Assembly (NCBI GenBank): GCA_913056125.1 | Contig: CAJXNC010000003.1 | Location: forward strand, 1 to 64,000 | Direction of reading: 5' to 3' | DNA: 64,000 bases | Source: an uncultured Altererythrobacter sp. | Lineage (GTDB): Bacteria; Pseudomonadota; Alphaproteobacteria; Sphingomonadales; Sphingomonadaceae | Shown: one piece after another, positions 1 to 64,000 of the stretch | Layout: each line of letters begins with the position of its first letter | Numbering within the stretch: the first letter of the stretch is position 1 | Notes under the pieces: generated by a model | What the model was told of the DNA's origin: nothing | What the model saw: the letters and a program-made list of their open reading frames with translations, nothing else | Databases searched by the model: none | Position numbers and translations under genes: made by a program

Positions 1-83
1 GGGTGGAAGTCAAGCAGCGCGGGCAGTCGAGACAGCAGGAACAGGCACCGGGATGTCAGGAACAATTTTGTTCTTGACTTCAG

Positions 84-98
84 GGACAAAATGAGAAC
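84..98 (+). promoter_or_regulatory. Probable LexA (SOS) box in a recA-type leader
   Basis: Alphaproteobacterial LexA binds GAAC-N7-GAAC (or GTTC-N7-GTTC). Here GGAC at 84-87, a seven-base spacer and GAAC at 95-98 match with one mismatch. The site lies about 85 bases before an ATG (183) whose first ~25 codons look like the N-terminus of RecA, the standard SOS gene. A good Shine-Dalgarno, AGGAG, lies at 171-175. Confidence 0.5.
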
Positions 99-182
99 AA
101 AAAGGATACATAATATGTTTTGATTGGCGGCACAGAGGTTCGTTGCCCGAATCTCTGACAGTGTGAAATAAGGAGACGGCTT

Positions 183-944
183 ATGGCAAATTCACCACTT
201 CGGGTCATCGACGGGGGTTCCATGGACAAGAACAAGGCGCTGGAAGCGGCGCTCGGCAGCGACCTGTTCCGCCGCTTGCCGCGCGGCTACGAACTGACGG
301 AAGAGGGGGAGGCTCTGCTCGCCCGGGTCGTCGACCTGGAGGCGCAGATAAAGCCGCTCGGCCGGCCCGGCGGCGGCAAGAGACCCGCGATCGTCAAGGT
401 TTCCGCTGGAAGCTGGATGACCTACGCGCTGTGCCGCCACATCCGGGCGATCCAGGACGGGGCCGGCGCGGCGCGCCTGCAGTTCATCTCGGCGGAGCAT
501 GTGCTCGACATCGCCCACCGGGAAGCCGTGATCGGTATCCGCAACCGCCGCCCGGAACAGCGCGGGCTGGCCTGCCGCAAGATCGGCCAGGTGCTCTTCG
601 CCGGCTACGCGGTGGACAGGTCGGTGAAGCCCTGGGTGAAGGTCGCCGTGAAGACGCCCTCGGCGGCCTGGCTGGCGGCGCAGCCGCAGGGCGACACCGC
701 CGTGGAGGTCACGTCGCCGCGCAATGCCCTGGACCTGGCCTGCGCCGGGGTGGCGCGGGCCGTGCTGCCGACCTTCGTGGGGGATGCGCAGGAAGGGCTG
801 CAGCGCGTGACCGCGACGATCCCTGAACTGTCACACGACCAGTGGCTGGTCACCCACGACGAGGAACGCTTCCAGCCGGACGTCCGCCGCGTGATCGACC
901 GGATCTACGACGTCGCCCGGTCCCTGCACCGCCGCGTTCAGTAG
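183..944 (+). CDS. Chimeric reading frame: RecA N-terminus joined to a LysR-type regulator C-terminal part
   Basis: The 253-residue frame starts like alphaproteobacterial RecA: roughly residues 1-25 include SMDKNKALEAALG, as in recA genes. From residue ~25 it continues as a LysR-family regulator: LFRRLPRGYELTEEGEALL is the end of the LysR helix-turn-helix region, followed by a substrate-binding-like domain to the stop. The DNA-recognition part of the LysR helix-turn-helix is missing, and so is all of RecA after its first segment. Both families carry an ALEAALG-like string at the join, so the fusion was probably made at that microhomology. I infer an assembly misjoin or recombination product rather than a functional gene. 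The stop overlaps the end of the convergent gene on the minus strand. Confidence 0.75.
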   Translation: MANSPLRVIDGGSMDKNKALEAALGSDLFRRLPRGYELTEEGEALLARVVDLEAQIKPLGRPGGGKRPAIVKVSAGSWMTYALCRHIRAIQDGAGAARLQFISAEHVLDIAHREAVIGIRNRRPEQRGLACRKIGQVLFAGYAVDRSVKPWVKVAVKTPSAAWLAAQPQGDTAVEVTSPRNALDLACAGVARAVLPTFVGDAQEGLQRVTATIPELSHDQWLVTHDEERFQPDVRRVIDRIYDVARSLHRRVQ

Positions 945-1960
945 CTCGGGTCGAGCTTCAGGTAGTCGTAGCGGTCGCCGGAGGTGACGGTGACCTCGCG
1001 GTAGCCGGAGGCCCTGTCCAGGATGGTCAGCGGCACCTGCACGCCGGCGTCGCCCAGGGCCCAGATGGCCCGGTAGAACTCCGACAGCGTCGAGACGTCG
1101 CGCCCGCCCACCGCGGTGACGATGGCGTTGGGCCCGACCCCGGCCTGGTCCGCCGGGCCGCCCGGGGCGACCCGGTTGATCAGGACGTGGCCACTCAGTT
1201 CCTGGGTATAGAGGCCGAGCCAGGGCCGCGAGGGCTTGGTCGAGCGCCCGTCGCGCAGCAGGTCCTCCATGATCGGCGGCAGGGCCGAGATCGGCACGAA
1301 CATGTTGCCGGGGAAGGTCTCGCCCGGTTCCGCGGCGTCGGCGACGATCAGCGAGCCGATGCCGAGCAGCCGCCCGTCGGCGCCGATCAGCGCGGCGCCG
1401 CCGAAGCTGCGGTAGGGCGGGGCGGTGAAGATGGCGTCGGGCAGCAGGTATTCCCAGTAGCCGGCGAACTCGCGGCGCGAGACCACCAGGGCCGGGCTGG
1501 GGCCGTCCGGCCCGGCGACCAGCACCTGGGTTTCCGCCGGCAGCTCGGTGGAGTCGCCCAGTTCGATGGGGGTGGCGCCCAGTCGGGTCAGCGGGCGCAG
1601 CAGGCCGAAGCCGGTCTCGTAGTCGTAGGCCACCACGTCGGCCGGGACGACAGAGCCGTCCTGCTCGACGATCTCGGTCTGCACCGCTTCCATGATCAGG
1701 TAGCCGATGGTGAGGACCAGGCCGTCCTCGCCGATTACCACGCCGCCGCCTTGGCGCTCGGCGCCCAGCGTCTGCGCCGTGCGGGCCGAGGGCGGCACCT
1801 TGGCGCGCACGCCGACCACCGCGTTCAGCGGGTTGGCGCGCGTGTCGCTCTGCGCCGCCGCCGGCTGGGGCAGGGAGAGCAAAGAGAGGAAACCGAAAAC
1901 AAAAGCTACAAAGGCTACAGACGCTTTGCCCCTTTGCGGGGCGGAGTGTTCCTGCGACAT
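938..1960 (-). CDS. Exported HtrA-like trypsin-fold protein with PDZ domain, catalytic triad apparently lost
   Basis: 340 residues. Signal peptide about residues 1-37 (hydrophobic 14-36, AAAQ cleavage). A trypsin-like beta-barrel (about 48-235) of DegP/HtrA type is followed by a PDZ domain (about 245-325, with GLYTQEL and GGPADQAGV). Aligned by eye to HtrA, the histidine of NHV is replaced in IGYL (Tyr87). The aspartate of TDLALL is replaced in TGFGLL (Gly117). The serine of GNSGGP is replaced in RSFGGA (Phe186). All three triad positions are therefore lost and a non-proteolytic periplasmic binding role is likely. The start has a good ribosome site (GGAGAG). The gene lies in the high-GC segment that appears foreign to the rest of the window. 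Confidence 0.75.
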   Translation of the reverse strand: MSQEHSAPQRGKASVAFVAFVFGFLSLLSLPQPAAAQSDTRANPLNAVVGVRAKVPPSARTAQTLGAERQGGGVVIGEDGLVLTIGYLIMEAVQTEIVEQDGSVVPADVVAYDYETGFGLLRPLTRLGATPIELGDSTELPAETQVLVAGPDGPSPALVVSRREFAGYWEYLLPDAIFTAPPYRSFGGAALIGADGRLLGIGSLIVADAAEPGETFPGNMFVPISALPPIMEDLLRDGRSTKPSRPWLGLYTQELSGHVLINRVAPGGPADQAGVGPNAIVTAVGGRDVSTLSEFYRAIWALGDAGVQVPLTILDRASGYREVTVTSGDRYDYLKLDPSY

Positions 1961-2185
1961 GCCGCTCTCCTCGTTGTTGCGGCGTCTCCCCCTGGCTTTC
2001 CCGAAGGATACTACCAAAGCCCAACTGGCGCGCAGCACGAAGTTGTCCAGGGGGCGCGGGTTCACCAAGAGGTGATCGATGGACAGCCTCCTTCTACCGG
2101 TCCAAGATGGCCCCGCCGTGTCCGCCACCAGGATCGCGGTCTCCGTCCGTCCGTCGAACAGCGCAGAATCGCCAGGGGCCCAACC

Positions 2186-2872
2186 ATGAATGCTTGCCGT
2201 GAAACCGCCGCGCCGCAGCGGCGCTCCCCGAACCACGCAGGGACGCCGACAGTTTTGGCGGCCCTGGCAGCGATCGTCCTGGCCGGGCTGTCGTCCGTGG
2301 CCGCCGTGTCCCCGGCTGAGGCGGGAGAGGGCTACAAGCTGCGGATCAACGGCGCCGAGCATCCCATCGGCCTCGACGCGCCCAAGGACATCGTCCTGCC
2401 CGACGGCACCAGGCTGGAGATCGTGCTGACGCAGGACGAGTACGCCGACTACACGACGGAGAACTTCGGCTTTTCCCACAAGAACGTCTACAAACCCTCG
2501 CGCAGTGACCTGGGCAGCGGCATCTCCCAGACCGCGATCCTGACCCCTTTGGGCACCGGGGTGATGGTGCAGGAGTACAACGGCCTCAATCCCACGCTTC
2601 TGGTCGGTCTCATGGTCAAGGAACTGACCAAGGAAGAGGTCGAGTACGGCTACGACTACAAGGAGCGCGAGGTCACCCGGCGGGTCGGCGACAAGGTTCT
2701 CGAGGGCCGGGAAGCCGTCACCAGCTATCAGGACGAGCACTGGACCCGCACGGTTTATGCCTACGGGGAGCGCGATTCCGGACTGCTGATCGTCACCTTC
2801 GTCGAGCAGGAATACGCCGAGACCGACGCGGCGCTGCTGGACGATTTCTGGCGCACGCTGGAGATCTACTAG
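2186..2872 (+). CDS. Secreted protein of unknown function
   Basis: 228 residues, family not recognised. A long N-terminal export signal is visible: a basic start, then a hydrophobic stretch at about residues 24-43 ending AEAGEG. The mature part is acidic, rich in Tyr, Glu and Asp, and has no membrane segment, so it is probably periplasmic. The ATG was chosen because the frame upstream has no protein-like character and the signal peptide begins shortly after it. It is divergent from the inactive HtrA-like gene, with about 225 bases between them, and the two may share a promoter region. Its GC and codon use match that neighbour and not the DNA right of ~3.05 kb. Confidence 0.65.
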   Translation: MNACRETAAPQRRSPNHAGTPTVLAALAAIVLAGLSSVAAVSPAEAGEGYKLRINGAEHPIGLDAPKDIVLPDGTRLEIVLTQDEYADYTTENFGFSHKNVYKPSRSDLGSGISQTAILTPLGTGVMVQEYNGLNPTLLVGLMVKELTKEEVEYGYDYKEREVTRRVGDKVLEGREAVTSYQDEHWTRTVYAYGERDSGLLIVTFVEQEYAETDAALLDDFWRTLEIY

Positions 2873-2890
2873 AGCGGATCAGGGGCGCCC

Positions 2891-3055
2891 TTAGTCCTCC
2901 AGCAGGTAGGCGCCCTCGCGGTAGGCCAGCGGCTCCTTGCCCACCACCTTGGCCAGCACCATGCCCGGGCGCAGGTAGCGCTGGGCGCGCAGGGTCAGCA
3001 GGTCGGGCGAGCCCGGTCCTGCGCCTACGAGATAGATTGTGCCGACATTTGTCAT
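2891..3055 (-). pseudogene. Chimeric fragment: start of an SUMT-type methyltransferase joined to a foreign C-terminus
   Basis: A 54-residue frame, read on the minus strand from the ATG at 3055. Residues 1-24 (IYLVGAGPGSPDLLTLRA) are the glycine-rich N-terminal SAM-binding loop of uroporphyrinogen-III C-methyltransferase (CobA/CysG family). After DLLTLRA the expected ARLI/ADVVVHD continuation is absent. The frame instead reads RPGMVLAKVVGKEPLAYREG and stops at LLED. The full enzyme is about 250 residues, so this cannot be functional. The join lies around 2980-3005, where composition also changes, and marks the right border of the foreign segment. I do not recognise the tail. Confidence 0.65.
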
Positions 3056-3144
3056 GGCGGCTAGATGATCGTGCAGCGCACAAACCGCCAGCGAGAATGG
3101 ATTTGGCAGGCGTTAGGTCAGCTTTATCGCCCCTTTCGGGCGGA

Positions 3145-4242
3145 CTATTGCGCTCCCAGCGTCCTGTTCAAGGCAGCATCCCATGCATCGCTGTCGATTT
3201 GCTGCAAGAGAGCAACATTTACATCCTCGCGCAGGGGATTGCCTTGCGGGAGGGCAATACCATAGTCCTGCCTGCCGAAGGTCCCCGGCAACATGCGTAA
3301 TTCGGAGCGATACTCCCGGTTCACGAGGTAGCGAAGCAGGGGCGCGTCATAAACGAAGGCCTCGATCTCGCCCTGCTGCAAGGCGGCAAGGCCGCTTTCG
3401 ATATCGTCGTAACTGTCGAAAGCGATGCCTTCGCGCGAGAGCCAGTCATCGGTGGCGGAGCCCGAGATCGACCCGACCTTGACCGATGGCAGATCGTCAG
3501 GACCGGTCACGGTTCCGTAGATCCTGTCCGTCGTCAGCGAAGAAGCGATCATGCCGGTAAAGGTCGAGATAATCAGGATCGCGGTGAACATCCATATCAG
3601 GGCAACGATCTTGCCTGCGGGTGTGCGCGGCGCCTTGTCTCCATAGCCGACCGTGGTCATCGTCACCGCGGAGAACCAGAAGCCCGATCCGACGCCTTTT
3701 ACGTCTTGGGGGAATTCCTCGGAATTGGTCCTGCGCTCGGCGAGCCAGAACAGCACGCCCACGACCAGAAGCAGGGCCGAAAGGGCAAGAACCGCCTTGA
3801 AGAAGTCCCAGGTGAAGAAATTGGTCACCAGCGTGAACCAGGCCTCGGGCGTTTCCGACACGGCAATACCGAAGCCGGTCGCATAGAAGGCATGGGTGAA
3901 ATCGACCTGCTCTTCGCGCGCGGCGGTGATGGTGAGCGCGCCTACCGAGGCATCGAAACGTCCATCGGCCACGCCATCGATCATGCCGGTGAGATCGCTT
4001 TCCTCGAGCCGGTAGGAATAGCCGTTTTGCGCGGCAATATCGCGCCACAAGTCGATGGCGAGACCACGCCATTCGCCATCATCGCCGCGCATGGCGAAAG
4101 GTGGCGCATCGCGCGTGGCGATGACGAGCTCGGGACCGTCGGCTGAAGCCGTGTCCTGCGCCATGGCAGGCTGGCTTGTCAGCAAGGAAGAGAGGGCCAG
4201 CGCCAGGGCGGCGGCAAGCACACGGAACCGATCGAAAATCAT
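3145..4242 (-). CDS. GluR0-like ligand-gated potassium channel (periplasmic binding domain plus K+ pore)
   Basis: 365 residues. Signal peptide about 1-28. A family-3 solute-binding fold begins at about 37 (ELVIATRDAPPFAM) and is interrupted by a two-helix ion channel: membrane segment about 148-168, pore helix and selectivity filter TTVGYGD at 196-202, second membrane segment about 212-232. The second lobe of the binding domain follows to the end. This order (lobe 1, M1-pore-M2, lobe 2) is that of bacterial glutamate-receptor homologues such as GluR0, and the TVGYGD filter predicts K+ selectivity. The ATG at 4242 is preceded by GGAAG and starts a good signal peptide. It lies 28 bases downstream of an MscS channel gene on the same strand, so the two are probably co-transcribed. 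The ligand cannot be read from the sequence. Confidence 0.85.
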   Translation of the reverse strand: MIFDRFRVLAAALALALSSLLTSQPAMAQDTASADGPELVIATRDAPPFAMRGDDGEWRGLAIDLWRDIAAQNGYSYRLEESDLTGMIDGVADGRFDASVGALTITAAREEQVDFTHAFYATGFGIAVSETPEAWFTLVTNFFTWDFFKAVLALSALLLVVGVLFWLAERRTNSEEFPQDVKGVGSGFWFSAVTMTTVGYGDKAPRTPAGKIVALIWMFTAILIISTFTGMIASSLTTDRIYGTVTGPDDLPSVKVGSISGSATDDWLSREGIAFDSYDDIESGLAALQQGEIEAFVYDAPLLRYLVNREYRSELRMLPGTFGRQDYGIALPQGNPLREDVNVALLQQIDSDAWDAALNRTLGAQ

Positions 4243-4270
4243 GCTTCCTCCCGTTTTGCGGGTGGGGGCG

Positions 4271-5347
4271 CTACTCGCCCTTATTGTGCTCGACGCGCTG
4301 CGAAATCGCGGCGACGAGCTGCTGGAATTGTTCATTGTCGCGCAGGTTGAGATCCCGCTGCGGGAAGGGGATTTCGATATCGTGCTCGTGGAACAGGTCC
4401 CAGAGGTTCTTCAGTACGGCCGAGCGGACATTGCCGACACCCTCTTCCGGATCGGTGATCCAGCAATGCACGGTGAAGTTGACCGAGCTGTCGCCATATT
4501 CGGTCATCCAAACGGTGGGTGGCGGCGTGTCGAGCACGCGCGGAACCGCCTTGGCCGCCTGCAACATCAGTTCTTCCGCCAGCTTCATATCGCAACCATA
4601 CGAGACACCGACCTGCACTTGCATGCGCACGCGCTTGGAGGAGTAGGACCAGTTTTCGACCTGGTTGATCATCAGGTTTTCATTTGGGATCAGATATTCG
4701 CGTTCATCGCGCGTGGTGATCGATACAGCCCTGATGCCGATCCGCTGGATCTGACCGAAGGTCTCGTTACCTGCCTGGTCGGCAATGTTGATGACATCGC
4801 CCGGCTTGATCGACTTGTCCATCAGCAGGATGATCCCGGCGATCAGATTGCCGAATGTCTTCTGCAGGCCGAAACCGATTGCAAGGCCGAATGCGCCGGA
4901 GAAGACTGCCAGGGCTGTGAGATCAATGTTCAGTATGTCGAGGCCGATCAATACTGCCGCGGCCCAGACGAAGATGGTTAGCAGCTTCTCCGAAAGCAGC
5001 CGCTGCGATGGGTCGAGCGATGTCATCCGGCCGAGCACGTAGTGGGCGAACTTGCTGAACAGCCGCGCGAAAATGACCACGCCGACCACGACCAGCACAA
5101 CCACCAGTGCTGTCCAGAGCGAGAAGCGCGTATCTGCGACGGTGAAACCCCAGCTGTTGAGCCATTCGATGAAGCCGCCGATGGTCACGCTCTTTTCCGC
5201 AACGACGTCCTTCAGCGTATCGGCGCTGGCGACGATTTCCTCGACGCCGATACCGGCATCGGTTTCGACCGGGGCCGGCGTACTCGCCTCAACCGGGGGA
5301 AGAACATCCGCCTCTGCCGGCGGGGGTGTTTCGCTTGCCTGAGTCAT
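4271..5347 (-). CDS. Small-conductance mechanosensitive channel, MscS family
   Basis: 358 residues. An N-terminal Pro/Glu-rich soluble stretch (1-60) precedes membrane helices at about 79-99 and 125-145. The pore-lining TM3 at about 148-180 is Gly/Ala-rich (FSGAFGLAIGFGLQKTFGNL) and runs into the conserved MscS beta domain (DKSIKPGDVI, IPNENLM) and the mixed C-terminal domain. It releases solutes during hypo-osmotic shock and acts in the inner membrane. The ATG overlaps the stop of metC (ATGA), so translation is probably coupled. The GluR0-like channel follows downstream. The extra N-terminal stretch is longer than in E. coli MscS (286 residues). Confidence 0.9.
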   Translation of the reverse strand: MTQASETPPPAEADVLPPVEASTPAPVETDAGIGVEEIVASADTLKDVVAEKSVTIGGFIEWLNSWGFTVADTRFSLWTALVVVLVVVGVVIFARLFSKFAHYVLGRMTSLDPSQRLLSEKLLTIFVWAAAVLIGLDILNIDLTALAVFSGAFGLAIGFGLQKTFGNLIAGIILLMDKSIKPGDVINIADQAGNETFGQIQRIGIRAVSITTRDEREYLIPNENLMINQVENWSYSSKRVRMQVQVGVSYGCDMKLAEELMLQAAKAVPRVLDTPPPTVWMTEYGDSSVNFTVHCWITDPEEGVGNVRSAVLKNLWDLFHEHDIEIPFPQRDLNLRDNEQFQQLVAAISQRVEHNKGE

Positions 5348-6555
5348 TCCTCGCCCATCGCCTCGAACGCCTGCTTCAGATCCTGGATCAGGTCGCCCGC
5401 ATCCTCCAGACCTATCGATAACCTGATACCCAACCTATCCTCCGGGTTCCAGCCTGCAGGGGGCCAGGGTCGTACACTGCGCATCCTGGCCGGGTCGAAG
5501 GGGACGGCAAGGCTCTCGAAACCGCCCCAGCTGAAGCCGATGCCGAAGAGGGTGAGTGCATCGATGAAACGCGCTCGATCCGATGGCTTGCCGCCTTTGA
5601 ATACGAAGCTGAAGAGTCCGCAGCCGCCGGTGAAATCGCGTGCCCAAAGATCGTGGCCGGGCGTGCCGGGCAGCATGGGGCACAGAACATGCGCCACGTG
5701 CGGATGCATTTGCAGCCAAGTGGCGATTTCCAGCGCGCTTGTGGTCGATTGCCGGAGACGCACATCCATCGTCCTCAGGCCGCGCAGGGCCAGCGATGCG
5801 TCATCGGGAGAGACGACCTGGCCCATATAGTGCGCCACCTTGCGCAAGGCCGGATAATACTCCTCGCCCGCGCTCGCACTGCCCATCATCAGGTCGGAAT
5901 GGCCGCCGACATGCTTGGTCAGGCTCATCACGGAAATATCGCATCCGTGTTCGAGAGCGCGAAAGCCGAGCGGCGATGCCCAGGTATTGTCGAGAATGCT
6001 CACGGCGCCGTTCTTACGCGCTACCTGCGCGAGGAAGGGAATGTCGGCGACTTCCATGGTCAGGCTGCCCGGGCTTTCCATCATCACAGCTTTGGTCCGG
6101 TCGCAGAATGCAGCCTCGAAGGCGGAATGGTCGAGAGGATCGAAAGGCTGTGCTTCGATGCCGTAATGCGCAAGCATGCCGAGTGCGATGCTACGCGTCG
6201 GCTCATAGGCATTGTCGGTCACCAACAATCTGTCGCCCGGCTTCAGCACCGCCAGCAGGGCATGGGCGATGGCAGCCACGCCGCTGGGATAGAGCATGGT
6301 GCCTTCCGCGCCAGGTTCCAGTTCGGTCAACGCTTCGGCCAGCGCCCATTGCGTTGGTGCGCCGCGGCGGCCGTAATAGAAATACCCGTCGGCATCGGGC
6401 CTGCCTTTCGCCAGATCCTTGCTGTCCTCATAGAGATGAGTGCTTGCGCGCCAGACTGGCGGATTGACGACGGCGCCGGTCCATTCCTTGCGGCGCCCGG
6501 CTTCCACCAGCTTCGTAGCCGGTTTCCTTTCCTTGCCTCCTGCTCCCTTGCTCAC
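5344..6555 (-). CDS. metC: Cystathionine beta-lyase, PLP-dependent
   Basis: 403 residues, of the Cys/Met-metabolism PLP enzyme family. Landmarks are the YYGRRGAPTQWALAEAL segment near the N-terminus, substrate/cofactor loops (YPSGVAAIAHALLAV, LDNTWASP) and the PLP lysine in VMSLTKHVGGHSD. It is expected to convert cystathionine to homocysteine, pyruvate and ammonia in methionine synthesis. I chose the GTG at 6555 because the upstream frame overlaps the preceding sulfurtransferase gene; the gap is then 10 bases. Codons upstream of that GTG stay open but do not look like the family. The stop overlaps the mscS start. The closest relatives by eye are MetC rather than MetB, because of the short N-terminus and YGRRG motif. 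Confidence 0.88.
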   Translation of the reverse strand: MSKGAGGKERKPATKLVEAGRRKEWTGAVVNPPVWRASTHLYEDSKDLAKGRPDADGYFYYGRRGAPTQWALAEALTELEPGAEGTMLYPSGVAAIAHALLAVLKPGDRLLVTDNAYEPTRSIALGMLAHYGIEAQPFDPLDHSAFEAAFCDRTKAVMMESPGSLTMEVADIPFLAQVARKNGAVSILDNTWASPLGFRALEHGCDISVMSLTKHVGGHSDLMMGSASAGEEYYPALRKVAHYMGQVVSPDDASLALRGLRTMDVRLRQSTTSALEIATWLQMHPHVAHVLCPMLPGTPGHDLWARDFTGGCGLFSFVFKGGKPSDRARFIDALTLFGIGFSWGGFESLAVPFDPARMRSVRPWPPAGWNPEDRLGIRLSIGLEDAGDLIQDLKQAFEAMGEE

Positions 6556-6565
6556 CTGGCCTGTC

Positions 6566-7420
6566 TTACCGGGCTTCGCCCAGTTCCTTGGGCAGGTCGG
6601 GATCGGTTCCCCATTCGCTCCAGCTGCCATCGTAGAGAGCGACATCGTCCTTGCCTGCCTGATGCAGGCCGAACAGCAGGACCGCTGCAGTTACCCCGCC
6701 GCCGCAGGTCGTGGCGACCGGCTGGTCCAGATCGACGCCAGCGGCGCGGAATTCCTGCAGGATTGCTTCGGGCTGCTTGTACGTGCCGTCTTCGTTGAAG
6801 AGTTTGTCGAAGGGGAGGTTACGGGCTCCTGGAATATGGCCATCGGCCACATTGGGCCGGAAATCCTTGTCTTCGCCGGTAAAGCGCTTGGCTCCGCGCG
6901 CATCGACCACGACTTCCGCCTTGCTGTCGATATTGGCAAGCATCTCCGACTTGGTGCGCACGGTTCCCAAGGCACCATTTGCAACGAATGGAGTCTCTTC
7001 GAAGGCCGGCGAGCCGCTTTCCACCGGGCGTCCTTCACGGTGCCATTTGCCGAGACCGCCATCGAGCACGGCCACGCGATGCATGCCCATCATGCGGCAG
7101 ATGAACCATGCGCGGGCCGAGGTCTTTACGTAGGAGTCGTCATAGAAGACGACGCGGTCGGTTTCCCGTACACCGAGTTTGGCCATGTGCAGCACGAATT
7201 GCGTGCGCGATGGAATGGCGGAGGGAACCGGGCTTTCCTTGTCGAACAGGTTCGGCAAGTCGAAATAGCGCGCGCCGGGAATATGTGCGTCGAGAAATTC
7301 CGCCTCGGGATCGCGTCCGGCATCGGGAAGGTGGGCCGATGCGTCGAGGACCACAAGATCAGGTGAACCAAGCTCTTTGGCGAGCCAATCGGTGGAGACG
7401 AGGCTAGGCATGTTTTCCAT
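6566..7420 (-). CDS. sseA: 3-mercaptopyruvate sulfurtransferase (tandem rhodanese)
   Basis: 284 residues with two rhodanese domains (about 8-125 and 155-280). The catalytic cysteine lies in the second domain in TTCGGGVTAA, the CG(S/G)GVT loop typical of mercaptopyruvate rather than thiosulfate sulfurtransferases. It transfers sulfur from 3-mercaptopyruvate to an acceptor. It sits immediately upstream of metC on the same strand, consistent with a sulfur amino-acid operon. A second ATG three codons in (MPSL) has GGAAAA close by and may be the true start. It is divergent from queF across about 88 bases. Confidence 0.9.
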   Translation of the reverse strand: MENMPSLVSTDWLAKELGSPDLVVLDASAHLPDAGRDPEAEFLDAHIPGARYFDLPNLFDKESPVPSAIPSRTQFVLHMAKLGVRETDRVVFYDDSYVKTSARAWFICRMMGMHRVAVLDGGLGKWHREGRPVESGSPAFEETPFVANGALGTVRTKSEMLANIDSKAEVVVDARGAKRFTGEDKDFRPNVADGHIPGARNLPFDKLFNEDGTYKQPEAILQEFRAAGVDLDQPVATTCGGGVTAAVLLFGLHQAGKDDVALYDGSWSEWGTDPDLPKELGEAR

Positions 7421-7508
7421 GCACGTGGGTTAGAACATGGGAAGCCACAGGTAAATGCGCTGCTGCTCCCGCCTTGCCAGTAAGCGCGCAAGGAGGCATC
7501 AGGCGCGC

Positions 7509-7976
7509 ATGAGCAAGGATGAAAACCAGCCGGCGCCGCTTCATCTGGGCCAAGCGAGCACGCTGCCCTCTTCCCCCGAAGAGGCGGTGCTTGATTACGT
7601 GCCCAATCCGCGAGCGGGATCGCTGTATCTCGTGCGTTTCGCCGCACCCGAATTCACCTCTTTGTGCCCGGTTACCGGCCAGCCCGATTTCGCCCATCTG
7701 GTGATCGATTACGCGCCGAAAGAGACCATCGTCGAATCCAAGAGCCTCAAGCTCTTCCTCGGCTCCTTCCGTAACCACAACGGCTTCCACGAGGATGTGA
7801 CCGTCGGTATTGGCGAGCGGCTGTTTGCGGAAATGAAGCCCAATTGGCTGCGCATCGGCGGCTATTGGTACCCGCGCGGCGGCATTCCTATCGACGTGTT
7901 CTGGCAGAGCGGGGAACCCCCTGCAGGGCTCTGGCTGCCCGATCAGGGTGTTGCCCCGTACAGGGGGCGTGGCTAG
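7509..7976 (+). CDS. queF: NADPH-dependent 7-cyano-7-deazaguanine reductase
   Basis: 155 residues, the short (single T-fold, YkvM-type) QueF. It shows the catalytic cysteine in [14 protein letters not shown] and the family signature [15 protein letters not shown] with FHED following. It reduces preQ0 to preQ1 in queuosine biosynthesis. The ATG at 7509 has AAGGAGG at 7490-7496. The frame stays open upstream, but that part is short, basic and without similarity. Divergent from sseA. A YhhQ-family queuosine-precursor transporter occurs about 20 kb away at 27870-28613. Confidence 0.93.
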
Positions 7977-8072
7977 CCGCTTGCTTCGTTCCCAAGGTGG
8001 CCATAGGGCAGCCATCGCATTGTCATATATGGGCGGCAAAGCGCCCGAATTCTGAGAGGTTGGGGGATTTTC

Positions 8073-9389
8073 ATGCGCATCGTGATGATCGGTACGGGTT
8101 ATGTGGGCCTGGTTTCCGGAGCCTGTTTTGCCGATTTCGGCCATCACGTTACCTGTGTCGACAAGGACGCATCGAAGATCGACGCACTGCTCGAAGGTCG
8201 AATCCCGATCTTCGAGCCGGGGCTCGATGCTCTGGTGGAAAGCAATGTCGCTGCAGGTCGGCTCGATTTCACGCTAGATCTCGAGAAAGTGCTGCCCGAA
8301 GCCGATGCGGTTTTCATCGCTGTGGGCACGCCGTCGCGCCGCGGCGACGGCCATGCCGACCTTACCTATGTCTATGCTGCCGCCCGGGAAATGGCTCCGC
8401 TGCTGCGCGAGGGTGCGGTGGTGGTCGACAAGTCGACCGTGCCCGTCGGAACGGGCGACGAGGTCGAGCGGATCATCCGCGAGGTTTGCCCGAATCTCAC
8501 CTTCTCGGTTGCCTCCAATCCGGAGTTTCTGCGCGAAGGTGCCGCTATTGACGATTTCAAGCGTCCCGATCGCGTGGTCATCGGTGTGAATGACGACCAT
8601 GCCGAAAAGGTGCTGCAGGAAGTGTATCGTCCGCTGACGCGCAATGAATCGCCGCTACTGGTGATGAGCCGTCGCGCCGCCGAACTGACCAAGTATGCCG
8701 CCAATGCCTTCCTTGCGACCAAGATCGCCTTCATCAACGAAATGGCCGACCTGTGCGAGAAGGTGGGCGCAGATGTGCGCGATGTTGCGCGCGGTATCGG
8801 AAGCGATACGCGCATCGGCAACCGCTTCCTGATGCCGGGGCCGGGTTATGGCGGCTCGTGCTTCCCCAAGGATACTCTGGCGTTGCTCAAGACCGGCCAC
8901 GATTACGAAGCGCCCTTGCGCATCGTGGAATCGGTTGTGGCGGTGAACGACCAACGCAAGAGCGCCATGGGGCGCAAGGTTGTGCAGGCATTGAAGGACG
9001 CCGGCGGCGGTGCGGACGCCCATGGCAAGACCGTGGCGCTGCTTGGCCTCACCTTCAAGGCCAATACGGACGACATGCGCGACAGTCCGGCGATCTCGAT
9101 CGTCCAGTCGCTGCAGGATGCCGGCGTCAATGTGCGCGCCTACGATCCCGAGGGCATGGAACAGGCCAAAAAGGTGATCCAGAACGTCACCTATTGCGCC
9201 AATTCCTACGAAGCCATGGATGGTGCCGATGCCGCCGTGATCGTAACCGAATGGGATGCTTTCCGCGCGCTCGACCTCGACAGGATGAAGGACTTGCTCA
9301 GCCAGCCGCTACTGGTCGATCTGCGCAACCTCTACAGCCGCACCGACATGGAAGAACACGGCTTCACCTATGTCGGCGTGGGGCGCTGA
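8073..9389 (+). CDS. ugd: UDP-glucose 6-dehydrogenase
   Basis: 438 residues, full length for the family. The N-terminal NAD-binding fold begins IVMIGTGYVGLVSGACFADFG. The catalytic cysteine is in PGYGGSCFPKDT, with the central lysine/asparagine helix (AANAFLATKIAFINE) before it and the C-terminal UDP-binding domain (LTFKANTDDMRDSPA) after. It oxidises UDP-glucose to UDP-glucuronate for exopolysaccharide or glycolipid synthesis. The start has GAGAGG and GGGGGA upstream. It stands alone after queF. The small minus-strand lipoprotein gene that follows is convergent. Confidence 0.95.
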   Translation: MRIVMIGTGYVGLVSGACFADFGHHVTCVDKDASKIDALLEGRIPIFEPGLDALVESNVAAGRLDFTLDLEKVLPEADAVFIAVGTPSRRGDGHADLTYVYAAAREMAPLLREGAVVVDKSTVPVGTGDEVERIIREVCPNLTFSVASNPEFLREGAAIDDFKRPDRVVIGVNDDHAEKVLQEVYRPLTRNESPLLVMSRRAAELTKYAANAFLATKIAFINEMADLCEKVGADVRDVARGIGSDTRIGNRFLMPGPGYGGSCFPKDTLALLKTGHDYEAPLRIVESVVAVNDQRKSAMGRKVVQALKDAGGGADAHGKTVALLGLTFKANTDDMRDSPAISIVQSLQDAGVNVRAYDPEGMEQAKKVIQNVTYCANSYEAMDGADAAVIVTEWDAFRALDLDRMKDLLSQPLLVDLRNLYSRTDMEEHGFTYVGVGR

Positions 9390-9392
9390 GCC

Positions 9393-9521
9393 TTAGACCG
9401 CTTCGTCTACATCTTCGGAGACGGACTGAAGGTCTTCACCCGCTCCTTCCACGGTATTGCATGCTGCTGCGACCAGTGCGAGCGAGGCGACTGCGGCGCC
9501 AGTGATGATCTTGCGAACCAT
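9393..9521 (-). CDS. Entericidin A/B-like small lipoprotein
   Basis: 42 residues: a basic start (MVRK), a hydrophobic signal, and a lipobox ending ALVAAAC with Cys21 as the lipidation site. A short acidic tail follows (NTVEGAGEDLQSVSEDVDEA). The VEGxGxD pattern after the cysteine is that of EcnA/EcnB entericidins, small outer-envelope lipoproteins linked to toxin/antidote or envelope-stress roles. AGGAGA sits a few bases before the ATG. Only one copy is present, with no second entericidin beside it. It lies between ugd (convergent) and tRNA-Thr, both on or reading toward the same small interval. Confidence 0.8.
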   Translation of the reverse strand: MVRKIITGAAVASLALVAAACNTVEGAGEDLQSVSEDVDEAV

Positions 9522-9582
9522 TGTATTTCTCCTGTGGTTGGAGAATCAATGGCTTGGTCGTCCCACTGTTCCGAGAAAGAAA

Positions 9583-9658
<76 letters not shown>

Positions 9659-9867
9659 ACACACTTCGTTGCCCTATTGCTTCGCTGCATGAGGGCATCT
9701 TATTCGTCCCACCGCTTTGCTGCTTGATGGCAGGAGCGGTGTGCGGGCGCCTTTGCGACAATCCGGAACAAAAATCCAGCACCTCCTTGGACAAAATCTT
9801 CTTTGCACGGGCAGACTTGCAGCAAGCTGCATTCGCATTACCTTCAAGTGAGGGAAGGAGGGTGTCG

Positions 9868-10254
9868 ATGGACGACAATTTGCGGGCACAACTGGAATTC
9901 GAGGCGAGAAGGAAGAGCGTCGGGGCGTCCTACCTCCTGTGGTTCTTTCTCGGTTTCTTCGGTGCCCATCGCTTCTATCTCGGGCGCACCGGCTCCGGCA
10001 TCGCCCAGCTGCTCCTGTGCCTGTCGGTCATTGGCCTGATCCCGCTGGCCTTCTGGTGGGTGATCGATGCTTTCCTGATTCCCGGTATGGCCGAGGAAGA
10101 GAACATGAAAGCGATCGAAGACCTTTCGGGAGGGCGCGACACTTCCTCGCTTGAAGGTCCGGCTCCGCGAATGGAAACGCGCAGCCGCGATCCGCGCCTC
10201 GACGATCCGATCTTCCAGAAGAACCGCAGGCGCGAGCCGCGCCGCTTCGACTGA
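9868..10254 (+). CDS. TM2-domain membrane protein
   Basis: 128 residues. The TM2 domain covers about residues 17-72: SYLLWFFLGFFGAHRFYLGR, then a second hydrophobic helix (GIAQLLLCLSVIGLIPLAFWWVIDAFLIP). Its hallmark short loop FGAHRFYLG and the WWVIDAF ending are clear. The C-terminal ~55 residues are charged, Arg-rich and probably cytoplasmic. The function of bacterial TM2 proteins is unknown. The ATG is preceded by GGAAGGAGGG with 6 bases spacing. Its stop abuts the stop of the convergent gene (TGATCA). Confidence 0.8.
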   Translation: MDDNLRAQLEFEARRKSVGASYLLWFFLGFFGAHRFYLGRTGSGIAQLLLCLSVIGLIPLAFWWVIDAFLIPGMAEEENMKAIEDLSGGRDTSSLEGPAPRMETRSRDPRLDDPIFQKNRRREPRRFD

Positions 10255-11142
10255 TCAGCACGTCCCGAAGGTCCAGCCTTCGGTGCGTGCGATTTCTGCA
10301 GTCAGACCAGCGGGATTCCACAACTCTTCACGAGAAACTGCGCGGCGCAGCCAGGCTGCGGTCATAAGAGCATCGGACTGGTGATCGCTGATTGGTCCCT
10401 GTCCTTTCACAGGCGGGGACGCGATGGCCGGATGGGTCAGGACTTCGTTGAGTTCCCCAAAGCTGCGCAGCTTGGTGTTTGCCGCTGAGCGGCCAGTCTC
10501 GAGCGCAGGGATCGCCGTATACATCTCCACGATAAGCGATCCGTATCCCGGATCATCGTCCACCGGCCAGACGGGAATCCTTCCTGCCAAAGCGTTGAGA
10601 ACACGCATGCCGGTCAGGCTCGCCTTGCCGACCTGTCCGCTGCCGACGAGCTTGAGATTGCTGTGCGGACGGCAGCCCATTGCGCGTTGGCCATGTTCGG
10701 CCACTCGCAGGCGGCCATTGCGGTGCGTGGCACCGTCGCAGCGGTAATGCTTGCCCATGTGCTCGCCGTGATGGAAATATTCGCGCAGCTCCGGATGGGT
10801 GACCATGCTGGAGACGGAAAGGTGCTCGTCTTCGGTGCAGATTTCGTCGATCAGCGCCCAGAGCGATTTCGCATCGGCCGGGCTGTCCTTCCAGCCGGGG
10901 AAGAAGGCTCTGCAATCGGCAAAGGGGAGGGAAATGCCGAGGTCCATGCCGACCAGCGTGTCGGTCGGCAGGTCCTCGCGCAGCAGGGCGAGCACGTCCG
11001 CGCGGCTCCAACCTTTTTTGCGCTCGATCAGGACCGGCGGCCCGCCTTCCAGGTTGCTCATGGCAAGGGCGATACTGCGGTGGCGCTCACCCTTTGCGCC
11101 CGACCAGTCAATCGCGAGGAAGTGCCGGAAGCGGTCAGTCAC
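10255..11142 (-). CDS. RNase H-fold (DUF429-like) protein of unknown function
   Basis: 295 residues. It begins FRHFLAIDWSGAKGERHRSIALA, a beta-strand with the acidic residue typical of the RNase H/actin-like fold. A second acidic strand follows (VGMDLGISLPF), and the C-terminal helix DHQSDALMTAAWLRR resembles the DUF429 ending. No substrate can be assigned. It starts inside the end of rarA (8-base overlap), so the two are probably translated together, which hints at a nucleic-acid role. Confidence 0.6.
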   Translation of the reverse strand: MTDRFRHFLAIDWSGAKGERHRSIALAMSNLEGGPPVLIERKKGWSRADVLALLREDLPTDTLVGMDLGISLPFADCRAFFPGWKDSPADAKSLWALIDEICTEDEHLSVSSMVTHPELREYFHHGEHMGKHYRCDGATHRNGRLRVAEHGQRAMGCRPHSNLKLVGSGQVGKASLTGMRVLNALAGRIPVWPVDDDPGYGSLIVEMYTAIPALETGRSAANTKLRSFGELNEVLTHPAIASPPVKGQGPISDHQSDALMTAAWLRRAVSREELWNPAGLTAEIARTEGWTFGTC

Positions 11143-12451
11143 CGCGTTCGCGGCGCAAGCGATTCCAGTAGTCGATGCGCTCCCTCACCTTGCGTTCGAA
11201 GCCGCGCTCGACCGGCTTGTAATAGGTCTGCTCCTGCATCCCTTCGGGCCAGTAATTGTCACCCGAAAAGCCGTCCTCCGCATCGTGGTCGTAAGTGTAG
11301 CCTTCGCCGTATCCGACATCCTTCATCAGCTTGGTCGGTGCGTTGACGATGTTCATGGGCGGCATCAGGCTGCCGGTGTCCCTAGCGCTCTTCCATGCTG
11401 CCTTCTGTGCCTTGTAGGCAGCGTTCGATTTGGGAGCGGTCGCCAGATAGAGGCAGGCCTGCACTAGCGCCAATTCGCCTTCGGGGCTGCCGAGGAACTG
11501 GTAGGCCTCTTTCGCGGCGAGGCATTGCGGCAGGGCTTGCGGATCGGCGAGGCCGATATCCTCCACCGCCATGCGTACCAGCCTCCGTGCGACGAAAAGC
11601 GGCTCCTCGCCCGCCACCAGCATGCGCGCCATGTAATAGAGCGCGGCCTGCGGGTCGCTGCCGCGCACCGCCTTGTGGAGCGCGGAAATGAGGTTGTAGT
11701 GGCCTTCACGATCCTTGTCGTAGACGGCAACGCGGCGCTGCAGGAACTGGCCCAGCTCCGCTGGGCCAAGCGGTCTCTCAATTTTGGCGGCGTAGAGCGT
11801 CTCGGCCTGGTTCAAGAGGAAGCGCCCGTCGCCATCGGCACTGGCAATCAGGGCATCGCGCGCTTCGGGAGTGAGGGGCAGGGGGCCTTCGAGTTCCTCC
11901 GCCCGGTCGAGCAGATTACCCAGCGCCTCGGCATCGAGCCGGTGCAGGATCAGCACCTGCGCGCGGCTGAGCAAGGCTGCATTGAGCTCGAAGCTGGGAT
12001 TCTCGGTTGTAGCGCCGACCAAGGTCACTGTGCCGCGCTCGACAAAGGGCAGGAAGCCGTCCTGCTGCGCGCGGTTGAAGCGATGAATCTCGTCCACGAA
12101 GAGCAGCGTCTTCTGCCCTGCCTCGCGCGCCTTTTCTGCCGCCGCAAACGCCTTCTTCAAATCGGCAACGCCGGAAAAGACGGCGCTGACAGCCTCGTAG
12201 CGCATACCCACGCTATCGGCGAGCAGGCGGGCAATGCTGGTCTTGCCCGTGCCCGGCGGGCCCCAGAGAATCATGCTCGAAAGCCGCCCGGCAGCGACCA
12301 TGCGTCCGATCGCACCTTCGGGTCCGGTCAGGTGTTCCTGCCCGATCACTTCGTCCAGCGCGCGCGGGCGCAGGCGGTCTGCCAGCGGGGCATCTTCTGC
12401 GGCGAGGTCGGGCGCTTGCTGCACGGGGTCTTCGGCAAAGAGATCAGCCAT
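11135..12451 (-). CDS. rarA: Replication-associated recombination protein A (AAA+ ATPase)
   Basis: 438 residues, full length. The short N-terminal segment PLADRLRPRALDEVIGQEHL is the clamp-loader-like entry. Walker A is GPPGTGKTSIARLL, Walker B is LLFVDEIHRFNRAQQD, and sensor 1 is GATTENPSFELN. The C-terminal MgsA tetramerisation region follows, ending with the family segment YKPVERGFERKVRERIDYW. It acts at stalled replication forks and interacts with SSB in relatives. Divergent from a PadR regulator gene whose palindromic operator lies about 50 bases upstream of this start. Confidence 0.95.
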   Translation of the reverse strand: MADLFAEDPVQQAPDLAAEDAPLADRLRPRALDEVIGQEHLTGPEGAIGRMVAAGRLSSMILWGPPGTGKTSIARLLADSVGMRYEAVSAVFSGVADLKKAFAAAEKAREAGQKTLLFVDEIHRFNRAQQDGFLPFVERGTVTLVGATTENPSFELNAALLSRAQVLILHRLDAEALGNLLDRAEELEGPLPLTPEARDALIASADGDGRFLLNQAETLYAAKIERPLGPAELGQFLQRRVAVYDKDREGHYNLISALHKAVRGSDPQAALYYMARMLVAGEEPLFVARRLVRMAVEDIGLADPQALPQCLAAKEAYQFLGSPEGELALVQACLYLATAPKSNAAYKAQKAAWKSARDTGSLMPPMNIVNAPTKLMKDVGYGEGYTYDHDAEDGFSGDNYWPEGMQEQTYYKPVERGFERKVRERIDYWNRLRRERGD

Positions 12452-12500
12452 GAGTCCCAGATAGGCGGAAGCGCATATTCCTGCGACCCCTCTTGTACTC

Positions 12501-12532
12501 CGACTGTTTTGCGATATATCGTAAAACAGTCG
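12501..12532. promoter_or_regulatory. 32-bp palindromic operator, probable PadR binding site
   Basis: The left half CGACTGTTTTGCGATA and the right half TATCGTAAAACAGTCG are inverted repeats matching at 15 of 16 positions, centred on a CGATATATCG core. The site is in the rarA-padR intergenic region, 20 bases before the padR ATG. PadR-family repressors usually bind such dyads in their own promoter, so autoregulation is likely. It may also affect rarA. Confidence 0.7.
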
Positions 12533-12552
12533 GGACGCATTTGGAGTTTATC

Positions 12553-13218
12553 ATGCAGGACAGGTTTGAACGTAAGATGCGCCGCACGGCGCGCAAGATG
12601 GCGGAAATCGCCGCGATGACGGGCGGTGCTTACGCCTTCGGCAAGCACGCCGGCGGATTCGACGGCCCAGGTGGGTTTGGTGGTCCTTTCGGCGGGCCTT
12701 TTCGTGGCGGCTTTGGCGGGGGCGGCTTCGGTGGCGGGCCGCGTGGTCGTGGCCGCGGAAGGCGTGGCAGGTTCGGCCGGATGGAATTGCGGCTGATGCT
12801 GCTCCACCTCATCTCCGAAGGGCCCAAGCATGGCTATGAGCTGATCAAGGCGATCGAAGAACTCTCGGGTGGACAGCACACACCGAGCCCGGGGGTCATT
12901 TACCCAGCTCTTTCCATGCTCGCCGATGAAGGTCTGATCGTGGAGCAGGCAAGCGAGGATCGCCGGCGCCGCTTCGAGATCACCGAAGATGGCAAGCAAC
13001 TGCTCGAAGAGGAGAAGGAGCGTCTGGACGATTTGCTCCAACGTGTGGAGGACATCGCCTCCAAGGCTGAACGCAACCATTCGCCGCAGATCGAGCGGGC
13101 ATCGGCCAACCTCTTCATGGCGGTGAAGCATCGCATGCAGCAGGGCGGCAAGGAGGACCTTGCGCAGGAGATTGCGGAGATCCTCGACGAGGCGGCTCAG
13201 AAGGTCGAACGCCTCTAG
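12553..13218 (+). CDS. PadR-family transcriptional regulator with Gly/Arg-rich N-terminal linker
   Basis: 221 residues. A basic helix (1-25) is followed by a Gly/Phe/Arg-rich low-complexity stretch (about 34-75). The PadR winged helix-turn-helix follows (about 77-150: MELRLMLLHLI, HGYELIKAIEEL, PSPGVIYPALSMLADEGLI). The C-terminal part is a coiled-coil dimerisation helix (about 150-221). The ligand is unknown. The ATG at 12553 has GGAG upstream, whereas the earlier in-frame ATG lies inside the palindromic operator. Membrane protein 13290-13754 follows 71 bases downstream and may be a target or co-transcribed. Confidence 0.88.
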   Translation: MQDRFERKMRRTARKMAEIAAMTGGAYAFGKHAGGFDGPGGFGGPFGGPFRGGFGGGGFGGGPRGRGRGRRGRFGRMELRLMLLHLISEGPKHGYELIKAIEELSGGQHTPSPGVIYPALSMLADEGLIVEQASEDRRRRFEITEDGKQLLEEEKERLDDLLQRVEDIASKAERNHSPQIERASANLFMAVKHRMQQGGKEDLAQEIAEILDEAAQKVERL

Positions 13219-13289
13219 GCATTCGCCGCACATTCTCTCCCTCGTCCCGCCATGCTAGGTACGTGGCGGGACAAGCGGGGGATATACTC

Positions 13290-13754
13290 ATGAGCGATAC
13301 GGAAAACGATGTTCGCACGCCCTGGCACCTCTGGGTGGTCGGGGTGGTTTCACTGCTGTGGAATGGCGGCGGTGGTGGTTATGACTATGTGATGAGCAAG
13401 ACGCTCGATCCCGGATATATCGATCTCATGTCCAGCACGATGGGCCTCGATCCGCAGGTCATCGTTGCTTATTTCGAGGCCTTTCCTCTCTGGATGAATA
13501 TCTTCTGGGCGATCGGCGTCTGGGGCGCGGTGCTCGGTTCGATCCTGCTTCTTCTGCGGAGGCGGCTGGCAATTCATGCCTTCGTGGCATCGCTGGTCGG
13601 CATCGCCGTCAGCACCTATTACCAGTTCGCCAATCCCTTTCCGGGCGAGGTCGATACCGTGATCCCGGCGGTTATGGCGTTTGTGGTACCGGCCATCATC
13701 ATCGCACTGATCTATTATGCGAAGCGGATGAGTGCCGCCGGAGTGTTACGCTGA
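13290..13754 (+). CDS. Four-helix integral membrane protein of unknown function
   Basis: 154 residues with hydrophobic segments at about 14-26, 68-88, 95-113 and 125-145, separated by short loops. It starts MSDTENDVRTPWHLWVVGVV. The sequence resembles small membrane proteins often found in sphingomonads, but I cannot name a family. The ATG at 13290 follows a G-rich stretch (GCGGGGGA). The 3' end overlaps by a few bases with the convergent glycosyltransferase gene. Confidence 0.65.
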   Translation: MSDTENDVRTPWHLWVVGVVSLLWNGGGGGYDYVMSKTLDPGYIDLMSSTMGLDPQVIVAYFEAFPLWMNIFWAIGVWGAVLGSILLLLRRRLAIHAFVASLVGIAVSTYYQFANPFPGEVDTVIPAVMAFVVPAIIIALIYYAKRMSAAGVLR

Positions 13755-14906
13755 CAACTCCTGTTGCCGCTTGTTGACCAGGCGGAGATAGGCATCGGCC
13801 ACGGCGCTGTTGATCGCATCCCAAGAATATTCGCGGCTGCGTACTTCACCCGCTGCGCCATGCCGCGCGCGCAGTTCCGGATCGGTTACGTAAGCTTCAA
13901 GCACATCGGCGAAGTCAGAAACGCGCCCTGGTTCGACAAGTCGCCCGGTCACGCCATCGCGCACCAGGCTGGTCGATCCGGTTGCGCGTGCCGCAACCAC
14001 GGGCACGCCGCTGGCCATTGCCTCCAGCGTGACATTGCCGAAGGTCTCGGTGACACTTGGATTGAGCAGCAAGTCCATACAGGCGACTGCGCGGCCCAGG
14101 TCTGCACCCCGCTGGAAACCGGCAAAGACTGCATCGGGCACTTTCTCGGCAAAGAAATCATGCGCCGGGCCTTCGCCTACCACCAGCACCTTGTGCGCCA
14201 CGCCGCGCTCTCTCAATTCGGTGACGGCATCGGCGAAGACGTCCAGCCCTTTTTCGAGCACGAGACGGCCAAGGAAGCCGATCGCCACGTCGTCATCGCC
14301 AATGCCGAGCTCGCGGCGCCAGTCGAGGTCACGGCGTGAGGGATCGAAGATCTCGCGATCGACGCCGCGCGCCCAGATCGAGATGTCATCACCCATGCCC
14401 TGTTCGCGCAGAACCGCGGCCATGCTTTCCGACGGTGCCACCAAAGCGTCGCAGCGATTGTAGAAACGGCGCAGGATCGCCTCGGCCAGCGGTTCGAGGA
14501 AAGCCATATTGTAGTAGCGCGGATAGGTTTCAAACCTCGTGTGAACAGAGGCAAGGATCGGCAGGTTGCGCTCGCGCGCCCATGTCACCGCACGGTGACC
14601 GGCGAAATCGGGGGAGGAGACATGCACCATATTTGGCGCAAACTGTTCGAGATCCCGTTTCACCTCTGCCGAGAGCGTGAGCGGCAGGCGGTATTCACCG
14701 CGTCCCGGAATGGGCAGGTTGGGAAGGCCGACCAGTTCCCCGGCACATTCGAACGCGGGTTCCTCGACTTTCGGAGAATAGACGCGCACTGAAGCGCCCT
14801 GCCTAAGCAAGTAATCGACAAGCCTATTCAGCGCCTGATTGGCGCCGTCGCGGACGTAATTGTAGTTCCCGCTGAATAGGGCAACGCGCAGGTCGGCAAC
14901 TTCCAT
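13746..14906 (-). CDS. Glycosyltransferase family 4, mannosyltransferase-like
   Basis: 386 residues with the GT-B fold. The N-terminal domain begins LRVALFSGNYNYVRDGANQALNRLVDYL. The C-terminal nucleotide-sugar domain contains FLGRLVLEKGLDVFADAV, GEGPAHDFF and the E-x7-E motif in ETFGNVTLEAMASGVPVVA. This layout matches GDP-mannose-dependent lipid mannosyltransferases (MgtA type), but the donor is inferred. The start is uncertain between ATG 14906 and an upstream GTG at 14915, and neither has a strong ribosome site. It is divergent from the sdpR-like gene. Confidence 0.85.
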   Translation of the reverse strand: MEVADLRVALFSGNYNYVRDGANQALNRLVDYLLRQGASVRVYSPKVEEPAFECAGELVGLPNLPIPGRGEYRLPLTLSAEVKRDLEQFAPNMVHVSSPDFAGHRAVTWARERNLPILASVHTRFETYPRYYNMAFLEPLAEAILRRFYNRCDALVAPSESMAAVLREQGMGDDISIWARGVDREIFDPSRRDLDWRRELGIGDDDVAIGFLGRLVLEKGLDVFADAVTELRERGVAHKVLVVGEGPAHDFFAEKVPDAVFAGFQRGADLGRAVACMDLLLNPSVTETFGNVTLEAMASGVPVVAARATGSTSLVRDGVTGRLVEPGRVSDFADVLEAYVTDPELRARHGAAGEVRSREYSWDAINSAVADAYLRLVNKRQQELSA

Positions 14907-14988
14907 CGCGCCCACTTAGGGAAGGAAATGCCCGATTGCGAGTGCTTGCGAGAATCCGATTCAGCTTGCATCACATCAATTAGGAGAT

Positions 14989-15002
14989 TAGCTAAATAGC
15001 TA
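14989..15002. promoter_or_regulatory. TAGCTA-AA-TAGCTA dyad before the ArsR/SdpR-type gene
   Basis: Two copies of the self-complementary hexamer TAGCTA are separated by AA and end on the first base of the ATG at 15002. ArsR-family repressors typically bind AT-rich dyads overlapping their start region, so this is a plausible autoregulatory site. Confidence 0.4.
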
Positions 15003-15292
15003 TGCACGATGTTTTCGATGCCTTGTCGCACCCGATCCGCCGCCAGGTGCTCGAATTGTTGAAGGGCGGGGGTAAGAGCGCCGGGGAGCTGGCGGAGCAT
15101 TTCCCGGTCTCCAAGCCAACCATGTCCGGCCATTTCAACAAGCTGAAGGCGGCAGGCCTCATCCTGGGTGAAAACAGGGGCGGGACCATCATCTACACAC
15201 TCAACATGTCCACGCTGGAAGAGGCGGTAATGGGCTTCATGGGCCGGATGGGCGTGGCACGGGACGAAGATGCCGAGGGAGAAGAGGCATGA
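15002..15292 (+). CDS. ArsR/SdpR-family winged-helix repressor
   Basis: 96 residues: a compact winged helix (HPIRRQVLELLKGGGKSAGELAEHF, PVSKPTMSGHFNKLKAAGLI, wing ENRGGTIIYTLN). It has no metal-binding ELCVCDL motif, which separates it from arsenic or zinc sensors and matches SdpR/YczE-like members. It overlaps by ATGA with an sdpI-family gene, so an autorepressor-plus-membrane-immunity-protein operon is likely, as in Bacillus sdpRI, where SdpI also sequesters SdpR. The Shine-Dalgarno (AGGAG at 14982) is 15 bases from the ATG, which is long. Confidence 0.85.
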   Translation: MHDVFDALSHPIRRQVLELLKGGGKSAGELAEHFPVSKPTMSGHFNKLKAAGLILGENRGGTIIYTLNMSTLEEAVMGFMGRMGVARDEDAEGEEA

Positions 15293-15969
15293 AGACCAAG
15301 TGGCTTTTGACCGTTTCGCTGTTCGTCGTGGCAGCGATGGTGGCGTTCGCATTCTACACGGACAGTCTGTTGCCTGAAGGTGCGGAGCTGCCAATCAGGT
15401 TCGACAAGGAAGGCAATGTGCTGCGTACCACGGGTGCGCTGCGGGCCTTGCTGATCAGTCCGATTATCCTGCTTGTGACCTCGCTGCTCTTCGCCGTCAT
15501 CCCGCATATCGAACCGCTGCAGGACCGGCTCCAGGGGTCGGCACCGCTTCTGACAGTGGGTTGGATCGGATTGGTGGCCCTGATGATCCTGTCCCAGCTC
15601 ACCAGCGCTGCACCGGCCTACGGCTGGAACCTGCCGCCCTTCCTGATCTTTTCGGCGATAGGCGTGCTTTTCATTGCCTTGGGCAATTGGCTGCCCAAGA
15701 GCCGCCCCGGGTTCTTTGTCGGCATCCGTACGCCCTGGACGATCACCGATACCGATATCTGGGTCGCGACCCATCGCCTCGGTGGAAAGCTGTTCATGGT
15801 CGCTGGCGTAGTGATGCTGGTAGGGCCGTTCTTGCCCCTGCCGAACGGTCTCGGTGTGGTAGTGTCGGTCGGCGCAACAATGGTCGCGGCCATCATCCCG
15901 ATAATCTACAGCTTCCTGCTCTGGCGGCGGAAGAAGAAGTCCGCCGCCGCCAGTGCCAATGGCAGCTAG
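15289..15969 (+). CDS. SdpI-family membrane protein
   Basis: 226 residues with about six hydrophobic helices (5-22, 50-71, 86-106, 115-133, 165-183, 187-210). The SdpI signature region is present: GNWLPKSRPGFFVGIRTPWTIT followed by WVATHRLGGKLF. An N-terminal DUF1648-like segment (LPIRFDKEGN) is also present. In Bacillus, SdpI gives immunity to the SdpC toxin and controls SdpR. No sdpC-like toxin gene is visible nearby, so a toxin role is unproven. Translation is coupled to the upstream repressor (ATGA). Confidence 0.88.
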   Translation: MKTKWLLTVSLFVVAAMVAFAFYTDSLLPEGAELPIRFDKEGNVLRTTGALRALLISPIILLVTSLLFAVIPHIEPLQDRLQGSAPLLTVGWIGLVALMILSQLTSAAPAYGWNLPPFLIFSAIGVLFIALGNWLPKSRPGFFVGIRTPWTITDTDIWVATHRLGGKLFMVAGVVMLVGPFLPLPNGLGVVVSVGATMVAAIIPIIYSFLLWRRKKKSAAASANGS

Positions 15970-16313
15970 GCCGCGTCCGCGAACTGATCAAAGGCACGAA
16001 GCGCATCGGCGGCGTACATGACAGAGGGACCGCCGCCCATATAGATGCTCATGGCCAGCGCATCAGTCAGTTCCTCGCGCGAAACGCCAAGGTCCACCAG
16101 CGCCTTGGCATGGAAGCCGATGCACCCGTCGCAGCGCAGCGCTACGCCGATTGACATGGCGATCAGTTCCTTGGTCCTTTTGTCGAGCGCGTCGTCTTCG
16201 GTGGCGCTTTTCGCCATTTGGTAGAAGCCGGTCATCGTACCCGGCTCGGCCTTGCGCAGATCCGCCGTATAGGCGGAGATATCGGCGATCATGGACTGGT
16301 AGTCTTTGGGCAT
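15966..16313 (-). CDS. Carboxymuconolactone decarboxylase / AhpD-family protein
   Basis: 115 residues, alpha-helical. The AhpD-like active-site motif lies in ALRCDGCIGFHAKALVDLGVSREEL: CDGC supplies a redox cysteine pair and the downstream His the proton relay. Such proteins reduce peroxidatic partners. True decarboxylases lack the CxxC, so a peroxidase-type role is favoured. It ends convergently with the sdpI gene, overlapping by 4 bases. Confidence 0.85.
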   Translation of the reverse strand: MPKDYQSMIADISAYTADLRKAEPGTMTGFYQMAKSATEDDALDKRTKELIAMSIGVALRCDGCIGFHAKALVDLGVSREELTDALAMSIYMGGGPSVMYAADALRAFDQFADAA

Positions 16314-16413
16314 TGTTCGATCCTTGCTGCCTGTTTGGGCAGGCTTCTAGACGAGCAATGCCCTCCCGCCTTGCGCGAGCGCAAAGCGAGGTGACAAATC
16401 TACTGAAAATCGA

Positions 16414-18237
16414 TCAGGCAGCTTCGGCGGAGCGCTTGGCGCGTTTGCGCTCATGTGGGTCGAGATGGACCTTGCGCAGCCTGATGCTCTGCGGGGTCAC
16501 TTCGACCTGCTCGTCATCATTGATGTAGGCGATGGCCTGCTCCAACGTCATGACGCGCGGCGGGGTCAGGCGGATGCCTTCGTCCTTGCCGCTGGCGCGG
16601 AAGTTGGTCAGCTGCTTGCTCTTGAGCGGGTTGACCTCCAGATCGTCGGTCTTGGCGTTCTCGCCGATGATCATGCCCTGGTAGAGCTTCTCACCCGGCT
16701 TGACGAACAAAGTACCGCGATCTTCCAACGCGTTGAGCGCATAGGCCACGGCCTCACCCTGTTCCATCGAGATAAGCACGCCATTCTGGCGGCCCTCGAT
16801 CTTGCCCTTATAGGGGCCATACTTCTCGAACAGGCGGTTCATGATGCCCGTTCCGCGCGTATCGGACAGGAATTCGCCGTGATAGCCGATCAGGCCGCGG
16901 CTGGGAGCGGAGAAGGTCAGGCGGGTCTTGCCCACGCCAGAGGGGCGCATGTCGGTCATCTCCGCCTTGCGCTGGGCCATCTTCTCGACAACCGTGCCGG
17001 AGAATTCGTCGTCCACGTCGACCACGACGGTCTCATAAGGTTCGAGGCGCTGGCCGTTTTCTTCGCGGTAAAGCACGCGCGGACGGCTGATCGACAGTTC
17101 GAAGCCTTCGCGGCGCATATTCTCGATCAGCACGCCAAGCTGCAATTCGCCGCGACCGGCCACCTCATAGGCGTCCTTGCCCGCACTTTCGGTGACGCGA
17201 ATGGCAACATTGGTTTCGGCCTCGCGCTCAAGGCGTTCCTTGATTACGCGGCTCTGCACCTTGTCGCCTTCGCGCCCGGCATAGGGGCTGTCATTGACGG
17301 CAAAGGTCATCGACAGCGTCGGCGGATCGATTTCCTGCGCATGGATCGGCACTGAAACGTTTGGATCGCACAGCGTGTTCGAAACGGTCGCCACGGTCAG
17401 GCCGGCAATGGCAACGACATCGCCTGCCTTGGCGCGCAGCACGGGTACGCGCTCCAGCCCGTCATAGGCAAAAACCTTGGTTGCGCGGCCGGCTTCCACC
17501 TGCTTGCCGTTCACATCGAGTGCCTTGATCGGCATCCCGACTTCGAGGCGGCCGCTTTCGATGCGGCCGGTCAGGATACGGCCAAGGAAGCTGTCGCGGT
17601 CAAGCAGCGTCGCCAGCATGGCAAAATCGCCATCGGGATCGAGATCGGGGGCAGGCACGTGGCTGACGATCGTTTCGAATAGCGGGAGGAGATCGCCATC
17701 GCGCACGTCCTCGCTATGACCGGCATAGCCCGCGCGACCCGAGGCATAGAGAACCGGGAAATCGAGCTGTTCGTCATTGGCGTCGAGATTGACGAACAGG
17801 TCGAACACCTCATCGAGCACTTCCTGCGGACGCCCGTCGGGACGGTCGATCTTGTTGACGACAACGATCGGCTTGAGGCCGAGGCCGAGCGCCTTGCCGG
17901 TGACGAACTTGGTTTGCGGCATCGGACCTTCGGCGGCATCGACGAGCAGGATCACGCCATCGACCATAGACAGGATGCGTTCCACCTCGGCGCCGAAATC
18001 GGCGTGGCCGGGCGTATCGATGATGTTGATGCGGATATCGTTCCACACGACCGAGGTCGGCTTGGCGAGGATGGTGATCCCGCGTTCCTTTTCGAGGTCG
18101 TTGGAATCCATTGCGCGTTCTTCCACGCGCTGGTTGTCGCGGAAGGTGCCCGACTGGCGGAAAAGCTGGTCGACCAGCGTGGTCTTGCCATGGTCGACAT
18201 GGGCGATGATCGCCACGTTGCGTAGCTGTGTGGACAT
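16414..18237 (-). CDS. typA: Ribosome-associated GTPase BipA/TypA
   Basis: 607 residues, the usual length. G1 is [21 protein letters not shown]3 is [16 protein letters not shown] and G4 is [11 protein letters not shown]. The EF-G-like domains and the BipA-specific C-terminal domain follow (ending around [27 protein letters not shown]). It is a GTPase that binds ribosomes and supports assembly or stress adaptation. The start at 18237 (MSTQLRN) was chosen because it begins at the family's conserved N-terminus. The longer in-frame version adds 13 residues that do not look conserved. Confidence 0.96.
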
Positions 18238-18549
18238 TAAAAAAGCCTTGGATCCGGGGGCAGGGCTGTTTTGCACCTGCGAACGCTGCGCGCCCTAGCT
18301 GACAGGAGGGCCTCCTGCAAGACGCAAGAGTACACCAAGCGAACCGCAAGAAGCGGCCTGTCTTGGCACAGCTATTGCTGGAAATGTGGCCCAATTACTA
18401 CAGTCGCAGTTTCAACTGCAACCTATTCCACTGGAAGTGACGCGTTTCAGTTGCGTCATTTGGCGCCCGAAGACAAAGATTCAGCAACGTGACCGTGAAA
18501 AGTGTCCGAAAAAGGCCGTTCACGGGCTTCGTGGGAGATGGAGAAGCAC
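18238..18549. other. 312-base intergenic region between typA and the TonB receptor
   Basis: No gene seen. It contains a 15-base palindrome CAGGAGGGCCTCCTG (18303-18317), a sigma-54-type promoter (18364-18379, listed separately) and a leader of about 160 bases. In the leader, two short hairpins may form around GCAGTTTCAACTGC (near 18408) and GACGC...GCGTC (near 18438-18456). Confidence 0.5.
18364..18379 (+). promoter_or_regulatory. Sigma-54-type promoter (-24/-12) upstream of the TonB receptor
   Basis: TGGCACAGCTATTGCT matches the consensus TGGCAC-N5-TTGCW, with the invariant GG (18365-18366) and GC (18377-18378) exactly 10 bases apart. The predicted transcription start is near 18390, giving a ~160-base leader before the TonB receptor ATG (18550). 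It resembles the -24/-12 element of the psp locus in this window. Confidence 0.65.
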
Positions 18550-21264
18550 ATGAACATCCGAACTGCCGGTTCGTCCGGCTTTGCCCGCGCTCTTCTGTGC
18601 GGGGTAGCTGCCATGGCATTTGCGGCGCCTTTCGCTGCACAGGCCCAAGACAATTCTGATGGCGATCTGCCTGCAATTGACGGCAATGCGATCATCGTTA
18701 CCGCCACCAAGCGCGAAACCACCCTTCAGGAAACCCCCGTTGCCGTGTCGGTCGCGACGCAGGAGACCATCCAGCGCGAGGAGATTCGTGACCTGAAGGA
18801 CCTGCAGACTATCGTTCCGTCATTGCGCGTGACGCAGCTGCAGAGCTCTGCGAACACCAATTTCATCATTCGCGGCTTCGGCAATGGCGCCAACAATGCG
18901 GGTATCGAGCCCTCGGTCGGCGTTTTCGTCGACGGCGTCTATCGTTCGCGTACTGCCGCGCAGATCAGCGACTTGCCCGATATCAGCCGTATCGAGGTGC
19001 TGCGCGGTCCGCAGTCGACCCTGTTCGGCAAGAATGCTTCTGCCGGCGTCATCTCGCTGGTGACGGCTGAACCCTCTTTCAACCTGCAGGGCTCGGCCGA
19101 GGTTTCCTACGGCAATTACGATGCCATCGTGGCGCGTGGCTACATCACTGGCCCTATCGCGGATACGATTGCAGTCAGCCTGTCGGGCGGCATCAACAAG
19201 CGCGACGGCTACAATGTCGATACCGCTTCCAACACGCGCACCAATGAGCGCGATCGCTGGTTCGTGCGCGGCCAGCTGCTGTTCGACAATAGCGACAATC
19301 TGACCATTCGCATCATCGGCGACTACGATTCGATCGACGAAAATTGCTGCGGCGTCGTCAACGTTCAGAGTTCGCCGGCAACGGGGGCGATCCTCGCGCT
19401 GGGTGGACAGGTCAATGATCCGACGAATCCCTTCGGCAACCTCGTTTACAACAACTTCCCGTCTGTGAACGACATCACCAATTACGGTGGTTCGCTGCAG
19501 TTCGATTACGACACTGGCCCGCTCGTCTTGACCTCGATCACTGCCTATCGCGAGACCGATGGCCGCTACGAGCAGGATGTCGACTTCACTTCGCTCGACC
19601 TGTTGCAGCGCTACCAGACCCAGAAGCTGGAAACCTTCACCCAGGAAATCCGGGCGACCGGGGAATGGGGCATGGTTAGCTTCCTGGGTGGGCTGTTCTA
19701 TTTCAGCGAGAACATCACCGAGACCCAGAACATCTACAAGGGATCGATGTTCCGCAGTTTCGCCGACCTCAGCGCGGGTGGCGATGGCACGGGTGCCACC
19801 GTGCAATTCATCGAAGGAACGATCGGCGCGCTCTATGGCGATGCGACGCAGTATCTGGGACAATTCGGCGATGCCGGCCTCGCAGAGACGGGGACATTCC
19901 GCCTGAACAACGAGGCGGTCTCTGTTTTCGGTCAGATCGATCTCGAGCTTGCGGAAGGCCTCGTGTTGACCCTCGGTGGCAACATTACGATGGACGACAA
20001 GAGTGCGGTGACCAACTACCAGTCACTCGATGTCTTTTCGCAGATCGATTTGTACGATGCGGGTAACCGGGCCATCGTGGCGCAGGGTACACCGGGTGCG
20101 ATTGCACTGGGCGTATGCGTCCAGTTGCCGCTGGCCTGTGCCGGGGCGACGGCGACCGAAGCTGAAATCGCTGCAGTCTCTGGCGGAACCAGCGTCTATG
20201 GCGCACAGGGTGCGGCAGCCTATCCGCTGATCGTGGCCGGTGCAGTGGCGCAGGTACAGGCCTTTGCCGATGCAAATGATGCCGATCCGAACGTGAACCC
20301 GTTCCTTGTTGGCCTGCCGCTCCAGCTCTATCCGCAGTTCGTCAACATTCCGAATGTTGTCGAGAAGGGCGAGACGGACGACAACGACTTCTCCTACACC
20401 GTCAGGCTGGCATACGACGTCAATCCCGACCTCAACATCTATGCAAGCTTCGCAACCGGCTTCAAGGCGAGCTCTTTCAACCTTGGGCGCGACAGCCGCC
20501 CGCTGGCCTCGGACGCCGCGGCGCTGGGCGAAGCCGGATTGCTGACCGTCAACCAGACCTTCGGCAGCCGTTTCGCCGGACCGGAGGAATCGGAGGTCAT
20601 CGAAATCGGCCTGAAGGGCAATTGGGATCGCTTCTCGGCTAACCTGACAGGCTTCCGCCAGGATATTAACGGTTTCCAGTCCAACATTTTCACCGGTACC
20701 GGCTTCCTGCTGTCCAATGCAGGCAAGCAGCGCACCTGGGGCGTCGAGCTGGAAAGCATGTTCAACCCGATCGATCCGCTCACCATCAATGCGGCGGTCA
20801 CCTGGCTCGATCCGGAATATGTCAGCTTTCCGCTTTCCTCGGTCGGGGACCTCAGCGGTACCACCCCCTCAGGGATTCCTGAGTGGACGGTTGTCGTGGG
20901 CGGCCAGTGGGAACAGGAAATCGGAAATGGCGACTTGCTGGTCCTGCGTTCGACCTACCACTTCGAATCCGAAGTGCAGGTGATCGAGGGTCTTCCCGGC
21001 TTCCTCGATCCGACGCTTCCCGATGGCGGACAGGCGCAGGCCATTGCGGCTGCTGCACCCTTCACCCGCCAGGTGGATGAGCTTTCTGCTTCGATCACAT
21101 ACGTCTTCGACAATCCGGACCTGGAAATCTCGATCTGGGGCAGGAACCTGCTCAACGATCGTTATTTCCTGTCGTTGTTCGATTCCCCTGGCCAGCCAGG
21201 TTCGATCTCGAGCTATCCGAACCAGCCGCGCACCTATGGCGCTACGGCTCGTATCCGGTTCTGA
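18550..21264 (+). CDS. TonB-dependent outer-membrane receptor
   Basis: 904 residues. Signal peptide about 1-33 (AAPFAAQAQ cleavage). A TonB-box-like segment (AIIVTATKRETTLQETPVAVSV) and the plug domain (about 45-160) follow, including RGFGNGANNAGIEPSVGVFVDGVY and the RIEVLRGPQSTLFGKNASAGVI motif. The long beta-barrel ends with the C-terminal Phe (RIRF). The substrate is unknown; the TAxKR-type sequence and size are typical of sphingomonad receptors for iron complexes or plant-derived compounds. The ATG at 18550 follows GGAGAAG. A strong terminator follows the stop, so it forms its own unit, likely driven by the sigma-54 promoter at 18364. Confidence 0.92.
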   Translation: MNIRTAGSSGFARALLCGVAAMAFAAPFAAQAQDNSDGDLPAIDGNAIIVTATKRETTLQETPVAVSVATQETIQREEIRDLKDLQTIVPSLRVTQLQSSANTNFIIRGFGNGANNAGIEPSVGVFVDGVYRSRTAAQISDLPDISRIEVLRGPQSTLFGKNASAGVISLVTAEPSFNLQGSAEVSYGNYDAIVARGYITGPIADTIAVSLSGGINKRDGYNVDTASNTRTNERDRWFVRGQLLFDNSDNLTIRIIGDYDSIDENCCGVVNVQSSPATGAILALGGQVNDPTNPFGNLVYNNFPSVNDITNYGGSLQFDYDTGPLVLTSITAYRETDGRYEQDVDFTSLDLLQRYQTQKLETFTQEIRATGEWGMVSFLGGLFYFSENITETQNIYKGSMFRSFADLSAGGDGTGATVQFIEGTIGALYGDATQYLGQFGDAGLAETGTFRLNNEAVSVFGQIDLELAEGLVLTLGGNITMDDKSAVTNYQSLDVFSQIDLYDAGNRAIVAQGTPGAIALGVCVQLPLACAGATATEAEIAAVSGGTSVYGAQGAAAYPLIVAGAVAQVQAFADANDADPNVNPFLVGLPLQLYPQFVNIPNVVEKGETDDNDFSYTVRLAYDVNPDLNIYASFATGFKASSFNLGRDSRPLASDAAALGEAGLLTVNQTFGSRFAGPEESEVIEIGLKGNWDRFSANLTGFRQDINGFQSNIFTGTGFLLSNAGKQRTWGVELESMFNPIDPLTINAAVTWLDPEYVSFPLSSVGDLSGTTPSGIPEWTVVVGGQWEQEIGNGDLLVLRSTYHFESEVQVIEGLPGFLDPTLPDGGQAQAIAAAAPFTRQVDELSASITYVFDNPDLEISIWGRNLLNDRYFLSLFDSPGQPGSISSYPNQPRTYGATARIRF

Positions 21265-21287
21265 TCGCCGGTTGCATGAAAACGGAA

Positions 21288-21310
21288 GGGGGCCTGCGGG
21301 CCCCCTTTTT
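21288..21310 (+). terminator. Rho-independent terminator after the TonB receptor
   Basis: GGGGGCC (21288-21294) pairs with GGCCCCC (21299-21305) around a TGCG loop, directly followed by five T residues (21306-21310). It lies 23 bases after the receptor stop codon. Confidence 0.92.
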
Positions 21311-21371
21311 GTTTGCATACAGGCACTGTCTGTGTTCGCATGATCCCCGGAAGCGGGAATGGGCGGCGTTC

Positions 21372-22211
21372 ATGGACTTTACAGTAGGCGGAATTCTGTC
21401 CGAGACATTCGCGGCAGTTCGCGACCGCATCGCACCGCTGATCGGCATGTGGCTCATCTACCTCGCCGTCACGATTGCGCTTTTTATCGTCCTCTCGATT
21501 GCGATCGGGTTCACAGCCGTGACGGGAATGGCGCTGGAAGACCCGACCGCCATGGGCGGGGGCATGATCCTTTCTCTACTGCTGTTTTATGTCGGCTACA
21601 TCCTGATCTACATGGCCCAGACCGGTGCTCTGGTGGCTCTCGCTTCACCGGTCCGGGATCTGAGTTTCGGTGACGCCTTTTTCGCGGGAGTGAAGAGCTC
21701 GCCAACGCTTCTCGCCACCACGATCCTGTTGCTGGTCGCCTATTTCCTCGTTTCCATCCCTTTGGGCCTGCTGGTCGCTGCAATCGCAATGGGCAGTTCG
21801 GCGCTGTCGCAGGTTCTCGCGATCCTGATGATTCCCGTGATCGTCTATGTCGGTTCGCGCCTCACGCTTGTCGTGCCGCTGGCGGCAGTGACTGGGATTG
21901 GCAATCCCGTCCGGGTGATCACCGAGAGCTGGCGTCTGACGAGGGGTAAGGTGCTGACGATATTCCTTGCCCTGTTGCTGTTCGCAATCATCGCGGCCTT
22001 AGTGTTCGCCGCGGCCATTACCCCCGTCTTCGGGGTTGTCATGTCCGGCAACGTGGGAGATGCGGCCAGCATCGGCCTGGTCCTCTACATGTTCCTCGCC
22101 TTCGTCGGCCTGGGCGTATTGATGGCAATCTTTCAGGCCGCGCTGATGGCGGTGCTTCATGCCAAGATCGCCGGGTCGACCGAGATGGACCTGGGTGAGA
22201 CCTTCGCCTGA
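21372..22211 (+). CDS. Integral membrane protein, GPDPase membrane-domain-like
   Basis: 279 residues with about six hydrophobic helices (about 24-45, 68-90, 115-138, 140-160, 190-215, 230-255). It starts MDFTVGGILSETFAAVRDRIAPL; the SETF/SWRLTRG(K) pattern and repeated helices resemble the glycerophosphodiester-phosphodiesterase membrane domain family. No catalytic residues are visible. The ATG at 21372 was chosen because the earlier open frame runs back through the terminator of the previous gene. It faces the convergent ABC permease gene. Confidence 0.6.
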   Translation: MDFTVGGILSETFAAVRDRIAPLIGMWLIYLAVTIALFIVLSIAIGFTAVTGMALEDPTAMGGGMILSLLLFYVGYILIYMAQTGALVALASPVRDLSFGDAFFAGVKSSPTLLATTILLLVAYFLVSIPLGLLVAAIAMGSSALSQVLAILMIPVIVYVGSRLTLVVPLAAVTGIGNPVRVITESWRLTRGKVLTIFLALLLFAIIAALVFAAAITPVFGVVMSGNVGDAASIGLVLYMFLAFVGLGVLMAIFQAALMAVLHAKIAGSTEMDLGETFA

Positions 22212-22215
22212 ACGA

Positions 22216-24729
22216 CTAAAGGGTTCGCAGCGTCCGCGCGGGCTTGGCGCGCAATACGGGCAGCGAGGCACCAAAGGCGAAGACCAGCACCAGCAGCAAG
22301 CCCGCTCCCAGCGTTGCAAGGATGCGCGGCCAGTCAGGCAACCAGTCGAATTCAAAGAGCTGCACGATGATCAACCATGAAAGGCCGACACCGAGTAGCA
22401 GCGCGACACCTGCCAGCATCGCTGCGAGCAGGCCGAATTCGGCGAATTGCAGGCCGAGCAATTGCCCGCGGCTGGCGCCGAGCACGCGCAGGATCACAGT
22501 GTCGTAAGTGCGCGCGGCACGGGCGGCGGCAATCGCGCCCAGCAGCACTGCAACGCCCGCGAGCACGGCGACCGAAGCAGCGGCGAGGATGGCCAGCGCC
22601 ACTTGATCGAGAATGGCGCGCGCCTCCTGGAGGATGGGACCAACCTCGATCACCGAACTGGAGGGGAAGGCGCGGACCAGCTCGACCAGCAGATTGCCGG
22701 GGTCTGCGCCGGTCGGGAAGGCGACCGTTGCCGCGACATTGTGGGGGGCGTCTTCCAGCGCATTGGGCGAGAAGATGAAGACGTAATTGAAGCCGAGGCT
22801 TTCCCAGTCGATACGGCGGAAATTGGCGATGCGTGCAGTCCGCTCCACGCCAAGCACGCCGACCGTGATGATATCTCCGATCTGCAGGCCGGCCGCCGTG
22901 GCGGTTTCCGCATCGACAGAGACCAGCGGCTCGCCGTCATAGTCGGCATCCCACCATTCGCCTTCGGTCAACGAATTGCCCTCGGGCAGTCTGTCCGAAT
23001 AGGTCAGGCCGCGTTCGCCGCGCAGGCCCCATGCGCCCTCGGGAGTCTCCTCCAATTCGCTGACGATAGTCGGGTCGTCTTCGGGCCCATAAGCGAGGAT
23101 TGCTCCGCGCAGTACCGCGGTGGCCTCGATCATCGAGCCGGGAACGCGCTCTTCGATCAGCTGTTCGAAATCCTCCACTCTGTCCTTTGGGAGGTCGAGC
23201 ACGAAATAGTCGGGCGCAATGGCCGGGACGGAACGTTGGATATTGCCGTTAAGGCTGGTCTGGACCGAGGCCAGCAACACAAAGGCGGCAAGTCCGAAAC
23301 CGAGCGCGGTTACGAGCGAGCCGGTTGCTGAACCGGGGCGATGAAGATTGGCGAGCGCCGCACGCACGATCGGGTTGGACGGGCGCGGCCAGTTGGCGGC
23401 GGCCTTCCGGATTGCCCAGCCGAGCAGGGCAAGCAGACCGAGCATGACGACCGCGCCACCAAGGAACAGTGCGCTGAGGCCGGGCGTGGGCGAACCGAGC
23501 AGGGCCAGGGCGGCAATGCCGACCAGGCCGATGCCGACCGGCAGCGCCGCTCCGCGCCAGCTATTGCCGAGGGGAGCTACGCGCGAACGCATCAACGCCA
23601 TCGCCGGGAAATCCCGCGCGCGCATCAACGGCGGTGCGGAGAAGATCAACGCAACCAGCAGTCCGAAGGCAACCGCGCGCAAGAGGGAGGGAATGTCGAT
23701 CACCAGCGCCTTGCTGACGGGCAGCAGGTCGCCCAGCGCGCTTGCCAACAGCGGTGTGACCATGACGCCCACCACCAGACCCGCGAGCGAGCCCAGAAGG
23801 GCCGCGGCACCGATCTGCAGCGCGAAGATGCGCATGATGTCGCCGCTCGTCGCGCCAAGGATCTTGAGCGTGGCAATGCTTGCGCGACGCTGTTCGAGAT
23901 AGGAGCTGACGCCACCGCCAATGCCGATTCCGGCAATGATCAGCGCGGCAAGACCGACAAGAGTCAGGAACTCGCCCATGCGCGAGACGAAACGTTCCGC
24001 GCCCGGCGATGCACGGTCGCGCGTGCGAGTATCGAGACCGGATTCGGGGAAAGCCTCGAGAACGGCTTCCTCGACCGCCTGCGGATCGTATCCGCCATCG
24101 AAGCGCAGCCGCGTCTTGGTTTCATACAAGGCGCCGGGTGCGGTCATCCCGGCTTGTTCCGGCACTTCAAAGGGAACGATCACCGTGTTCCCGAGCGAGA
24201 AGCCCTCGCTTAGCCGATCGGGTTCTTCCTCGATGATTCCGGCGATCCGAAGCTGGGACGTGCCCAGTGTGAACGTGTCGCCCGGGCCGATGCCGAGCCG
24301 GTCCGCGACGTCGGGGGCGACCCAGGCCTGACCTGCAGGCGGCGCGCCCATGCGGCTGCCGCCATCGAGCGTCAGCGCGCCGTAAAGCGGCCAATTGGCA
24401 TCTACGGCCTTGAGCTCGACGGGTGCGGTGGATTCCTCGGTCGAAACCATGGCCCGCATGCGCAGGCCCTGCGACAGAGTGCCATATTGTTCGAGGAAGG
24501 CGTTCTCCTCTTCGGACAGCGGGCGCTGGTAGACTTCGACTTCGAGATCGCCACCAAGGATTGTCTGGCCCTGCAGGTTGAGTTCGCCGCGGATGGCGGA
24601 GGTGAGCGAGCCGATCGCCGCCAATGCGCCAACGCCGAGGAACAGGCAGATGAGCAGCAGGCGAAGGCCGCGGAACTGGCGGTGCAGGTCGCGCTTCGCG
24701 ATGCTCCAGGCCTTGGCCCAGGAACTCAT
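22216..24729 (-). CDS. FtsX-like ABC transporter permease (YbbP type)
   Basis: 837 residues. Two FtsX-like permease halves are each preceded by a large periplasmic domain. Membrane segments lie near 24-45, 265-290, 315-345, 370-395 (tandem), 420-470, 500-525, then near 715-740, 765-790 and 805-830. Signature stretches are RRASIATLKILGATSGDIMRIF and AARTYDTVILRVLGASRGQLLGL. With its ATPase it forms a YbbA/YbbP-type system, which in E. coli is linked to lipoprotein/envelope export of unknown substrate. The start overlaps the ATPase stop (ATGA), so they are translationally coupled. Confidence 0.9.
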   Translation of the reverse strand: MSSWAKAWSIAKRDLHRQFRGLRLLLICLFLGVGALAAIGSLTSAIRGELNLQGQTILGGDLEVEVYQRPLSEEENAFLEQYGTLSQGLRMRAMVSTEESTAPVELKAVDANWPLYGALTLDGGSRMGAPPAGQAWVAPDVADRLGIGPGDTFTLGTSQLRIAGIIEEEPDRLSEGFSLGNTVIVPFEVPEQAGMTAPGALYETKTRLRFDGGYDPQAVEEAVLEAFPESGLDTRTRDRASPGAERFVSRMGEFLTLVGLAALIIAGIGIGGGVSSYLEQRRASIATLKILGATSGDIMRIFALQIGAAALLGSLAGLVVGVMVTPLLASALGDLLPVSKALVIDIPSLLRAVAFGLLVALIFSAPPLMRARDFPAMALMRSRVAPLGNSWRGAALPVGIGLVGIAALALLGSPTPGLSALFLGGAVVMLGLLALLGWAIRKAAANWPRPSNPIVRAALANLHRPGSATGSLVTALGFGLAAFVLLASVQTSLNGNIQRSVPAIAPDYFVLDLPKDRVEDFEQLIEERVPGSMIEATAVLRGAILAYGPEDDPTIVSELEETPEGAWGLRGERGLTYSDRLPEGNSLTEGEWWDADYDGEPLVSVDAETATAAGLQIGDIITVGVLGVERTARIANFRRIDWESLGFNYVFIFSPNALEDAPHNVAATVAFPTGADPGNLLVELVRAFPSSSVIEVGPILQEARAILDQVALAILAAASVAVLAGVAVLLGAIAAARAARTYDTVILRVLGASRGQLLGLQFAEFGLLAAMLAGVALLLGVGLSWLIIVQLFEFDWLPDWPRILATLGAGLLLVLVFAFGASLPVLRAKPARTLRTL

Positions 24730-25427
24730 GCCGTTACCAGGTCTGAAGCGATCTGCCCGTCGGCCAGAGTGACCACGCGGTCGCATTTCTGCGCCAGCGC
24801 CTTGTCATGGGTGATGATGACCAGTGTTGCCCCGGTTTCCGCGCGCCGTTTGAACAGAACATCGACGATGCTCGTGCCGGTCGTCGCATCGAGATTGCCG
24901 GTCGGCTCGTCAGCAAAGATCAGCGGCGGGCGCGGCGCGATGGCACGGGCAATGGCGACGCGCTGCTGTTCGCCACCGGAAAGTTGGGCCGGGTAATGCG
25001 TCAGGCGATGGCCTAGGCCGACGGCTTCAAGTTCTTCGGCCGCACGGTCCCAAGCGCCCTTGACCCCTGCCAGTTCGAGCGGAGTGGCGACGTTTTCCTG
25101 CGCGGTCATGGTCGGCAGCAGGTGGAAGGCCTGCAGCACGATGCCGATGCGACCGCGGCGGGCCATGGCCAGCGCGTCCTCGTCCATGTGCGAGAAGTCT
25201 GCACCTGCCACTTCGAGGCTGCCCGACGTGGCGCGTTCGAGGCCGGTCAGCACCGACATGAGCGAGCTCTTGCCCGAACCGGAGGGGCCAAGCAGGGCCA
25301 GCGTCTCGCCGGAGGGGACGGTCAGGTCGATGCCGCGCAGGATCTCGACCGCAGCCGGGCCTTCGCCCAGTGTCAGGCGCAAGTCGCGGGCGATAATCGC
25401 GTTTTCGGATGTCTGGGGGCTTGTCAC
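24726..25427 (-). CDS. ABC transporter ATP-binding protein (YbbA/LolD type)
   Basis: 233 residues. Walker A is LLGPSGSGKSSLMSVL, the Q-loop is near FHLLPTMTAQENV, the signature is LSGGEQQRVAIARAIA and Walker B is LIFADEPTGNLDA, with an H-loop in VIITHD. It powers the FtsX-like permease encoded immediately downstream. The gene pair faces, across about 50 bases, a TesA-like esterase, the same neighbourhood as ybbA-ybbP next to tesA in E. coli. Confidence 0.93.
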   Translation of the reverse strand: MTSPQTSENAIIARDLRLTLGEGPAAVEILRGIDLTVPSGETLALLGPSGSGKSSLMSVLTGLERATSGSLEVAGADFSHMDEDALAMARRGRIGIVLQAFHLLPTMTAQENVATPLELAGVKGAWDRAAEELEAVGLGHRLTHYPAQLSGGEQQRVAIARAIAPRPPLIFADEPTGNLDATTGTSIVDVLFKRRAETGATLVIITHDKALAQKCDRVVTLADGQIASDLVTA

Positions 25428-25480
25428 TGAGGCTCGATGGCATAGCTATTGGTCAATTGGAAGATCACGGTGGTAACCAA

Positions 25481-26191
25481 ATGTATCGACGCCTGACAGC
25501 TGGATTAATGGCCGTACTCGCTGGCGCTTTGCTTGCCGCTTGTGGCTCGGAAGCGCCGATTGCGGAAGAAACAGCGCTTGCCGCCCCGGTAGTGGTTGAA
25601 GAGGATATCGTGCTCGATGGTCCCGAGCGGCGCATCCTTGCCTTCGGGGATAGCCTGTTTGCCGGATACAACCTCGCCGAGAACCAAGGCTATCCCGAGC
25701 AATTGGAGCGTGCATTGCGCAGCGAGGGCGTCAATGTCCGCGTGATCGACGCCGCCGTCTCGGGCGATACCACGCAGGCTGGTTTGCAGCGGCTGAGCTT
25801 CGTACTCGACAATCTGAGCGAACCGATCGACCTCGCCATGGTCGAGCTGGGCGGCAATGATCTGCTGCGCGGCCTTTCGGCGGAGGCCGCTAAGGATAAC
25901 CTCACCGCGATCATGGAGGAGTTCGCCGCGCGCGATATCCCCGTCCTTATCATGGGCATGCGGGCGCCGCCCAATGCGGGTCCGGAATACCAGGCAGAGT
26001 TCGATGGCATGTATCCGGCCCTGGCCGAGCAATATGGTGCCGCGCTGGTGCCCTTCTTCCTCGAGCCGGTGTTCGGCAATCCGGACCTGAACCTCCCCGA
26101 CCGGATCCATCCGACCGCTGAGGGAATTTCCCTGATCGTGGAAGCGACGACGGATGATGTGGTCGAGGCGCTTCGCGAAGCGAGCCGCTAA
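25481..26191 (+). CDS. GDSL-type arylesterase / lysophospholipase (TesA-like) lipoprotein
   Basis: 236 residues. The N-terminal lipoprotein signal ends in a lipobox (ALLAAC, Cys about 21). The SGNH hydrolase blocks are block I FGDSLFAGY with the catalytic Ser, block II Gly in VSGDTTQAG, block III GGNDLLRG with the Asn, and block V DRIHPTAEG with the Asp-x-x-His pair. It hydrolyses acyl or aryl esters at the periplasmic face. The ATG at 25481 was chosen because it begins the lipoprotein signal. Its stop overlaps the recF stop convergently. Confidence 0.9.
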   Translation: MYRRLTAGLMAVLAGALLAACGSEAPIAEETALAAPVVVEEDIVLDGPERRILAFGDSLFAGYNLAENQGYPEQLERALRSEGVNVRVIDAAVSGDTTQAGLQRLSFVLDNLSEPIDLAMVELGGNDLLRGLSAEAAKDNLTAIMEEFAARDIPVLIMGMRAPPNAGPEYQAEFDGMYPALAEQYGAALVPFFLEPVFGNPDLNLPDRIHPTAEGISLIVEATTDDVVEALREASR

Positions 26192-27282
26192 ATCCGCTCG
26201 ACCTTCCCGCCTTCGACGCGCCAGGTCGCGGCTTGCGCCCCGATCTCGGTGAATGGGGCCTGCTCGGTTCCTGTCAGCCACACTTGTGCCGCCCCTTGGC
26301 CCAGCCTTTCGAACAGGGCAGCGCGGCGGATCGGATCGAGATGGGCGGCCACTTCGTCAAGCAGTAGCAGGCTCGGGCGCCCCTGCGCTGCCAGCTCCGC
26401 ATGGGCGAGGGTGATGGCGATCAACATGGCCTTCTGCTCGCCGGTCGAGCACTGGGCGGCGGGCACTTGTTTGCCGCTCATCACCACGTCCAGCTCGTCG
26501 CGATGCGGCCCGGATAGCGTCCGTCCTGCTGCGCGGTCGCGGCGCCTTTGCTCGGCCAGTTCGGCAGCGAGCCCCTCCTGCGTAATGGGACCGCCCGGCT
26601 GGTAGGCCAGCTCAGGGCGGGCAAAGGGTTCGGCCGGGTGCCCGGCAAGCGCACCGGCAAGTTGTTCGACCAGTAAAGCACGCCCCTGGGCCAAGGCTGC
26701 ACCGAGTTCGGCCATTTGTACCTCGATGGAATCAAGCCAGGCCGGATCGGGTTCGCGCTCGTCCGAAAGCAGGCGATTGCGTTCGCGCAGCGCGGCTTCG
26801 TAGCGAGAAGCCACGCGCGCATGGCCGGGATCCACTGCCACTGCGAGGCGGTCCATATAGCGCCGCCTCGCGCCAGCGCTGTCGCTGAAAAGGCGGTCCA
26901 TTGCCGGGGTGAGCCAGCCGATCGCGAGCCATTCGCCAAGGCCGATGGCCGTTCCTTCCGCGCCATTGACCTGTACGATCCGCCTGCCCGGCCTGTCCGG
27001 CGCGGTTCCGGTCCCCAGCATCACCGCTTCGCTGCCATCGCCCGGATCGAGCGCGGCGCTGACGGCAAAACCGCCCGCACCGTCCTTACCGGCCATTTCC
27101 GCAAGCGGAGCGCGGCGCAGGCCACGGCCGGGCGCGAATAGCGACAGCGCCTCGAGGATGTTGGTCTTGCCCGCGCCGTTCTCGCCCACCAGCAGGTTGA
27201 ACTTCGCGCATCCGTCGAGCCGCGTTTCGGCATGGTTGCGGAAGGTGGAAAGGGTGATCCGGTCGAGCGCCATGATGGTCAT
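26188..27282 (-). CDS. recF: DNA replication/repair protein RecF
   Basis: About 364 residues. Walker A is LLVGENGAGKTNILEALSLF. The central coiled coil and recombination region include MDRLFSDSAGARRRYMDRL. The signature is STGEQKAMLIAITLAHAEL and Walker B is LLLLDEVAAHLD. It is an SMC-like ATPase that loads RecA at single-strand gaps. The alternative start at 27273 (MALDRITL) is equally plausible and closer to the family start. It is not next to dnaN/gyrB here, which is common in sphingomonads. Confidence 0.93.
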   Translation of the reverse strand: MTIMALDRITLSTFRNHAETRLDGCAKFNLLVGENGAGKTNILEALSLFAPGRGLRRAPLAEMAGKDGAGGFAVSAALDPGDGSEAVMLGTGTAPDRPGRRIVQVNGAEGTAIGLGEWLAIGWLTPAMDRLFSDSAGARRRYMDRLAVAVDPGHARVASRYEAALRERNRLLSDEREPDPAWLDSIEVQMAELGAALAQGRALLVEQLAGALAGHPAEPFARPELAYQPGGPITQEGLAAELAEQRRRDRAAGRTLSGPHRDELDVVMSGKQVPAAQCSTGEQKAMLIAITLAHAELAAQGRPSLLLLDEVAAHLDPIRRAALFERLGQGAAQVWLTGTEQAPFTEIGAQAATWRVEGGKVERI

Positions 27283-27427
27283 GGCTGGTTAGGATAGGAG
27301 CCGGATCAAGGCCATGAAAATCACCATTTCCAAATATTGGTGAAAAATCCCAATTATAGGTTTTGTTTCTAGTGCAACCTTGCTCTGTGCTGAACAAGAA
27401 TGGCAGAATTCCGCTATTTTTTGAAAC

Positions 27428-27443
27428 TGGCACACCCCCTGCA
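27428..27443 (+). promoter_or_regulatory. Sigma-54-type promoter before a PspC-domain mini-operon
   Basis: TGGCACACCCCCTGCA has GG (27429-27430) and GC (27441-27442) separated by exactly 10 bases, as sigma-54 requires. The predicted start is near 27454. It drives a tiny membrane protein gene and a PspC-domain gene, the same product types found behind the consensus sigma-54 promoter of the main psp locus. Confidence 0.75.
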
Positions 27444-27503
27444 AAGTGTTGTGCGTCAGGCGATGGTCGCCGTGACAAACAAGATAGGGGATAGAAATTG
27501 ACA

Positions 27504-27626
27504 ATGCAGAACTCGATCTTTCACCGCGCTGCCGCAGCTTTCAGCGCACTCGCTTTCAGCCTGACGCTCATGGTCGGCTATTTCGCTTCCGCGGAAGTGC
27601 AGGCTGCTTCGGCGATCCTGGCATGA
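27504..27626 (+). CDS. 40-residue single-helix membrane or secreted peptide, first gene of a sigma-54 operon
   Basis: MQNSIFHRAAAAFSALAFSL and so on: a basic start, then a hydrophobic segment (about 9-28), ending ASAILA. Its stop overlaps the next start (ATGA at 27623-27626). By position and type it corresponds to the 51-residue small membrane protein that opens the main psp operon at 40896-41051, though the sequences are only weakly alike. A signal peptide or single transmembrane segment is expected. Confidence 0.7.
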   Translation: MQNSIFHRAAAAFSALAFSLTLMVGYFASAEVQAASAILA

Positions 27627-27835
27627 GCCAGGTCGACCAGAGGCCGGTAGGTGGACCGCCGAAGAAATTCCACCTCGACCACAGCAATGGCAAGATTGCC
27701 GGCGTCTGTGCAGGGATCGCCCGCTACTTCGGGATGGATCCTCTCGTAATCAGGCTGGTCTTCGGGGTTGGCGCCATCGCCGGCTTCGGTAGCTTCATCC
27801 TGATCTACCTCGCGATCTGGGCCCTGGCGGACTGA
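27623..27835 (+). CDS. Short PspC-domain membrane protein
   Basis: 70 residues, consisting of little more than the PspC domain: KFHLDHSNGKIAGVCAGIARYFGMDPLVIRLVFG followed by a membrane helix (AIAGFGSFILIYLAIWALAD). The NxKIAGVCAGIA and DPLxxRLxF motifs are the family hallmarks. It lacks the long C-terminal coiled tail of the PspC at 39353-39724. It is translationally coupled to the preceding tiny membrane gene and very likely part of the PspF/sigma-54 stress response. Confidence 0.9.
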   Translation: MSQVDQRPVGGPPKKFHLDHSNGKIAGVCAGIARYFGMDPLVIRLVFGVGAIAGFGSFILIYLAIWALAD

Positions 27836-27869
27836 TCCGTCGGGCCCAGTCGCCCAGAACATTTGCCCA

Positions 27870-28613
27870 TCAACTCCGGCGCGAGCCGGAGAAGGGCGAA
27901 AAATCGGTTTCGCTGTCATAGACGTCCACGCCTTCGCGGCGCTTGAGGAATCCGATCACACCATAGGTCACCGGAGTCAGCACGATCTCCCAGCTTGTCT
28001 TGAAGAACCACTGCGACAGCACGACCTGCCACAACTGCTCGATCGGCCAGCCCGCCAGACCGTAAAACGCGAGCGGATAGAAGATGAGGCTGTCGAGGCC
28101 CTGACCGACAATCGTCGAGCCGATCGTGCGCGACCACAGCGCCTTGCCCTTGGTCCAGACCTTCATCTTCGCCAGCACGAAGCTATTGGCAAACTCGCCC
28201 ACCCAGAAAGCGGTCATCGAGGCGAGCACGATGCGCCAGCTGTTCCCGAACACGAATTCGTAGGATTCCTGCCCCGGCCAGTCCGCTGCAGGCGGCAGGC
28301 TCACGACCACCCAGGCCATGAAGGCCATGAAGATCAGCGCGGCAAAGCCCGTCCAGATCACCCGCCGTGCACGGGCATAGCCATAGACCTCGGTCAGCAC
28401 GTCCCCGATGATGTAGCTGACCGGAAAGAACAGCACGCCCGCGCCAAAGGACCACTCGGTTCCTCCCGGCAGAGTGATGTAACTCGGCTTTGACGCACCG
28501 ATGATATTGGACAGCAGAAGGATGGTAACGAAAGCCGCCATCACCAGGTCGAAATAGCGGAATCGCCTGCCTGCGACCTCGGTTCCTTCTATGGCCCGTA
28601 CCGGTTCGTTCAT
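27870..28613 (-). CDS. Queuosine precursor transporter (YhhQ/VUT family)
   Basis: 247 residues with six hydrophobic helices (about 22-42, 58-80, 88-110, 125-150, 170-195, 205-230). Family motifs are the FPVSYIIGDVLTEVYGYARAR segment after the second helix and FWVGEFANSFVLAKMKVWTKG in the middle. It imports queuosine precursors such as preQ0/preQ1, consistent with queF elsewhere in this window. Its C-terminal coding DNA contains a GNRA-type hairpin (27874-27891), which may be a shared terminator with the upstream PspC-domain gene. Confidence 0.9.
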   Translation of the reverse strand: MNEPVRAIEGTEVAGRRFRYFDLVMAAFVTILLLSNIIGASKPSYITLPGGTEWSFGAGVLFFPVSYIIGDVLTEVYGYARARRVIWTGFAALIFMAFMAWVVVSLPPAADWPGQESYEFVFGNSWRIVLASMTAFWVGEFANSFVLAKMKVWTKGKALWSRTIGSTIVGQGLDSLIFYPLAFYGLAGWPIEQLWQVVLSQWFFKTSWEIVLTPVTYGVIGFLKRREGVDVYDSETDFSPFSGSRRS

Positions 28614-28671
28614 GGTGGCTGTGCTATCGTGAATTGCGCTTGGCGGATAGGACGTTATTGAACGCCCCGAC

Positions 28672-28748
28672 GCGCCCGTAGTTCAACTGGATAGAGCACG
28701 AGCCTTCTAAGCTTGGAGTTGCAGGTTCGAGTCCTGCCGGGCGCGCCA
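28672..28748 (+). tRNA. tRNA-Arg (anticodon TCT)
   Basis: 77 bases including encoded CCA. GCGCCCG pairs with CGGGCGC in the acceptor stem. The D arm is TAGTTCAACTGGATAGAGCA. The anticodon loop CTTCTAA gives TCT, decoding AGA/AGG. The T arm is GCAGGTTCGAGTCCTGC. Confidence 0.97.
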
Positions 28749-28833
28749 CCTTGTCGGACATTTTTACACTGCCGCACGACATTAAGGTTTCGCCAACCAT
28801 CGTCTCCCGCGGAAAACCTCGCTTGGGGAAAAC

Positions 28834-28849
28834 TGGCACGGCTCCTGCA
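28834..28849 (+). promoter_or_regulatory. Sigma-54-type promoter before a hairpin RNA
   Basis: TGGCACGGCTCCTGCA fits TGGCACG-N4-YTGCA, with GG (28835-28836) and GC (28847-28848) exactly 10 bases apart. The predicted start is near 28860. No start codon for a protein follows before the opposing SRAP gene, but a long perfect hairpin does. Confidence 0.8.
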
Positions 28850-28859
28850 ATCCGTTTTG

Positions 28860-28945
28860 CGTACCTTACGAGGTCTTCGAACGAGGTGGGATCGACCCTG
28901 GATCCCCAAAGTCTCCCGGTCCCACCTCCCCGAAGACCTTTCCCT
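28860..28945 (+). ncRNA. Candidate sigma-54-dependent small RNA with a two-part long stem
   Basis: From the predicted start, AGGTCTTCG (28871-28879) pairs with CGAAGACCT (28931-28939) and GAGGTGGGA (28883-28891) pairs with TCCCACCTC (28920-28928). The two 9-bp helices are stacked with only a small AAC/CC bulge. An alternative inner helix (GGGATC with GATCCC, 28888-28893 and 28901-28906) would compete with the second stem, allowing a switch. A short T-rich stretch (CTTTCCC) follows. No open reading frame of its own is visible. The 3' end is an estimate. Confidence 0.55.
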
Positions 28946-28962
28946 GAAAAACCGAGAGAAGC

Positions 28963-29577
28963 TCAGCGCCGTTGGCCCCAAGGTCTATCGGTGCGTCTGA
29001 TCGTCATGTCGCCGGGGTAGGGGCGGCACAGTTCATAGGCCAGGCGTGCATCCTCACCCAGATAGAGCGGCCACTCCTCAGGAGACAGGATTACGGGCAT
29101 GCGCGTATGCACGCCCTCCAGGTGCTTGTTCGCATCGGTCATCACCATCGTATAGGCCGGGCCCCATTCCTCGGTCTGGCGCCAGAAGCCGGCGACTGCG
29201 AACAGCTCGGTCCCCGGCAGCGCGAACCAGGTTCGCGTCTTGGCGCCCTTCGGTCCCTCCGCTTCGGCGAATTCACTCATGGGGATGAGGCAACGCCGAT
29301 CGCGAAAGCTGGCCGACCAGAAGGGCGTTCGCAGTTTGTCGGTACGGGCATTGTTAACGGGCTTTGGCTTGAGCATCTGGCCCTTCACGCCCCTGAGGGA
29401 GAGCGGGAAGCCCCAGTTCATTTGCTGGATCGCATTGTCCGCGAGCACCACCCCGGGATAGCCGGGATACACTTCCTCGGGAGCATTGCCGGGAATGATC
29501 TTCAATTCCTGCGCAATGCTATCGAAGAAATGCGCGACCTCGTCGCGGCTCTTGGTCATGCGATAAAGGTTGCACAT
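28963..29577 (-). CDS. SOS response-associated peptidase, SRAP (YedK/HMCES) family
   Basis: 204 residues. It starts MCNLY, where Cys2 becomes the catalytic and DNA-crosslinking N-terminus after Met removal. Other family positions are NNARTDKLRTPFWSASFRDRRCLIPMSEFAEAEG (Asn, Arg and Glu of the active site) and HTRMPVIL with the His. It forms a covalent thiazolidine link with abasic sites in single-stranded DNA and shields them. It stands alone; the opposing small RNA candidate converges on its 3' end. Confidence 0.92.
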   Translation of the reverse strand: MCNLYRMTKSRDEVAHFFDSIAQELKIIPGNAPEEVYPGYPGVVLADNAIQQMNWGFPLSLRGVKGQMLKPKPVNNARTDKLRTPFWSASFRDRRCLIPMSEFAEAEGPKGAKTRTWFALPGTELFAVAGFWRQTEEWGPAYTMVMTDANKHLEGVHTRMPVILSPEEWPLYLGEDARLAYELCRPYPGDMTIRRTDRPWGQRR

Positions 29578-29841
29578 TTGCCCGTCTTAGCCTCAGGCGC
29601 CGGCGTGGGCCATCGGGTCCACTAGGCTATCCTCGCTTCCGTCCGGCATAGCCGGACTCGCTGCGGGCGCGCGGTCGCGGTCGCTTTTGCGACCGTGCTC
29701 CGCCTTGTGGCAATTGCTGGCTGGAAGAACTGCACCAATGGTGCCGCATGGGCGACTGTCCGTCCGCAGGTGCCCACAGAGAAGCGTAGCGAAACGGAGG
29801 GACCGCACCGAGGATGCGCGCCCGGATGGGCGCGCGCAAAA
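29578..29841. repeat. Intergenic region with three perfect hairpins
   Basis: Within 264 non-coding bases lie GTCCGGC-ATA-GCCGGAC (29641-29657), CGGTCGC-TTTT-GCGACCG (29678-29695) and GCGCGCCC-GGAT-GGGCGCGC (29816-29835). The cluster looks like a REP/MITE-like palindromic intergenic element rather than a terminator, because no T-run follows the stems. Whether other copies exist in the genome cannot be seen here. Confidence 0.4.
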
Positions 29842-30171
29842 CTAGGAAGCCTTCGCGACCTGTTTTTCGTCAAGCAGGCTCTGCAGCTCGCCGGCCTCGT
29901 ACATTTCCATCATGATGTCGCTGCCGCCCACGAATTCGCCCTTCACGTAGAGCTGCGGGATGGTCGGCCAGTCCGAAAAGGTCTTGATGCCCTGGCGGAT
30001 TTCCATGTCCTGCAGGACATCGACACTCTCGAAAGCGACGTTGCAGTGATCGAGGATCGCGACGGCGCGATTGGAAAAGCCACACTGCGGGAAAAGCGGC
30101 GTGCCTTTCATGAACAGCACGACGTCGTTGCCGTTCACGATATTGGAAATGCGTTCATTGGTATCCGACAT
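29842..30171 (-). CDS. grxD: Monothiol glutaredoxin, Grx4 type
   Basis: 109 residues. The CGFS active site lies in GTPLFPQCGFSNRAVAIL, with the glutathione/Fe-S binding segments WPTIPQLYVKGEFVGGSDI. Such proteins carry a [2Fe-2S] cluster with BolA partners and traffic iron-sulfur clusters. The bolA gene lies 31 bases upstream on the same strand, the usual functional pair. The start is ATG 30171; the frame continues 3 codons upstream but begins correctly here. Confidence 0.95.
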   Translation of the reverse strand: MSDTNERISNIVNGNDVVLFMKGTPLFPQCGFSNRAVAILDHCNVAFESVDVLQDMEIRQGIKTFSDWPTIPQLYVKGEFVGGSDIMMEMYEAGELQSLLDEKQVAKAS

Positions 30172-30202
30172 GGGTCCCACCGGTATTGTAAGTTCGTGCC
30201 GC

Positions 30203-30436
30203 TCACTTGGGAACGGCGGTGCTCAGTTGCAAGGCATGCAGTTCGCCGCCCATCCGGCCACCGAGGGCTTCGTAGACCATCTTGTGCTGCGCCACACGCG
30301 TCATGCCGGCGAAAGCGGCGGAGGTGACAAGGGCGCGATAATGATCGCCATCGTCTACCAGCGCCTCGAGCTCTACCTTGGCATCGGGGATCGCAGTCTT
30401 GATCAGCTCCACGATCTGGTCAGCTTGCATTGCCAT
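30203..30436 (-). CDS. BolA-family protein
   Basis: 77 residues of compact BolA fold: MQADQIVELIKTAIPDAKVEL, the signature DDGDHYRALVTSAAFAGMTRVAQHKMVYEALGGRMGGELHALQL and its conserved C-terminal His. It binds CGFS glutaredoxins and regulates iron-sulfur supply. It lies just upstream of grxD. Alternative starts at MAMQ or MQ differ by only two residues. Confidence 0.93.
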   Translation of the reverse strand: MAMQADQIVELIKTAIPDAKVELEALVDDGDHYRALVTSAAFAGMTRVAQHKMVYEALGGRMGGELHALQLSTAVPK

Positions 30437-30455
30437 CAGGAACGGTCGCTCTGGA

Positions 30456-30779
30456 TTACTTGCCGCTCATGAACTGGCGGCGCGCTTCGATCGACATTTC
30501 TTCGAGCTTTGCGCGCACCGTCGCTTCGTCCACATCGGTGCCTGCGGCCGTGAGGTCTCCCAGCAGCTTGCGGATCACATCCTCGTCGCCCGCTTCCTCG
30601 AAATCGGCCTGGACGACCGCCTTCTTGTAGGCCTCTGTCTCTTCGGGGGTGAGGTCCATCAGGCCTGCTGCCCATTCGCCCAGCAGGCGATTGCGACGGG
30701 CGGCTACCTTGAAGGCAGTTTCCTCGTCCATCGCGAACTTGGCTTCTTCCGCGCGCTCGCGGTCCTTGAAATCGGTCAT
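30456..30779 (-). CDS. ATPase inhibitor subunit zeta (DUF1476)
   Basis: 107 residues, all-helical. It begins FKDRERAEEAKFAMDEETAFKVAARRNRLLGEWAAGLMDL, the conserved N-terminal inhibitory region of the alphaproteobacterial F1-ATPase zeta subunit. It blocks ATP hydrolysis by the F1FO-ATP synthase. It precedes bolA-grxD by 19 bases on the same strand and may share its transcript. Confidence 0.93.
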   Translation of the reverse strand: MTDFKDRERAEEAKFAMDEETAFKVAARRNRLLGEWAAGLMDLTPEETEAYKKAVVQADFEEAGDEDVIRKLLGDLTAAGTDVDEATVRAKLEEMSIEARRQFMSGK

Positions 30780-30825
30780 CGTGAAGGCCCTCTAATCGTT
30801 TGTACGCAATTTGCCCGAGGCAGCA

Positions 30826-31428
30826 TCAGGCGGCAAGCCCGGTTCCGCGTGCGAGCCAAGGTTTTTCGCTTGCCTGGCGCTGTTCGTAATCGCGGATAGC
30901 ATCGCCGCGCGTGAGCGTCAGCCCGACTTCGTCCAGCCCCTCGAGCAGACAATGCTTGCGGAAAGGGTCGACTTCAAAGCTGAATCGATCCTGGAATGGC
31001 GTGGTCACGGTCTGGGTTTCGAGGTCGATCGTGATCGGATCGCTCTCGGCCACTTCCATCAGCCGGTCGATCTGTTCCTGCGGCAACACCACGGTAAGGA
31101 TGCCGTTCTTGAAGGCATTGCCGGCAAAGATATCGGAGAAGCTCGGCGCGATGACGGCCTTCACGCCCATGTCGAGCAGGGCCCAGGCGGCGTGCTCGCG
31201 GCTTGACCCGCAGCCGAAATTGTCGCCCGCTACGATGATCGGTGAGCCTGCATATTTCGGATCGTCGAAGACATTGGCCGGGTCCTTGCGCAGCGCTTCG
31301 AAAGCGCCTTTGCCGAGCCCTTCGCGCGTCACCGTCTTGAGGAAGTGTGCCGGGATGATGATGTCCGTATCGACATTCTTCATGCCGAAGGGATAGGCGC
31401 TGCCCTCAACCTGCTTCACGGGTTCCAT
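30826..31428 (-). CDS. leuD: 3-isopropylmalate dehydratase, small subunit
   Basis: 200 residues, the swivel domain of the isopropylmalate isomerase: [28 protein letters not shown] and [16 protein letters not shown] are family motifs. With LeuC it isomerises 2- to 3-isopropylmalate in leucine synthesis. The start ATG at 31428 overlaps the stop of a 51-residue membrane protein gene (TGATG); a TTG one codon upstream also exists. leuC lies three genes upstream, so the pair is split by inserted small genes. Confidence 0.95.
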
Positions 31429-31583
31429 CAATCGGTCTCCGGGTTTTCGCCAGAGGGAATGGGAGGAAGCTGTTCGGGCTCATTCTTCTTCTTGCGCTTG
31501 CTGGCATAGAGGAGCGCTGCTGCAACGGCAGCGGAACCGATGGCGGCACCGGCAGCGATCAGCTTTTTCGTATCGTCTGTCAT
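31428..31583 (-). CDS. 51-residue single-pass membrane protein
   Basis: [20 protein letters not shown] and so on: an N-terminal helix (about 8-27, Ala-rich), then a lysine cluster (KRKKKN) and a Pro-rich acidic tail ([15 protein letters not shown]). The positive-inside rule predicts the N-terminus outside and the tail in the cytoplasm. It overlaps the leuD start by TGATG, so its translation is coupled to leuD. No family is recognised. Confidence 0.75.
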
Positions 31584-31632
31584 AATGTCCTAATTGCGCC
31601 TCGTGGCGCGCGGTTTCAAGCGATTGAGCCAG

Positions 31633-32037
31633 TCAAAATGAGTGGCCGTCGCCGATTGTTCCCTCGCCCGTGCGCTCCGGCTGGTCTTCGGGGGAATTGC
31701 GGGACCGTGTATCGTAATAATGGACGGCAATGCCCTGGAGCGTTTCCTGTTCGAATAGCCGTGTATTGACGCCCACGCCCTCATGGTCGGGATGGGTGAC
31801 AACGAAATGCGTCGAGGTGCCGCAATTCGTGCAGAAATGAGTCTCGCACCCGGCTTGGTAGCCAAGATCGTCACGGCTGTAAGCCGTCGTCGCGCCGGAC
31901 AGCGTGATTGCCTGCGGCAGGTAATAACCCCAGGCAGAGCCCAGTTTCCGGCACAGGCGGCAATTGCAAATATTTATGAATTCGGGCGCATTTTCGACTT
32001 CGATCGTCACGCTGCGGCAGAGGCACTGGCCTTTCAT
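31633..32037 (-). CDS. GFA-family zinc-binding protein, copy 1
   Basis: 134 residues. Zinc-ligand cysteines lie in GQCLCRSV, NICNCRLCRKLGS and HFCTNCGTSTHF, the CENP-V/GFA (glutathione-dependent formaldehyde-activating enzyme) fold. The physiological substrate is unknown; despite the name, catalysis with formaldehyde is doubtful for most members. It is a tandem paralog of the gene upstream (32056-32445), and both lie between leuC and leuD. Confidence 0.88.
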   Translation of the reverse strand: MKGQCLCRSVTIEVENAPEFINICNCRLCRKLGSAWGYYLPQAITLSGATTAYSRDDLGYQAGCETHFCTNCGTSTHFVVTHPDHEGVGVNTRLFEQETLQGIAVHYYDTRSRNSPEDQPERTGEGTIGDGHSF

Positions 32038-32055
32038 TGCTAAGCCCGATGCCTG

Positions 32056-32441
32056 TCAGAACGCGCAGCCGTCACCGATCTTGCCGGTGGCAGTGCGGAT
32101 ATAGTCTTCGCCGCGCAGATCGAGATAGCGCACCTCGATCCCGTCGAGCTCGTCCTGCTCGAACAGGCGGGTGTTGACCGCCATGCGGTCGCGTTCGGGC
32201 TGGGCGAAATTCACGTAGTGCGTGCAGGTCCCGCAGGTCGGGCAGAAGTACCCGTCGAGGAAAATCTCGTCGAGATCGTCGCGGCGATAGGACTTTGTCT
32301 CACCCGTTACGGTTACCTGCGCCTTGCGGAAATAGCCCCAGGCCGCGCCCAAGCTACGGCAGAAACGGCAATTGCAGATATTGATGTATTCGGGAGCCTC
32401 GTCGATCTCGACGGTCACCTTGCGGCACAGGCACTGGCCCT

Positions 32442-32445
<4 letters not shown>
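32056..32445 (-). CDS. GFA-family zinc-binding protein, copy 2
   Basis: 129 residues with the same cysteine pattern as its neighbour: [21 protein letters not shown] and [12 protein letters not shown]. It shares the AWGY and [10 protein letters not shown] segments, so a gene duplication is clear. The ATG at 32445 overlaps the leuC stop by ATGA, which fixes the start and couples translation to leuC. Confidence 0.9.
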
Positions 32446-33896
<1,451 letters not shown>

Positions 33897-34007
33897 GGCG
33901 CCCCGTTAGACCCGAAAAGCGAGTCTCGGCAAGCGGAGGAAGGCCAAGCAATTCTTTTTCGCGCCAAATGCCTTGGAAATGCAGCAATTCCCCACTAATT
34001 TACACAT

Positions 34008-34433
34008 ATGTCAACAAAGTCGCACATGATTCCCATCCGTATCACACCCGATGACATCGATTTCATGGGGCATGTGAACAATTCGCGCTATCTCAACTGG
34101 GTGCAGGACGTGGTGCTGAGCCACTGGCGCAAGTTCGCTCCGCCCGAAACGGCAGCGGCGCATCTGTGGGTCGCGCTCAAGCACGAAATTACCTATCGCC
34201 GCCCGGCCTTCCTCGATGACGATGTCGTTGCACGCACCGTGCTGGAGAAGATTGCCGGGGCGCGCAGCTTCTACAACACGGTAATCGAGCGGGGCGGGGA
34301 AGTGCTCGCGGAGGTGCAGAGCATGTGGTGCTGCATCGACAGCAAGACCATGCGACCCGCACGGATCGACCGCGATGTGGCGGAGAAATATTTCGGCCTC
34401 CCGCGCAAGCAGGAAAGCTACATTCCCGAATAA
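34008..34433 (+). CDS. Hotdog-fold acyl-CoA thioesterase
   Basis: 141 residues. The 4-hydroxybenzoyl-CoA-thioesterase-like motif lies in IDFMGHVNNSRYLNWVQDVVLSHW, with the conserved Asp/His-Val-Asn-Asn; the fold continues with EITYRRPAFLDDDVVARTVL. It likely hydrolyses acyl-CoA or acyl-ACP thioesters; the exact acyl group is unknown. It is followed by crtZ 44 bases downstream on the same strand. An alternative start is MIPIRIT, 6 codons in. Confidence 0.85.
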   Translation: MSTKSHMIPIRITPDDIDFMGHVNNSRYLNWVQDVVLSHWRKFAPPETAAAHLWVALKHEITYRRPAFLDDDVVARTVLEKIAGARSFYNTVIERGGEVLAEVQSMWCCIDSKTMRPARIDRDVAEKYFGLPRKQESYIPE

Positions 34434-34477
34434 GGGCTTTTGCCTCGCGGCGAGCTTGATCCTATATGGGGGCCATC

Positions 34478-34996
34478 ATGGACTGGCTCGTTCCCCTGCT
34501 GACCGTCCTTGCCACCATTGCGTGGATGGAATGGGTCGCCTGGGCGAGCCACAAATACATCATGCATGGCTGGGGTTGGGGCTGGCACCGCGACCATCAC
34601 GAGCCGCATGACAATCTCTTCGAGAAGAACGACCTTTACGGCGTGGTCGGCGCGGTGATGAGCATTTCCATGTTCGCGCTCGGCAGCGAGATGGTGCTGG
34701 GCGAGGCAGCCTGGTGGCCGGCAACATGGATCGGCCTCGGCATCCTTGGCTACGGGATCATCTACACGCTGATCCACGATGGACTGGTGCATCAGCGATA
34801 TTTCCGTTGGGTACCCAAGAAGGGCTATGCCAAGCGGCTGGTGCAGGCGCACAAGCTCCACCATGCGACTATTGGCAAGGAGGGCGGGGTGAGCTTCGGC
34901 TTCATCGTCGCGCCCGATCCGGCGAAGCTGAAGGCCGAACTCAAGCGCCAGCGTGAGGCCGGAATTGCCGTGGTGCGCGACAGCGCGGGCGCCTAG
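34478..34996 (+). CDS. crtZ: Beta-carotene hydroxylase (di-iron fatty-acid-hydroxylase fold)
   Basis: 172 residues. The four histidine motifs of CrtZ are present: WASHKYIMHG, WHRDHHEPHDN, HDGLVHQR and HKLHHA. Membrane helices lie at about 3-22, 55-75, 80-100. It converts beta-carotene to zeaxanthin. The ATG at 34478 follows a GGGGG stretch; an ATG 4 codons earlier (34466) is possible. It implies a carotenoid-pigmented organism, in keeping with Erythrobacteraceae. Confidence 0.93.
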   Translation: MDWLVPLLTVLATIAWMEWVAWASHKYIMHGWGWGWHRDHHEPHDNLFEKNDLYGVVGAVMSISMFALGSEMVLGEAAWWPATWIGLGILGYGIIYTLIHDGLVHQRYFRWVPKKGYAKRLVQAHKLHHATIGKEGGVSFGFIVAPDPAKLKAELKRQREAGIAVVRDSAGA

Positions 34997-36258
34997 CTAC
35001 CATCCTTCAGCAGGCGTTTCTTGAGCAGCCTGACTACGCCCCACACGATCGCCACCACCGGGATCACGAGCGCCGCCAGCAGCAATTCCGCATCCATCCC
35101 GGGGATGACATGGCTACTGCCTTTGAGCAGGTAGCCAAGCAGGCCGAGCAGGTAATAGCTCAGCGCTACCACGGACAATCCTTCCACCAACTGTTGCAGG
35201 CGCAATTGCATGCGCGCACTGCGATCCATGGAGCGAAGCAATTCGGCATTCTGGTTCTCGATGCGTGTTTCGATGCGGGCGCGCAGCAGGCTGGCGAGTT
35301 CGCTTGCCCGTTCCGACTGGCGCCTCTCGCGCTCCGTCACCGCGGCGCAGGTGCGCACGGCAGGCAGGAAACGGCGCTGGGTGAAATCCACTAGAGAGGC
35401 AAAACCGTCTATGCGCTCGACACGCAATTCCTCCAGCCGGTCGCGCACCAGCTGGGCATAGGCTGCGGTCGCGCTCATCCGGTAGTCGACGGCATTGGCA
35501 ATGGAATTGAGTTCTAGCGATAGACTGGAGAGTTCCTCCATCAACTTGTCGTCACGCGAAGATTCGTCCGCGACATTGTCGGCCAATTCGGCGAGGCGCT
35601 GCCCAACCCGGTCGAGCCGGGGCCATGCTTTTTGCGCTGTCGGCAGGCCCATCAGCGCCTTGTTGCGGTAATTGCCGAGATCCTGCAGCCGCTGCAGGTA
35701 GCGGGTGAAATCGCGGATATCAGTATTGTTGGCTGCGACGACCAGCTTGCCGAACCCGTCCTGTTTGAGGCGGAAATCGCCCCACATGCGGGCCGATCCG
35801 CCAAAATTGCAGGAGATCAGCTCGGCGCGGTTGAATTGAAGCGAGGGTAGGACCTGCTCGGCTGACGCATCGCTGGACACGACGAAAATTTGCGTCGCGC
35901 GCATCACCTTGCCGGGCAGGCTTTCCGCCCAGGCGATGGCTTCGTGCACAAGTTCGGGCAGCTCGCCGCTCGCCAGCGTGGCTTCGTCGATCCCATCGAT
36001 GAACAGCGCAAGGCTGCTGCCTTCGCTATGGCGTTCCCAGGCATAGGCGATCTGCGGCGCGAATTCTCCCGCGCGATGCGAGGGGCTGGATGCACTTGCT
36101 TCTGCGGGCAGGCGCGCGATCTGTTCCGCCTCCACCTCGCGTTCGTCATCCTCGACGATCAGCACCCACTGGATCACCAGCGAGGGAACCTGCAGGACGG
36201 GCCAGCGTCGCAGGTGCATTTCCCCCACGACCTGTCGACGCAGCTCATGATCGATCAT
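34993..36258 (-). CDS. DUF3422-type membrane protein
   Basis: 421 residues. A large soluble N-terminal part (about 1-330) is followed by a coiled coil (about 300-345) and two C-terminal hydrophobic helices (about 370-385 and 395-415), ending in a basic tail. The layout and the RARIETRIENQNAELLRSMDRSARMQLRLQQLVEG stretch match DUF3422 proteins, whose role is unknown. The ATG at 36258 follows GGAGAG. It converges with crtZ (stops overlap). Confidence 0.8.
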   Translation of the reverse strand: MIDHELRRQVVGEMHLRRWPVLQVPSLVIQWVLIVEDDEREVEAEQIARLPAEASASSPSHRAGEFAPQIAYAWERHSEGSSLALFIDGIDEATLASGELPELVHEAIAWAESLPGKVMRATQIFVVSSDASAEQVLPSLQFNRAELISCNFGGSARMWGDFRLKQDGFGKLVVAANNTDIRDFTRYLQRLQDLGNYRNKALMGLPTAQKAWPRLDRVGQRLAELADNVADESSRDDKLMEELSSLSLELNSIANAVDYRMSATAAYAQLVRDRLEELRVERIDGFASLVDFTQRRFLPAVRTCAAVTERERRQSERASELASLLRARIETRIENQNAELLRSMDRSARMQLRLQQLVEGLSVVALSYYLLGLLGYLLKGSSHVIPGMDAELLLAALVIPVVAIVWGVVRLLKKRLLKDGS

Positions 36259-36328
36259 GCTTCTCTCCGCTCTCCCCGCGCAGGGATGCGCCCAAGGGCT
36301 GGGTGCCTCAAGCCCGATCTTCGTTGCC

Positions 36329-36679
36329 CTATTCCGGTCGCGTCCACAGCCAGGCGGCAACGGCACACAGGATAGCAATGGAAAAGATGGCAAGCGGATA
36401 GCCGATCATCCACCAGGCGAGACCCCCGGCGACCATCATGAAAAGCAGGGCCGATTTCTTGGCCTTGCGTGACACCGCCCGGCGTTCGCGCCAGTCGCGT
36501 AGCGGAGGGCCGTAAGTCGGGTGTTCCATCATCCAGCGTTCCCACGCCGGATTGCTCCGAGCAAAACAGAGTACCGAGAGAAGCAGGAATACGAAGCCCG
36601 GCATCATCGGCATGATGAGGCCGATCCATCCCAGCGCGAAGAAGACTGCGCCGGCTGCAAGCCAGAGCGGTCGCGCCAC
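36329..36679 (-). CDS. DUF454-family membrane protein (YbaN-like)
   Basis: 116 residues. Two helices at the start (about 4-38) contain GWIGLIMPMMPGFVFLLLSVLCFARSNP, a DUF454 hallmark. A conserved HPTYGPPLRDWRERRAVSRKAK loop follows, then two more helices (about 75-112). Function unknown. It starts 2 bases after the stop of the DUF2202 gene, so both are likely in one unit. Confidence 0.85.
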   Translation of the reverse strand: MARPLWLAAGAVFFALGWIGLIMPMMPGFVFLLLSVLCFARSNPAWERWMMEHPTYGPPLRDWRERRAVSRKAKKSALLFMMVAGGLAWWMIGYPLAIFSIAILCAVAAWLWTRPE

Positions 36680-36681
36680 GA

Positions 36682-37338
36682 TCAGCTGCCGTCGTCGGCG
36701 CTTTCACCGCCATGGCCCATGCCACCGCCGCGACCCATGCCTTCGCCGCGATGACCCATGCCGCCACCTTCGCCGTGGCCCATGCCACCACCCTGGCCCA
36801 TTCCGCCGCCAGCGCCCATGGTGCCGCCGCGTTCGACGCAGCGCTGGAAGGCGGGCAGGTGATGTTCGCGCGACGCGAATTGCAGGTGCTCGAGCACTGA
36901 GCGCACTTCCTCGTCCTGCACGTTCGGCAGCAGGCGATCATAGAGCGCGATATTCAATTCCTCCGCGGTGATGCCCGCCTGGCAGGCTTCGAGCCGTGTC
37001 TCCGGCGCCTCTATCGTGCCGATGTAGGGATTGGCGTCCGGATAGTCCGCACCAAGCCGGTCGAGCTGCGCCTTGGCGGCATCGGAGTGCCGCTGCTCGG
37101 CGCGAATGATGTTGGAGAAGGGACGGGTATCCTCGCCGAACTTGGCCAGCATCGCTTCATAGGTCGCTTCCGACTTGTACTCGTCATCGAGTGACGAGAG
37201 CAGGAGCGAAACATCGTCCTGGGCGGCTTCCGTGTCCTGGCTTGCGGACGCATCCGCGCTGCACCCCGCCAATGCGAGGGATACTGCCAGGGCTACTGCT
37301 GCAAACGGAAGGGCGAACTGGGTTTCTGGTTTCGGCAT
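36682..37338 (-). CDS. DUF2202 ferritin-like lipoprotein with Met/His/Gly-rich tail
   Basis: About 218 residues. The lipoprotein signal ends LALAGC. The DUF2202 helical domain (about 40-165) contains DDEYKSEATYEAMLAKFGE, NIIRAEQRHSDAAKAQL and REHHLPAFQRCVERGG. A C-terminal tail (about 165-218) rich in repeated MGxGGGMGHG units with many Met and His follows, and could bind copper or other soft metals. The start is uncertain: ATG 37347 is 2 bases from the AAGGAG, ATG 37338 is 11 bases away. Confidence 0.8.
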   Translation of the reverse strand: MPKPETQFALPFAAVALAVSLALAGCSADASASQDTEAAQDDVSLLLSSLDDEYKSEATYEAMLAKFGEDTRPFSNIIRAEQRHSDAAKAQLDRLGADYPDANPYIGTIEAPETRLEACQAGITAEELNIALYDRLLPNVQDEEVRSVLEHLQFASREHHLPAFQRCVERGGTMGAGGGMGQGGGMGHGEGGGMGHRGEGMGRGGGMGHGGESADDGS

Positions 37339-37415
37339 CCTGACCATGGCTCCTTGTCCTGTATCGAGCCGAACGGCCCGTTGCTGCGGGTCAAGATCAC
37401 ATTAGAGGTGGTGCC

Positions 37416-37823
37416 TCAAGCCCCAAGGATGCGGGTGGCATGTTCCTGCACCAGCGCGATCATGTTGGGAATGCCCTGCGTGCGATTGGAGCTGAGCTGG
37501 TTGCGAAGCTCAAACGGTTCAAGGGCAGCGGTCACGTCCATCGCGGCGACTTCGCTTGCCGGCCGGTCCTGCACGGCGGAAATAACCAGCGCGACGATGC
37601 CCTTGGTGATCGCTGCATTGCTGTCGGCAAGGAAGTGCAGGCGTCCGTCCTGCTCGGTGGGATAGACCCAGACCTGTGCCGAACAACCGCGGACCAGCGT
37701 GGCGTCGGTCTTGAGGGGCTGCGGCATCTCTTCCAGCTCGCGGCCCAGTTCGATCAGCAGGCGATAGCGTTCATCGCCTTCGAGGAATTCATATTCTTCC
37801 AGTATGTCTTCGAGACTGCGCAT
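37416..37823 (-). CDS. sufE: Sulfur acceptor protein for iron-sulfur cluster assembly
   Basis: 135 residues. The SufE fold has the active cysteine in LVRGCSAQVWV. Flanking conserved segments are MRSLEDILEEYEFL and KGIVALVISAVQDRPASEV. It accepts persulfide sulfur from SufS-type desulfurase for Fe-S cluster building. The start ATG 37823 begins the family's conserved N-terminus. It follows the psp-type array by 25 bases and could be read through from that operon; a sulfur role within it is not evident. Confidence 0.92.
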   Translation of the reverse strand: MRSLEDILEEYEFLEGDERYRLLIELGRELEEMPQPLKTDATLVRGCSAQVWVYPTEQDGRLHFLADSNAAITKGIVALVISAVQDRPASEVAAMDVTAALEPFELRNQLSSNRTQGIPNMIALVQEHATRILGA

Positions 37824-37848
37824 GGCAGCCGCATCTAGTGAATTGTGC

Positions 37849-38085
37849 CTACAAATCCACCCCATTGGCGATCGCTTCCAGCTTGCGGATGCGCTCCTTG
37901 AGGTCGGCGATCTCGATCCGGGCGGCTCCCTGGCGAGCTCCACCTTCGATTTCGACAGGCGCTGTGCGCATGTCCAGTTCGCGTTCCTTCAGTGCCAGCC
38001 AGCCTTGCCAGGCGCGCAGCATTGCCGCGGCCAGGATGACCAGGCCAAGCAGGGTGCAAGTGGCAATCAGCATTTGCTCGTTCAT
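37849..38085 (-). CDS. PspB-like small protein: one membrane helix plus coiled coil (array gene 5)
   Basis: 78 residues. Membrane helix about 6-27. The C-terminal coiled coil has LKERIRKLEAIANG (the LEAIAN element at about 69-74), the diverged form of the LERIVTD motif found in its neighbours. Arg/Glu-rich linker about 34-60. It is the most distal gene of the array, 15 bases after its neighbour. Function inferred only from the psp locus: inner-membrane stress sensing or PspA anchoring. Confidence 0.75.
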   Translation of the reverse strand: MNEQMLIATCTLLGLVILAAAMLRAWQGWLALKERELDMRTAPVEIEGGARQGAARIEIADLKERIRKLEAIANGVDL

Positions 38086-38100
38086 CGTTCCCTCGTTCCC

Positions 38101-38376
38101 CTATTCGTCGCGCAGCTTCTCGATTTCGGAAGACAGGCGCCTTGCCTCGCGATCATCGGTGGCGATGCGCTCGAGGACCTTGATGCGTTCGCGCAATTCC
38201 TCGACTTCACCCTTCAGACGGGCATTTTCCTCTGCATCTCCTGCCCGGCTAATGGTCTCATTGCCCATCCAGTCACGGGAGACGTTGATGCCGTTCTTGG
38301 TGTTATAGTGATGCTTCCAGGCGCCATAAATCAGTCCAGCCAGCGCAAGCAGGAAGATCATCGTCCACATTTGCAC
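38101..38376 (-). CDS. PspB-like small protein (array gene 4)
   Basis: 91 residues. Membrane helix about 5-19; the coiled coil from about 45 contains LRERIKVLERIATDDREARRL (LERIATD at 68-74) and ends SSEIEKLRDE. The GTG start at 38376 overlaps the TAG stop of the previous gene and has GGAGG 7 bases upstream; the ATG 2 codons later is less well placed. Confidence 0.8.
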   Translation of the reverse strand: MQMWTMIFLLALAGLIYGAWKHHYNTKNGINVSRDWMGNETISRAGDAEENARLKGEVEELRERIKVLERIATDDREARRLSSEIEKLRDE

Positions 38377-38672
38377 TATACTACCTCCTTCTTGGGTAGC
38401 GCGCTCGTAGCCTCGCTCCGCAAATCCTCGATTTCCTTGGCGAGACCATAATTCCCTTCGGTCACAATGCGTTCGAGATTGCGCAGGCGCTCCTCGATCT
38501 GCTGTGCCCGCTCACGCGTAATTCCGCCTTCCTCGGTCGTATTCCGCGAGCGGAATTCAAGTTCCTTTTCCTTGAACCGGATCTTGCGTTTCCAGATGCC
38601 GCCAATGGTCCCCATCAGGATCGAGAACAGCACGATCACGAAGATGAAGGACAGGATCATCTCAATGTCCAT
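38376..38672 (-). CDS. PspB-like small protein (array gene 3)
   Basis: 98 residues. Membrane helix about 5-26; basic stretch KRKIRFKEKELEFR. The coiled coil contains ERLRNLERIVTEGNYGLAKE (LERIVTE at 66-72) followed by IEDLRSE. Start and stop overlap with the flanking genes (TGATG and TAGTG), so the array is tightly coupled in translation. Confidence 0.8.
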   Translation of the reverse strand: MDIEMILSFIFVIVLFSILMGTIGGIWKRKIRFKEKELEFRSRNTTEEGGITRERAQQIEERLRNLERIVTEGNYGLAKEIEDLRSEATSALPKKEVV

Positions 38673-39013
38673 CAGTTGATCTCCTCATTGTCACGCAGGC
38701 GATCGATCTGGTGGGTCAGCTGGAAGCCGCTATCGGTCACGATCCGTTCGACATTGGCCATGCGTTCCTTGATCGCGCTGAGCTCTGCACGCAGCGAAGC
38801 ATTTTCCTGCGTCAGCATTTTCACGCGTTCCATGCTCTCGGTCGTCAAGTCTGGCTTGAGCGATTGGCCCCACATGCCTTCGAGCGGATAGCCGTTTTTG
38901 ATCTTCATTTTGGTGGAGTGGATCGAGGCGAAAGCGATCGTACCGGTGAAAGCGACGATGCCGCCGATGATCCAGGGAACCAGTCCGATCCATGCTGCGA
39001 GTTCCGGATCCAT
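38672..39013 (-). CDS. PspB-like small protein (array gene 2)
   Basis: 113 residues. Membrane helix about 9-31, then an amphipathic region and a coiled coil from about 60: IKERMANVERIVTDSGFQL (VERIVTD at 88-94) and HQIDRLRDNE. Its ATG overlaps the preceding stop by TGATG. It is longer than PspB of E. coli (74 residues). Confidence 0.8.
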   Translation of the reverse strand: MDPELAAWIGLVPWIIGGIVAFTGTIAFASIHSTKMKIKNGYPLEGMWGQSLKPDLTTESMERVKMLTQENASLRAELSAIKERMANVERIVTDSGFQLTHQIDRLRDNEEIN

Positions 39014-39327
39014 CAGGCGTTCTCCCTTCTTTCGAGGCCGAGCGGCACACCGCTTCCGGCCTCGTCTACGCGGTTCTGGTCGCGCAGCGCCTCGATCTGG
39101 GTGGCGACATCGTACCCCTTGTCGGTCACGATCCGCTCCAGCACGCGGACGCGCTGCTCCAGTTCTTGCACGTGGCTGGCATATTGCGCAGCGCGTTCGG
39201 CGGTATTCTCAGCCGTGGCGTCGACCTGCATCTGGGCGATGCGCATCTTGTGCTTGCTCCAGATGGCAACCATCGGAATGCTGCAGCCAAAGATGATCGC
39301 TATGATCGGTATCAGTTCACCAGGCAT
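39013..39327 (-). CDS. PspB-like small protein (array gene 1)
   Basis: 104 residues. Membrane helix about 4-23. The coiled coil from about 40 contains ELEQRVRVLERIVTDKGYDV (LERIVTD at 63-69) and ATQIEALRDQ. The ATG is preceded by GGGGGAA at 9 bases. It follows pspC by 25 bases and begins the run of extra genes. Confidence 0.82.
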   Translation of the reverse strand: MPGELIPIIAIIFGCSIPMVAIWSKHKMRIAQMQVDATAENTAERAAQYASHVQELEQRVRVLERIVTDKGYDVATQIEALRDQNRVDEAGSGVPLGLERRENA

Positions 39328-39352
39328 TTGAATCGTTCCCCCTCGGTTGGTC

Positions 39353-39724
39353 TCAGCGCAGCCGCTCGATTTCGGCCGAAAGACGCTGGTTGCTGGCGAC
39401 ATAATGATGTTCCACATTGGCCAGGCGCCGGTCGATATCGCGGAACTGCGCGCGGATTTCGCGGGCAGTACGCTTTGGGCTCTGCCGGACACCCTGCCAG
39501 TATTTCTGCTCAGCCTGGTCGACATAGAGATGCTGCGGCTTCTTGCTCGCAAAGATGCCCATCAGCAGGTAGAGTGGAATGCCGAAGGAAGTCCCGATCA
39601 GCAGGACGAAGGCAATTCTCCACCAGATGGCATCGATGCCGGTATAGTCCTCAAGACCCGCGCATACGCCCATCAAGTAGCCATTTTTCTTGTCGCGATA
39701 GAATTTCGTCCGTTCGCTGACCAT
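39353..39724 (-). CDS. pspC: Phage-shock protein C with long coiled-coil tail
   Basis: 123 residues. PspC domain about 5-60: FYRDKKNGYLMGVCAGLEDYTGIDAIWWRIAFV, with a membrane segment about 35-58. The C-terminal tail (75-123) is a coiled coil ending DRRLANVEHHYVASNQRLSAEIERLR. This resembles, in place and spacing, the RLxxLERIVTDxxxxLxxEIExLRD module of the five array genes. Start 2 bases after the pspB stop. Confidence 0.92.
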   Translation of the reverse strand: MVSERTKFYRDKKNGYLMGVCAGLEDYTGIDAIWWRIAFVLLIGTSFGIPLYLLMGIFASKKPQHLYVDQAEQKYWQGVRQSPKRTAREIRAQFRDIDRRLANVEHHYVASNQRLSAEIERLR

Positions 39725-39726
39725 AT

Positions 39727-40017
39727 TCAGGCCCCCTTCTTTTCGGCGAGCAGGCGATCGAGCTCGCGCAGCTTCTGGTTATCGACTTCCTGGTCCGCGA
39801 CGATGCGTGCCGGCTGGAAGTCCGGGCTGTCATCGGCGACCAGGCGCTCGACCGTGTCCATCCTCTCGTCGAGCCGTTTGGCGAGCTGGTAGAGCTCTTC
39901 CAGCAGGACCTCGTCATCATTGGTGATGGTCGCGGCGGTCTTCCACTTGGTAATGTAGTGGAGGATGATCCACGGAAGCCCGATAAAGATTGCGGGAATT
40001 ACGATAAGTTCTTCCAC
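39727..40017 (-). CDS. pspB: Phage-shock protein B
   Basis: 96 residues. An N-terminal membrane helix (about 3-21, IPAIFIGLPWIILHYITKW) is followed by a cytoplasmic coiled coil, EELYQLAKRLDERMDTVERLVADD. The ERMDTVERLVADDSPDF stretch is close to the conserved PspB end. A C-terminal extension of about 25 residues (QEVDNQKLRELDRLLAEKK) is absent in E. coli PspB. Between pspA and pspC, as in other psp operons. Confidence 0.92.
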   Translation of the reverse strand: MEELIVIPAIFIGLPWIILHYITKWKTAATITNDDEVLLEELYQLAKRLDERMDTVERLVADDSPDFQPARIVADQEVDNQKLRELDRLLAEKKGA

Positions 40018-40020
40018 GAA

Positions 40021-40710
40021 TTAGCCCTCCTGCTTGTCTTCTTTGCCGCCCTTGCCCAGGGCGCGTTTCATTTCTTCGAGTTCCTCGTCGACCTTGTCCG
40101 AACCCTCGAGCGCGGCAAATTCGTCTGCCAGACTCGGCGGATTGTTCTGGATGCCCAGCGCTTCGGCGCGGCCTTCGGCATAATCGACGCGGCGTTCGAG
40201 CTGGTCGAACTTGGTCAGAGCCTCATCGACACGCTCATTGGTCATCAGGCTGCGCAGCTTGACCCGGTTTTCCGCACTTTCGAGGCGTGCAGCTATCTGG
40301 CTCTGGCGGCTGCGGGCTTCGCGCAAGCGGTTCTGCAGCTTGGCGATGTCCTTCTCATAGGCGCGCAGCGCATCGTCGAGCACGGCGATTTCGGTCTTCA
40401 ACTGGTCGGACATCTCGCCGGCCTTGCGCTTTTCCACCAGCGCGGCGCGGGCGAGGTCTTCGCGATCCTTTGACAGCGCCAGCTGCGCCTTTTCCGCCCA
40501 GTCGGACTGGAGCTTGTCCAGCTTGACCGTGTGCCGATGCATTTCCTTCTGATCGGCAATGGTGCGGGCTGCGCTTGCGCGAACCTCGACCAGGGTTTCT
40601 TCCATCTCGAGGATGATCATGCGGATCATCTTGGACGGGTCATCTGCCTGGTCGAGCAGCTCGTTGAAGTTGGCGGCAATAATGTCTCGGGTACGGCTGA
40701 AAATTCCCAT
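40021..40710 (-). CDS. pspA: Phage-shock protein A, ESCRT-III/IM30 family
   Basis: 229 residues starting MGIFSRTRDIIAANFNELLD, the canonical PspA start, with GGAG 8 bases upstream. A long helical hairpin covers about 25-185, including SKMIRMIILEMEETLVEVRAS and an acidic, Gly-rich tail. It binds the stressed inner membrane and holds PspF inactive in other bacteria. The frame is open for 63 more codons upstream to a GTG at 40899 that overlaps the stop of the small membrane gene (GTGA), so a longer form with a coiled-coil-rich extension is possible. Confidence 0.92.
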   Translation of the reverse strand: MGIFSRTRDIIAANFNELLDQADDPSKMIRMIILEMEETLVEVRASAARTIADQKEMHRHTVKLDKLQSDWAEKAQLALSKDREDLARAALVEKRKAGEMSDQLKTEIAVLDDALRAYEKDIAKLQNRLREARSRQSQIAARLESAENRVKLRSLMTNERVDEALTKFDQLERRVDYAEGRAEALGIQNNPPSLADEFAALEGSDKVDEELEEMKRALGKGGKEDKQEG

Positions 40711-40895
40711 CAAGGGCACTCCGTGAAGATTGGATTCGATATCGAACGCGAAAAAACCTTTGTCGCGCTTCGGCTCGCCTGAGGTCGCACCCGGCAGCGG
40801 GCTGGTCCGCAGGCGCTCGATCTCGCGATCGAGGCGCGACGCGGTATCGTCCTTTGCGGACTCGACCGGCGTCAAGGAATTTTCGGTTTCTCGCT

Positions 40896-41051
40896 TCACG
40901 CCAGTTCCACCAGCGACAGCGCAGCGACCTCCTGGTCGAACGGCGCGATGGAACTCTGCGAGAGCGCGTAGAAGTTGAACGCGATCATGGCAGCGATGCT
41001 CACCAGGGCCGAAAGGCCGACCTTGCTGGCAAAAAAGCGTTGATCGAACAT
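40896..41051 (-). CDS. 51-residue small membrane protein, first gene of the psp operon
   Basis: MFDQRFFASKVGLSALVSIA and so on: a short basic start, one hydrophobic helix (about 12-29), then a short tail ending SLVELA. GGGAG lies 7 bases upstream. It sits between the consensus sigma-54 promoter and pspA. A tiny membrane protein of the same kind precedes the other PspC-domain operon at 27504. A small stress-induced membrane peptide, possibly acting with PspA or PspC, is inferred. Confidence 0.8.
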   Translation of the reverse strand: MFDQRFFASKVGLSALVSIAAMIAFNFYALSQSSIAPFDQEVAALSLVELA

Positions 41052-41086
41052 TGTGTAACTCCCAATTTCCTAATTGCCCTGTTCAA

Positions 41087-41102
41087 TGCAAGTGGCGTGC
41101 CA
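41087..41102 (-). promoter_or_regulatory. Consensus sigma-54 promoter of the psp operon
   Basis: On the minus strand the site reads TGGCACGCCACTTGCA, a perfect TGGCACG-N4-TTGCA with GG and GC 10 bases apart. The predicted start is about 12 bases further, 20-30 bases before the small membrane gene. The adjacent divergent pspF encodes the matching enhancer-binding activator. Confidence 0.9.
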
Positions 41103-41202
41103 ATTTTGAAATTCGGGAGGAAGTTTGGGGAAATTTCCCTCTCTACGCCTGAGAATGTGGCGCCTATTGCCAAGGATTGGTGAATTTCGCTATATCTTGG
41201 CT

Positions 41203-42228
41203 ATGGAGCGGGAAAACCAGTTCATCGGACAGTCCGGGGCTTTCCTCGATGCGGTCGAGCGCGCCAGCCGTGCTGCCCCCATGGCGCGCCCCGTCCTTGT
41301 GATCGGCGAGAGGGGCACAGGTAAAGAACTGATCGCCGAACGACTTCACCGCCTGTCGGACCGCTGGGAAGAGCCGCTGGTCGTCATGAATTGCGCGGCG
41401 CTGCCCGAAACTCTGATCGAGGCGGAGCTGTTTGGCCATGAGGCGGGCGCCTTTACCGGCGCGACCAAGGCGCGTGTCGGACGGTTCGAGGAGGCTGACG
41501 GCGGTACACTTTTCCTCGACGAGTTGGGAACGCTTTCCATGGGCGCGCAGGAGCGCCTGTTGCGCGCAGTTGAATATGGCGAAGTCACGCGGATCGGTTC
41601 CTCGCGACCCATGCGCGTCGATGTTCGTATTGTCGCTGCAACCAATGAAGACCTGCCCAAGCTGGCACGGCAGGGCCGATTCCGCGCCGATTTGCTCGAC
41701 CGGCTCAGTTTCGAGGTCATCACTCTTCCGCCGCTGCGCGTGCGTGAAGGTGATATTTCCGTGCTCTCCGACTATTTCGGTCGACGCATGGCAGCCGAGC
41801 TCGGCTGGGCGGAATGGCCGGGTTTCGCCACTCACGTTTCGCAGGCGCTCGAAGACCATCCGTGGCCAGGCAATGTGCGCGAACTACGCAATGTCGTTGA
41901 GCGTGCGGTTTATCGCTGGGAGGACTGGAGCCAGCCCATCGGCCATGTCGTCTTCGATCCGTTCGATTCACCGTGGAAGCCCGCCCAGCCAGTGCGGTCC
42001 GACGATAGGAGCAAGCGGGAAGGGCCGCGCACCGAAGTGCCCGTGGTCGCGCAGACGGACTTTTCGCATGTGGAGGATCTGCGCGAAGCGGTGGATGCGC
42101 ATGAGAGGGCTATTGTAGAGCATGCACTTGGTCGTCACCGGTGGAACCAGCGCCAGACCGCGAAGGCGTTAGGCCTCTCCTACGACCAGCTGCGTCATTG
42201 TATCAAGAAACACGGCCTGACCGAATAG
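41203..42228 (+). CDS. pspF: Sigma-54-dependent activator PspF
   Basis: 341 residues. There is no receiver domain; the AAA+ domain starts at about 10: FIGQSGAFLDAVERASRAAP, Walker A GERGTGKELIAERL, the GAFTGA loop (GHEAGAFTGATKARVGRFEE) that contacts sigma-54, Walker B GGTLFLDELGTL and Arg fingers near GRFRADLLDRLSFEVI. A C-terminal Fis-type DNA-binding helix (RHRWNQRQTAKALGLSYDQLRHCIKKHGL) follows. PspF is normally held by PspA. Divergent from the psp operon, the classic arrangement. Confidence 0.95.
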   Translation: MERENQFIGQSGAFLDAVERASRAAPMARPVLVIGERGTGKELIAERLHRLSDRWEEPLVVMNCAALPETLIEAELFGHEAGAFTGATKARVGRFEEADGGTLFLDELGTLSMGAQERLLRAVEYGEVTRIGSSRPMRVDVRIVAATNEDLPKLARQGRFRADLLDRLSFEVITLPPLRVREGDISVLSDYFGRRMAAELGWAEWPGFATHVSQALEDHPWPGNVRELRNVVERAVYRWEDWSQPIGHVVFDPFDSPWKPAQPVRSDDRSKREGPRTEVPVVAQTDFSHVEDLREAVDAHERAIVEHALGRHRWNQRQTAKALGLSYDQLRHCIKKHGLTE

Positions 42229-42353
42229 GTTCAGTCTCGGGCGCACATAGTCCCCGCCGCAAGGCAGATGGTTACTTTCCTCAAAATGCACGGTTAACAG
42301 CGCAGTAAGGGCTTTCCGGTATCCCTGTTCGCGGATTCAGGGGGGAATTACCA

Positions 42354-42662
42354 ATGTTCGGAGTTGCGCGTTTTGTCGTTCGTCACAAGGTTGGCGTTGT
42401 CGCCGTCCTCGCCATCGGCGCCTTCTTCCTGACGCCTGACCAGCAGGATGAGCCGGTTCAAAGCTCGAACCCTTGGTCGGTCCAGGATGCACCGGTGCAG
42501 GTGGCACAGGTCGACGAAGTCAGCTTTGTGGATGACATCGTGGATGAGGCCGTGACCTATCTCGATGATGCCGGCCTCAACCCGGTAGAAAAGGCGGATG
42601 AGGCTGTAGGTCGTTTCGACGACACGGCATCTGCCTACAATCGGGTGAACGCCGGCAGTTGA
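42354..42662 (+). CDS. Single-pass membrane protein of unknown function
   Basis: 102 residues. A hydrophobic segment near the N-terminus (about 12-27, VVAVLAIGAFFL) with a basic start (RFVVRHK) predicts a signal anchor. The remaining 70 residues are acidic and Asp/Val/Ala-rich with no cysteine. GGGGGGAA lies 7 bases before the ATG. It follows pspF by 125 bases on the same strand but no sigma-54 element was seen before it. Confidence 0.65.
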   Translation: MFGVARFVVRHKVGVVAVLAIGAFFLTPDQQDEPVQSSNPWSVQDAPVQVAQVDEVSFVDDIVDEAVTYLDDAGLNPVEKADEAVGRFDDTASAYNRVNAGS

Positions 42663-42949
42663 TCCGGACATGGGATGGCCCAACCGGGAAAAGGGGCGTC
42701 CCTCCAAGTTTACAGCTTTGAGGCGAAACGGGTGAACCGGTGAAAGTCGCCGGTTCCGCCCGATTTGCATCTGCATTGCTGCTGCAATGGATTTCGACGC
42801 TTTGCGATCCTGCTTGCAAATAGGTGCAAGCGCGCCTATCTGACCGCCATCCCGACATTGTCGTGACAATCAAGGATGCTGGCGCCGCAAGGGGCCGGCC
42901 CCAAGCCTCTTGTCACATGCTGTCGGCATTTGGACGTTACTGGAGACAT
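42663..42949 (+). other. Intergenic region before rimP
   Basis: 287 bases without a convincing gene. A perfect 7-bp stem GAACCGG (42734-42740) / CCGGTTC (42750-42756) with a 9-base loop lies here, but it is not followed by a T-run. Close to the rimP ATG a GGAG (42942-42945) gives the ribosome site. Confidence 0.4.
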
Positions 42950-43510
42950 ATGGCCGATTTTGCGCGCCTGAATGATTTGATCGCTGCCGAGACCGAAGCC
43001 CTCGGTTTCGAACTCGTGCGCGTGAAGATGACGGGTTCGGGCGAGGAGCGCACGCTGCAGATCATGGCCGAGGATCCAGCAACCGGCCAGATGATCATGG
43101 AACAATGTGCCACGCTGTCGCGCGCGATCTCGGCAAAGATCGACGAGGTCGAGGAAGCGGGCGAGGAGCTGATCGAGGGCGCCTATTTGCTCGAAGTCTC
43201 AAGTCCCGGCATCGACCGCCCGCTGACCCGTCCGAAGGATTACGCCAACTGGGTAGGACACGAAGCAAAGATCGCGCTGGCCGAGAAGATCGGCGATTTG
43301 CGCAATCTGCGTGGCGAGCTGCTCGGCATCGATGGCGAGAATGTCTCGTTAATGGATAGCAAGGCGGGTGAGGTTTGCGTCCCGCTCGCGAATATTCATT
43401 CGGCCCAGCTTGTCTTGACTGACAAGCTGATCGCCGCCACTCAGCCGCTCGACATGAGCGGTGCCGAAGAAATCGAAGAAACAACCGAAGAAGAAAAGGC
43501 TGACGACTGA
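42950..43510 (+). CDS. rimP: Ribosome maturation factor RimP
   Basis: 186 residues. RimP N-domain starts MADFARLNDLIAAETEALGFELVRV and the C-terminal SH3-like domain carries EVSSPGIDRPLTRPKDY. It assists 30S subunit maturation. The ATG at 42950 with GGAG 5 bases before was chosen; the longer in-frame version has no family similarity. It overlaps the nusA start (TGATGG), opening the rimP-nusA-ylxR-infB operon. Confidence 0.95.
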   Translation: MADFARLNDLIAAETEALGFELVRVKMTGSGEERTLQIMAEDPATGQMIMEQCATLSRAISAKIDEVEEAGEELIEGAYLLEVSSPGIDRPLTRPKDYANWVGHEAKIALAEKIGDLRNLRGELLGIDGENVSLMDSKAGEVCVPLANIHSAQLVLTDKLIAATQPLDMSGAEEIEETTEEEKADD

Positions 43511-45159
43511 TGGCCAGTCCCATTTCCGCTAACAAGGCAGAACTGCTCGCGATCGCCAATGCGGTCGCCTCGGAGAAGATGATCGACAAGGCGATCGTCA
43601 TCGAGGCGATGGAAGAAGCGATCCAGAAGGCGGCACGTGCCCGCTATGGCGCGGAAAACGATATCCGCGCGAAGCTCGATCCGATGACGGGCGATCTGCG
43701 CTTGTGGCGCGTTGTCGAAGTGGTCGAGGAAGTCGAAGACTACTTCAAGCAGGTCGATCTCAAGGCTGCCGAGAAGCTCCAGCCGGGCGCTGCCATCGGC
43801 GATTTCATTGTCGATCCGCTGCCGCCGGTCGATCTCGGACGTATCGACGCGCAGAGTGCCAAGCAGGTGATCTTCCAGAAGGTCCGCGATGCCGAGCGCG
43901 AGCGTCAGTACGAAGAATTCAAGGACCGCGCGGGCGAAGTCATCACCGGTGTGATCAAGTCGGTCGAATTCGGCCATGTGATCGTCAATCTCGGCCGCGC
44001 CGAGGGCGTGATCCGCCGCGACCAGCAGATCCCTCGTGAAGCCGCGCGTGTCGGCGAGCGCGTGCGTGCGCTGATCATGAAGGTGGAGCGCAACAATCGC
44101 GGTCCGCAGATCTTCCTCAGCCGCGCACATCCCGAATTCATGAAGAAGCTGTTCGCGCAGGAAGTGCCGGAAATCTACGATGGCATCATCGAGATCAAGG
44201 CCGCCGCCCGCGATCCGGGCAGCCGCGCCAAGATCGGCGTGATCAGCCACGATTCCTCGATCGACCCGGTCGGCGCCTGTGTCGGCATGAAGGGTAGCCG
44301 TGTGCAGGCAGTCGTGCAGGAACTTCAAGGTGAGAAAATCGACATCATCCCGTGGTCGGAAGACACCGCTACCTTCGTCGTTAACGCGCTGCAGCCGGCA
44401 ACGGTCAGCCGCGTGGTGCTGGACGAGGATGAGGGCCGCATCGAAGTCGTGGTTCCGGACGACCAGCTTTCGCTCGCCATCGGCCGCCGCGGCCAGAACG
44501 TCCGCCTCGCCAGCCAGCTGACCGAGAGCCAGATCGACATCATGACCGAGGAAGAAGCCTCGGAGAAGCGCAGCAAGGAATTTGCCGAACGCTCCAAGAT
44601 GTTTGAGGAAGAGCTCGACGTGGACGAGACGCTGTCGCAGCTGCTCGTCGCCGAAGGCTTCGCCGAGCTCGAGGAAGTCGCCTATGTCGAACTGGCCGAA
44701 CTGGCCAGCATCGAAGGCTTCGACGAAGAACTGGCCGAAGAGCTGCAGAGCCGCGCGCAGGAGGCCCTCGAACGCCAGGAGGCCGCCTATCGCGAGGCTC
44801 GCCGCGAGCTTGGCGTCGAGGACGCTCTTGCGGAAATCCCGCACCTGACCGAGGAAATGCTCGTCGTGCTGGGCAAGGCCGGCATCAAGGATCTCGACGA
44901 CCTCGCTGACCTGGCAACCGACGAACTGATCGCCAAGAAGCGCGAAGCGCCGCGTCGCCGTGGCGATGGTCCGCCGCTGCGTCGTCCGCAGCGCCAGGAA
45001 GACAAGGGCGGCGTGCTCGGCGCCTTCGGTCTCTCCGAGGAGCAGGGCAATGAGATTATCATGGCCGCTCGCGCGCACTGGTTCGAGGACGAGGAAGAGG
45101 CTGCCCCGGCTGCCGATGCCCAAGCAGAGGAGGCCGCTGATGCGGAATCCTCGCAATGA
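43510..45159 (+). CDS. nusA: Transcription termination/antitermination factor NusA
   Basis: 549 residues. NusA N-domain (about 1-125), S1 domain (about 135-200, [27 protein letters not shown]), two KH domains (about 210-345, [21 protein letters not shown] and [18 protein letters not shown]) and C-terminal helix-hairpin-helix repeats (about 390-490). It controls pausing and termination by RNA polymerase. Ends with an acidic Ala/Glu-rich tail and overlaps the YlxR gene by 20 bases. Confidence 0.97.
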
Positions 45160-45874
45160 GCCGCTAGGTTCCAGCAGATCCGGCAAGAAGGGCGGGGCGG
45201 CTGACGCTCCCGAACGCCGCTGCGTGCTTTCCGGCAGGACCTCCTGCCGCGACGACCTCTTGCGCCTCGCGCTTTCGCCCGATGGCGAAGTCCTGCCCGA
45301 TGCCCTGGCGCGTGCGCCGGGTCGCGGGGCGTGGATCGGCGTCTCCAAGGCGGAACTGGTAGAAGCGCTCGAGAGTGGAAGGCTGAAAGGCGCGCTGGCA
45401 CGAGCCTTTAAGGGAGGTGTCCGGCACATCCCGGAGGACCTGCCTGAATTGACCGAAAATGCCCTGCGCCGATCCTTTGCCGAAAGGCTGGGACTCGAAA
45501 TGCGCAGTGGTCGTCTTATCTTGGGGTCCGACAGGATCGCCAATGAAGCGCGGATGGGGAAGATTGCCGCGCTCTACCATGCCAGCGATGCCAGCGAAGA
45601 CGGTGCGCGAAAGCTCGACCAGGCCTGGCGCGTGGGCATGGACAAGGAAGGCAGTGGTTTGCAAGGCGAACGCCTGCCACTGGACCGCGCGGGCCTGTCT
45701 GTGGCATTGGGCCGCGACAATGTAGTCCACCTGGCGTTGACCGATCAGGCATCGGCGCAGCGGGTTTCCGTTCCGCTGAGGCGCCTGCAAACCTTTCTTG
45801 GGGCCGGTGAAGCGGCCGATGAGTGCGGTGACGTGGTGGTAGGTGCTGCTCGCGAAGCAGCAGCGAATAATTGA
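45140..45874 (+). CDS. YlxR/DUF448 RNA-binding protein fused to an L7Ae-like domain
   Basis: 244 residues. N-terminal YlxR domain about 19-95 (APERRCVLSGRTSCRDDLLRLAL, GRGAWIGVSKAEL). The C-terminal part (about 110-200, ENALRRSFAERLGLEMRSGRLILGSD and following) resembles an L7Ae/L30e-like domain. It overlaps the nusA end and has GAGGAGG 6 bases before the ATG. The place between nusA and infB is the usual one. Confidence 0.85.
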   Translation: MRNPRNEPLGSSRSGKKGGAADAPERRCVLSGRTSCRDDLLRLALSPDGEVLPDALARAPGRGAWIGVSKAELVEALESGRLKGALARAFKGGVRHIPEDLPELTENALRRSFAERLGLEMRSGRLILGSDRIANEARMGKIAALYHASDASEDGARKLDQAWRVGMDKEGSGLQGERLPLDRAGLSVALGRDNVVHLALTDQASAQRVSVPLRRLQTFLGAGEAADECGDVVVGAAREAAANN

Positions 45875-45897
45875 ATTTGAAGGATTAATTGAGGCGT

Positions 45898-48429
<2,532 letters not shown>

Positions 48430-48443
48430 GGCTGCAATAGCGT

Positions 48444-48983
48444 ATGACCCGCTATTGCGCCTTCTTCGCCAGCATGAATGTCGGTGGCAATCGACTGCTG
48501 ATGACCGATCTGCGCGAGGCGCTCGAACGCGAGGAGCTGGAGGACGTCGAAACCGTTGTCGCCAGCGGGAACGTGCTGTTCTCTTTCGACGAGCGCCCGA
48601 CGGACGGACTGTCCGAAATGCTTGCCTTCATCGTGAAGGACCGTTTCGGCTTCGACACCTTTGCCGCAGTGCGTAATGCGGAGGAGGTGCGTTCAGCGAT
48701 CGAGGACAATCCGTTCAGTAAGGGCGGCGAGGACAAATTCGTCCATACGCTGTTCCTTGATGGCGAAGTGGATCCGGATCAGTTCAAGGTCATGCTGGCT
48801 GCTTACGAGGGGCGCGGACCCGAGAGGATCGCCATGGGGCCGCGCTGCCTCTATATCGACTATGTTGAAGGCGTCGGCACCAGCAGGCTGACCAGTGCAT
48901 TTATGGAGCGCAAGCTCGACCGCCGCGGCACGGCACGCAATATCAATTCGCTGCGGCGCATATTGGAGAAAATGGAAGGCTGA
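48444..48983 (+). CDS. DUF1697 protein
   Basis: 179 residues. Begins [45 protein letters not shown], the DUF1697 signature. Function unknown. It lies in the infB-rbfA interval 15 bases after infB and 3 before rbfA, so it is co-transcribed with translation genes. Confidence 0.88.
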
Positions 48984-48985
48984 TT

Positions 48986-49387
48986 ATGGCCCGTCACTCG
49001 CAACCCGAAGACCAGTCCGTCCGCCTGCTCAAGGTGGGTGAGCGGGTGCGCCATATCCTGTCAGAGCTGCTTGCGCGGCAGGAAGCGCATGACGATGTGC
49101 TGTCCGCCCATACGGTCAGCGTCACCGAGGTGCGCATGTCGCCCGATCTCAGGCAGGCGAAAGCCTATGTGAAGCCGCTTCTGGGCGAAGACGAAGCAAC
49201 GGTACTCAAGGCTCTTCAGACCAATACCGCCTTCTTCCAGCGCGAAGTCGCCAAGCGCCTCGGCCTCAAATTCGCGCCGAAGCTGCAATTCCGCAGTGAC
49301 GAGAGCTTCGACGAGGCCAGCCGGATCGAACAATTGCTCGACGATCCGCGCGTGGCACGCGACCTCGATCATGATGATGAGGACTAG
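48986..49387 (+). CDS. rbfA: 30S ribosome-binding factor A
   Basis: 133 residues. The conserved pattern [20 protein letters not shown], with [17 protein letters not shown] and [35 protein letters not shown], defines RbfA. It is needed for cold-sensitive 16S end maturation. The start is 3 bases after the DUF1697 stop. Ends with an acidic tail. Confidence 0.95.
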
Positions 49388-49420
49388 GCGAAAGGCCCTT
49401 CCGCCTCCATCTAGGCGTCC

Positions 49421-50104
49421 ATGAGCGAAACAATTTCCCTTATCCTCGTGCTGGTACCGGCACTGGTCATTGCCATCGTGTTCCACGAAGTGGCGCATGG
49501 CTATGTTGCCAAAATGCTGGGAGATAACACGGCCAGCATGATGGGCCGGCTGAGCCTCAACCCGATCCGTCACATCGATCCGGTGGGAACGCTGCTGGTT
49601 CCCGGCGCAATGGCTTTGGTTGGTGGACCGATCTTCGGCTGGGCCAAGCCCGTGCCGGTGGTCAAGAACAGGCTCGACAATCCGCGCTTCGGAATGATGG
49701 CCGTTGCGGCGGCAGGGCCGGGCATGAACCTGGTTCTGGCACTGGTCGGGGCAACGGCGCTCGGCCTCTTCGCGCCCATGTTGGGCATCGGGATTGGGGC
49801 AGAACCGGGAATTGTCGCGCAGGGGATCTACTACTTCATCCTGATCAATGTCTTCCTGGCAGTGTTCAACCTCTTGCCGATTCCGCCATTCGACGGATCG
49901 CATATCGTCGAGGGCCTTCTTCCTCCTCCGCTGGCCCGCAAGTATGAACGGCTTCGGCCCTATGGCATGCTGCTCTTTTTCGCGCTGGTGGCCGCGGTCT
50001 GGTTCGCGCCCGACCTCGACATCCTCGGCAATACGATTGGCGTGCCCGTATTCTGGTTGATGGAACGCTATATCGAGCTGGCCGGGTTCATCGCCGGCGA
50101 ATGA
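49421..50104 (+). CDS. Site-2-protease-family membrane metallopeptidase (M50)
   Basis: 227 residues with about five membrane helices. The zinc site is HEVAHGYVA (HExxH) in the first helix. The third ligand region is LPIPPFDGSHI, a LDG-like motif. GWAKPVPVV and the arrangement match short FtsH-less S2P-type proteases with no PDZ domain. It cuts membrane-embedded substrates, target unknown. It overlaps the truB start (ATGA at 50101). Confidence 0.88.
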   Translation: MSETISLILVLVPALVIAIVFHEVAHGYVAKMLGDNTASMMGRLSLNPIRHIDPVGTLLVPGAMALVGGPIFGWAKPVPVVKNRLDNPRFGMMAVAAAGPGMNLVLALVGATALGLFAPMLGIGIGAEPGIVAQGIYYFILINVFLAVFNLLPIPPFDGSHIVEGLLPPPLARKYERLRPYGMLLFFALVAAVWFAPDLDILGNTIGVPVFWLMERYIELAGFIAGE

Positions 50105-51093
50105 AACAGTCCAACCCCCATGGCTGGCTGATCCTCGACAAGCCGCGCGGGCTTGGCTCGACACAGGCTGTCGGCGCCGTGAAGCGGAATCTGCGCGAGG
50201 CCGGATATGGCCCAAAGACGAAAGATATGCCCAAGGTGGGTCATGGCGGCACGCTCGATCCGCTGGCCGAGGGTGTGCTGCCCATCGCGCTGGGTGAGGC
50301 GACCAAGCTCTGTGGGCGCATGCTCGACAGCGACAAGGTCTACGAGTTCACGATCCAGTTCGGCGAGGAGACCGATACGCTGGATGCCGAAGGAGACGTG
50401 GTGCAGACCTCCGACCATCGCCCTCCCATCGCTGCCGTCGCCGCGATCTGCGAACATTTCACCGGCCCGATCGAGCAGGTGCCGCCAGCCTATTCTGCCG
50501 TGAAGGTGGGCGGCAAGCGCGCTTATGAGCGGGCGCGGGCAGGCGAAGAGGTGGAGATGAAGACCCGCTCGGTCATTGTGCATTCTCTCGGACTGGCAGG
50601 CGGCGGGGACTTCGCGCAGATCGATTCCGCCTTTGCCACCACTGCCGGGCGACCCGATCCTTACGACCCTTCCGCCCCGCTCGAACTGGCGGATAGCGTT
50701 ACACTGGTGGCGCATGTCTCCAAAGGCACCTATATACGCAGCCTGGCGCGCGATATTGCCCATGCGCTGGGGACAGTCGGCCACGTCACATTCCTGCGGC
50801 GGATCAAGGCCGGCCCGTTCACCGAAAACCAAGCGATTTCGCTGGACAAACTGAACGAAATCGGCAAGGGGGCGCCCCTTGAAGATCAACTCCTGCCGCT
50901 TGAGGCAGGGCTGGACGGCATCCCGGCCCTGATACTCGATCCGGAAAGTGCGCAGGCGGTCCGACAGGGCCGGATCATTTCCGGATTGCCCCAACCGGAC
51001 GGGCTCTATTTTGCGAAGCTGGCCGATGTGCCGGTCGCGCTGATGGAGATTTCGGACGGTACGGCCAAGGTCGTGCGGGGCTTTAACGTCTAA
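50101..51093 (+). CDS. truB: tRNA pseudouridine-55 synthase
   Basis: 330 residues. N-terminal GWLILDKPRGLGSTQAV and the catalytic-Asp segment GHGGTLDPLAEGVLPIALGEATKL. The C-terminal part contains AHVSKGTYIRSLARDIAHALG. It modifies U55 of the T-loop in tRNA. It starts within the stop of the M50 protease gene (ATGA). Confidence 0.96.
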   Translation: MKQSNPHGWLILDKPRGLGSTQAVGAVKRNLREAGYGPKTKDMPKVGHGGTLDPLAEGVLPIALGEATKLCGRMLDSDKVYEFTIQFGEETDTLDAEGDVVQTSDHRPPIAAVAAICEHFTGPIEQVPPAYSAVKVGGKRAYERARAGEEVEMKTRSVIVHSLGLAGGGDFAQIDSAFATTAGRPDPYDPSAPLELADSVTLVAHVSKGTYIRSLARDIAHALGTVGHVTFLRRIKAGPFTENQAISLDKLNEIGKGAPLEDQLLPLEAGLDGIPALILDPESAQAVRQGRIISGLPQPDGLYFAKLADVPVALMEISDGTAKVVRGFNV

Positions 51094-51117
51094 AGATGCT
51101 GCGAAAGGTTTGAAAAC

Positions 51118-51387
51118 ATGTCGGTTACTGCCGAAAAGAAGACTGAGATCATCAAGGACAACGCCCAGGCAAAGGGCGATACCGGTTCGCCGGAAGTGCA
51201 GGTCGCCATCCTGACCGAGCGCATCCGCAACCTGACCGAGCACTTCAAGGACCACCACAAGGACAACCATTCGCGTCGTGGCCTGCTCAAGATGGTCAAC
51301 AAGCGCCGCAGCCTGCTCGCCTATCTCAAGAGCAAGGATGTGGAGCGCTACAACGCCCTGATCCAGAAGCTGGGTCTGCGTAAGTAA
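51118..51387 (+). CDS. rpsO: Ribosomal protein S15
   Basis: 89 residues, complete for bS15 (S15 family): [40 protein letters not shown] with the C-terminal [27 protein letters not shown]. It binds 16S rRNA helix h22 and is an early assembly protein. It precedes pnp, as in most bacteria, with a terminator-like hairpin between. Confidence 0.97.
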
Positions 51388-51399
51388 GAGTTTTCCGGA

Positions 51400-51424
51400 G
51401 CGGCCCCATGCGGGCCGCTTCGTT
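51400..51424 (+). terminator. Terminator-like hairpin after rpsO
   Basis: GCGGCCC (51400-51406) pairs with GGGCCGC (51412-51418) around CATGC, followed by TTCGTTT. Partial termination before pnp is likely, since such hairpins between rpsO and pnp also serve as processing sites. Confidence 0.75.
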
Positions 51425-51566
51425 TATCGGGTATCCTTCGCAATTCGGTGAAGGGGCCTTCAGGGGTTCACAAAAGGCCCCTAACCGGACCGGGACGGTA
51501 TTCCCCGGCAGCAAACCCCGCGCGAAAGCATTTGGGCAATAGGGCCCGCGGGATCGAAGGATAAAT

Positions 51567-53876
51567 ATGTTCGACACGAAAACTGTATCGCTGGAGTGGG
51601 GCGGAAAGACCCTCACTCTGGAAACGGGCCGCATTGCCCGCCAGGCCGATGGTGCCGTACTGGCCACCTATGGCGAAACTGTCGTTCTTTGCGCGGTTAC
51701 TGCTGCAAAGAAGGTCAAGGACGGGCAGGACTTCTTCCCGCTCACCGTCCACTATCAGGAAAAATTCTCCTCCGCGGGTCGTATCCCGGGTGGTTTCTTC
51801 AAGCGCGAACGCGGTGCGACCGAAAAGGAAACGCTCACCAGCCGCCTGATCGACCGTCCGATCCGTCCGCTGTTCCCCGAAGGTTTCTACAACGAAATCA
51901 ACGTTATCTGCCAGGTCCTCTCCTATGATGGCGAGACCGAGGCCGATGTTGTCGCGATGGTGGCAGCCTCTGCCGCGCTGACCATTTCCGGCGTTCCCTT
52001 CATGGGCCCGATCGGCGGCTGCCGCGTCGGCTACATCGATGGCGAGTATGTCCTCAACCCGAAGCAGGAAACTGCGCTGGAAGAAGGCCGTCTCGACCTG
52101 ATGGTGGCTGCCACGCAGGAAGCCGTGATGATGGTCGAATCCGAAGCCAAGGAGCTTACGGAAGACGAGATGCTCGGCGCGGTCATGTTCGCGCATGACG
52201 AGTGCAAGAAGGTCGTTGGCGCGATCGTCGAGCTGGCCGAGCAGGCCGCCAAGGCTCCGTGGGAAATCGACACTTCCGATGACGCTTCGGCAATCAAGGA
52301 AGAGCTTCGCGGCGTGGTCGGCGACGACATCGCCGCGGCCTACAAGCTGACCGACAAGTCGGCCCGCTCGGACGCGCTCAATGCCGCCCGCGCCAAGGCC
52401 AAGGAAAAGTATGCCGAGGCCGACGGCCAGACGCAGATGACTGCCGGCAAGGCCGTCAAGAAGCTCGAAGCCGAGATCGTTCGCGGTGCCATCCTCAAGG
52501 ACGGCCAGCGTATCGACGGCCGCGCGCTCGACCAGGTTCGCCCGATCGAGAGCATGGTCGGCTTCCTGCCGCGTACGCATGGTTCGGCGCTGTTCACGCG
52601 CGGTGAAACGCAGGCCATCTGCACCACCACGCTGGGCACCAAGGACTCCGAGCAGATGATCGACGGCCTCGACGGCCTGACCTATTCGAACTTCATGCTG
52701 CACTATAACTTCCCGCCCTATTCGGTGGGCGAAGTGGGCCGCTTCGGCGCGCCGGGCCGTCGCGAGATCGGCCATGGCAAGCTGGCATGGCGTGCGCTGC
52801 ACCCCGTCCTGCCCGACCGTGAGGACTTCCCCTACACGATCCGCATCCTGTCCGACATCACCGAGTCCAACGGCTCGAGCTCGATGGCGACCGTGTGCGG
52901 CGGCTGCCTGTCCATGATGGATGCCGGTGTTCCGATCGAACGCCCGGTTTCGGGTATTGCCATGGGACTGATCCTCGAAGGCGATGACTTTGCCGTGCTG
53001 TCCGACATCCTGGGTGACGAAGATCACCTGGGCGACATGGACTTCAAGGTGGCCGGTTCGGAAGCGGGCATCACCTCGCTCCAGATGGACATCAAGATTG
53101 CCGGCATCACCAAGGAAATCATGGCCAAGGCGCTTGAGCAGGCGAAAGCCGGCCGTGCGCACATCCTTGGCGAAATGAACAAGGCTCTGGGTTCTGCCCG
53201 CACCGAGCTTTCCGAGCATGCCCCGCGCATCGTGACCATGCAGATCGACAAGTCGAAGATCCGCGACGTCATCGGTACGGGCGGCAAGGTGATCCGCGAA
53301 ATCGTGGCCGAGACCGGTGCCAAGGTCGATATCGACGACGAAGGCCTGATCAAGATTTCCTCCAGCGACAACAGCCAGATCGAAGCCGCCAAGGCTTGGA
53401 TCGAAGGTATTGTCGAGGAAGCCGAAGTCGGCAAGATCTACACTGGCAAGGTCGTCAACATCGTCGACTTCGGTGCCTTCGTGAACTTCATGGGTGGCAA
53501 GGATGGTCTCGTCCACGTGTCCGAAATGAAGAACGAACGTGTCGAGAAGCCGACTGACGTCGTTTCCGAAGGCCAGGAAGTGAAGGTCAAGGTCCTCGAG
53601 ATCGACAATCGCGGCAAGGTCCGCCTGTCGATGCGCGTGGTAGACCAGGAAACCGGCGAAGAGCTGGAAGACACCCGTCCGCCGCGCGAACCGCGCGGCG
53701 ACAAGGGTGGACGTGGCGGCGATCGCCGTGGCCCGCGTGGCGACCGTGGTGGTCGTGGCGGCGGTCGTGACCGTGGTCCGCGTCGCGATGGCGGCGGTGA
53801 TCGCGGTGGCGACAAGGGTGGCGACAATGGCGGGGGCAACCCCGATCACATGCCGGCCTTCCTCAAGGACGACTAA
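51567..53876 (+). CDS. pnp: Polynucleotide phosphorylase with a C-terminal Arg/Gly-rich extension
   Basis: 769 residues. Two RNase PH domains (about 1-230 and 310-555, with [24 protein letters not shown] and [18 protein letters not shown]) are followed by a KH domain (about 565-625, [25 protein letters not shown]) and an S1 domain (about 630-700, [20 protein letters not shown]). The tail (about 705-765) is an RGG-type run of Gly and Arg with repeated GGDR/GRGG units. It degrades RNA 3' to 5' with phosphate. The tail is unusually long and likely RNA-binding. Confidence 0.96.
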
Positions 53877-53886
53877 GCAGAATTGA

Positions 53887-53919
53887 AAGGCTCCGGACCG
53901 GTCAGGTTCGGGGCCTTTT
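53887..53919 (+). terminator. Terminator 1 after pnp
   Basis: AAGGCTCCGGACC (53887-53899) pairs with GGTTCGGGGCCTT (53905-53917) with two G-U pairs and a five-base loop, followed by TTTTC. It starts 10 bases after the pnp stop. Confidence 0.85.
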
Positions 53920-53936
53920 CTCCAAGCTGGGAGAGC

Positions 53937-53970
53937 GGGCCGCGGGGCGAAAGCTACCGCGGCCCTTTTT
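53937..53970 (+). terminator. Terminator 2 after pnp
   Basis: GGGCCGCGG (53937-53945) pairs with CCGCGGCCC (53957-53965), loop of 11 bases, followed by five T residues. A tandem second terminator closes the translation operon. Confidence 0.9.
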
Positions 53971-54039
53971 CTGTGCCGCCTATGTCAGGCCGTGTTAGGC
54001 TGCGTCCTTCGGAGTCGCAGAAGACAAGGGAGAAGGTCG

Positions 54040-55101
54040 ATGAGCGAGGAGATTGATTTCGGAAAAGTCGAGGCACTGGCCGGAAAGGTCATCGGCGATG
54101 TCGCCGGTGCGATGAGCGTGTTCATGGCGGTGCTGGGTGACAAGGCCAAGCTATTCGACCTGATGGACGGCAAGGGACCGCTGACGCTCGACCAGTTGGC
54201 CAAACTCTCGGGCATGAACGAGAAGTACCTTCACGAATGGCTCGGTTCGGTATCGGCCGCTGGCTATGTCTCCTTCGACCCGGAAGACGAGACTTTCGAG
54301 GTGACGCCAGAACAGGCGCTGATTTTCGGTCGCGAAGGACAGCCAGCCTGTATGCAGGGCTTCTTCGAGATCATCCTTTCGCAATTTGCAACGCATGAGA
54401 AGGCAGCCGAGATATTCATCTCTGGCGAGGGTAGGCCGTGGGACGATCACCTGCCATGCTGCTTCTGCGGTACCGACCGCTTCTTCCGCCCCGGCTATGC
54501 GGCGAATTTGGTCGAGAACTGGATTCCTTCGCTCGAAGGAGTCGACGCGAAGCTCAAGCAAGGTGCGAAGATCGCCGATATCGGCTGCGGTCACGGCACA
54601 TCGAGCGTGCTGATGGCACAGGCCTATCCCAATTCGACCGTGGTCGGCATCGATTTCCACGCGCCTTCGATCGAGGCGGCCAGGGCCAAGGCTGCCGAGG
54701 CTGGAGTAACCAATGTCGAGTTCATTGTTGCCAAGGCGCAGGACTATCCAGGGGATGGCTTCGACTTCGCCTGCATCTTCGATGCGCTGCACGACATGGG
54801 CGATCCGGTGGGTGCGGCAAAGCACATTCGTGAAACGCTGAAGGATGATGGCACCTTCATGCTGGTGGAGCCGATGGCAGGCGACACCATGGCCGAGAAC
54901 ATGAACCCTATGGGGCAGGTTTTCTATGCCGCTTCCTGCGTGGTCTGCACGCCGGCGTCGCTGGCGCAGGAAGTCGGGCTGGGGCTCGGTGCGCAGGCAG
55001 GCCAGAAGCGCCTGACCGAAGTGCTCAATGAAGCAGGCTTCGCCAATGTCCGGCGCGCGGCAGAAACGCCGACGAATATGGTGCTCGAAGTAACTGGCTA
55101 G
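54040..55101 (+). CDS. SAM-dependent methyltransferase with winged-helix N-terminal part
   Basis: 353 residues. N-terminal dimerisation/winged-helix-like part (about 10-110, LAKLSGMNEKYLHEWLGSVSAAGYVSFD). The Rossmann domain has IADIGCGHGTSSVLMAQAYP (SAM motif I) and IFDALHDMGDPVGAAKHIRE. It looks like an O-methyltransferase or a class with an acyl-carrier link; the substrate is unknown. GGGAGAAGG lies before the ATG. Confidence 0.85.
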   Translation: MSEEIDFGKVEALAGKVIGDVAGAMSVFMAVLGDKAKLFDLMDGKGPLTLDQLAKLSGMNEKYLHEWLGSVSAAGYVSFDPEDETFEVTPEQALIFGREGQPACMQGFFEIILSQFATHEKAAEIFISGEGRPWDDHLPCCFCGTDRFFRPGYAANLVENWIPSLEGVDAKLKQGAKIADIGCGHGTSSVLMAQAYPNSTVVGIDFHAPSIEAARAKAAEAGVTNVEFIVAKAQDYPGDGFDFACIFDALHDMGDPVGAAKHIRETLKDDGTFMLVEPMAGDTMAENMNPMGQVFYAASCVVCTPASLAQEVGLGLGAQAGQKRLTEVLNEAGFANVRRAAETPTNMVLEVTG

Positions 55102-55134
55102 GATTTGCAATATGGGCGGGACTGCATGTCCCGC

Positions 55135-56403
55135 TCAGCCGACCGCCAGTCGCGGAGATTGTCCGTTGCCACTCGCCTTGCGGTTGGCGGCGATCACCTG
55201 ATTGCGCCCCGACTTCTTGGCTTCGTAGAGCGCGCGATCGGCCATCGGCACGATATCGCTCGGCCCGTTCGAGGTCTCCGGCACGCTGGCCACACCGAAA
55301 GAGGCGGTAACTGCGGTGCCATGCACTTCGCCGAGGCTCTCCACGCGCGAGCGGAGCAATTCCGCCTTGAGCATGGCATCCTCAAGGTCACAGCCCGGCA
55401 GGATGACAAGCAGTTCCTCGCCGCCATAGCGGCTGACCACGTCAGAGGGACGAAGCGCGCCTACAAGTTGCGCGGCGACGTCGCGCAGGATCGTGTCGCC
55501 CTTGGCGTGGCCATGGACGTCATTGAGCTTTTTGAAGTGATCGAGATCGACCATCACCACCGATGTCGGGCTGCCATTGCGCTCGGCAATGCTGAGATAG
55601 CGTTCCAGCGCGTCTTCCATGTAGCGGCGGTTGTAAAGGCCGGTGAGCGGATCGCGCAGCGACTGGGTGCGCAGCTTGTCCTGCAGGGCGATATTGGCGA
55701 GCGCGAGAGAGACGGAGTCCGCCAGCGCGCGGGCAATGCGCGAGATGGCCTGCAACTTCTTTGTGCCTTCGTCGGAATTGATTGCCAGCATCAGCAGTCC
55801 ATGCACCTTGCCGCGCGCGATCATCGGCAGTTCGATGGTCGAGAAGATGCCATTATTATGCATGCAGCACAGCGATCCGGCACGTGGATCGTTGATATGT
55901 GGTTTGCCGCGTTTCAAGGCCCAGCAATTGCCGGGAACGAGCGCCTCGGCCGGCTGGCAGTCTTCGCCATGCGGCCAGTGGCGGACCAGGTCGAGACGGT
56001 CGTAGGAGTTGTTGAAGATATAGAGCGCGCCGCGAAACTCCGGCAAAAGCGAAATGGCTGTTGCTTCAAGGATTGCGCCGGCATCCTCGTGGTTTTCGGC
56101 GCTTTGCAGCATGTCGGTCATCGCGAAGAGCTGTTCGATCTGCTGACGTGAACTTTCCGCTTCGCGGAACAGTCTCTCATGCTCCTCGATCTGGCCGAGC
56201 GAACGCCGGGCAAGCATGCGCGAAATCAGGTATTGCACCACCATCAGGGCCGCGGCGGAGATGGTCAGTCCGGTGGATAGCTTGCCCGTCGTGACAAGCG
56301 CGACGATGAGCAACAGCGCAGTCCCGCACTGGCCGAGCCAGAGCAGCTTGCGAAACCTCTGCAGATCGGGCCCGACCTTGAACAGGTCGCGTAGCCAGTC
56401 CAT
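55135..56403 (-). CDS. Membrane-anchored diguanylate cyclase with a GAF-like domain
   Basis: 422 residues. Two N-terminal membrane helices (about 20-60), a GAF-like sensor (about 95-240; NNSYDRLDLVRHWPHG, CCMHNNG) and the GGDEF domain (about 250-405) with SLRDPLTGLYNRRYMEDAL and RYGGEELLVILPG. The active site reads GGEEL, a functional variant of GGDEF. The inhibitory I-site RxxD is intact (RPSD, five residues before GGEEL). It makes cyclic-di-GMP in response to an unknown signal. Confidence 0.92.
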   Translation of the reverse strand: MDWLRDLFKVGPDLQRFRKLLWLGQCGTALLLIVALVTTGKLSTGLTISAAALMVVQYLISRMLARRSLGQIEEHERLFREAESSRQQIEQLFAMTDMLQSAENHEDAGAILEATAISLLPEFRGALYIFNNSYDRLDLVRHWPHGEDCQPAEALVPGNCWALKRGKPHINDPRAGSLCCMHNNGIFSTIELPMIARGKVHGLLMLAINSDEGTKKLQAISRIARALADSVSLALANIALQDKLRTQSLRDPLTGLYNRRYMEDALERYLSIAERNGSPTSVVMVDLDHFKKLNDVHGHAKGDTILRDVAAQLVGALRPSDVVSRYGGEELLVILPGCDLEDAMLKAELLRSRVESLGEVHGTAVTASFGVASVPETSNGPSDIVPMADRALYEAKKSGRNQVIAANRKASGNGQSPRLAVG

Positions 56404-56563
56404 CGCACTCCTCCCTATTGGAGCGCTTTCTAAAGCGAAGTAGTTAACAAATGTTCCAGAATGTAAAGATGTTGCCGCTCGGTCCCAGCTTTACGGGCTG
56501 GATTCCCGCAGAGTCGGTTCATCGTCCGCATTGCGCCTGTTCGCGCCGGCGTTCCGGACCGGG

Positions 56564-57085
56564 TCAAACGTTAAGTCGCAAGCTGCCGAGATAGTCCCTC
56601 TTGCCGATGCTCATCCCCTGGTAGCGCAGGATCGCATAGGCGGTCGTAGTGTGGAAATAGTAGTTGGGTTGGCTAAAGCTGAGCAGGAAATTGTCAGCAG
56701 TGAATGGCATGACCGTTGTCTTGAACTCGAAGCGCATTGGCGCGCCGACCAGCGCCTCCATTTCGCTTTCATCAAGCGCTTCAAGATAGGCGACCGCCTC
56801 TCCGAGCCGCTCGCGCAGGCCGGCAAAGCTCTCCGGATGCGGAGACAGGTCGGGCGAGAACACTCCCTTGAAGCACGCCTCGATCGCGCCCTGGCTGTGC
56901 ATGGCGCAGGCGCGCACCTGCCGGTTGAAGGGGAACATGTCGTCCTGCAGTTTCGCGGCCATCATGTCGGCCTCGGGCTTGCCGGTGTCCTGCGCAAATG
57001 CCTCCGCCTTGGAGAGCCAGCGAATGGTTGCCCGCAAGGTCTGCAAATAGGACGGCACTGTTGCGGCATGGAGCGAAATCGGCAC
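56564..57085 (-). CDS. DUF1993 protein
   Basis: 173 residues starting at a GTG (57085) with GGGAG 7 bases upstream. DUF1993 pattern is visible: VPSYLQTLRATIRWLSKAEAFA, DMFPFNRQVRACAM and the helix NYYFHTTTAYAILRYQGMSIGKRDYLG. Function unknown; the fold is related to DinB-like helical bundles. It is divergent from the first SDR gene. Confidence 0.8.
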   Translation of the reverse strand: MPISLHAATVPSYLQTLRATIRWLSKAEAFAQDTGKPEADMMAAKLQDDMFPFNRQVRACAMHSQGAIEACFKGVFSPDLSPHPESFAGLRERLGEAVAYLEALDESEMEALVGAPMRFEFKTTVMPFTADNFLLSFSQPNYYFHTTTAYAILRYQGMSIGKRDYLGSLRLNV

Positions 57086-57177
57086 GGCAGGTCTCCCGGA
57101 TCGGTTATGTGCAAGGGCATAGACGCGGCCCCGCCCCTCTGCCACATCCTTGCGAGGAAGGAAGCGGAGAGACGGCG

Positions 57178-58047
57178 ATGCCAATAGATGCCTTCGAAGG
57201 CAGGACAGCATTCGTTACTGGCGGCGCGAGCGGGATTGGCCTCGGCATATCCAAGGTGCTGGCAGCGCGCGGAGCGCGCGTGGTGATGGCAGACCTTCGC
57301 CCTGACCATATCGAAACGGCGCTGGCCCAGTTTTCGGGCGGTGCGCAGTCCAACCAGGTCAGCGCGCTGCAGCTCGATGTCACCAATCGCGAGGCCTATG
57401 CCGAAGCGGCGGCGCAGATGCAGGAAGAGTTCGGGGGGATCGATATTCTCGTCAACAATGCCGGTGTCGGGCTTGAAGGGCCGATCCTCGAGGCGACTTA
57501 TGCGGATTATGATTTCGGCTTCGGTGTCAATGTCGGCGGAGTGATCAACGGCTTCGTTTCTTTCCTGCCGCAAATGATCGCGCATGGCAGGGGCGGACAT
57601 ATCGTCTCAACCGCCAGCCTGGCGGCCGAAGTCGTCATGCCCCCGCATCTCGCCATCTATGGCGCGAGCAAGGCGGCGGTGTGCCACTACTGCGAATCCG
57701 TGAAGGCCGAGCTGGCAGAGCAAGATATCGGCGTCTCGATCCTGCTGCCTGGTCCGGTGAAGTCGAATATCCACGAAACGCAGTCCAACCGCCCGGCGCA
57801 TTTGCTGGAGGGGAGCGGCTTCAAGGACAGCGAGGCAAAGCTTTCGCGCCGCATCGTGGGTGCTAACTGGATGGAGCCCGAAGAGGCTGGCGAACTGGTC
57901 GCCGAGGGTATCCTCAGGAACCAGACCTATGTGGTGACGCATGGTTTCTACAAGGATGCGATGCGCGCCCGCGCAGAAGCCGTCCTGGCCGCCACGCCCG
58001 ACAGGGTAGAGGAAGCGCCCGATTTCGGGCAGTTCAGGGACGAATAG
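57178..58047 (+). CDS. Short-chain dehydrogenase/reductase, copy 1
   Basis: 289 residues. Rossmann nucleotide motif TGGASGIGLGI, NNAGVGLEG, catalytic Ser near VSTASLAAE and YGASKAAVCHY (Tyr-x3-Lys). The substrate is unknown; it lies next to a second SDR, a phosphatase and an MFS transporter, suggesting a catabolic or detoxification cluster. GGAGAGACGGCG lies before the ATG. Confidence 0.9.
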   Translation: MPIDAFEGRTAFVTGGASGIGLGISKVLAARGARVVMADLRPDHIETALAQFSGGAQSNQVSALQLDVTNREAYAEAAAQMQEEFGGIDILVNNAGVGLEGPILEATYADYDFGFGVNVGGVINGFVSFLPQMIAHGRGGHIVSTASLAAEVVMPPHLAIYGASKAAVCHYCESVKAELAEQDIGVSILLPGPVKSNIHETQSNRPAHLLEGSGFKDSEAKLSRRIVGANWMEPEEAGELVAEGILRNQTYVVTHGFYKDAMRARAEAVLAATPDRVEEAPDFGQFRDE

Positions 58048-58064
58048 GGATTCGGGAGGACATT

Positions 58065-58952
58065 TTGGAAGATCTGCAGGGCAAGGTTGCCTTCATTACC
58101 GGTGGTGCCAGCGGGATCGGGCTGGGCATGGCCAAGGCATTCCTGGCCGAAGGCATGAAGGTCGCCATTGCCGACTGGAGCGAGGAGCACATGGCTTCCG
58201 CGGCCGAGGAGCTGGGCGCAGGCGACAATGTCCTGTTCGTGAAGACCGACGTGGCCGACCGCGACAGTGTGAAGGCCGCGGCCGATGCCACGATCGCCCG
58301 TTTCGGCAAGATCCATGTCCTGTGCAACAATGCCGGCATCAATGGCGGCGGCACCGCGATCAGCTCCGATTTCGACGATTGGGACCGTGCCATGGCGATC
58401 AACCTTGGCGGCGTGGTAAATGGCTGCAAGATCATCGGCAAGATGATCCTCGCTCAGGGCGAGGGCGGCCATATCGTCAATACCTCATCCATGGCGGGGA
58501 TCGTCCCGCAGCCCGGCATTGCCGCTTACTCCGCCTCCAAATATGCCGTGCGCGGCTATTCCGAGAGCCTGCGTATCCAGCTTGCCAAGAAGGGTATCGG
58601 CGTCTCCTGCCTGTTTCCCGGGGCAACGAAGTCCGCCATGGTGACGTTGCCAGAGGACGATCCCAGCATTGATGAGGAGAACGCCCCGCCTTTCATGAAG
58701 GAATTGTGGGACGCCATGCGCGGTGCCATCGATCCGGAGGATACGGGCCGCATGGTGGTAGAGGCGATCAAGAAGAACGAGTTCTATATCTTCACCAATT
58801 CCGAATTCCTCGACGAGGTGAAGCAGCGCCACCGGGAAATCGAGGAGGCGTTCCCGACCGACGAAGCGACTCCGGGAAGGATCAGGTTCGAGACAAATCG
58901 CGCGAACAAGGTGCGAGAACTGATGGCACCGGGTAACCGACCCGCCCAATGA
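58065..58952 (+). CDS. Short-chain dehydrogenase/reductase, copy 2 (TTG start)
   Basis: 295 residues. Same family as its neighbour: TGGASGIGLGMAKAF, NNAGINGGG, VNTSSMAG and YSASKYAVRGY. It starts at a TTG (58065) with GGGAGG at 58054-58059, 5 bases away. It overlaps the phosphatase start by ATGA. Confidence 0.9.
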   Translation: MEDLQGKVAFITGGASGIGLGMAKAFLAEGMKVAIADWSEEHMASAAEELGAGDNVLFVKTDVADRDSVKAAADATIARFGKIHVLCNNAGINGGGTAISSDFDDWDRAMAINLGGVVNGCKIIGKMILAQGEGGHIVNTSSMAGIVPQPGIAAYSASKYAVRGYSESLRIQLAKKGIGVSCLFPGATKSAMVTLPEDDPSIDEENAPPFMKELWDAMRGAIDPEDTGRMVVEAIKKNEFYIFTNSEFLDEVKQRHREIEEAFPTDEATPGRIRFETNRANKVRELMAPGNRPAQ

Positions 58953-59533
58953 TCTACCTGCTGCGCCATGGTCAGACGTCCTACAATCTGGAGCGGCGCA
59001 TCCAGGGCAATCACGATTCACCGCTGACTTCGCTTGGCCGCGAGCAGGCCCGCTCCATGGGCAGCAAATTGCGCGAATTGCTCGACGGGGACGACGAGTT
59101 CGAACTGCTCTCCAGCCCGCAACCCCGCGCCTTTGAATCGGCGAAGATCGTGCGCGAGGAGGCGCGCATCGACAAGTTGCTCATCACCGATGCGCGCTTG
59201 CAGGAGGTGGGCTGTGGATCTTGGGAGAAGCATCACTTCGCCTCGATCTGTGCACGCGATCCGTTGGTGGAGGCAGAGCCGACATTCCTGTCCGCATGGG
59301 CAAACTACTGCACAGATGGTGAGGGGCTGGACGCGGCGATTGACAGGCTGGCAGGCTGGCTCAAATGGGCCGGCAGCCGCAAGCTGGTGGTGGTCGGCCA
59401 TGGAGTCGCCGGGTCCATATTGCGCGGTCTTTATGTCGGAGAGCAGCGCGACGGATTGCTGAAGTTACATTCCAGTCCGCAGGACCGGTTTCACCGTCTG
59501 CATATGGGTTGGGCGGAAGAGGTTATCGTTTAG
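58949..59533 (+). CDS. Histidine-phosphatase-superfamily protein
   Basis: 194 residues. It begins IYLLRHGQTSYNLERRIQGNHDSPLTSLGREQA, the RHG motif of the phosphoglycerate-mutase-like branch. A second histidine lies in VVVGHGVAGSIL. It likely removes phosphate from a small metabolite or protein; specificity unknown. It is translationally coupled to the second SDR gene. Confidence 0.9.
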   Translation: MIYLLRHGQTSYNLERRIQGNHDSPLTSLGREQARSMGSKLRELLDGDDEFELLSSPQPRAFESAKIVREEARIDKLLITDARLQEVGCGSWEKHHFASICARDPLVEAEPTFLSAWANYCTDGEGLDAAIDRLAGWLKWAGSRKLVVVGHGVAGSILRGLYVGEQRDGLLKLHSSPQDRFHRLHMGWAEEVIV

Positions 59534-59597
59534 TCCGACACAGGCTAGGAAGTGAAATGAGGACCGCGGAAAATCGCGGCCAGGGAGGGGATCAGTA

Positions 59598-60998
59598 ATG
59601 GCGAGTAAGCCGGGCCAAGGGGCCGTTCCGTTTACAGATATCTTGAACCGCACGCCGATGCGGACATTCCAGTACGTGACGATAGCGATCTGCATGCTGA
59701 TCCTTGTCAGTGACGGGATCGACCTGCAATTGCTCGGCATCGTCGCACCGCTGGTTATGGAGGATTTCGGGGTCGATCGCGGGACCTTCGGTATTGCCAT
59801 GACAGCGGCACTGATCGGCTTCGGCCTCGGCGCCTGGGTCGGTGGTTGGCTGGGTGACAAGATCGGCCGACGCTATACGCTTGCCATAGCTGCCCTTGTC
59901 TTTTCGCTGGCGACGATCGGGGCATCTACGTCCTCAGGCGACCAGCTGATCGGCTTAGGCTTCCTCTCCGCTCCGGAAGCGGTCTGGGACATGGCATTCT
60001 GGCGCCTGCTGGGCGGTATCGGCTTCGGCGGTGCCTATTCCAACGCGCTGGCGATGGCGGGCGAATGGGTGCCCGATCGCTGGCGCCCGGTCACGGTGAG
60101 CACGCTCTCGGTCGGCACGCCAATCGGCGGAACGATTGTCGGGTGGGTCGGGCCGGACCTCGCCGCTTCGAGTGGCTGGGATGGCACCTTCGTCTTCTTC
60201 GGCCTGGCGACGCTGCTGGTGGTGGTCATCGTCCTGATCGGCCTGCGCGACAGCCCATCCTTCCTGCTTGGCCACGGTCGCAAGGAGCAGGCACAAAAGA
60301 ATGCCAAGTTGATCGGGTTGGCCGACGTTGAATTGCGTCCCGAAAGCCATGAAACCGATACCGCCGAAGGCAAGTCGGTCGGTGTCTGGCACCGCAGCAA
60401 TTGGCGGCTCAATATCGGCGTTGGCATCAGCTTCGCCGCCGCAGCGATGATCGCTTACTCCATCCTTAGCTGGTCGACGACCTTCCTGACCACGGCGGGC
60501 TATACGCTCGACCAGGCGGGTAATGCTGTATCGATCGGCGGGATCACCTCAATGCTCGGTTCGATCGCGGTGGGCGAGGCCATGCGCCGTTTCGGTTCGC
60601 GGCGTGTCATGGCGCTGATCAGCGCCGTCTTGTTCGTGCTTATGCTCGTGCTCGGTTGGGCGGTGGAATCTCTTCCAGCCGCGCCTACGCTTGGCGACCG
60701 AATTTTCGTCACTTCGCTGATCGGTGCCTCGGGCGCGTTCTTCAGCGCGGCGATTGCGGGGATGTATGTCATCATGACTACCGGCTATCCGCAAAGCTGT
60801 CGCTCGGCCGGTATCGGCTTCGGCATATTGATGAGCCGCGTCGGGGCGGTCGGTGCCACGGGGCTGGGCGGAGTGTTGCTGGAAATGGGCGGGGAGAGCG
60901 TAGTCCCGTTCTTTGCGACGCTTACCGTAGCCTCCGTCCTGATTGCGACCGCGGCCTTCGTCGTCGATCGGCATGTTCCCCCGCTGGCGAAGGGCTAA
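59598..60998 (+). CDS. MFS transporter, aromatic-acid/H+ symporter-like
   Basis: 466 residues with twelve hydrophobic segments in two halves. The MFS motif lies in LGAWVGGWLGDKIGRRYTL between helices 2 and 3, and a second in LGSIAVGEAMRRFGSRRVM. DGIDLQLLGIVAPLV near the N-terminus is typical of the AAHS group. It may import or export an aromatic substrate linked to the neighbouring SDR genes. Confidence 0.85.
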   Translation: MASKPGQGAVPFTDILNRTPMRTFQYVTIAICMLILVSDGIDLQLLGIVAPLVMEDFGVDRGTFGIAMTAALIGFGLGAWVGGWLGDKIGRRYTLAIAALVFSLATIGASTSSGDQLIGLGFLSAPEAVWDMAFWRLLGGIGFGGAYSNALAMAGEWVPDRWRPVTVSTLSVGTPIGGTIVGWVGPDLAASSGWDGTFVFFGLATLLVVVIVLIGLRDSPSFLLGHGRKEQAQKNAKLIGLADVELRPESHETDTAEGKSVGVWHRSNWRLNIGVGISFAAAAMIAYSILSWSTTFLTTAGYTLDQAGNAVSIGGITSMLGSIAVGEAMRRFGSRRVMALISAVLFVLMLVLGWAVESLPAAPTLGDRIFVTSLIGASGAFFSAAIAGMYVIMTTGYPQSCRSAGIGFGILMSRVGAVGATGLGGVLLEMGGESVVPFFATLTVASVLIATAAFVVDRHVPPLAKG

Positions 60999-61125
60999 TC
61001 TTCGGACCCCGCTCCGGGCCTGCCTTGCCAATGTAACGGTCGAGTGGCATCCTTCCCTTGCAGGTAGGAGACATTACAAGCCCGTCGCTGCCTGAGACTC
61101 TGCAATGCCGGCTTGGGGAAGAGGC

Positions 61126-61914
61126 ATGCACGTCGCATTGGAAGATTTTTCCCGTGGCCTCTCGGCCATCGGGAAAACCGAGACTGTGGTCGCCCTGCGT
61201 GAGGCGACGATGGCGGCGCTCAACCTGCTAGGAATTACCAAGGCATTCTACGTCGCTCCGCTGTCGGGAGACGTGCGTGTAGGGCGGCTGGTCACCAATA
61301 TGGGCCTGTCCTGGGTATGGGAGCGCCAATATCGCGCCCGGCTCAACAGGATCGATCCATTGCCCAGGATCGCCCTTGCTCGGCTTGAACCCTTCTACTG
61401 GCCGGACCAGATTGCAGACGAGAAACTGAGCAAGCAGGAAGGGCGCTATCTCGCCATTGCCGCGCAATACGGCTTGGGAAGAGGTATAGGCGTGCCTTGC
61501 TTCGGACCACAGGGTCGCGCCGGATTCCTCGGTGCGATCATAGGCGCCGATGCGCCAGATCCCGAAGAGGCCGATCTGCAGCGCGTAGGAAGTATCGGGC
61601 AAGCTTCCTTCCGGCACTACTGCAAACTCATCCAGCATGCGCAGGAAATGCCTGCGCTCTCCAATCGAGAGCTGGAAGTGCTGCACTGGATTGGGCGCGG
61701 CAAGAGCAATTCGGTGATTGCAGAGATCCTCGAGATCTCGCCATCATCCGTGGACGTCTATGTACGTCGCATCTTTGCCAAGCTCGATGTGACAGACAGG
61801 ACGACGGCTTCGGTTAAAGCCTATTCGCTGGGCCTGCTTGTATCGGGAGACTACGAGCGTTTCGTTCATGAATCCGCGATCAACCAGCTGCCCGAGGGCA
61901 AGCCGCCCCGTTAA
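61126..61914 (+). CDS. LuxR-type quorum-sensing regulator without a neighbouring synthase
   Basis: 262 residues. The autoinducer-binding domain (about 12-175) has WVWERQYRARLNRIDPLPRI-like residues, and the GerE helix-turn-helix (about 190-245) has LSNRELEVLHWIGRGKSNSVIAEIL and SVDVYVRRIFAKLDVTDRT. No luxI-like gene is visible in this window, so it may be a solo or act with a distant synthase. The ATG at 61126 is closer to the G-rich stretch than the upstream ATG at 61105; both are possible. Confidence 0.85.
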   Translation: MHVALEDFSRGLSAIGKTETVVALREATMAALNLLGITKAFYVAPLSGDVRVGRLVTNMGLSWVWERQYRARLNRIDPLPRIALARLEPFYWPDQIADEKLSKQEGRYLAIAAQYGLGRGIGVPCFGPQGRAGFLGAIIGADAPDPEEADLQRVGSIGQASFRHYCKLIQHAQEMPALSNRELEVLHWIGRGKSNSVIAEILEISPSSVDVYVRRIFAKLDVTDRTTASVKAYSLGLLVSGDYERFVHESAINQLPEGKPPR

Positions 61915-62184
61915 CGACATGTCGGGCAATCACGTTACATGCGCAACCAGGCTGTGGTCCCTATATGCCCGACGAGACCACGCGACGGCTCTTCGGGTCG
62001 CGTCGACAGACTGGCGTGGTCTCGGCGTCTCAGACCCCAAGCTGAGACGCCTTAGTTTCCTTAACCGTGCGGCTTCGTGCCCCAATCTCCTCCCCCCTAC
62101 CTCGCGGGTGCGGAGCTGCACGGTTTCCTTTCCTGCCGGAAATCGACGATCCGCACGTGGCGTGCAAAATGGCAATGGCCATCG
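61915..62184 (+). ncRNA. Candidate structured intergenic RNA with CU-rich anti-Shine-Dalgarno loop
   Basis: No gene seen between luxR-type and gcrA 3' ends (326 bases). Three helices are perfect: GAGACCACGC (61974-61983) with GCGTGGTCTC (62014-62023); GGCGTCTCAG (62024-62033) with CTGAGACGCC (62042-62051); and AACCGTGC (62063-62070) with GCACGGTT (62118-62125). The last one holds a loop containing TCTCCTCCCCCCT, complementary to a Shine-Dalgarno. No promoter could be assigned. Alternatively these are bidirectional terminators. Confidence 0.4.
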
Positions 62185-62217
62185 AAAAGGCCCGCGATCC
62201 GTTTTGGATGGCGGGCC
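62185..62217 (-). terminator. Terminator of gcrA
   Basis: On the minus strand GGCCCGC pairs with GCGGGCC (62189-62195 and 62211-62217), extended by ATCC/GGAT, and is followed by TTTTCG. It is 24 bases after the gcrA stop. Confidence 0.8.
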
Positions 62218-62240
62218 TTCTTGTGTCTCGGTTTGTTTTC

Positions 62241-62924
62241 TCAGCGGACGCGCGGTCCGCCGAAGGGCAGGGGTGGCGGGGGACGGCGCGCGCCGCGCGG
62301 CAGTTGTGCCTGGTAGGCCCGGCCGCAATGTTCCACGCAATAGGGGAAGCCCGGGTTCACCTTTTCACCGCAGAAGTGGAAATCCGCCTCGCCAGGATGG
62401 CCCATCGGCCAGCGGCAAACGCGCTCATTTAGATCGAGCAGGCTGGTCTTGTCAGCGATTTCGGGGCTCGGCTTGGCCGGAACCAGACGGCGCGGAGGAG
62501 CCGGCGGGATCGGAGCCTGCTGGTCGCCCGGACCCTGGCGCACGAAGCCGCCGGGACCCACCGAGTGGATCTTGGGCAGGTCTTCCTGACGGTTGGGCAG
62601 GGGCTGGCTATTGGCCGGAATGGACTTGGGTGCGGCGGCTTTGGCGGGTTCGGTCGCAGGTGGCGGATCGGCTCGCCTTGGCGCAGGTGCCTTCGCCTTC
62701 GGTTTGGCGGCCGGCTTCTTCGCAGGAGCCGCTTCCTTCTTCTTGGCTGCCTTCTTCTCGTTCGCCTTGACGGGCGAGGGTCGCGATTTGAGGCCAAGGC
62801 GATGCGCCTTGCCGATCACCGCGTTGCGCGAAACGCCACCGAGCTCGTCAGCGATCTGGCTGGCGGTGGCGCCGCCTTCCCACATCTTGGTCAGCGTGGC
62901 GATGCGTTCTTCAGTCCAACTCAT
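62241..62924 (-). CDS. gcrA: Cell-cycle regulator GcrA
   Basis: 227 residues. N-terminal MSWTEERIATLTKMWEGGATASQIADELGG with the SRNAVIGKAHRLGL helix is the GcrA DNA-binding part. A long Ala/Pro/Lys-rich linker (about 50-120) follows. The C-terminal CRWPMGHPGEADFHFCGEKVNPGFPYCVEHCGRAYQ is the conserved GcrA end that contacts sigma-70. It regulates methylation-dependent cell-cycle genes with CcrM. The linker makes it longer than Caulobacter GcrA (173 residues). Confidence 0.95.
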   Translation of the reverse strand: MSWTEERIATLTKMWEGGATASQIADELGGVSRNAVIGKAHRLGLKSRPSPVKANEKKAAKKKEAAPAKKPAAKPKAKAPAPRRADPPPATEPAKAAAPKSIPANSQPLPNRQEDLPKIHSVGPGGFVRQGPGDQQAPIPPAPPRRLVPAKPSPEIADKTSLLDLNERVCRWPMGHPGEADFHFCGEKVNPGFPYCVEHCGRAYQAQLPRGARRPPPPLPFGGPRVR

Positions 62925-63004
62925 TCACAAATCCGTTCTTCAATCCGGCGCTAAGACCCTGCCGGAACTTGCCAGTCTGTGCGCAGGCCGATAGGCGCCG
63001 CAGC

Positions 63005-63907
63005 ATGGCCGATCAAGCTCCTGCGAACTCAACAACGTCCGAAGACGCAATGCAAGAATTCATCGACACCAGTGCAGATGCCGGGCGCAGGTTCCCGCCC
63101 AAAGGGCAGCCGCTGATCACTGGGTTTAACCGGATCGGGCTGTGGAGCCTCTATATTAAGGAGATCCGGCGTTTTCTCAAGGTGCAGACCCAGACTGTTT
63201 GGGCTCCAGCGGTGACAACCCTGCTGTTTCTCGTGATCTTCACTGTCGCGATGGGGCGGGGCGGGCGCGAAGTGCTGGGCGTGCCCTTTGCCACCTTCGT
63301 GGCGCCGGGCCTGATCATGATGGGCATGATGCAGAATGCATTTGCCAATTCCAGCTTCACCCTTCTGGCCGGCAAGATGCAGGGCACGATCATCGACCTG
63401 CTCATGCCGCCGCTGAGCGAGGCCGAATTGATGATCGGAATTGTCGCTGCGGCCATAACCCGCGGCGTGCTGGTCGGCGGGGCCGTGGCGCTCGCCATGT
63501 GGCTCTATCCCGGGGTCGAACTGAACGCGGCGCATCCCTGGGCGATCGTCTGGTTCGGGCTGATGGGAACGACATTCCTTGCGCTGATGGGGTTGCTCAC
63601 CAGCCTCTGGGCGGAAAAATTCGACCACAATGCGGCGGTGACCAACTTCATTGTCGCCCCGCTCAGCCTGCTTTCGGGGACGTTCTACGTCATTTCCAAC
63701 CTGGCACCGATCTTTCAGGCGATCAGTCGCGCCAACCCGTTCTTCTACATGATTTCGGGTTTTCGCTTTGGCTTCCTGGGTGAAAGCGACATCGGCAATA
63801 CGAACGAGGCGGTACTCGGCGCTGCCGTCGGTGTGGGTATACTCAACCTGGTGCTGGGCTTTGCCGCTTATCGCGTACTCAAGAGCGGGTGGAAACTGAA
63901 GAGCTGA
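63005..63907 (+). CDS. ABC-2-type transporter permease
   Basis: 300 residues. Six hydrophobic helices (about 70-90, 95-120, 150-175, 180-205, 215-240, 265-290), ABC-2 membrane fold: LWSLYIKEIRRFLKVQTQTVWAPAVTTLLF near the N-terminus and LSLLSGTFYVISNLAPIFQAISRANPFFYMI. No ATPase gene is visible in the window, so its partner must lie elsewhere. It is divergent from gcrA. The start could also be 63050 (MQEFIDTS). Confidence 0.85.
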   Translation: MADQAPANSTTSEDAMQEFIDTSADAGRRFPPKGQPLITGFNRIGLWSLYIKEIRRFLKVQTQTVWAPAVTTLLFLVIFTVAMGRGGREVLGVPFATFVAPGLIMMGMMQNAFANSSFTLLAGKMQGTIIDLLMPPLSEAELMIGIVAAAITRGVLVGGAVALAMWLYPGVELNAAHPWAIVWFGLMGTTFLALMGLLTSLWAEKFDHNAAVTNFIVAPLSLLSGTFYVISNLAPIFQAISRANPFFYMISGFRFGFLGESDIGNTNEAVLGAAVGVGILNLVLGFAAYRVLKSGWKLKS

Positions 63908-63913
63908 CTGGCC

Positions 63914-64000
63914 TCAATGCGAGAGGCTGCGCCGCAAGTGATAGCGGCCATCGGCAAAACGCTCGAACAATTGTGCCAGTCCCGGATGGTCCACCGGCAG
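63914..64000 (-). CDS. C-terminal fragment of a minus-strand gene, cut by the window edge
   Basis: The last 28 codons and a TGA stop (63914-63916) read LPVDHPGLAQLFERFADG and end in RRSLSH. Family not recognised. It lies convergent to the ABC permease, 6 bases from its stop. Confidence 0.6.
   Translation of the reverse strand: MPVDHPGLAQLFERFADGRYHLRRSLSH

Follow-up and report, generated by a model that had tools for sequence, protein, structure and literature searches.

Organization of the psp operon

What are the five small genes that lie behind pspABC at this locus, and do they belong to the phage-shock system or merely share its operon? Work on how PspB and PspC make PspA change partners has mostly dealt with a single PspB and a single PspC. 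In the window, by which we mean the whole stretch of 64,000 nucleotides that was analysed, the first-pass annotation had read an operon made up of a sigma-54 site, a tiny membrane gene, pspA, pspB, pspC and five small genes, and this layout was confirmed, on the minus strand (Table 1). The same holds for the start-stop overlaps between array ORFs (TGATG, TGATG and TAGTG) and for the C-terminal end of PspC, LSAEIERLR. With a divergent pspF, a sigma-54 site and pspABC in one run, the locus is a psp operon of the sigma-54/PspF type. Of 47 same-family loci, 32 have a like sigma-54 site in the 700 nt ahead of pspA, as against 3 with one in the 2300 nt behind it and 2 with one on the reverse strand of that latter stretch. 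No terminator-like site was found on the minus strand from 37300 to 41300, and a sigma-70 scan of this interval returned no site, with 1.2 expected. Judged from the sequence, the array genes are probably co-transcribed with pspABC. The downstream neighbour, sufE, is not a member of the array; of 47 same-family loci, 39 have a SufE motif in the 4.5 kb that follow. In the accessible portions of two Zymomonas papers, the psp genes are given as ZMO1062-1065 only (PMC3495753, PMC8645129).

Table 1. Features of the psp locus, in positions of the window
Feature	Position	Strand	Basis or remark
pspF, divergent sigma-54 activator	41203..42228	+	TIGR02974 478 bits, cut-off 443.55 (scanned from 41209; ATG 41203)
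sigma-54 promoter-like site, TGGCACG-N4-TTGCA (TGGCACGCCACTTGCA)	41087..41102	-	consensus match
tiny single-TM gene	40896..41051	-	TGA overlaps upstream GTG of pspA (GTGA)
in-frame N-terminal pspA extension, 63 codons, start GTG 40899	40711..40899	-	dN/dS by frame
SRLDREIERLRTSP box in extension, like PspC/array tail tip (LDREIERLR)	40798..40839	-	pspA frame, upstream of usual start
pspA, usual (short) start ATG 40710	40021..40710	-	TIGR02977 278 bits, cut-off 243; GGAG upstream
pspB	39727..40017	-	TIGR02976 90.3 bits, cut-off 51.7
pspC, C-terminal end LSAEIERLR	39353..39724	-	TIGR02978 109.3 bits, cut-off 104
o1, subfamily A (proximal)	39013..39327	-	ORF; TM helix + coiled-coil tail
o2, subfamily D, KIKNGYPLEGMWGQ motif after TM helix	38672..39013	-	ORF
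o3, subfamily A (distal)	38376..38672	-	ORF
o4, subfamily B	38101..38376	-	ORF
o5, subfamily C, half module only	37849..38085	-	ORF
sufE, downstream neighbour of the array, 25 nt gap	37416..37823	-	PF02657

Relationship of the array proteins to PspB and PspC

Each of the five array proteins has one membrane helix and a coiled coil, and the subfamilies follow one another in the window as A-D-A-B-C. The recurring module that had been ascribed to all five is complete in o1 to o4; o5 retains the first half only (LKERIRKLEAIA) and lacks the EIExLR end. An excess of Lys and Arg follows the membrane helix in 227 of 232 array proteins, and the predicted topology is N-out/C-in. AF2 rendered o2 (D) and o3 (A) as mostly plain helices, with pTM values of 0.32 and 0.28. 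None of o1 to o5 reaches the curated family cut-off of PspB or PspC. Against TIGR02976, o1 scored 19.9 bits (cut-off 51.7) and the other array genes scored lower or were unreported; against TIGR02978, the matches were confined to the tail at ~18-23 bits (cut-off 104), the two-helix domain of PspC being absent. The typical signature of PspB is HYxTxW after the TM helix, and this signature is absent from that position in o1 to o5; for the remaining array genes the pattern itself served to sort them from PspB, and its absence there carries no independent weight.

Recurrence of the module was examined with a tail HMM seeded from o1 to o4 and iterated, which came to include PspC tails. Downstream of pspA, 79 of 81 loci had coding-strand matches at E<=1e-3 (279 in all) and the reverse strand gave none at E<1, which indicates that the recurrence is not due to chance. 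An array-only HMM was built from 189 proteins, with PspB and PspC sorted out. At E<0.05 this model recognized other-family PspB in 26 of 29 cases and same-family PspC in 44 of 49; it was weaker on PspC of other families (7 of 31) and on PspB of the same family (15 of 41). It matched none of 300 reversed or shuffled controls, which keep composition and are not unrelated coiled-coil families, PspA being the sole such family used.

Profile-profile comparison with canonical PspB from other families gave 96% for A, 96% for B and 94% for E over nearly the whole protein, and a weaker 62% for D. The values for the same-family PspC tail were 95% (D), 94% (E), 90% (B) and 78% (A), and for same-family PspB only 28% with both B and E. 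The coiled coil of PspA, serving as a control, gave 1-3%. Subfamily C matched PspB at 14% and PspC at 15%, no improvement on its own reversal (rev_C-C, 12%), and the same-family PspC tail at 0%. Matches between a helix profile and its own reversal do occur, as seen from rev_A-A (36%) and rev_D-D (45%), with the other reversed comparisons at 10% or less (highest for rev_D-E). A search of solved structures with the array profile returned generic coiled coils at a best E of 0.0084 and was uninformative.

By these comparisons, subfamilies A, B, D and E are tied to PspB and/or the C-terminal tail of PspC, and the reversed, shuffled and PspA controls led us to reject a generic coiled-coil explanation for these four; subfamily C (o5) appears linked only through A and B, and weakly. 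The profile search proposed in the first-pass annotation thus does find homology beyond generic coiled coils, C being the weak case. Its label "PspB-like" is sound as far as the genes are divergent paralogs of the PspB/PspC coiled-coil module, and is too narrow in that D is nearer to the PspC tail than to canonical PspB and C is weakly linked.

Distribution, order and selection

An array of 2-7 genes is present in all 64 same-family genomes of the order sample, the only genomes on which the census rests. The array had been said to fail as an interpretation if it occurred in one genome in decayed form; it is conserved and undecayed at every same-family main psp locus examined (64/64 genomes). 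The commonest orders are EDABC and AEDABC. The subfamilies retain their order and identity from genus to genus, with some loci lacking A, B, C, D or E, and the dN/dS of the array genes among distinct loci (0.24-0.51) points to purifying selection. A separate set of 74 loci was picked with the D profile, and its 74/74 arrays are uninformative on prevalence. HMM relatives of the tiny TM gene occur in 19 of 47 same-family loci and in 69 of the 74 loci of the D-profile set (84 distinct); none turned up in 34 loci of other families.

Outside the family, most of the psp loci examined carry plain pspABC. The count of lone additional genes there may be too low, since 6 of 20 further loci were read gene by gene and the tail HMMs overlook some TM genes whose tails are of the PspB type (that of locus L111 and the second gene of locus L095 were spotted by eye). 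In the held-out set every array match was read, and none was PspC. Subfamily A matches outside the family at L238-L240 were rejected as PspB, L238 and L240 by their HYATEMK and L239 by the same place and score; array-like genes at L097, L101, L102, L106 and L108, also outside the family, and the first gene of L095 were read as PspC.

An N-terminal extension of PspA

The LDREIERLR sequence in the pspA frame ahead of the usual PspA start was not mentioned in the first-pass annotation. Pooled over distinct loci, the dN/dS of the extension that holds it is 0.437 in frame, and 1.145 and 1.458 in the shifted frames. All 80 distinct loci with the box have GGAG in the 15 nt that precede MGIF. In Erythrobacteraceae-like genomes, the extension appears to be conserved, in frame and translated, ahead of a likely internal start. 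In one branch, a short piece of the PspB/PspC tail, namely its EIExLR tip, seems to have been added to PspA. An unlinked zinc-ribbon-like protein also carries the tail. One of the scoring steps covered at most 21 candidates in most genomes.

Discussion

On balance, we lean towards the array being a group of paralogs with PspB/PspC-type tails that act as a modular membrane platform, docking PspA with a tunable threshold; the mixed complex, the docking and the threshold are what we infer. Tandem duplication would have made the paralogs, which would then have split into five subfamilies in a largely fixed order. Each protein would combine one N-out/C-in membrane helix with the cytoplasmic coiled-coil tail common to PspB and PspC. 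The C-in orientation is tentative even for PspC, since the E. coli paper, in its accessible part, proposes a periplasmic or switching PspC C-terminus and places the PspB-PspC contact in the membrane region (PMC3068692). Together with PspB and PspC, the array proteins would form a mixed membrane complex, where the tails would pair with each other in the resting cell. Upon membrane stress the freed tails would bind PspA, resulting in release of PspF and retention of PspA on the membrane. More tails would provide more docking sites and a tunable threshold, and in the Erythrobacteraceae-like lineage an extended PspA, itself equipped with the tail tip, could compete for these sites. According to the portions available of the respective papers, the C-terminal cytoplasmic domain of Yersinia PspC binds PspA in the on state (PMC5596341), and PspA binding in E. 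coli needs a putative leucine zipper in the C-terminal region of PspC (PMC3068692). The conserved tail-bearing proteins of sphingomonad bacteria, together with the tail piece of PspA, suggest that this stress response has more membrane docking parts at its disposal than usual. A bolder proposal, conceivable but doubtful, would make the PspB/PspC tail a portable docking tag of the whole network, borne by PspC, up to nine single-helix membrane proteins, the zinc-ribbon-like protein (taken as soluble) encoded elsewhere in the genome and, as its EIExLR tip, the front of PspA. Long and short PspA would then come from one gene, and the long form would compete with the PspC and array tails, capping or braking PspA assembly at the membrane.

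The array proteins might instead be separate sensors, the helix and linker of each reading its own membrane signal and the common tail relaying it to PspC or PspA. The subfamilies do differ mainly in helix and linker, linker motifs are conserved in D (GYPLEGMWGQ) and E (AKHGYPLEDEWGG), 17 columns are invariant in the 16 sequences of D, and order and identity persist across genera. However, no ligand-binding domain was seen, the part outside the membrane is very short and individual subfamilies, from A to E, are missing from some loci; we regard such sensing as unlikely. About as improbable is a neutral ratchet, by which duplication of a self-pairing coiled-coil protein led to a mixed complex whose parts need one another without any new function. 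It is favored by the copy number, 2-9 per main locus, and by adjacent A-A pairs sharing a mean of 36 identical residues (24 pairs) versus 28 for non-adjacent ones (83 pairs), five genomes being twice in the set, but it sits poorly with five subfamilies that have their own conserved positions and with dN/dS of 0.24-0.51.

That unrelated small coiled-coil membrane proteins came into the operon by accident is, in our judgment, highly improbable; for A, B, D and E it is already refuted in the main, and for C it is partly live. This explanation draws on the lack of a convincing profile match of o5 to PspB or PspC and on Pfam, which also returns low-score generic coiled-coil families such as bZIP, its PspB model matching 9 of 49 array proteins and no more than bZIP does. 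Yet in NCBIfam the top families for the same 49 proteins (A, B, D and E only; E<=0.05) are PspC, with 28, and PspB, with 22, the next unrelated family having 5. The controls of the array HMM and of the profile-profile comparison also speak against it, as do the matches of the subfamilies to one another at 92-100%, except for C versus D and E (4-24%).

Returning to the preferred reading of a platform that docks PspA, a family in which the tails are multiplied, diversified and ordered amounts to a natural alignment from which the indispensable features of the tail can be read. The tail tip on PspA offers a testable case of a dual-start PspA. The subfamilies should also help annotation, because the array genes of the window all fall short of the curated family cut-offs.

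Comparison with known systems

The first-pass annotation had considered such an array not described. PspB duplicates are in fact already known, as Ravi et al. 2024 mention 'PspB duplicates' in psp operons with AOL22920.1 as an example (PMC11237479); the ordered five-subfamily system was not found in print, within the literature as far as accessible. Their work resembles ours in having extra PspB-type genes in psp operons and a PspC tail that can be PspB-like, and differs in that, in the part available, the duplicates take a single line, which does not go into subfamilies, gene order, selection or an extension of PspA. The terms 'sphingomon' and 'Erythrobacter' are absent from its main text, and beyond it the accessible literature yielded nothing on sphingomonad psp arrays or N-terminally extended PspA.

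Like the proteobacterial pspF-pspABC systems of E. coli and Yersinia, the window has a divergent pspF, a sigma-54 site and the order pspA-pspB-pspC, all above NCBIfam cut-offs; unlike them, it also has a tiny TM gene at the front, five genes with TM helix and tail at the back and an in-frame extension of pspA. The array proteins share with PspB (PF06667/TIGR02976) one TM helix and a coiled coil ending in R-x-x-h-E-x-h-h, A, B and E matching near full length, whereas they score below its cut-off and o1 to o5 are without HYxTxW. With the C-terminal tail of PspC (TIGR02978 positions ~72-121) they share the coiled coil, the VTSD/VTD break and an EIExLR-type helix, but have one TM helix in place of the two-helix domain. 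A parallel in another alphaproteobacterial family is locus L095, where pspABC is followed by two TM genes, the tail of one being of the PspC type and that of the other of the PspB type. In contrast to the array of the window, L095 has two genes only, far nearer to the parent tails, and it looks like an early or separate case.

Organization of the psp locus

In the window, the tiny one-helix gene, pspA, pspB and pspC are followed on the minus strand by five small genes (o1 to o5, the array) and then by sufE, with pspF divergent from the run. The scores of pspA, pspB, pspC and pspF exceeded the NCBIfam cut-offs, which none of o1 to o5 reached; below cut-off, o1 matched the PspB model (E 7e-4), and o2 and o3 matched the tail of PspC (E 4e-4 and 7e-5, respectively), the tail being a coiled-coil module common to PspB and PspC. 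No terminator-like sites were found on the minus strand between 37300 and 41300. With starts picked by script, 78 of 239 adjacent gene pairs overlapped by 1 or 4 nt. In 39 of 47 same-family loci, a SufE motif was located on the pspA strand within 4.5 kb downstream, and a SufE-like gene was read behind pspC in a locus of another family (L090).

Coordinates of features in the window and of the unlinked tail protein
Feature	Position	Strand	Description
Sigma-54 site TGGCACG-N4-TTGCA	41102-41087	minus	heads the psp gene run
Tiny one-helix gene, 51 aa	40896-41051	minus	between sigma-54 site and pspA
pspA in-frame N-terminal extension	40711-40899	minus	conserved, apparently translated
sufE	37416-37823	minus	25 nt beyond last array gene
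Zinc-ribbon-like/tail protein, 132 aa	L192:2991-3389 = own genome C10:98990-99388		CxxC...CxxC head and full tail

An N-terminal extension of pspA

Upstream of MGIF, the usual short PspA start, the reading frame of pspA stays open and carries a box of the form E[ILV]Ex[LIVM]R in 20 of the 47 loci of the first set and in 65 of the 74 named loci, together 80 distinct loci; six of the other 9 named loci were evaluated and have box variants. The box has the consensus SR-L-D-x-E-I-E-x-L-R-R-S-P-T-P-T. By a somewhat different pattern, 7 of the 18 held-out loci fit the box, two more are decayed and one is partial; the remaining same-family loci are without it. In 52 of the 84 distinct loci with a tiny gene, its stop overlaps an ATG or GTG from which the pspA frame runs without interruption as far as MGIF; in the window GTGA at 40899 would add 63 residues to PspA. 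The tiny gene and its relatives were found in the window's family only; among the printed relatives its C-terminus is mostly VELA or VEIA.

The dN/dS of the extension (35 pairs) was 0.437 in frame versus 1.145 and 1.458 when the frame was shifted, an argument for its translation. Since all 80 distinct boxed loci have GGAG ahead of MGIF, an internal start at MGIF is likely as well, and the extended pspA probably yields long and short PspA forms. Among the 97 coding-like window ORFs of at least 120 aa (25796 residues, a set that leaves out the shorter array genes), the motif [LIF]xxE[IVL]ExLR is confined to PspC and the pspA extension. Judged from about nine residues, the box may act like EIExLR, the tip of the tail.

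The array in the window's family and beyond

PspA was present in 134 of 147 genomes sampled from the order, including all 64 of the window's family, its own among them. Psp loci from 46 of these 64, again including its own, formed the first set (47 loci, one genome having two), and those of the remaining 18 were held out. Array genes occur in 64 of 64 main psp loci. In the first set, 18 loci have five, 11 have six, 9 have four, 4 have seven, 3 have three and one has two, with a single gene in a secondary copy (L074); the held-out loci, where each match was read individually, have 2 to 6, and the named loci up to 9. Louvain clustering of the proteins gave five subfamilies and one singleton, and subfamilies A, B, C, D and E are present in 44, 44, 43, 40 and 32 of the 47 loci, respectively. 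The commonest orders are EDABC (10), AEDABC (7) and ADABC (4), the last being that of the window.

Several loci depart from this layout. L074, the second psp locus of genome G135, reads pspA-pspC-C, and pspB and other array genes were not found there. Behind pspA in L043 (G053), only one A and one B gene were found and the PspC tail was not detected, apparently a reduced locus. An extra short PspC-type gene without the tail lies downstream of pspB and ahead of the main pspC in L034, and behind the main pspC in L087, L091, L226, L234 and L237.

Outside the family, PspA is present in 70 further genomes of the order, of which we examined 35. In one other family (f8), 7 of 15 loci have a single B-type gene behind pspBC (two by reading and five by HMM, three of the five also read), and one TM gene in L111 bears a PspB-type tail; array genes were not found in the other 27 of the 35. 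In a class-wide sample of 240 genomes, PspA exceeded the cut-off in 18 outside the family, and among their 19 loci, all fetched and read, only L095 has extra genes with a TM helix and tail, one resembling PspC and the other PspB. Across the 240, matches to the array profile came from 11 genomes, 8 of them outside the family, and some of these matches are PspB, PspC or the gene already noted in L095. The single strong case, G327, carries a B-type gene together with another small gene away from the psp locus. At that site (L193), about 80 kb from pspA, the second gene is of TM/coiled-coil type and a dut-like gene was read nearby. A D-profile scan of named genomes gave at least 559 relatives, of which the best 80 belong to Erythrobacteraceae, other Sphingomonadales or MAGs named to class or phylum only; the best named match among those listed is Alteraurantiacibacter aestuarii.

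Selection, origin and topology of the array proteins

Pooled dN/dS, computed on distinct loci, was 0.505 for A (35 pairs), 0.369 for B (33), 0.293 for C (32), 0.241 for D (35) and 0.364 for E (10), compared with 0.126 for pspA (35 pairs). In A-A pairs, neighbours are more similar than distant copies, and in L032 the last 18 residues of two neighbouring array proteins are identical. Of 232 array proteins, 223 have a hydrophobic stretch (KD >=1.6) and 227 a K/R excess behind it, a pattern as for an N-out/C-in protein.

A tail on an unlinked protein

The window's own genome has one further strong tail match, on another contig (E 7.6e-14). The head of this soluble, zinc-ribbon-like protein matches DUF6487 and zinc-ribbon models weakly, below cut-off; counting the window's own genome, 3 of 79 family genomes have near full-length relatives. 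The gene directly upstream (L192:1174-2949) begins DIFISYSSSD, which we take to be a start like that of a TIR-domain protein.

Comparison with known psp systems

A membrane complex of PspB and PspC is described in Yersinia, where in the on state the C-terminal cytoplasmic domain of PspC binds PspA and PspF is freed (PMC5596341). In E. coli, PspA binding needs a putative leucine zipper in the C-terminal region of PspC, the PspB-PspC contact is assigned to the membrane part, and two topologies are proposed for PspC (PMC3068692). From this role of the PspC tail, the co-encoded tail proteins would best be read as extra partners of PspC and PspB, whose tails may offer extra docking sites for PspA. 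In Zymomonas, pspA, pspB and pspC are reported as induced, and the adjoining ZMO1062 is termed hypothetical or pspD (PMC3495753, PMC8645129). The words 'sphingomon' and 'alphaproteobacteria' are both absent from the main text of a 2022 survey (PMC9239133). Ravi et al. (2024; PMC11237479) describe PspB duplicates within the operon and PspC fused to a divergent PspB. The array is well conserved; because duplicated PspB in psp operons is thus already in print, it is a variation on a known theme, and the pspA extension is more surprising than the array.
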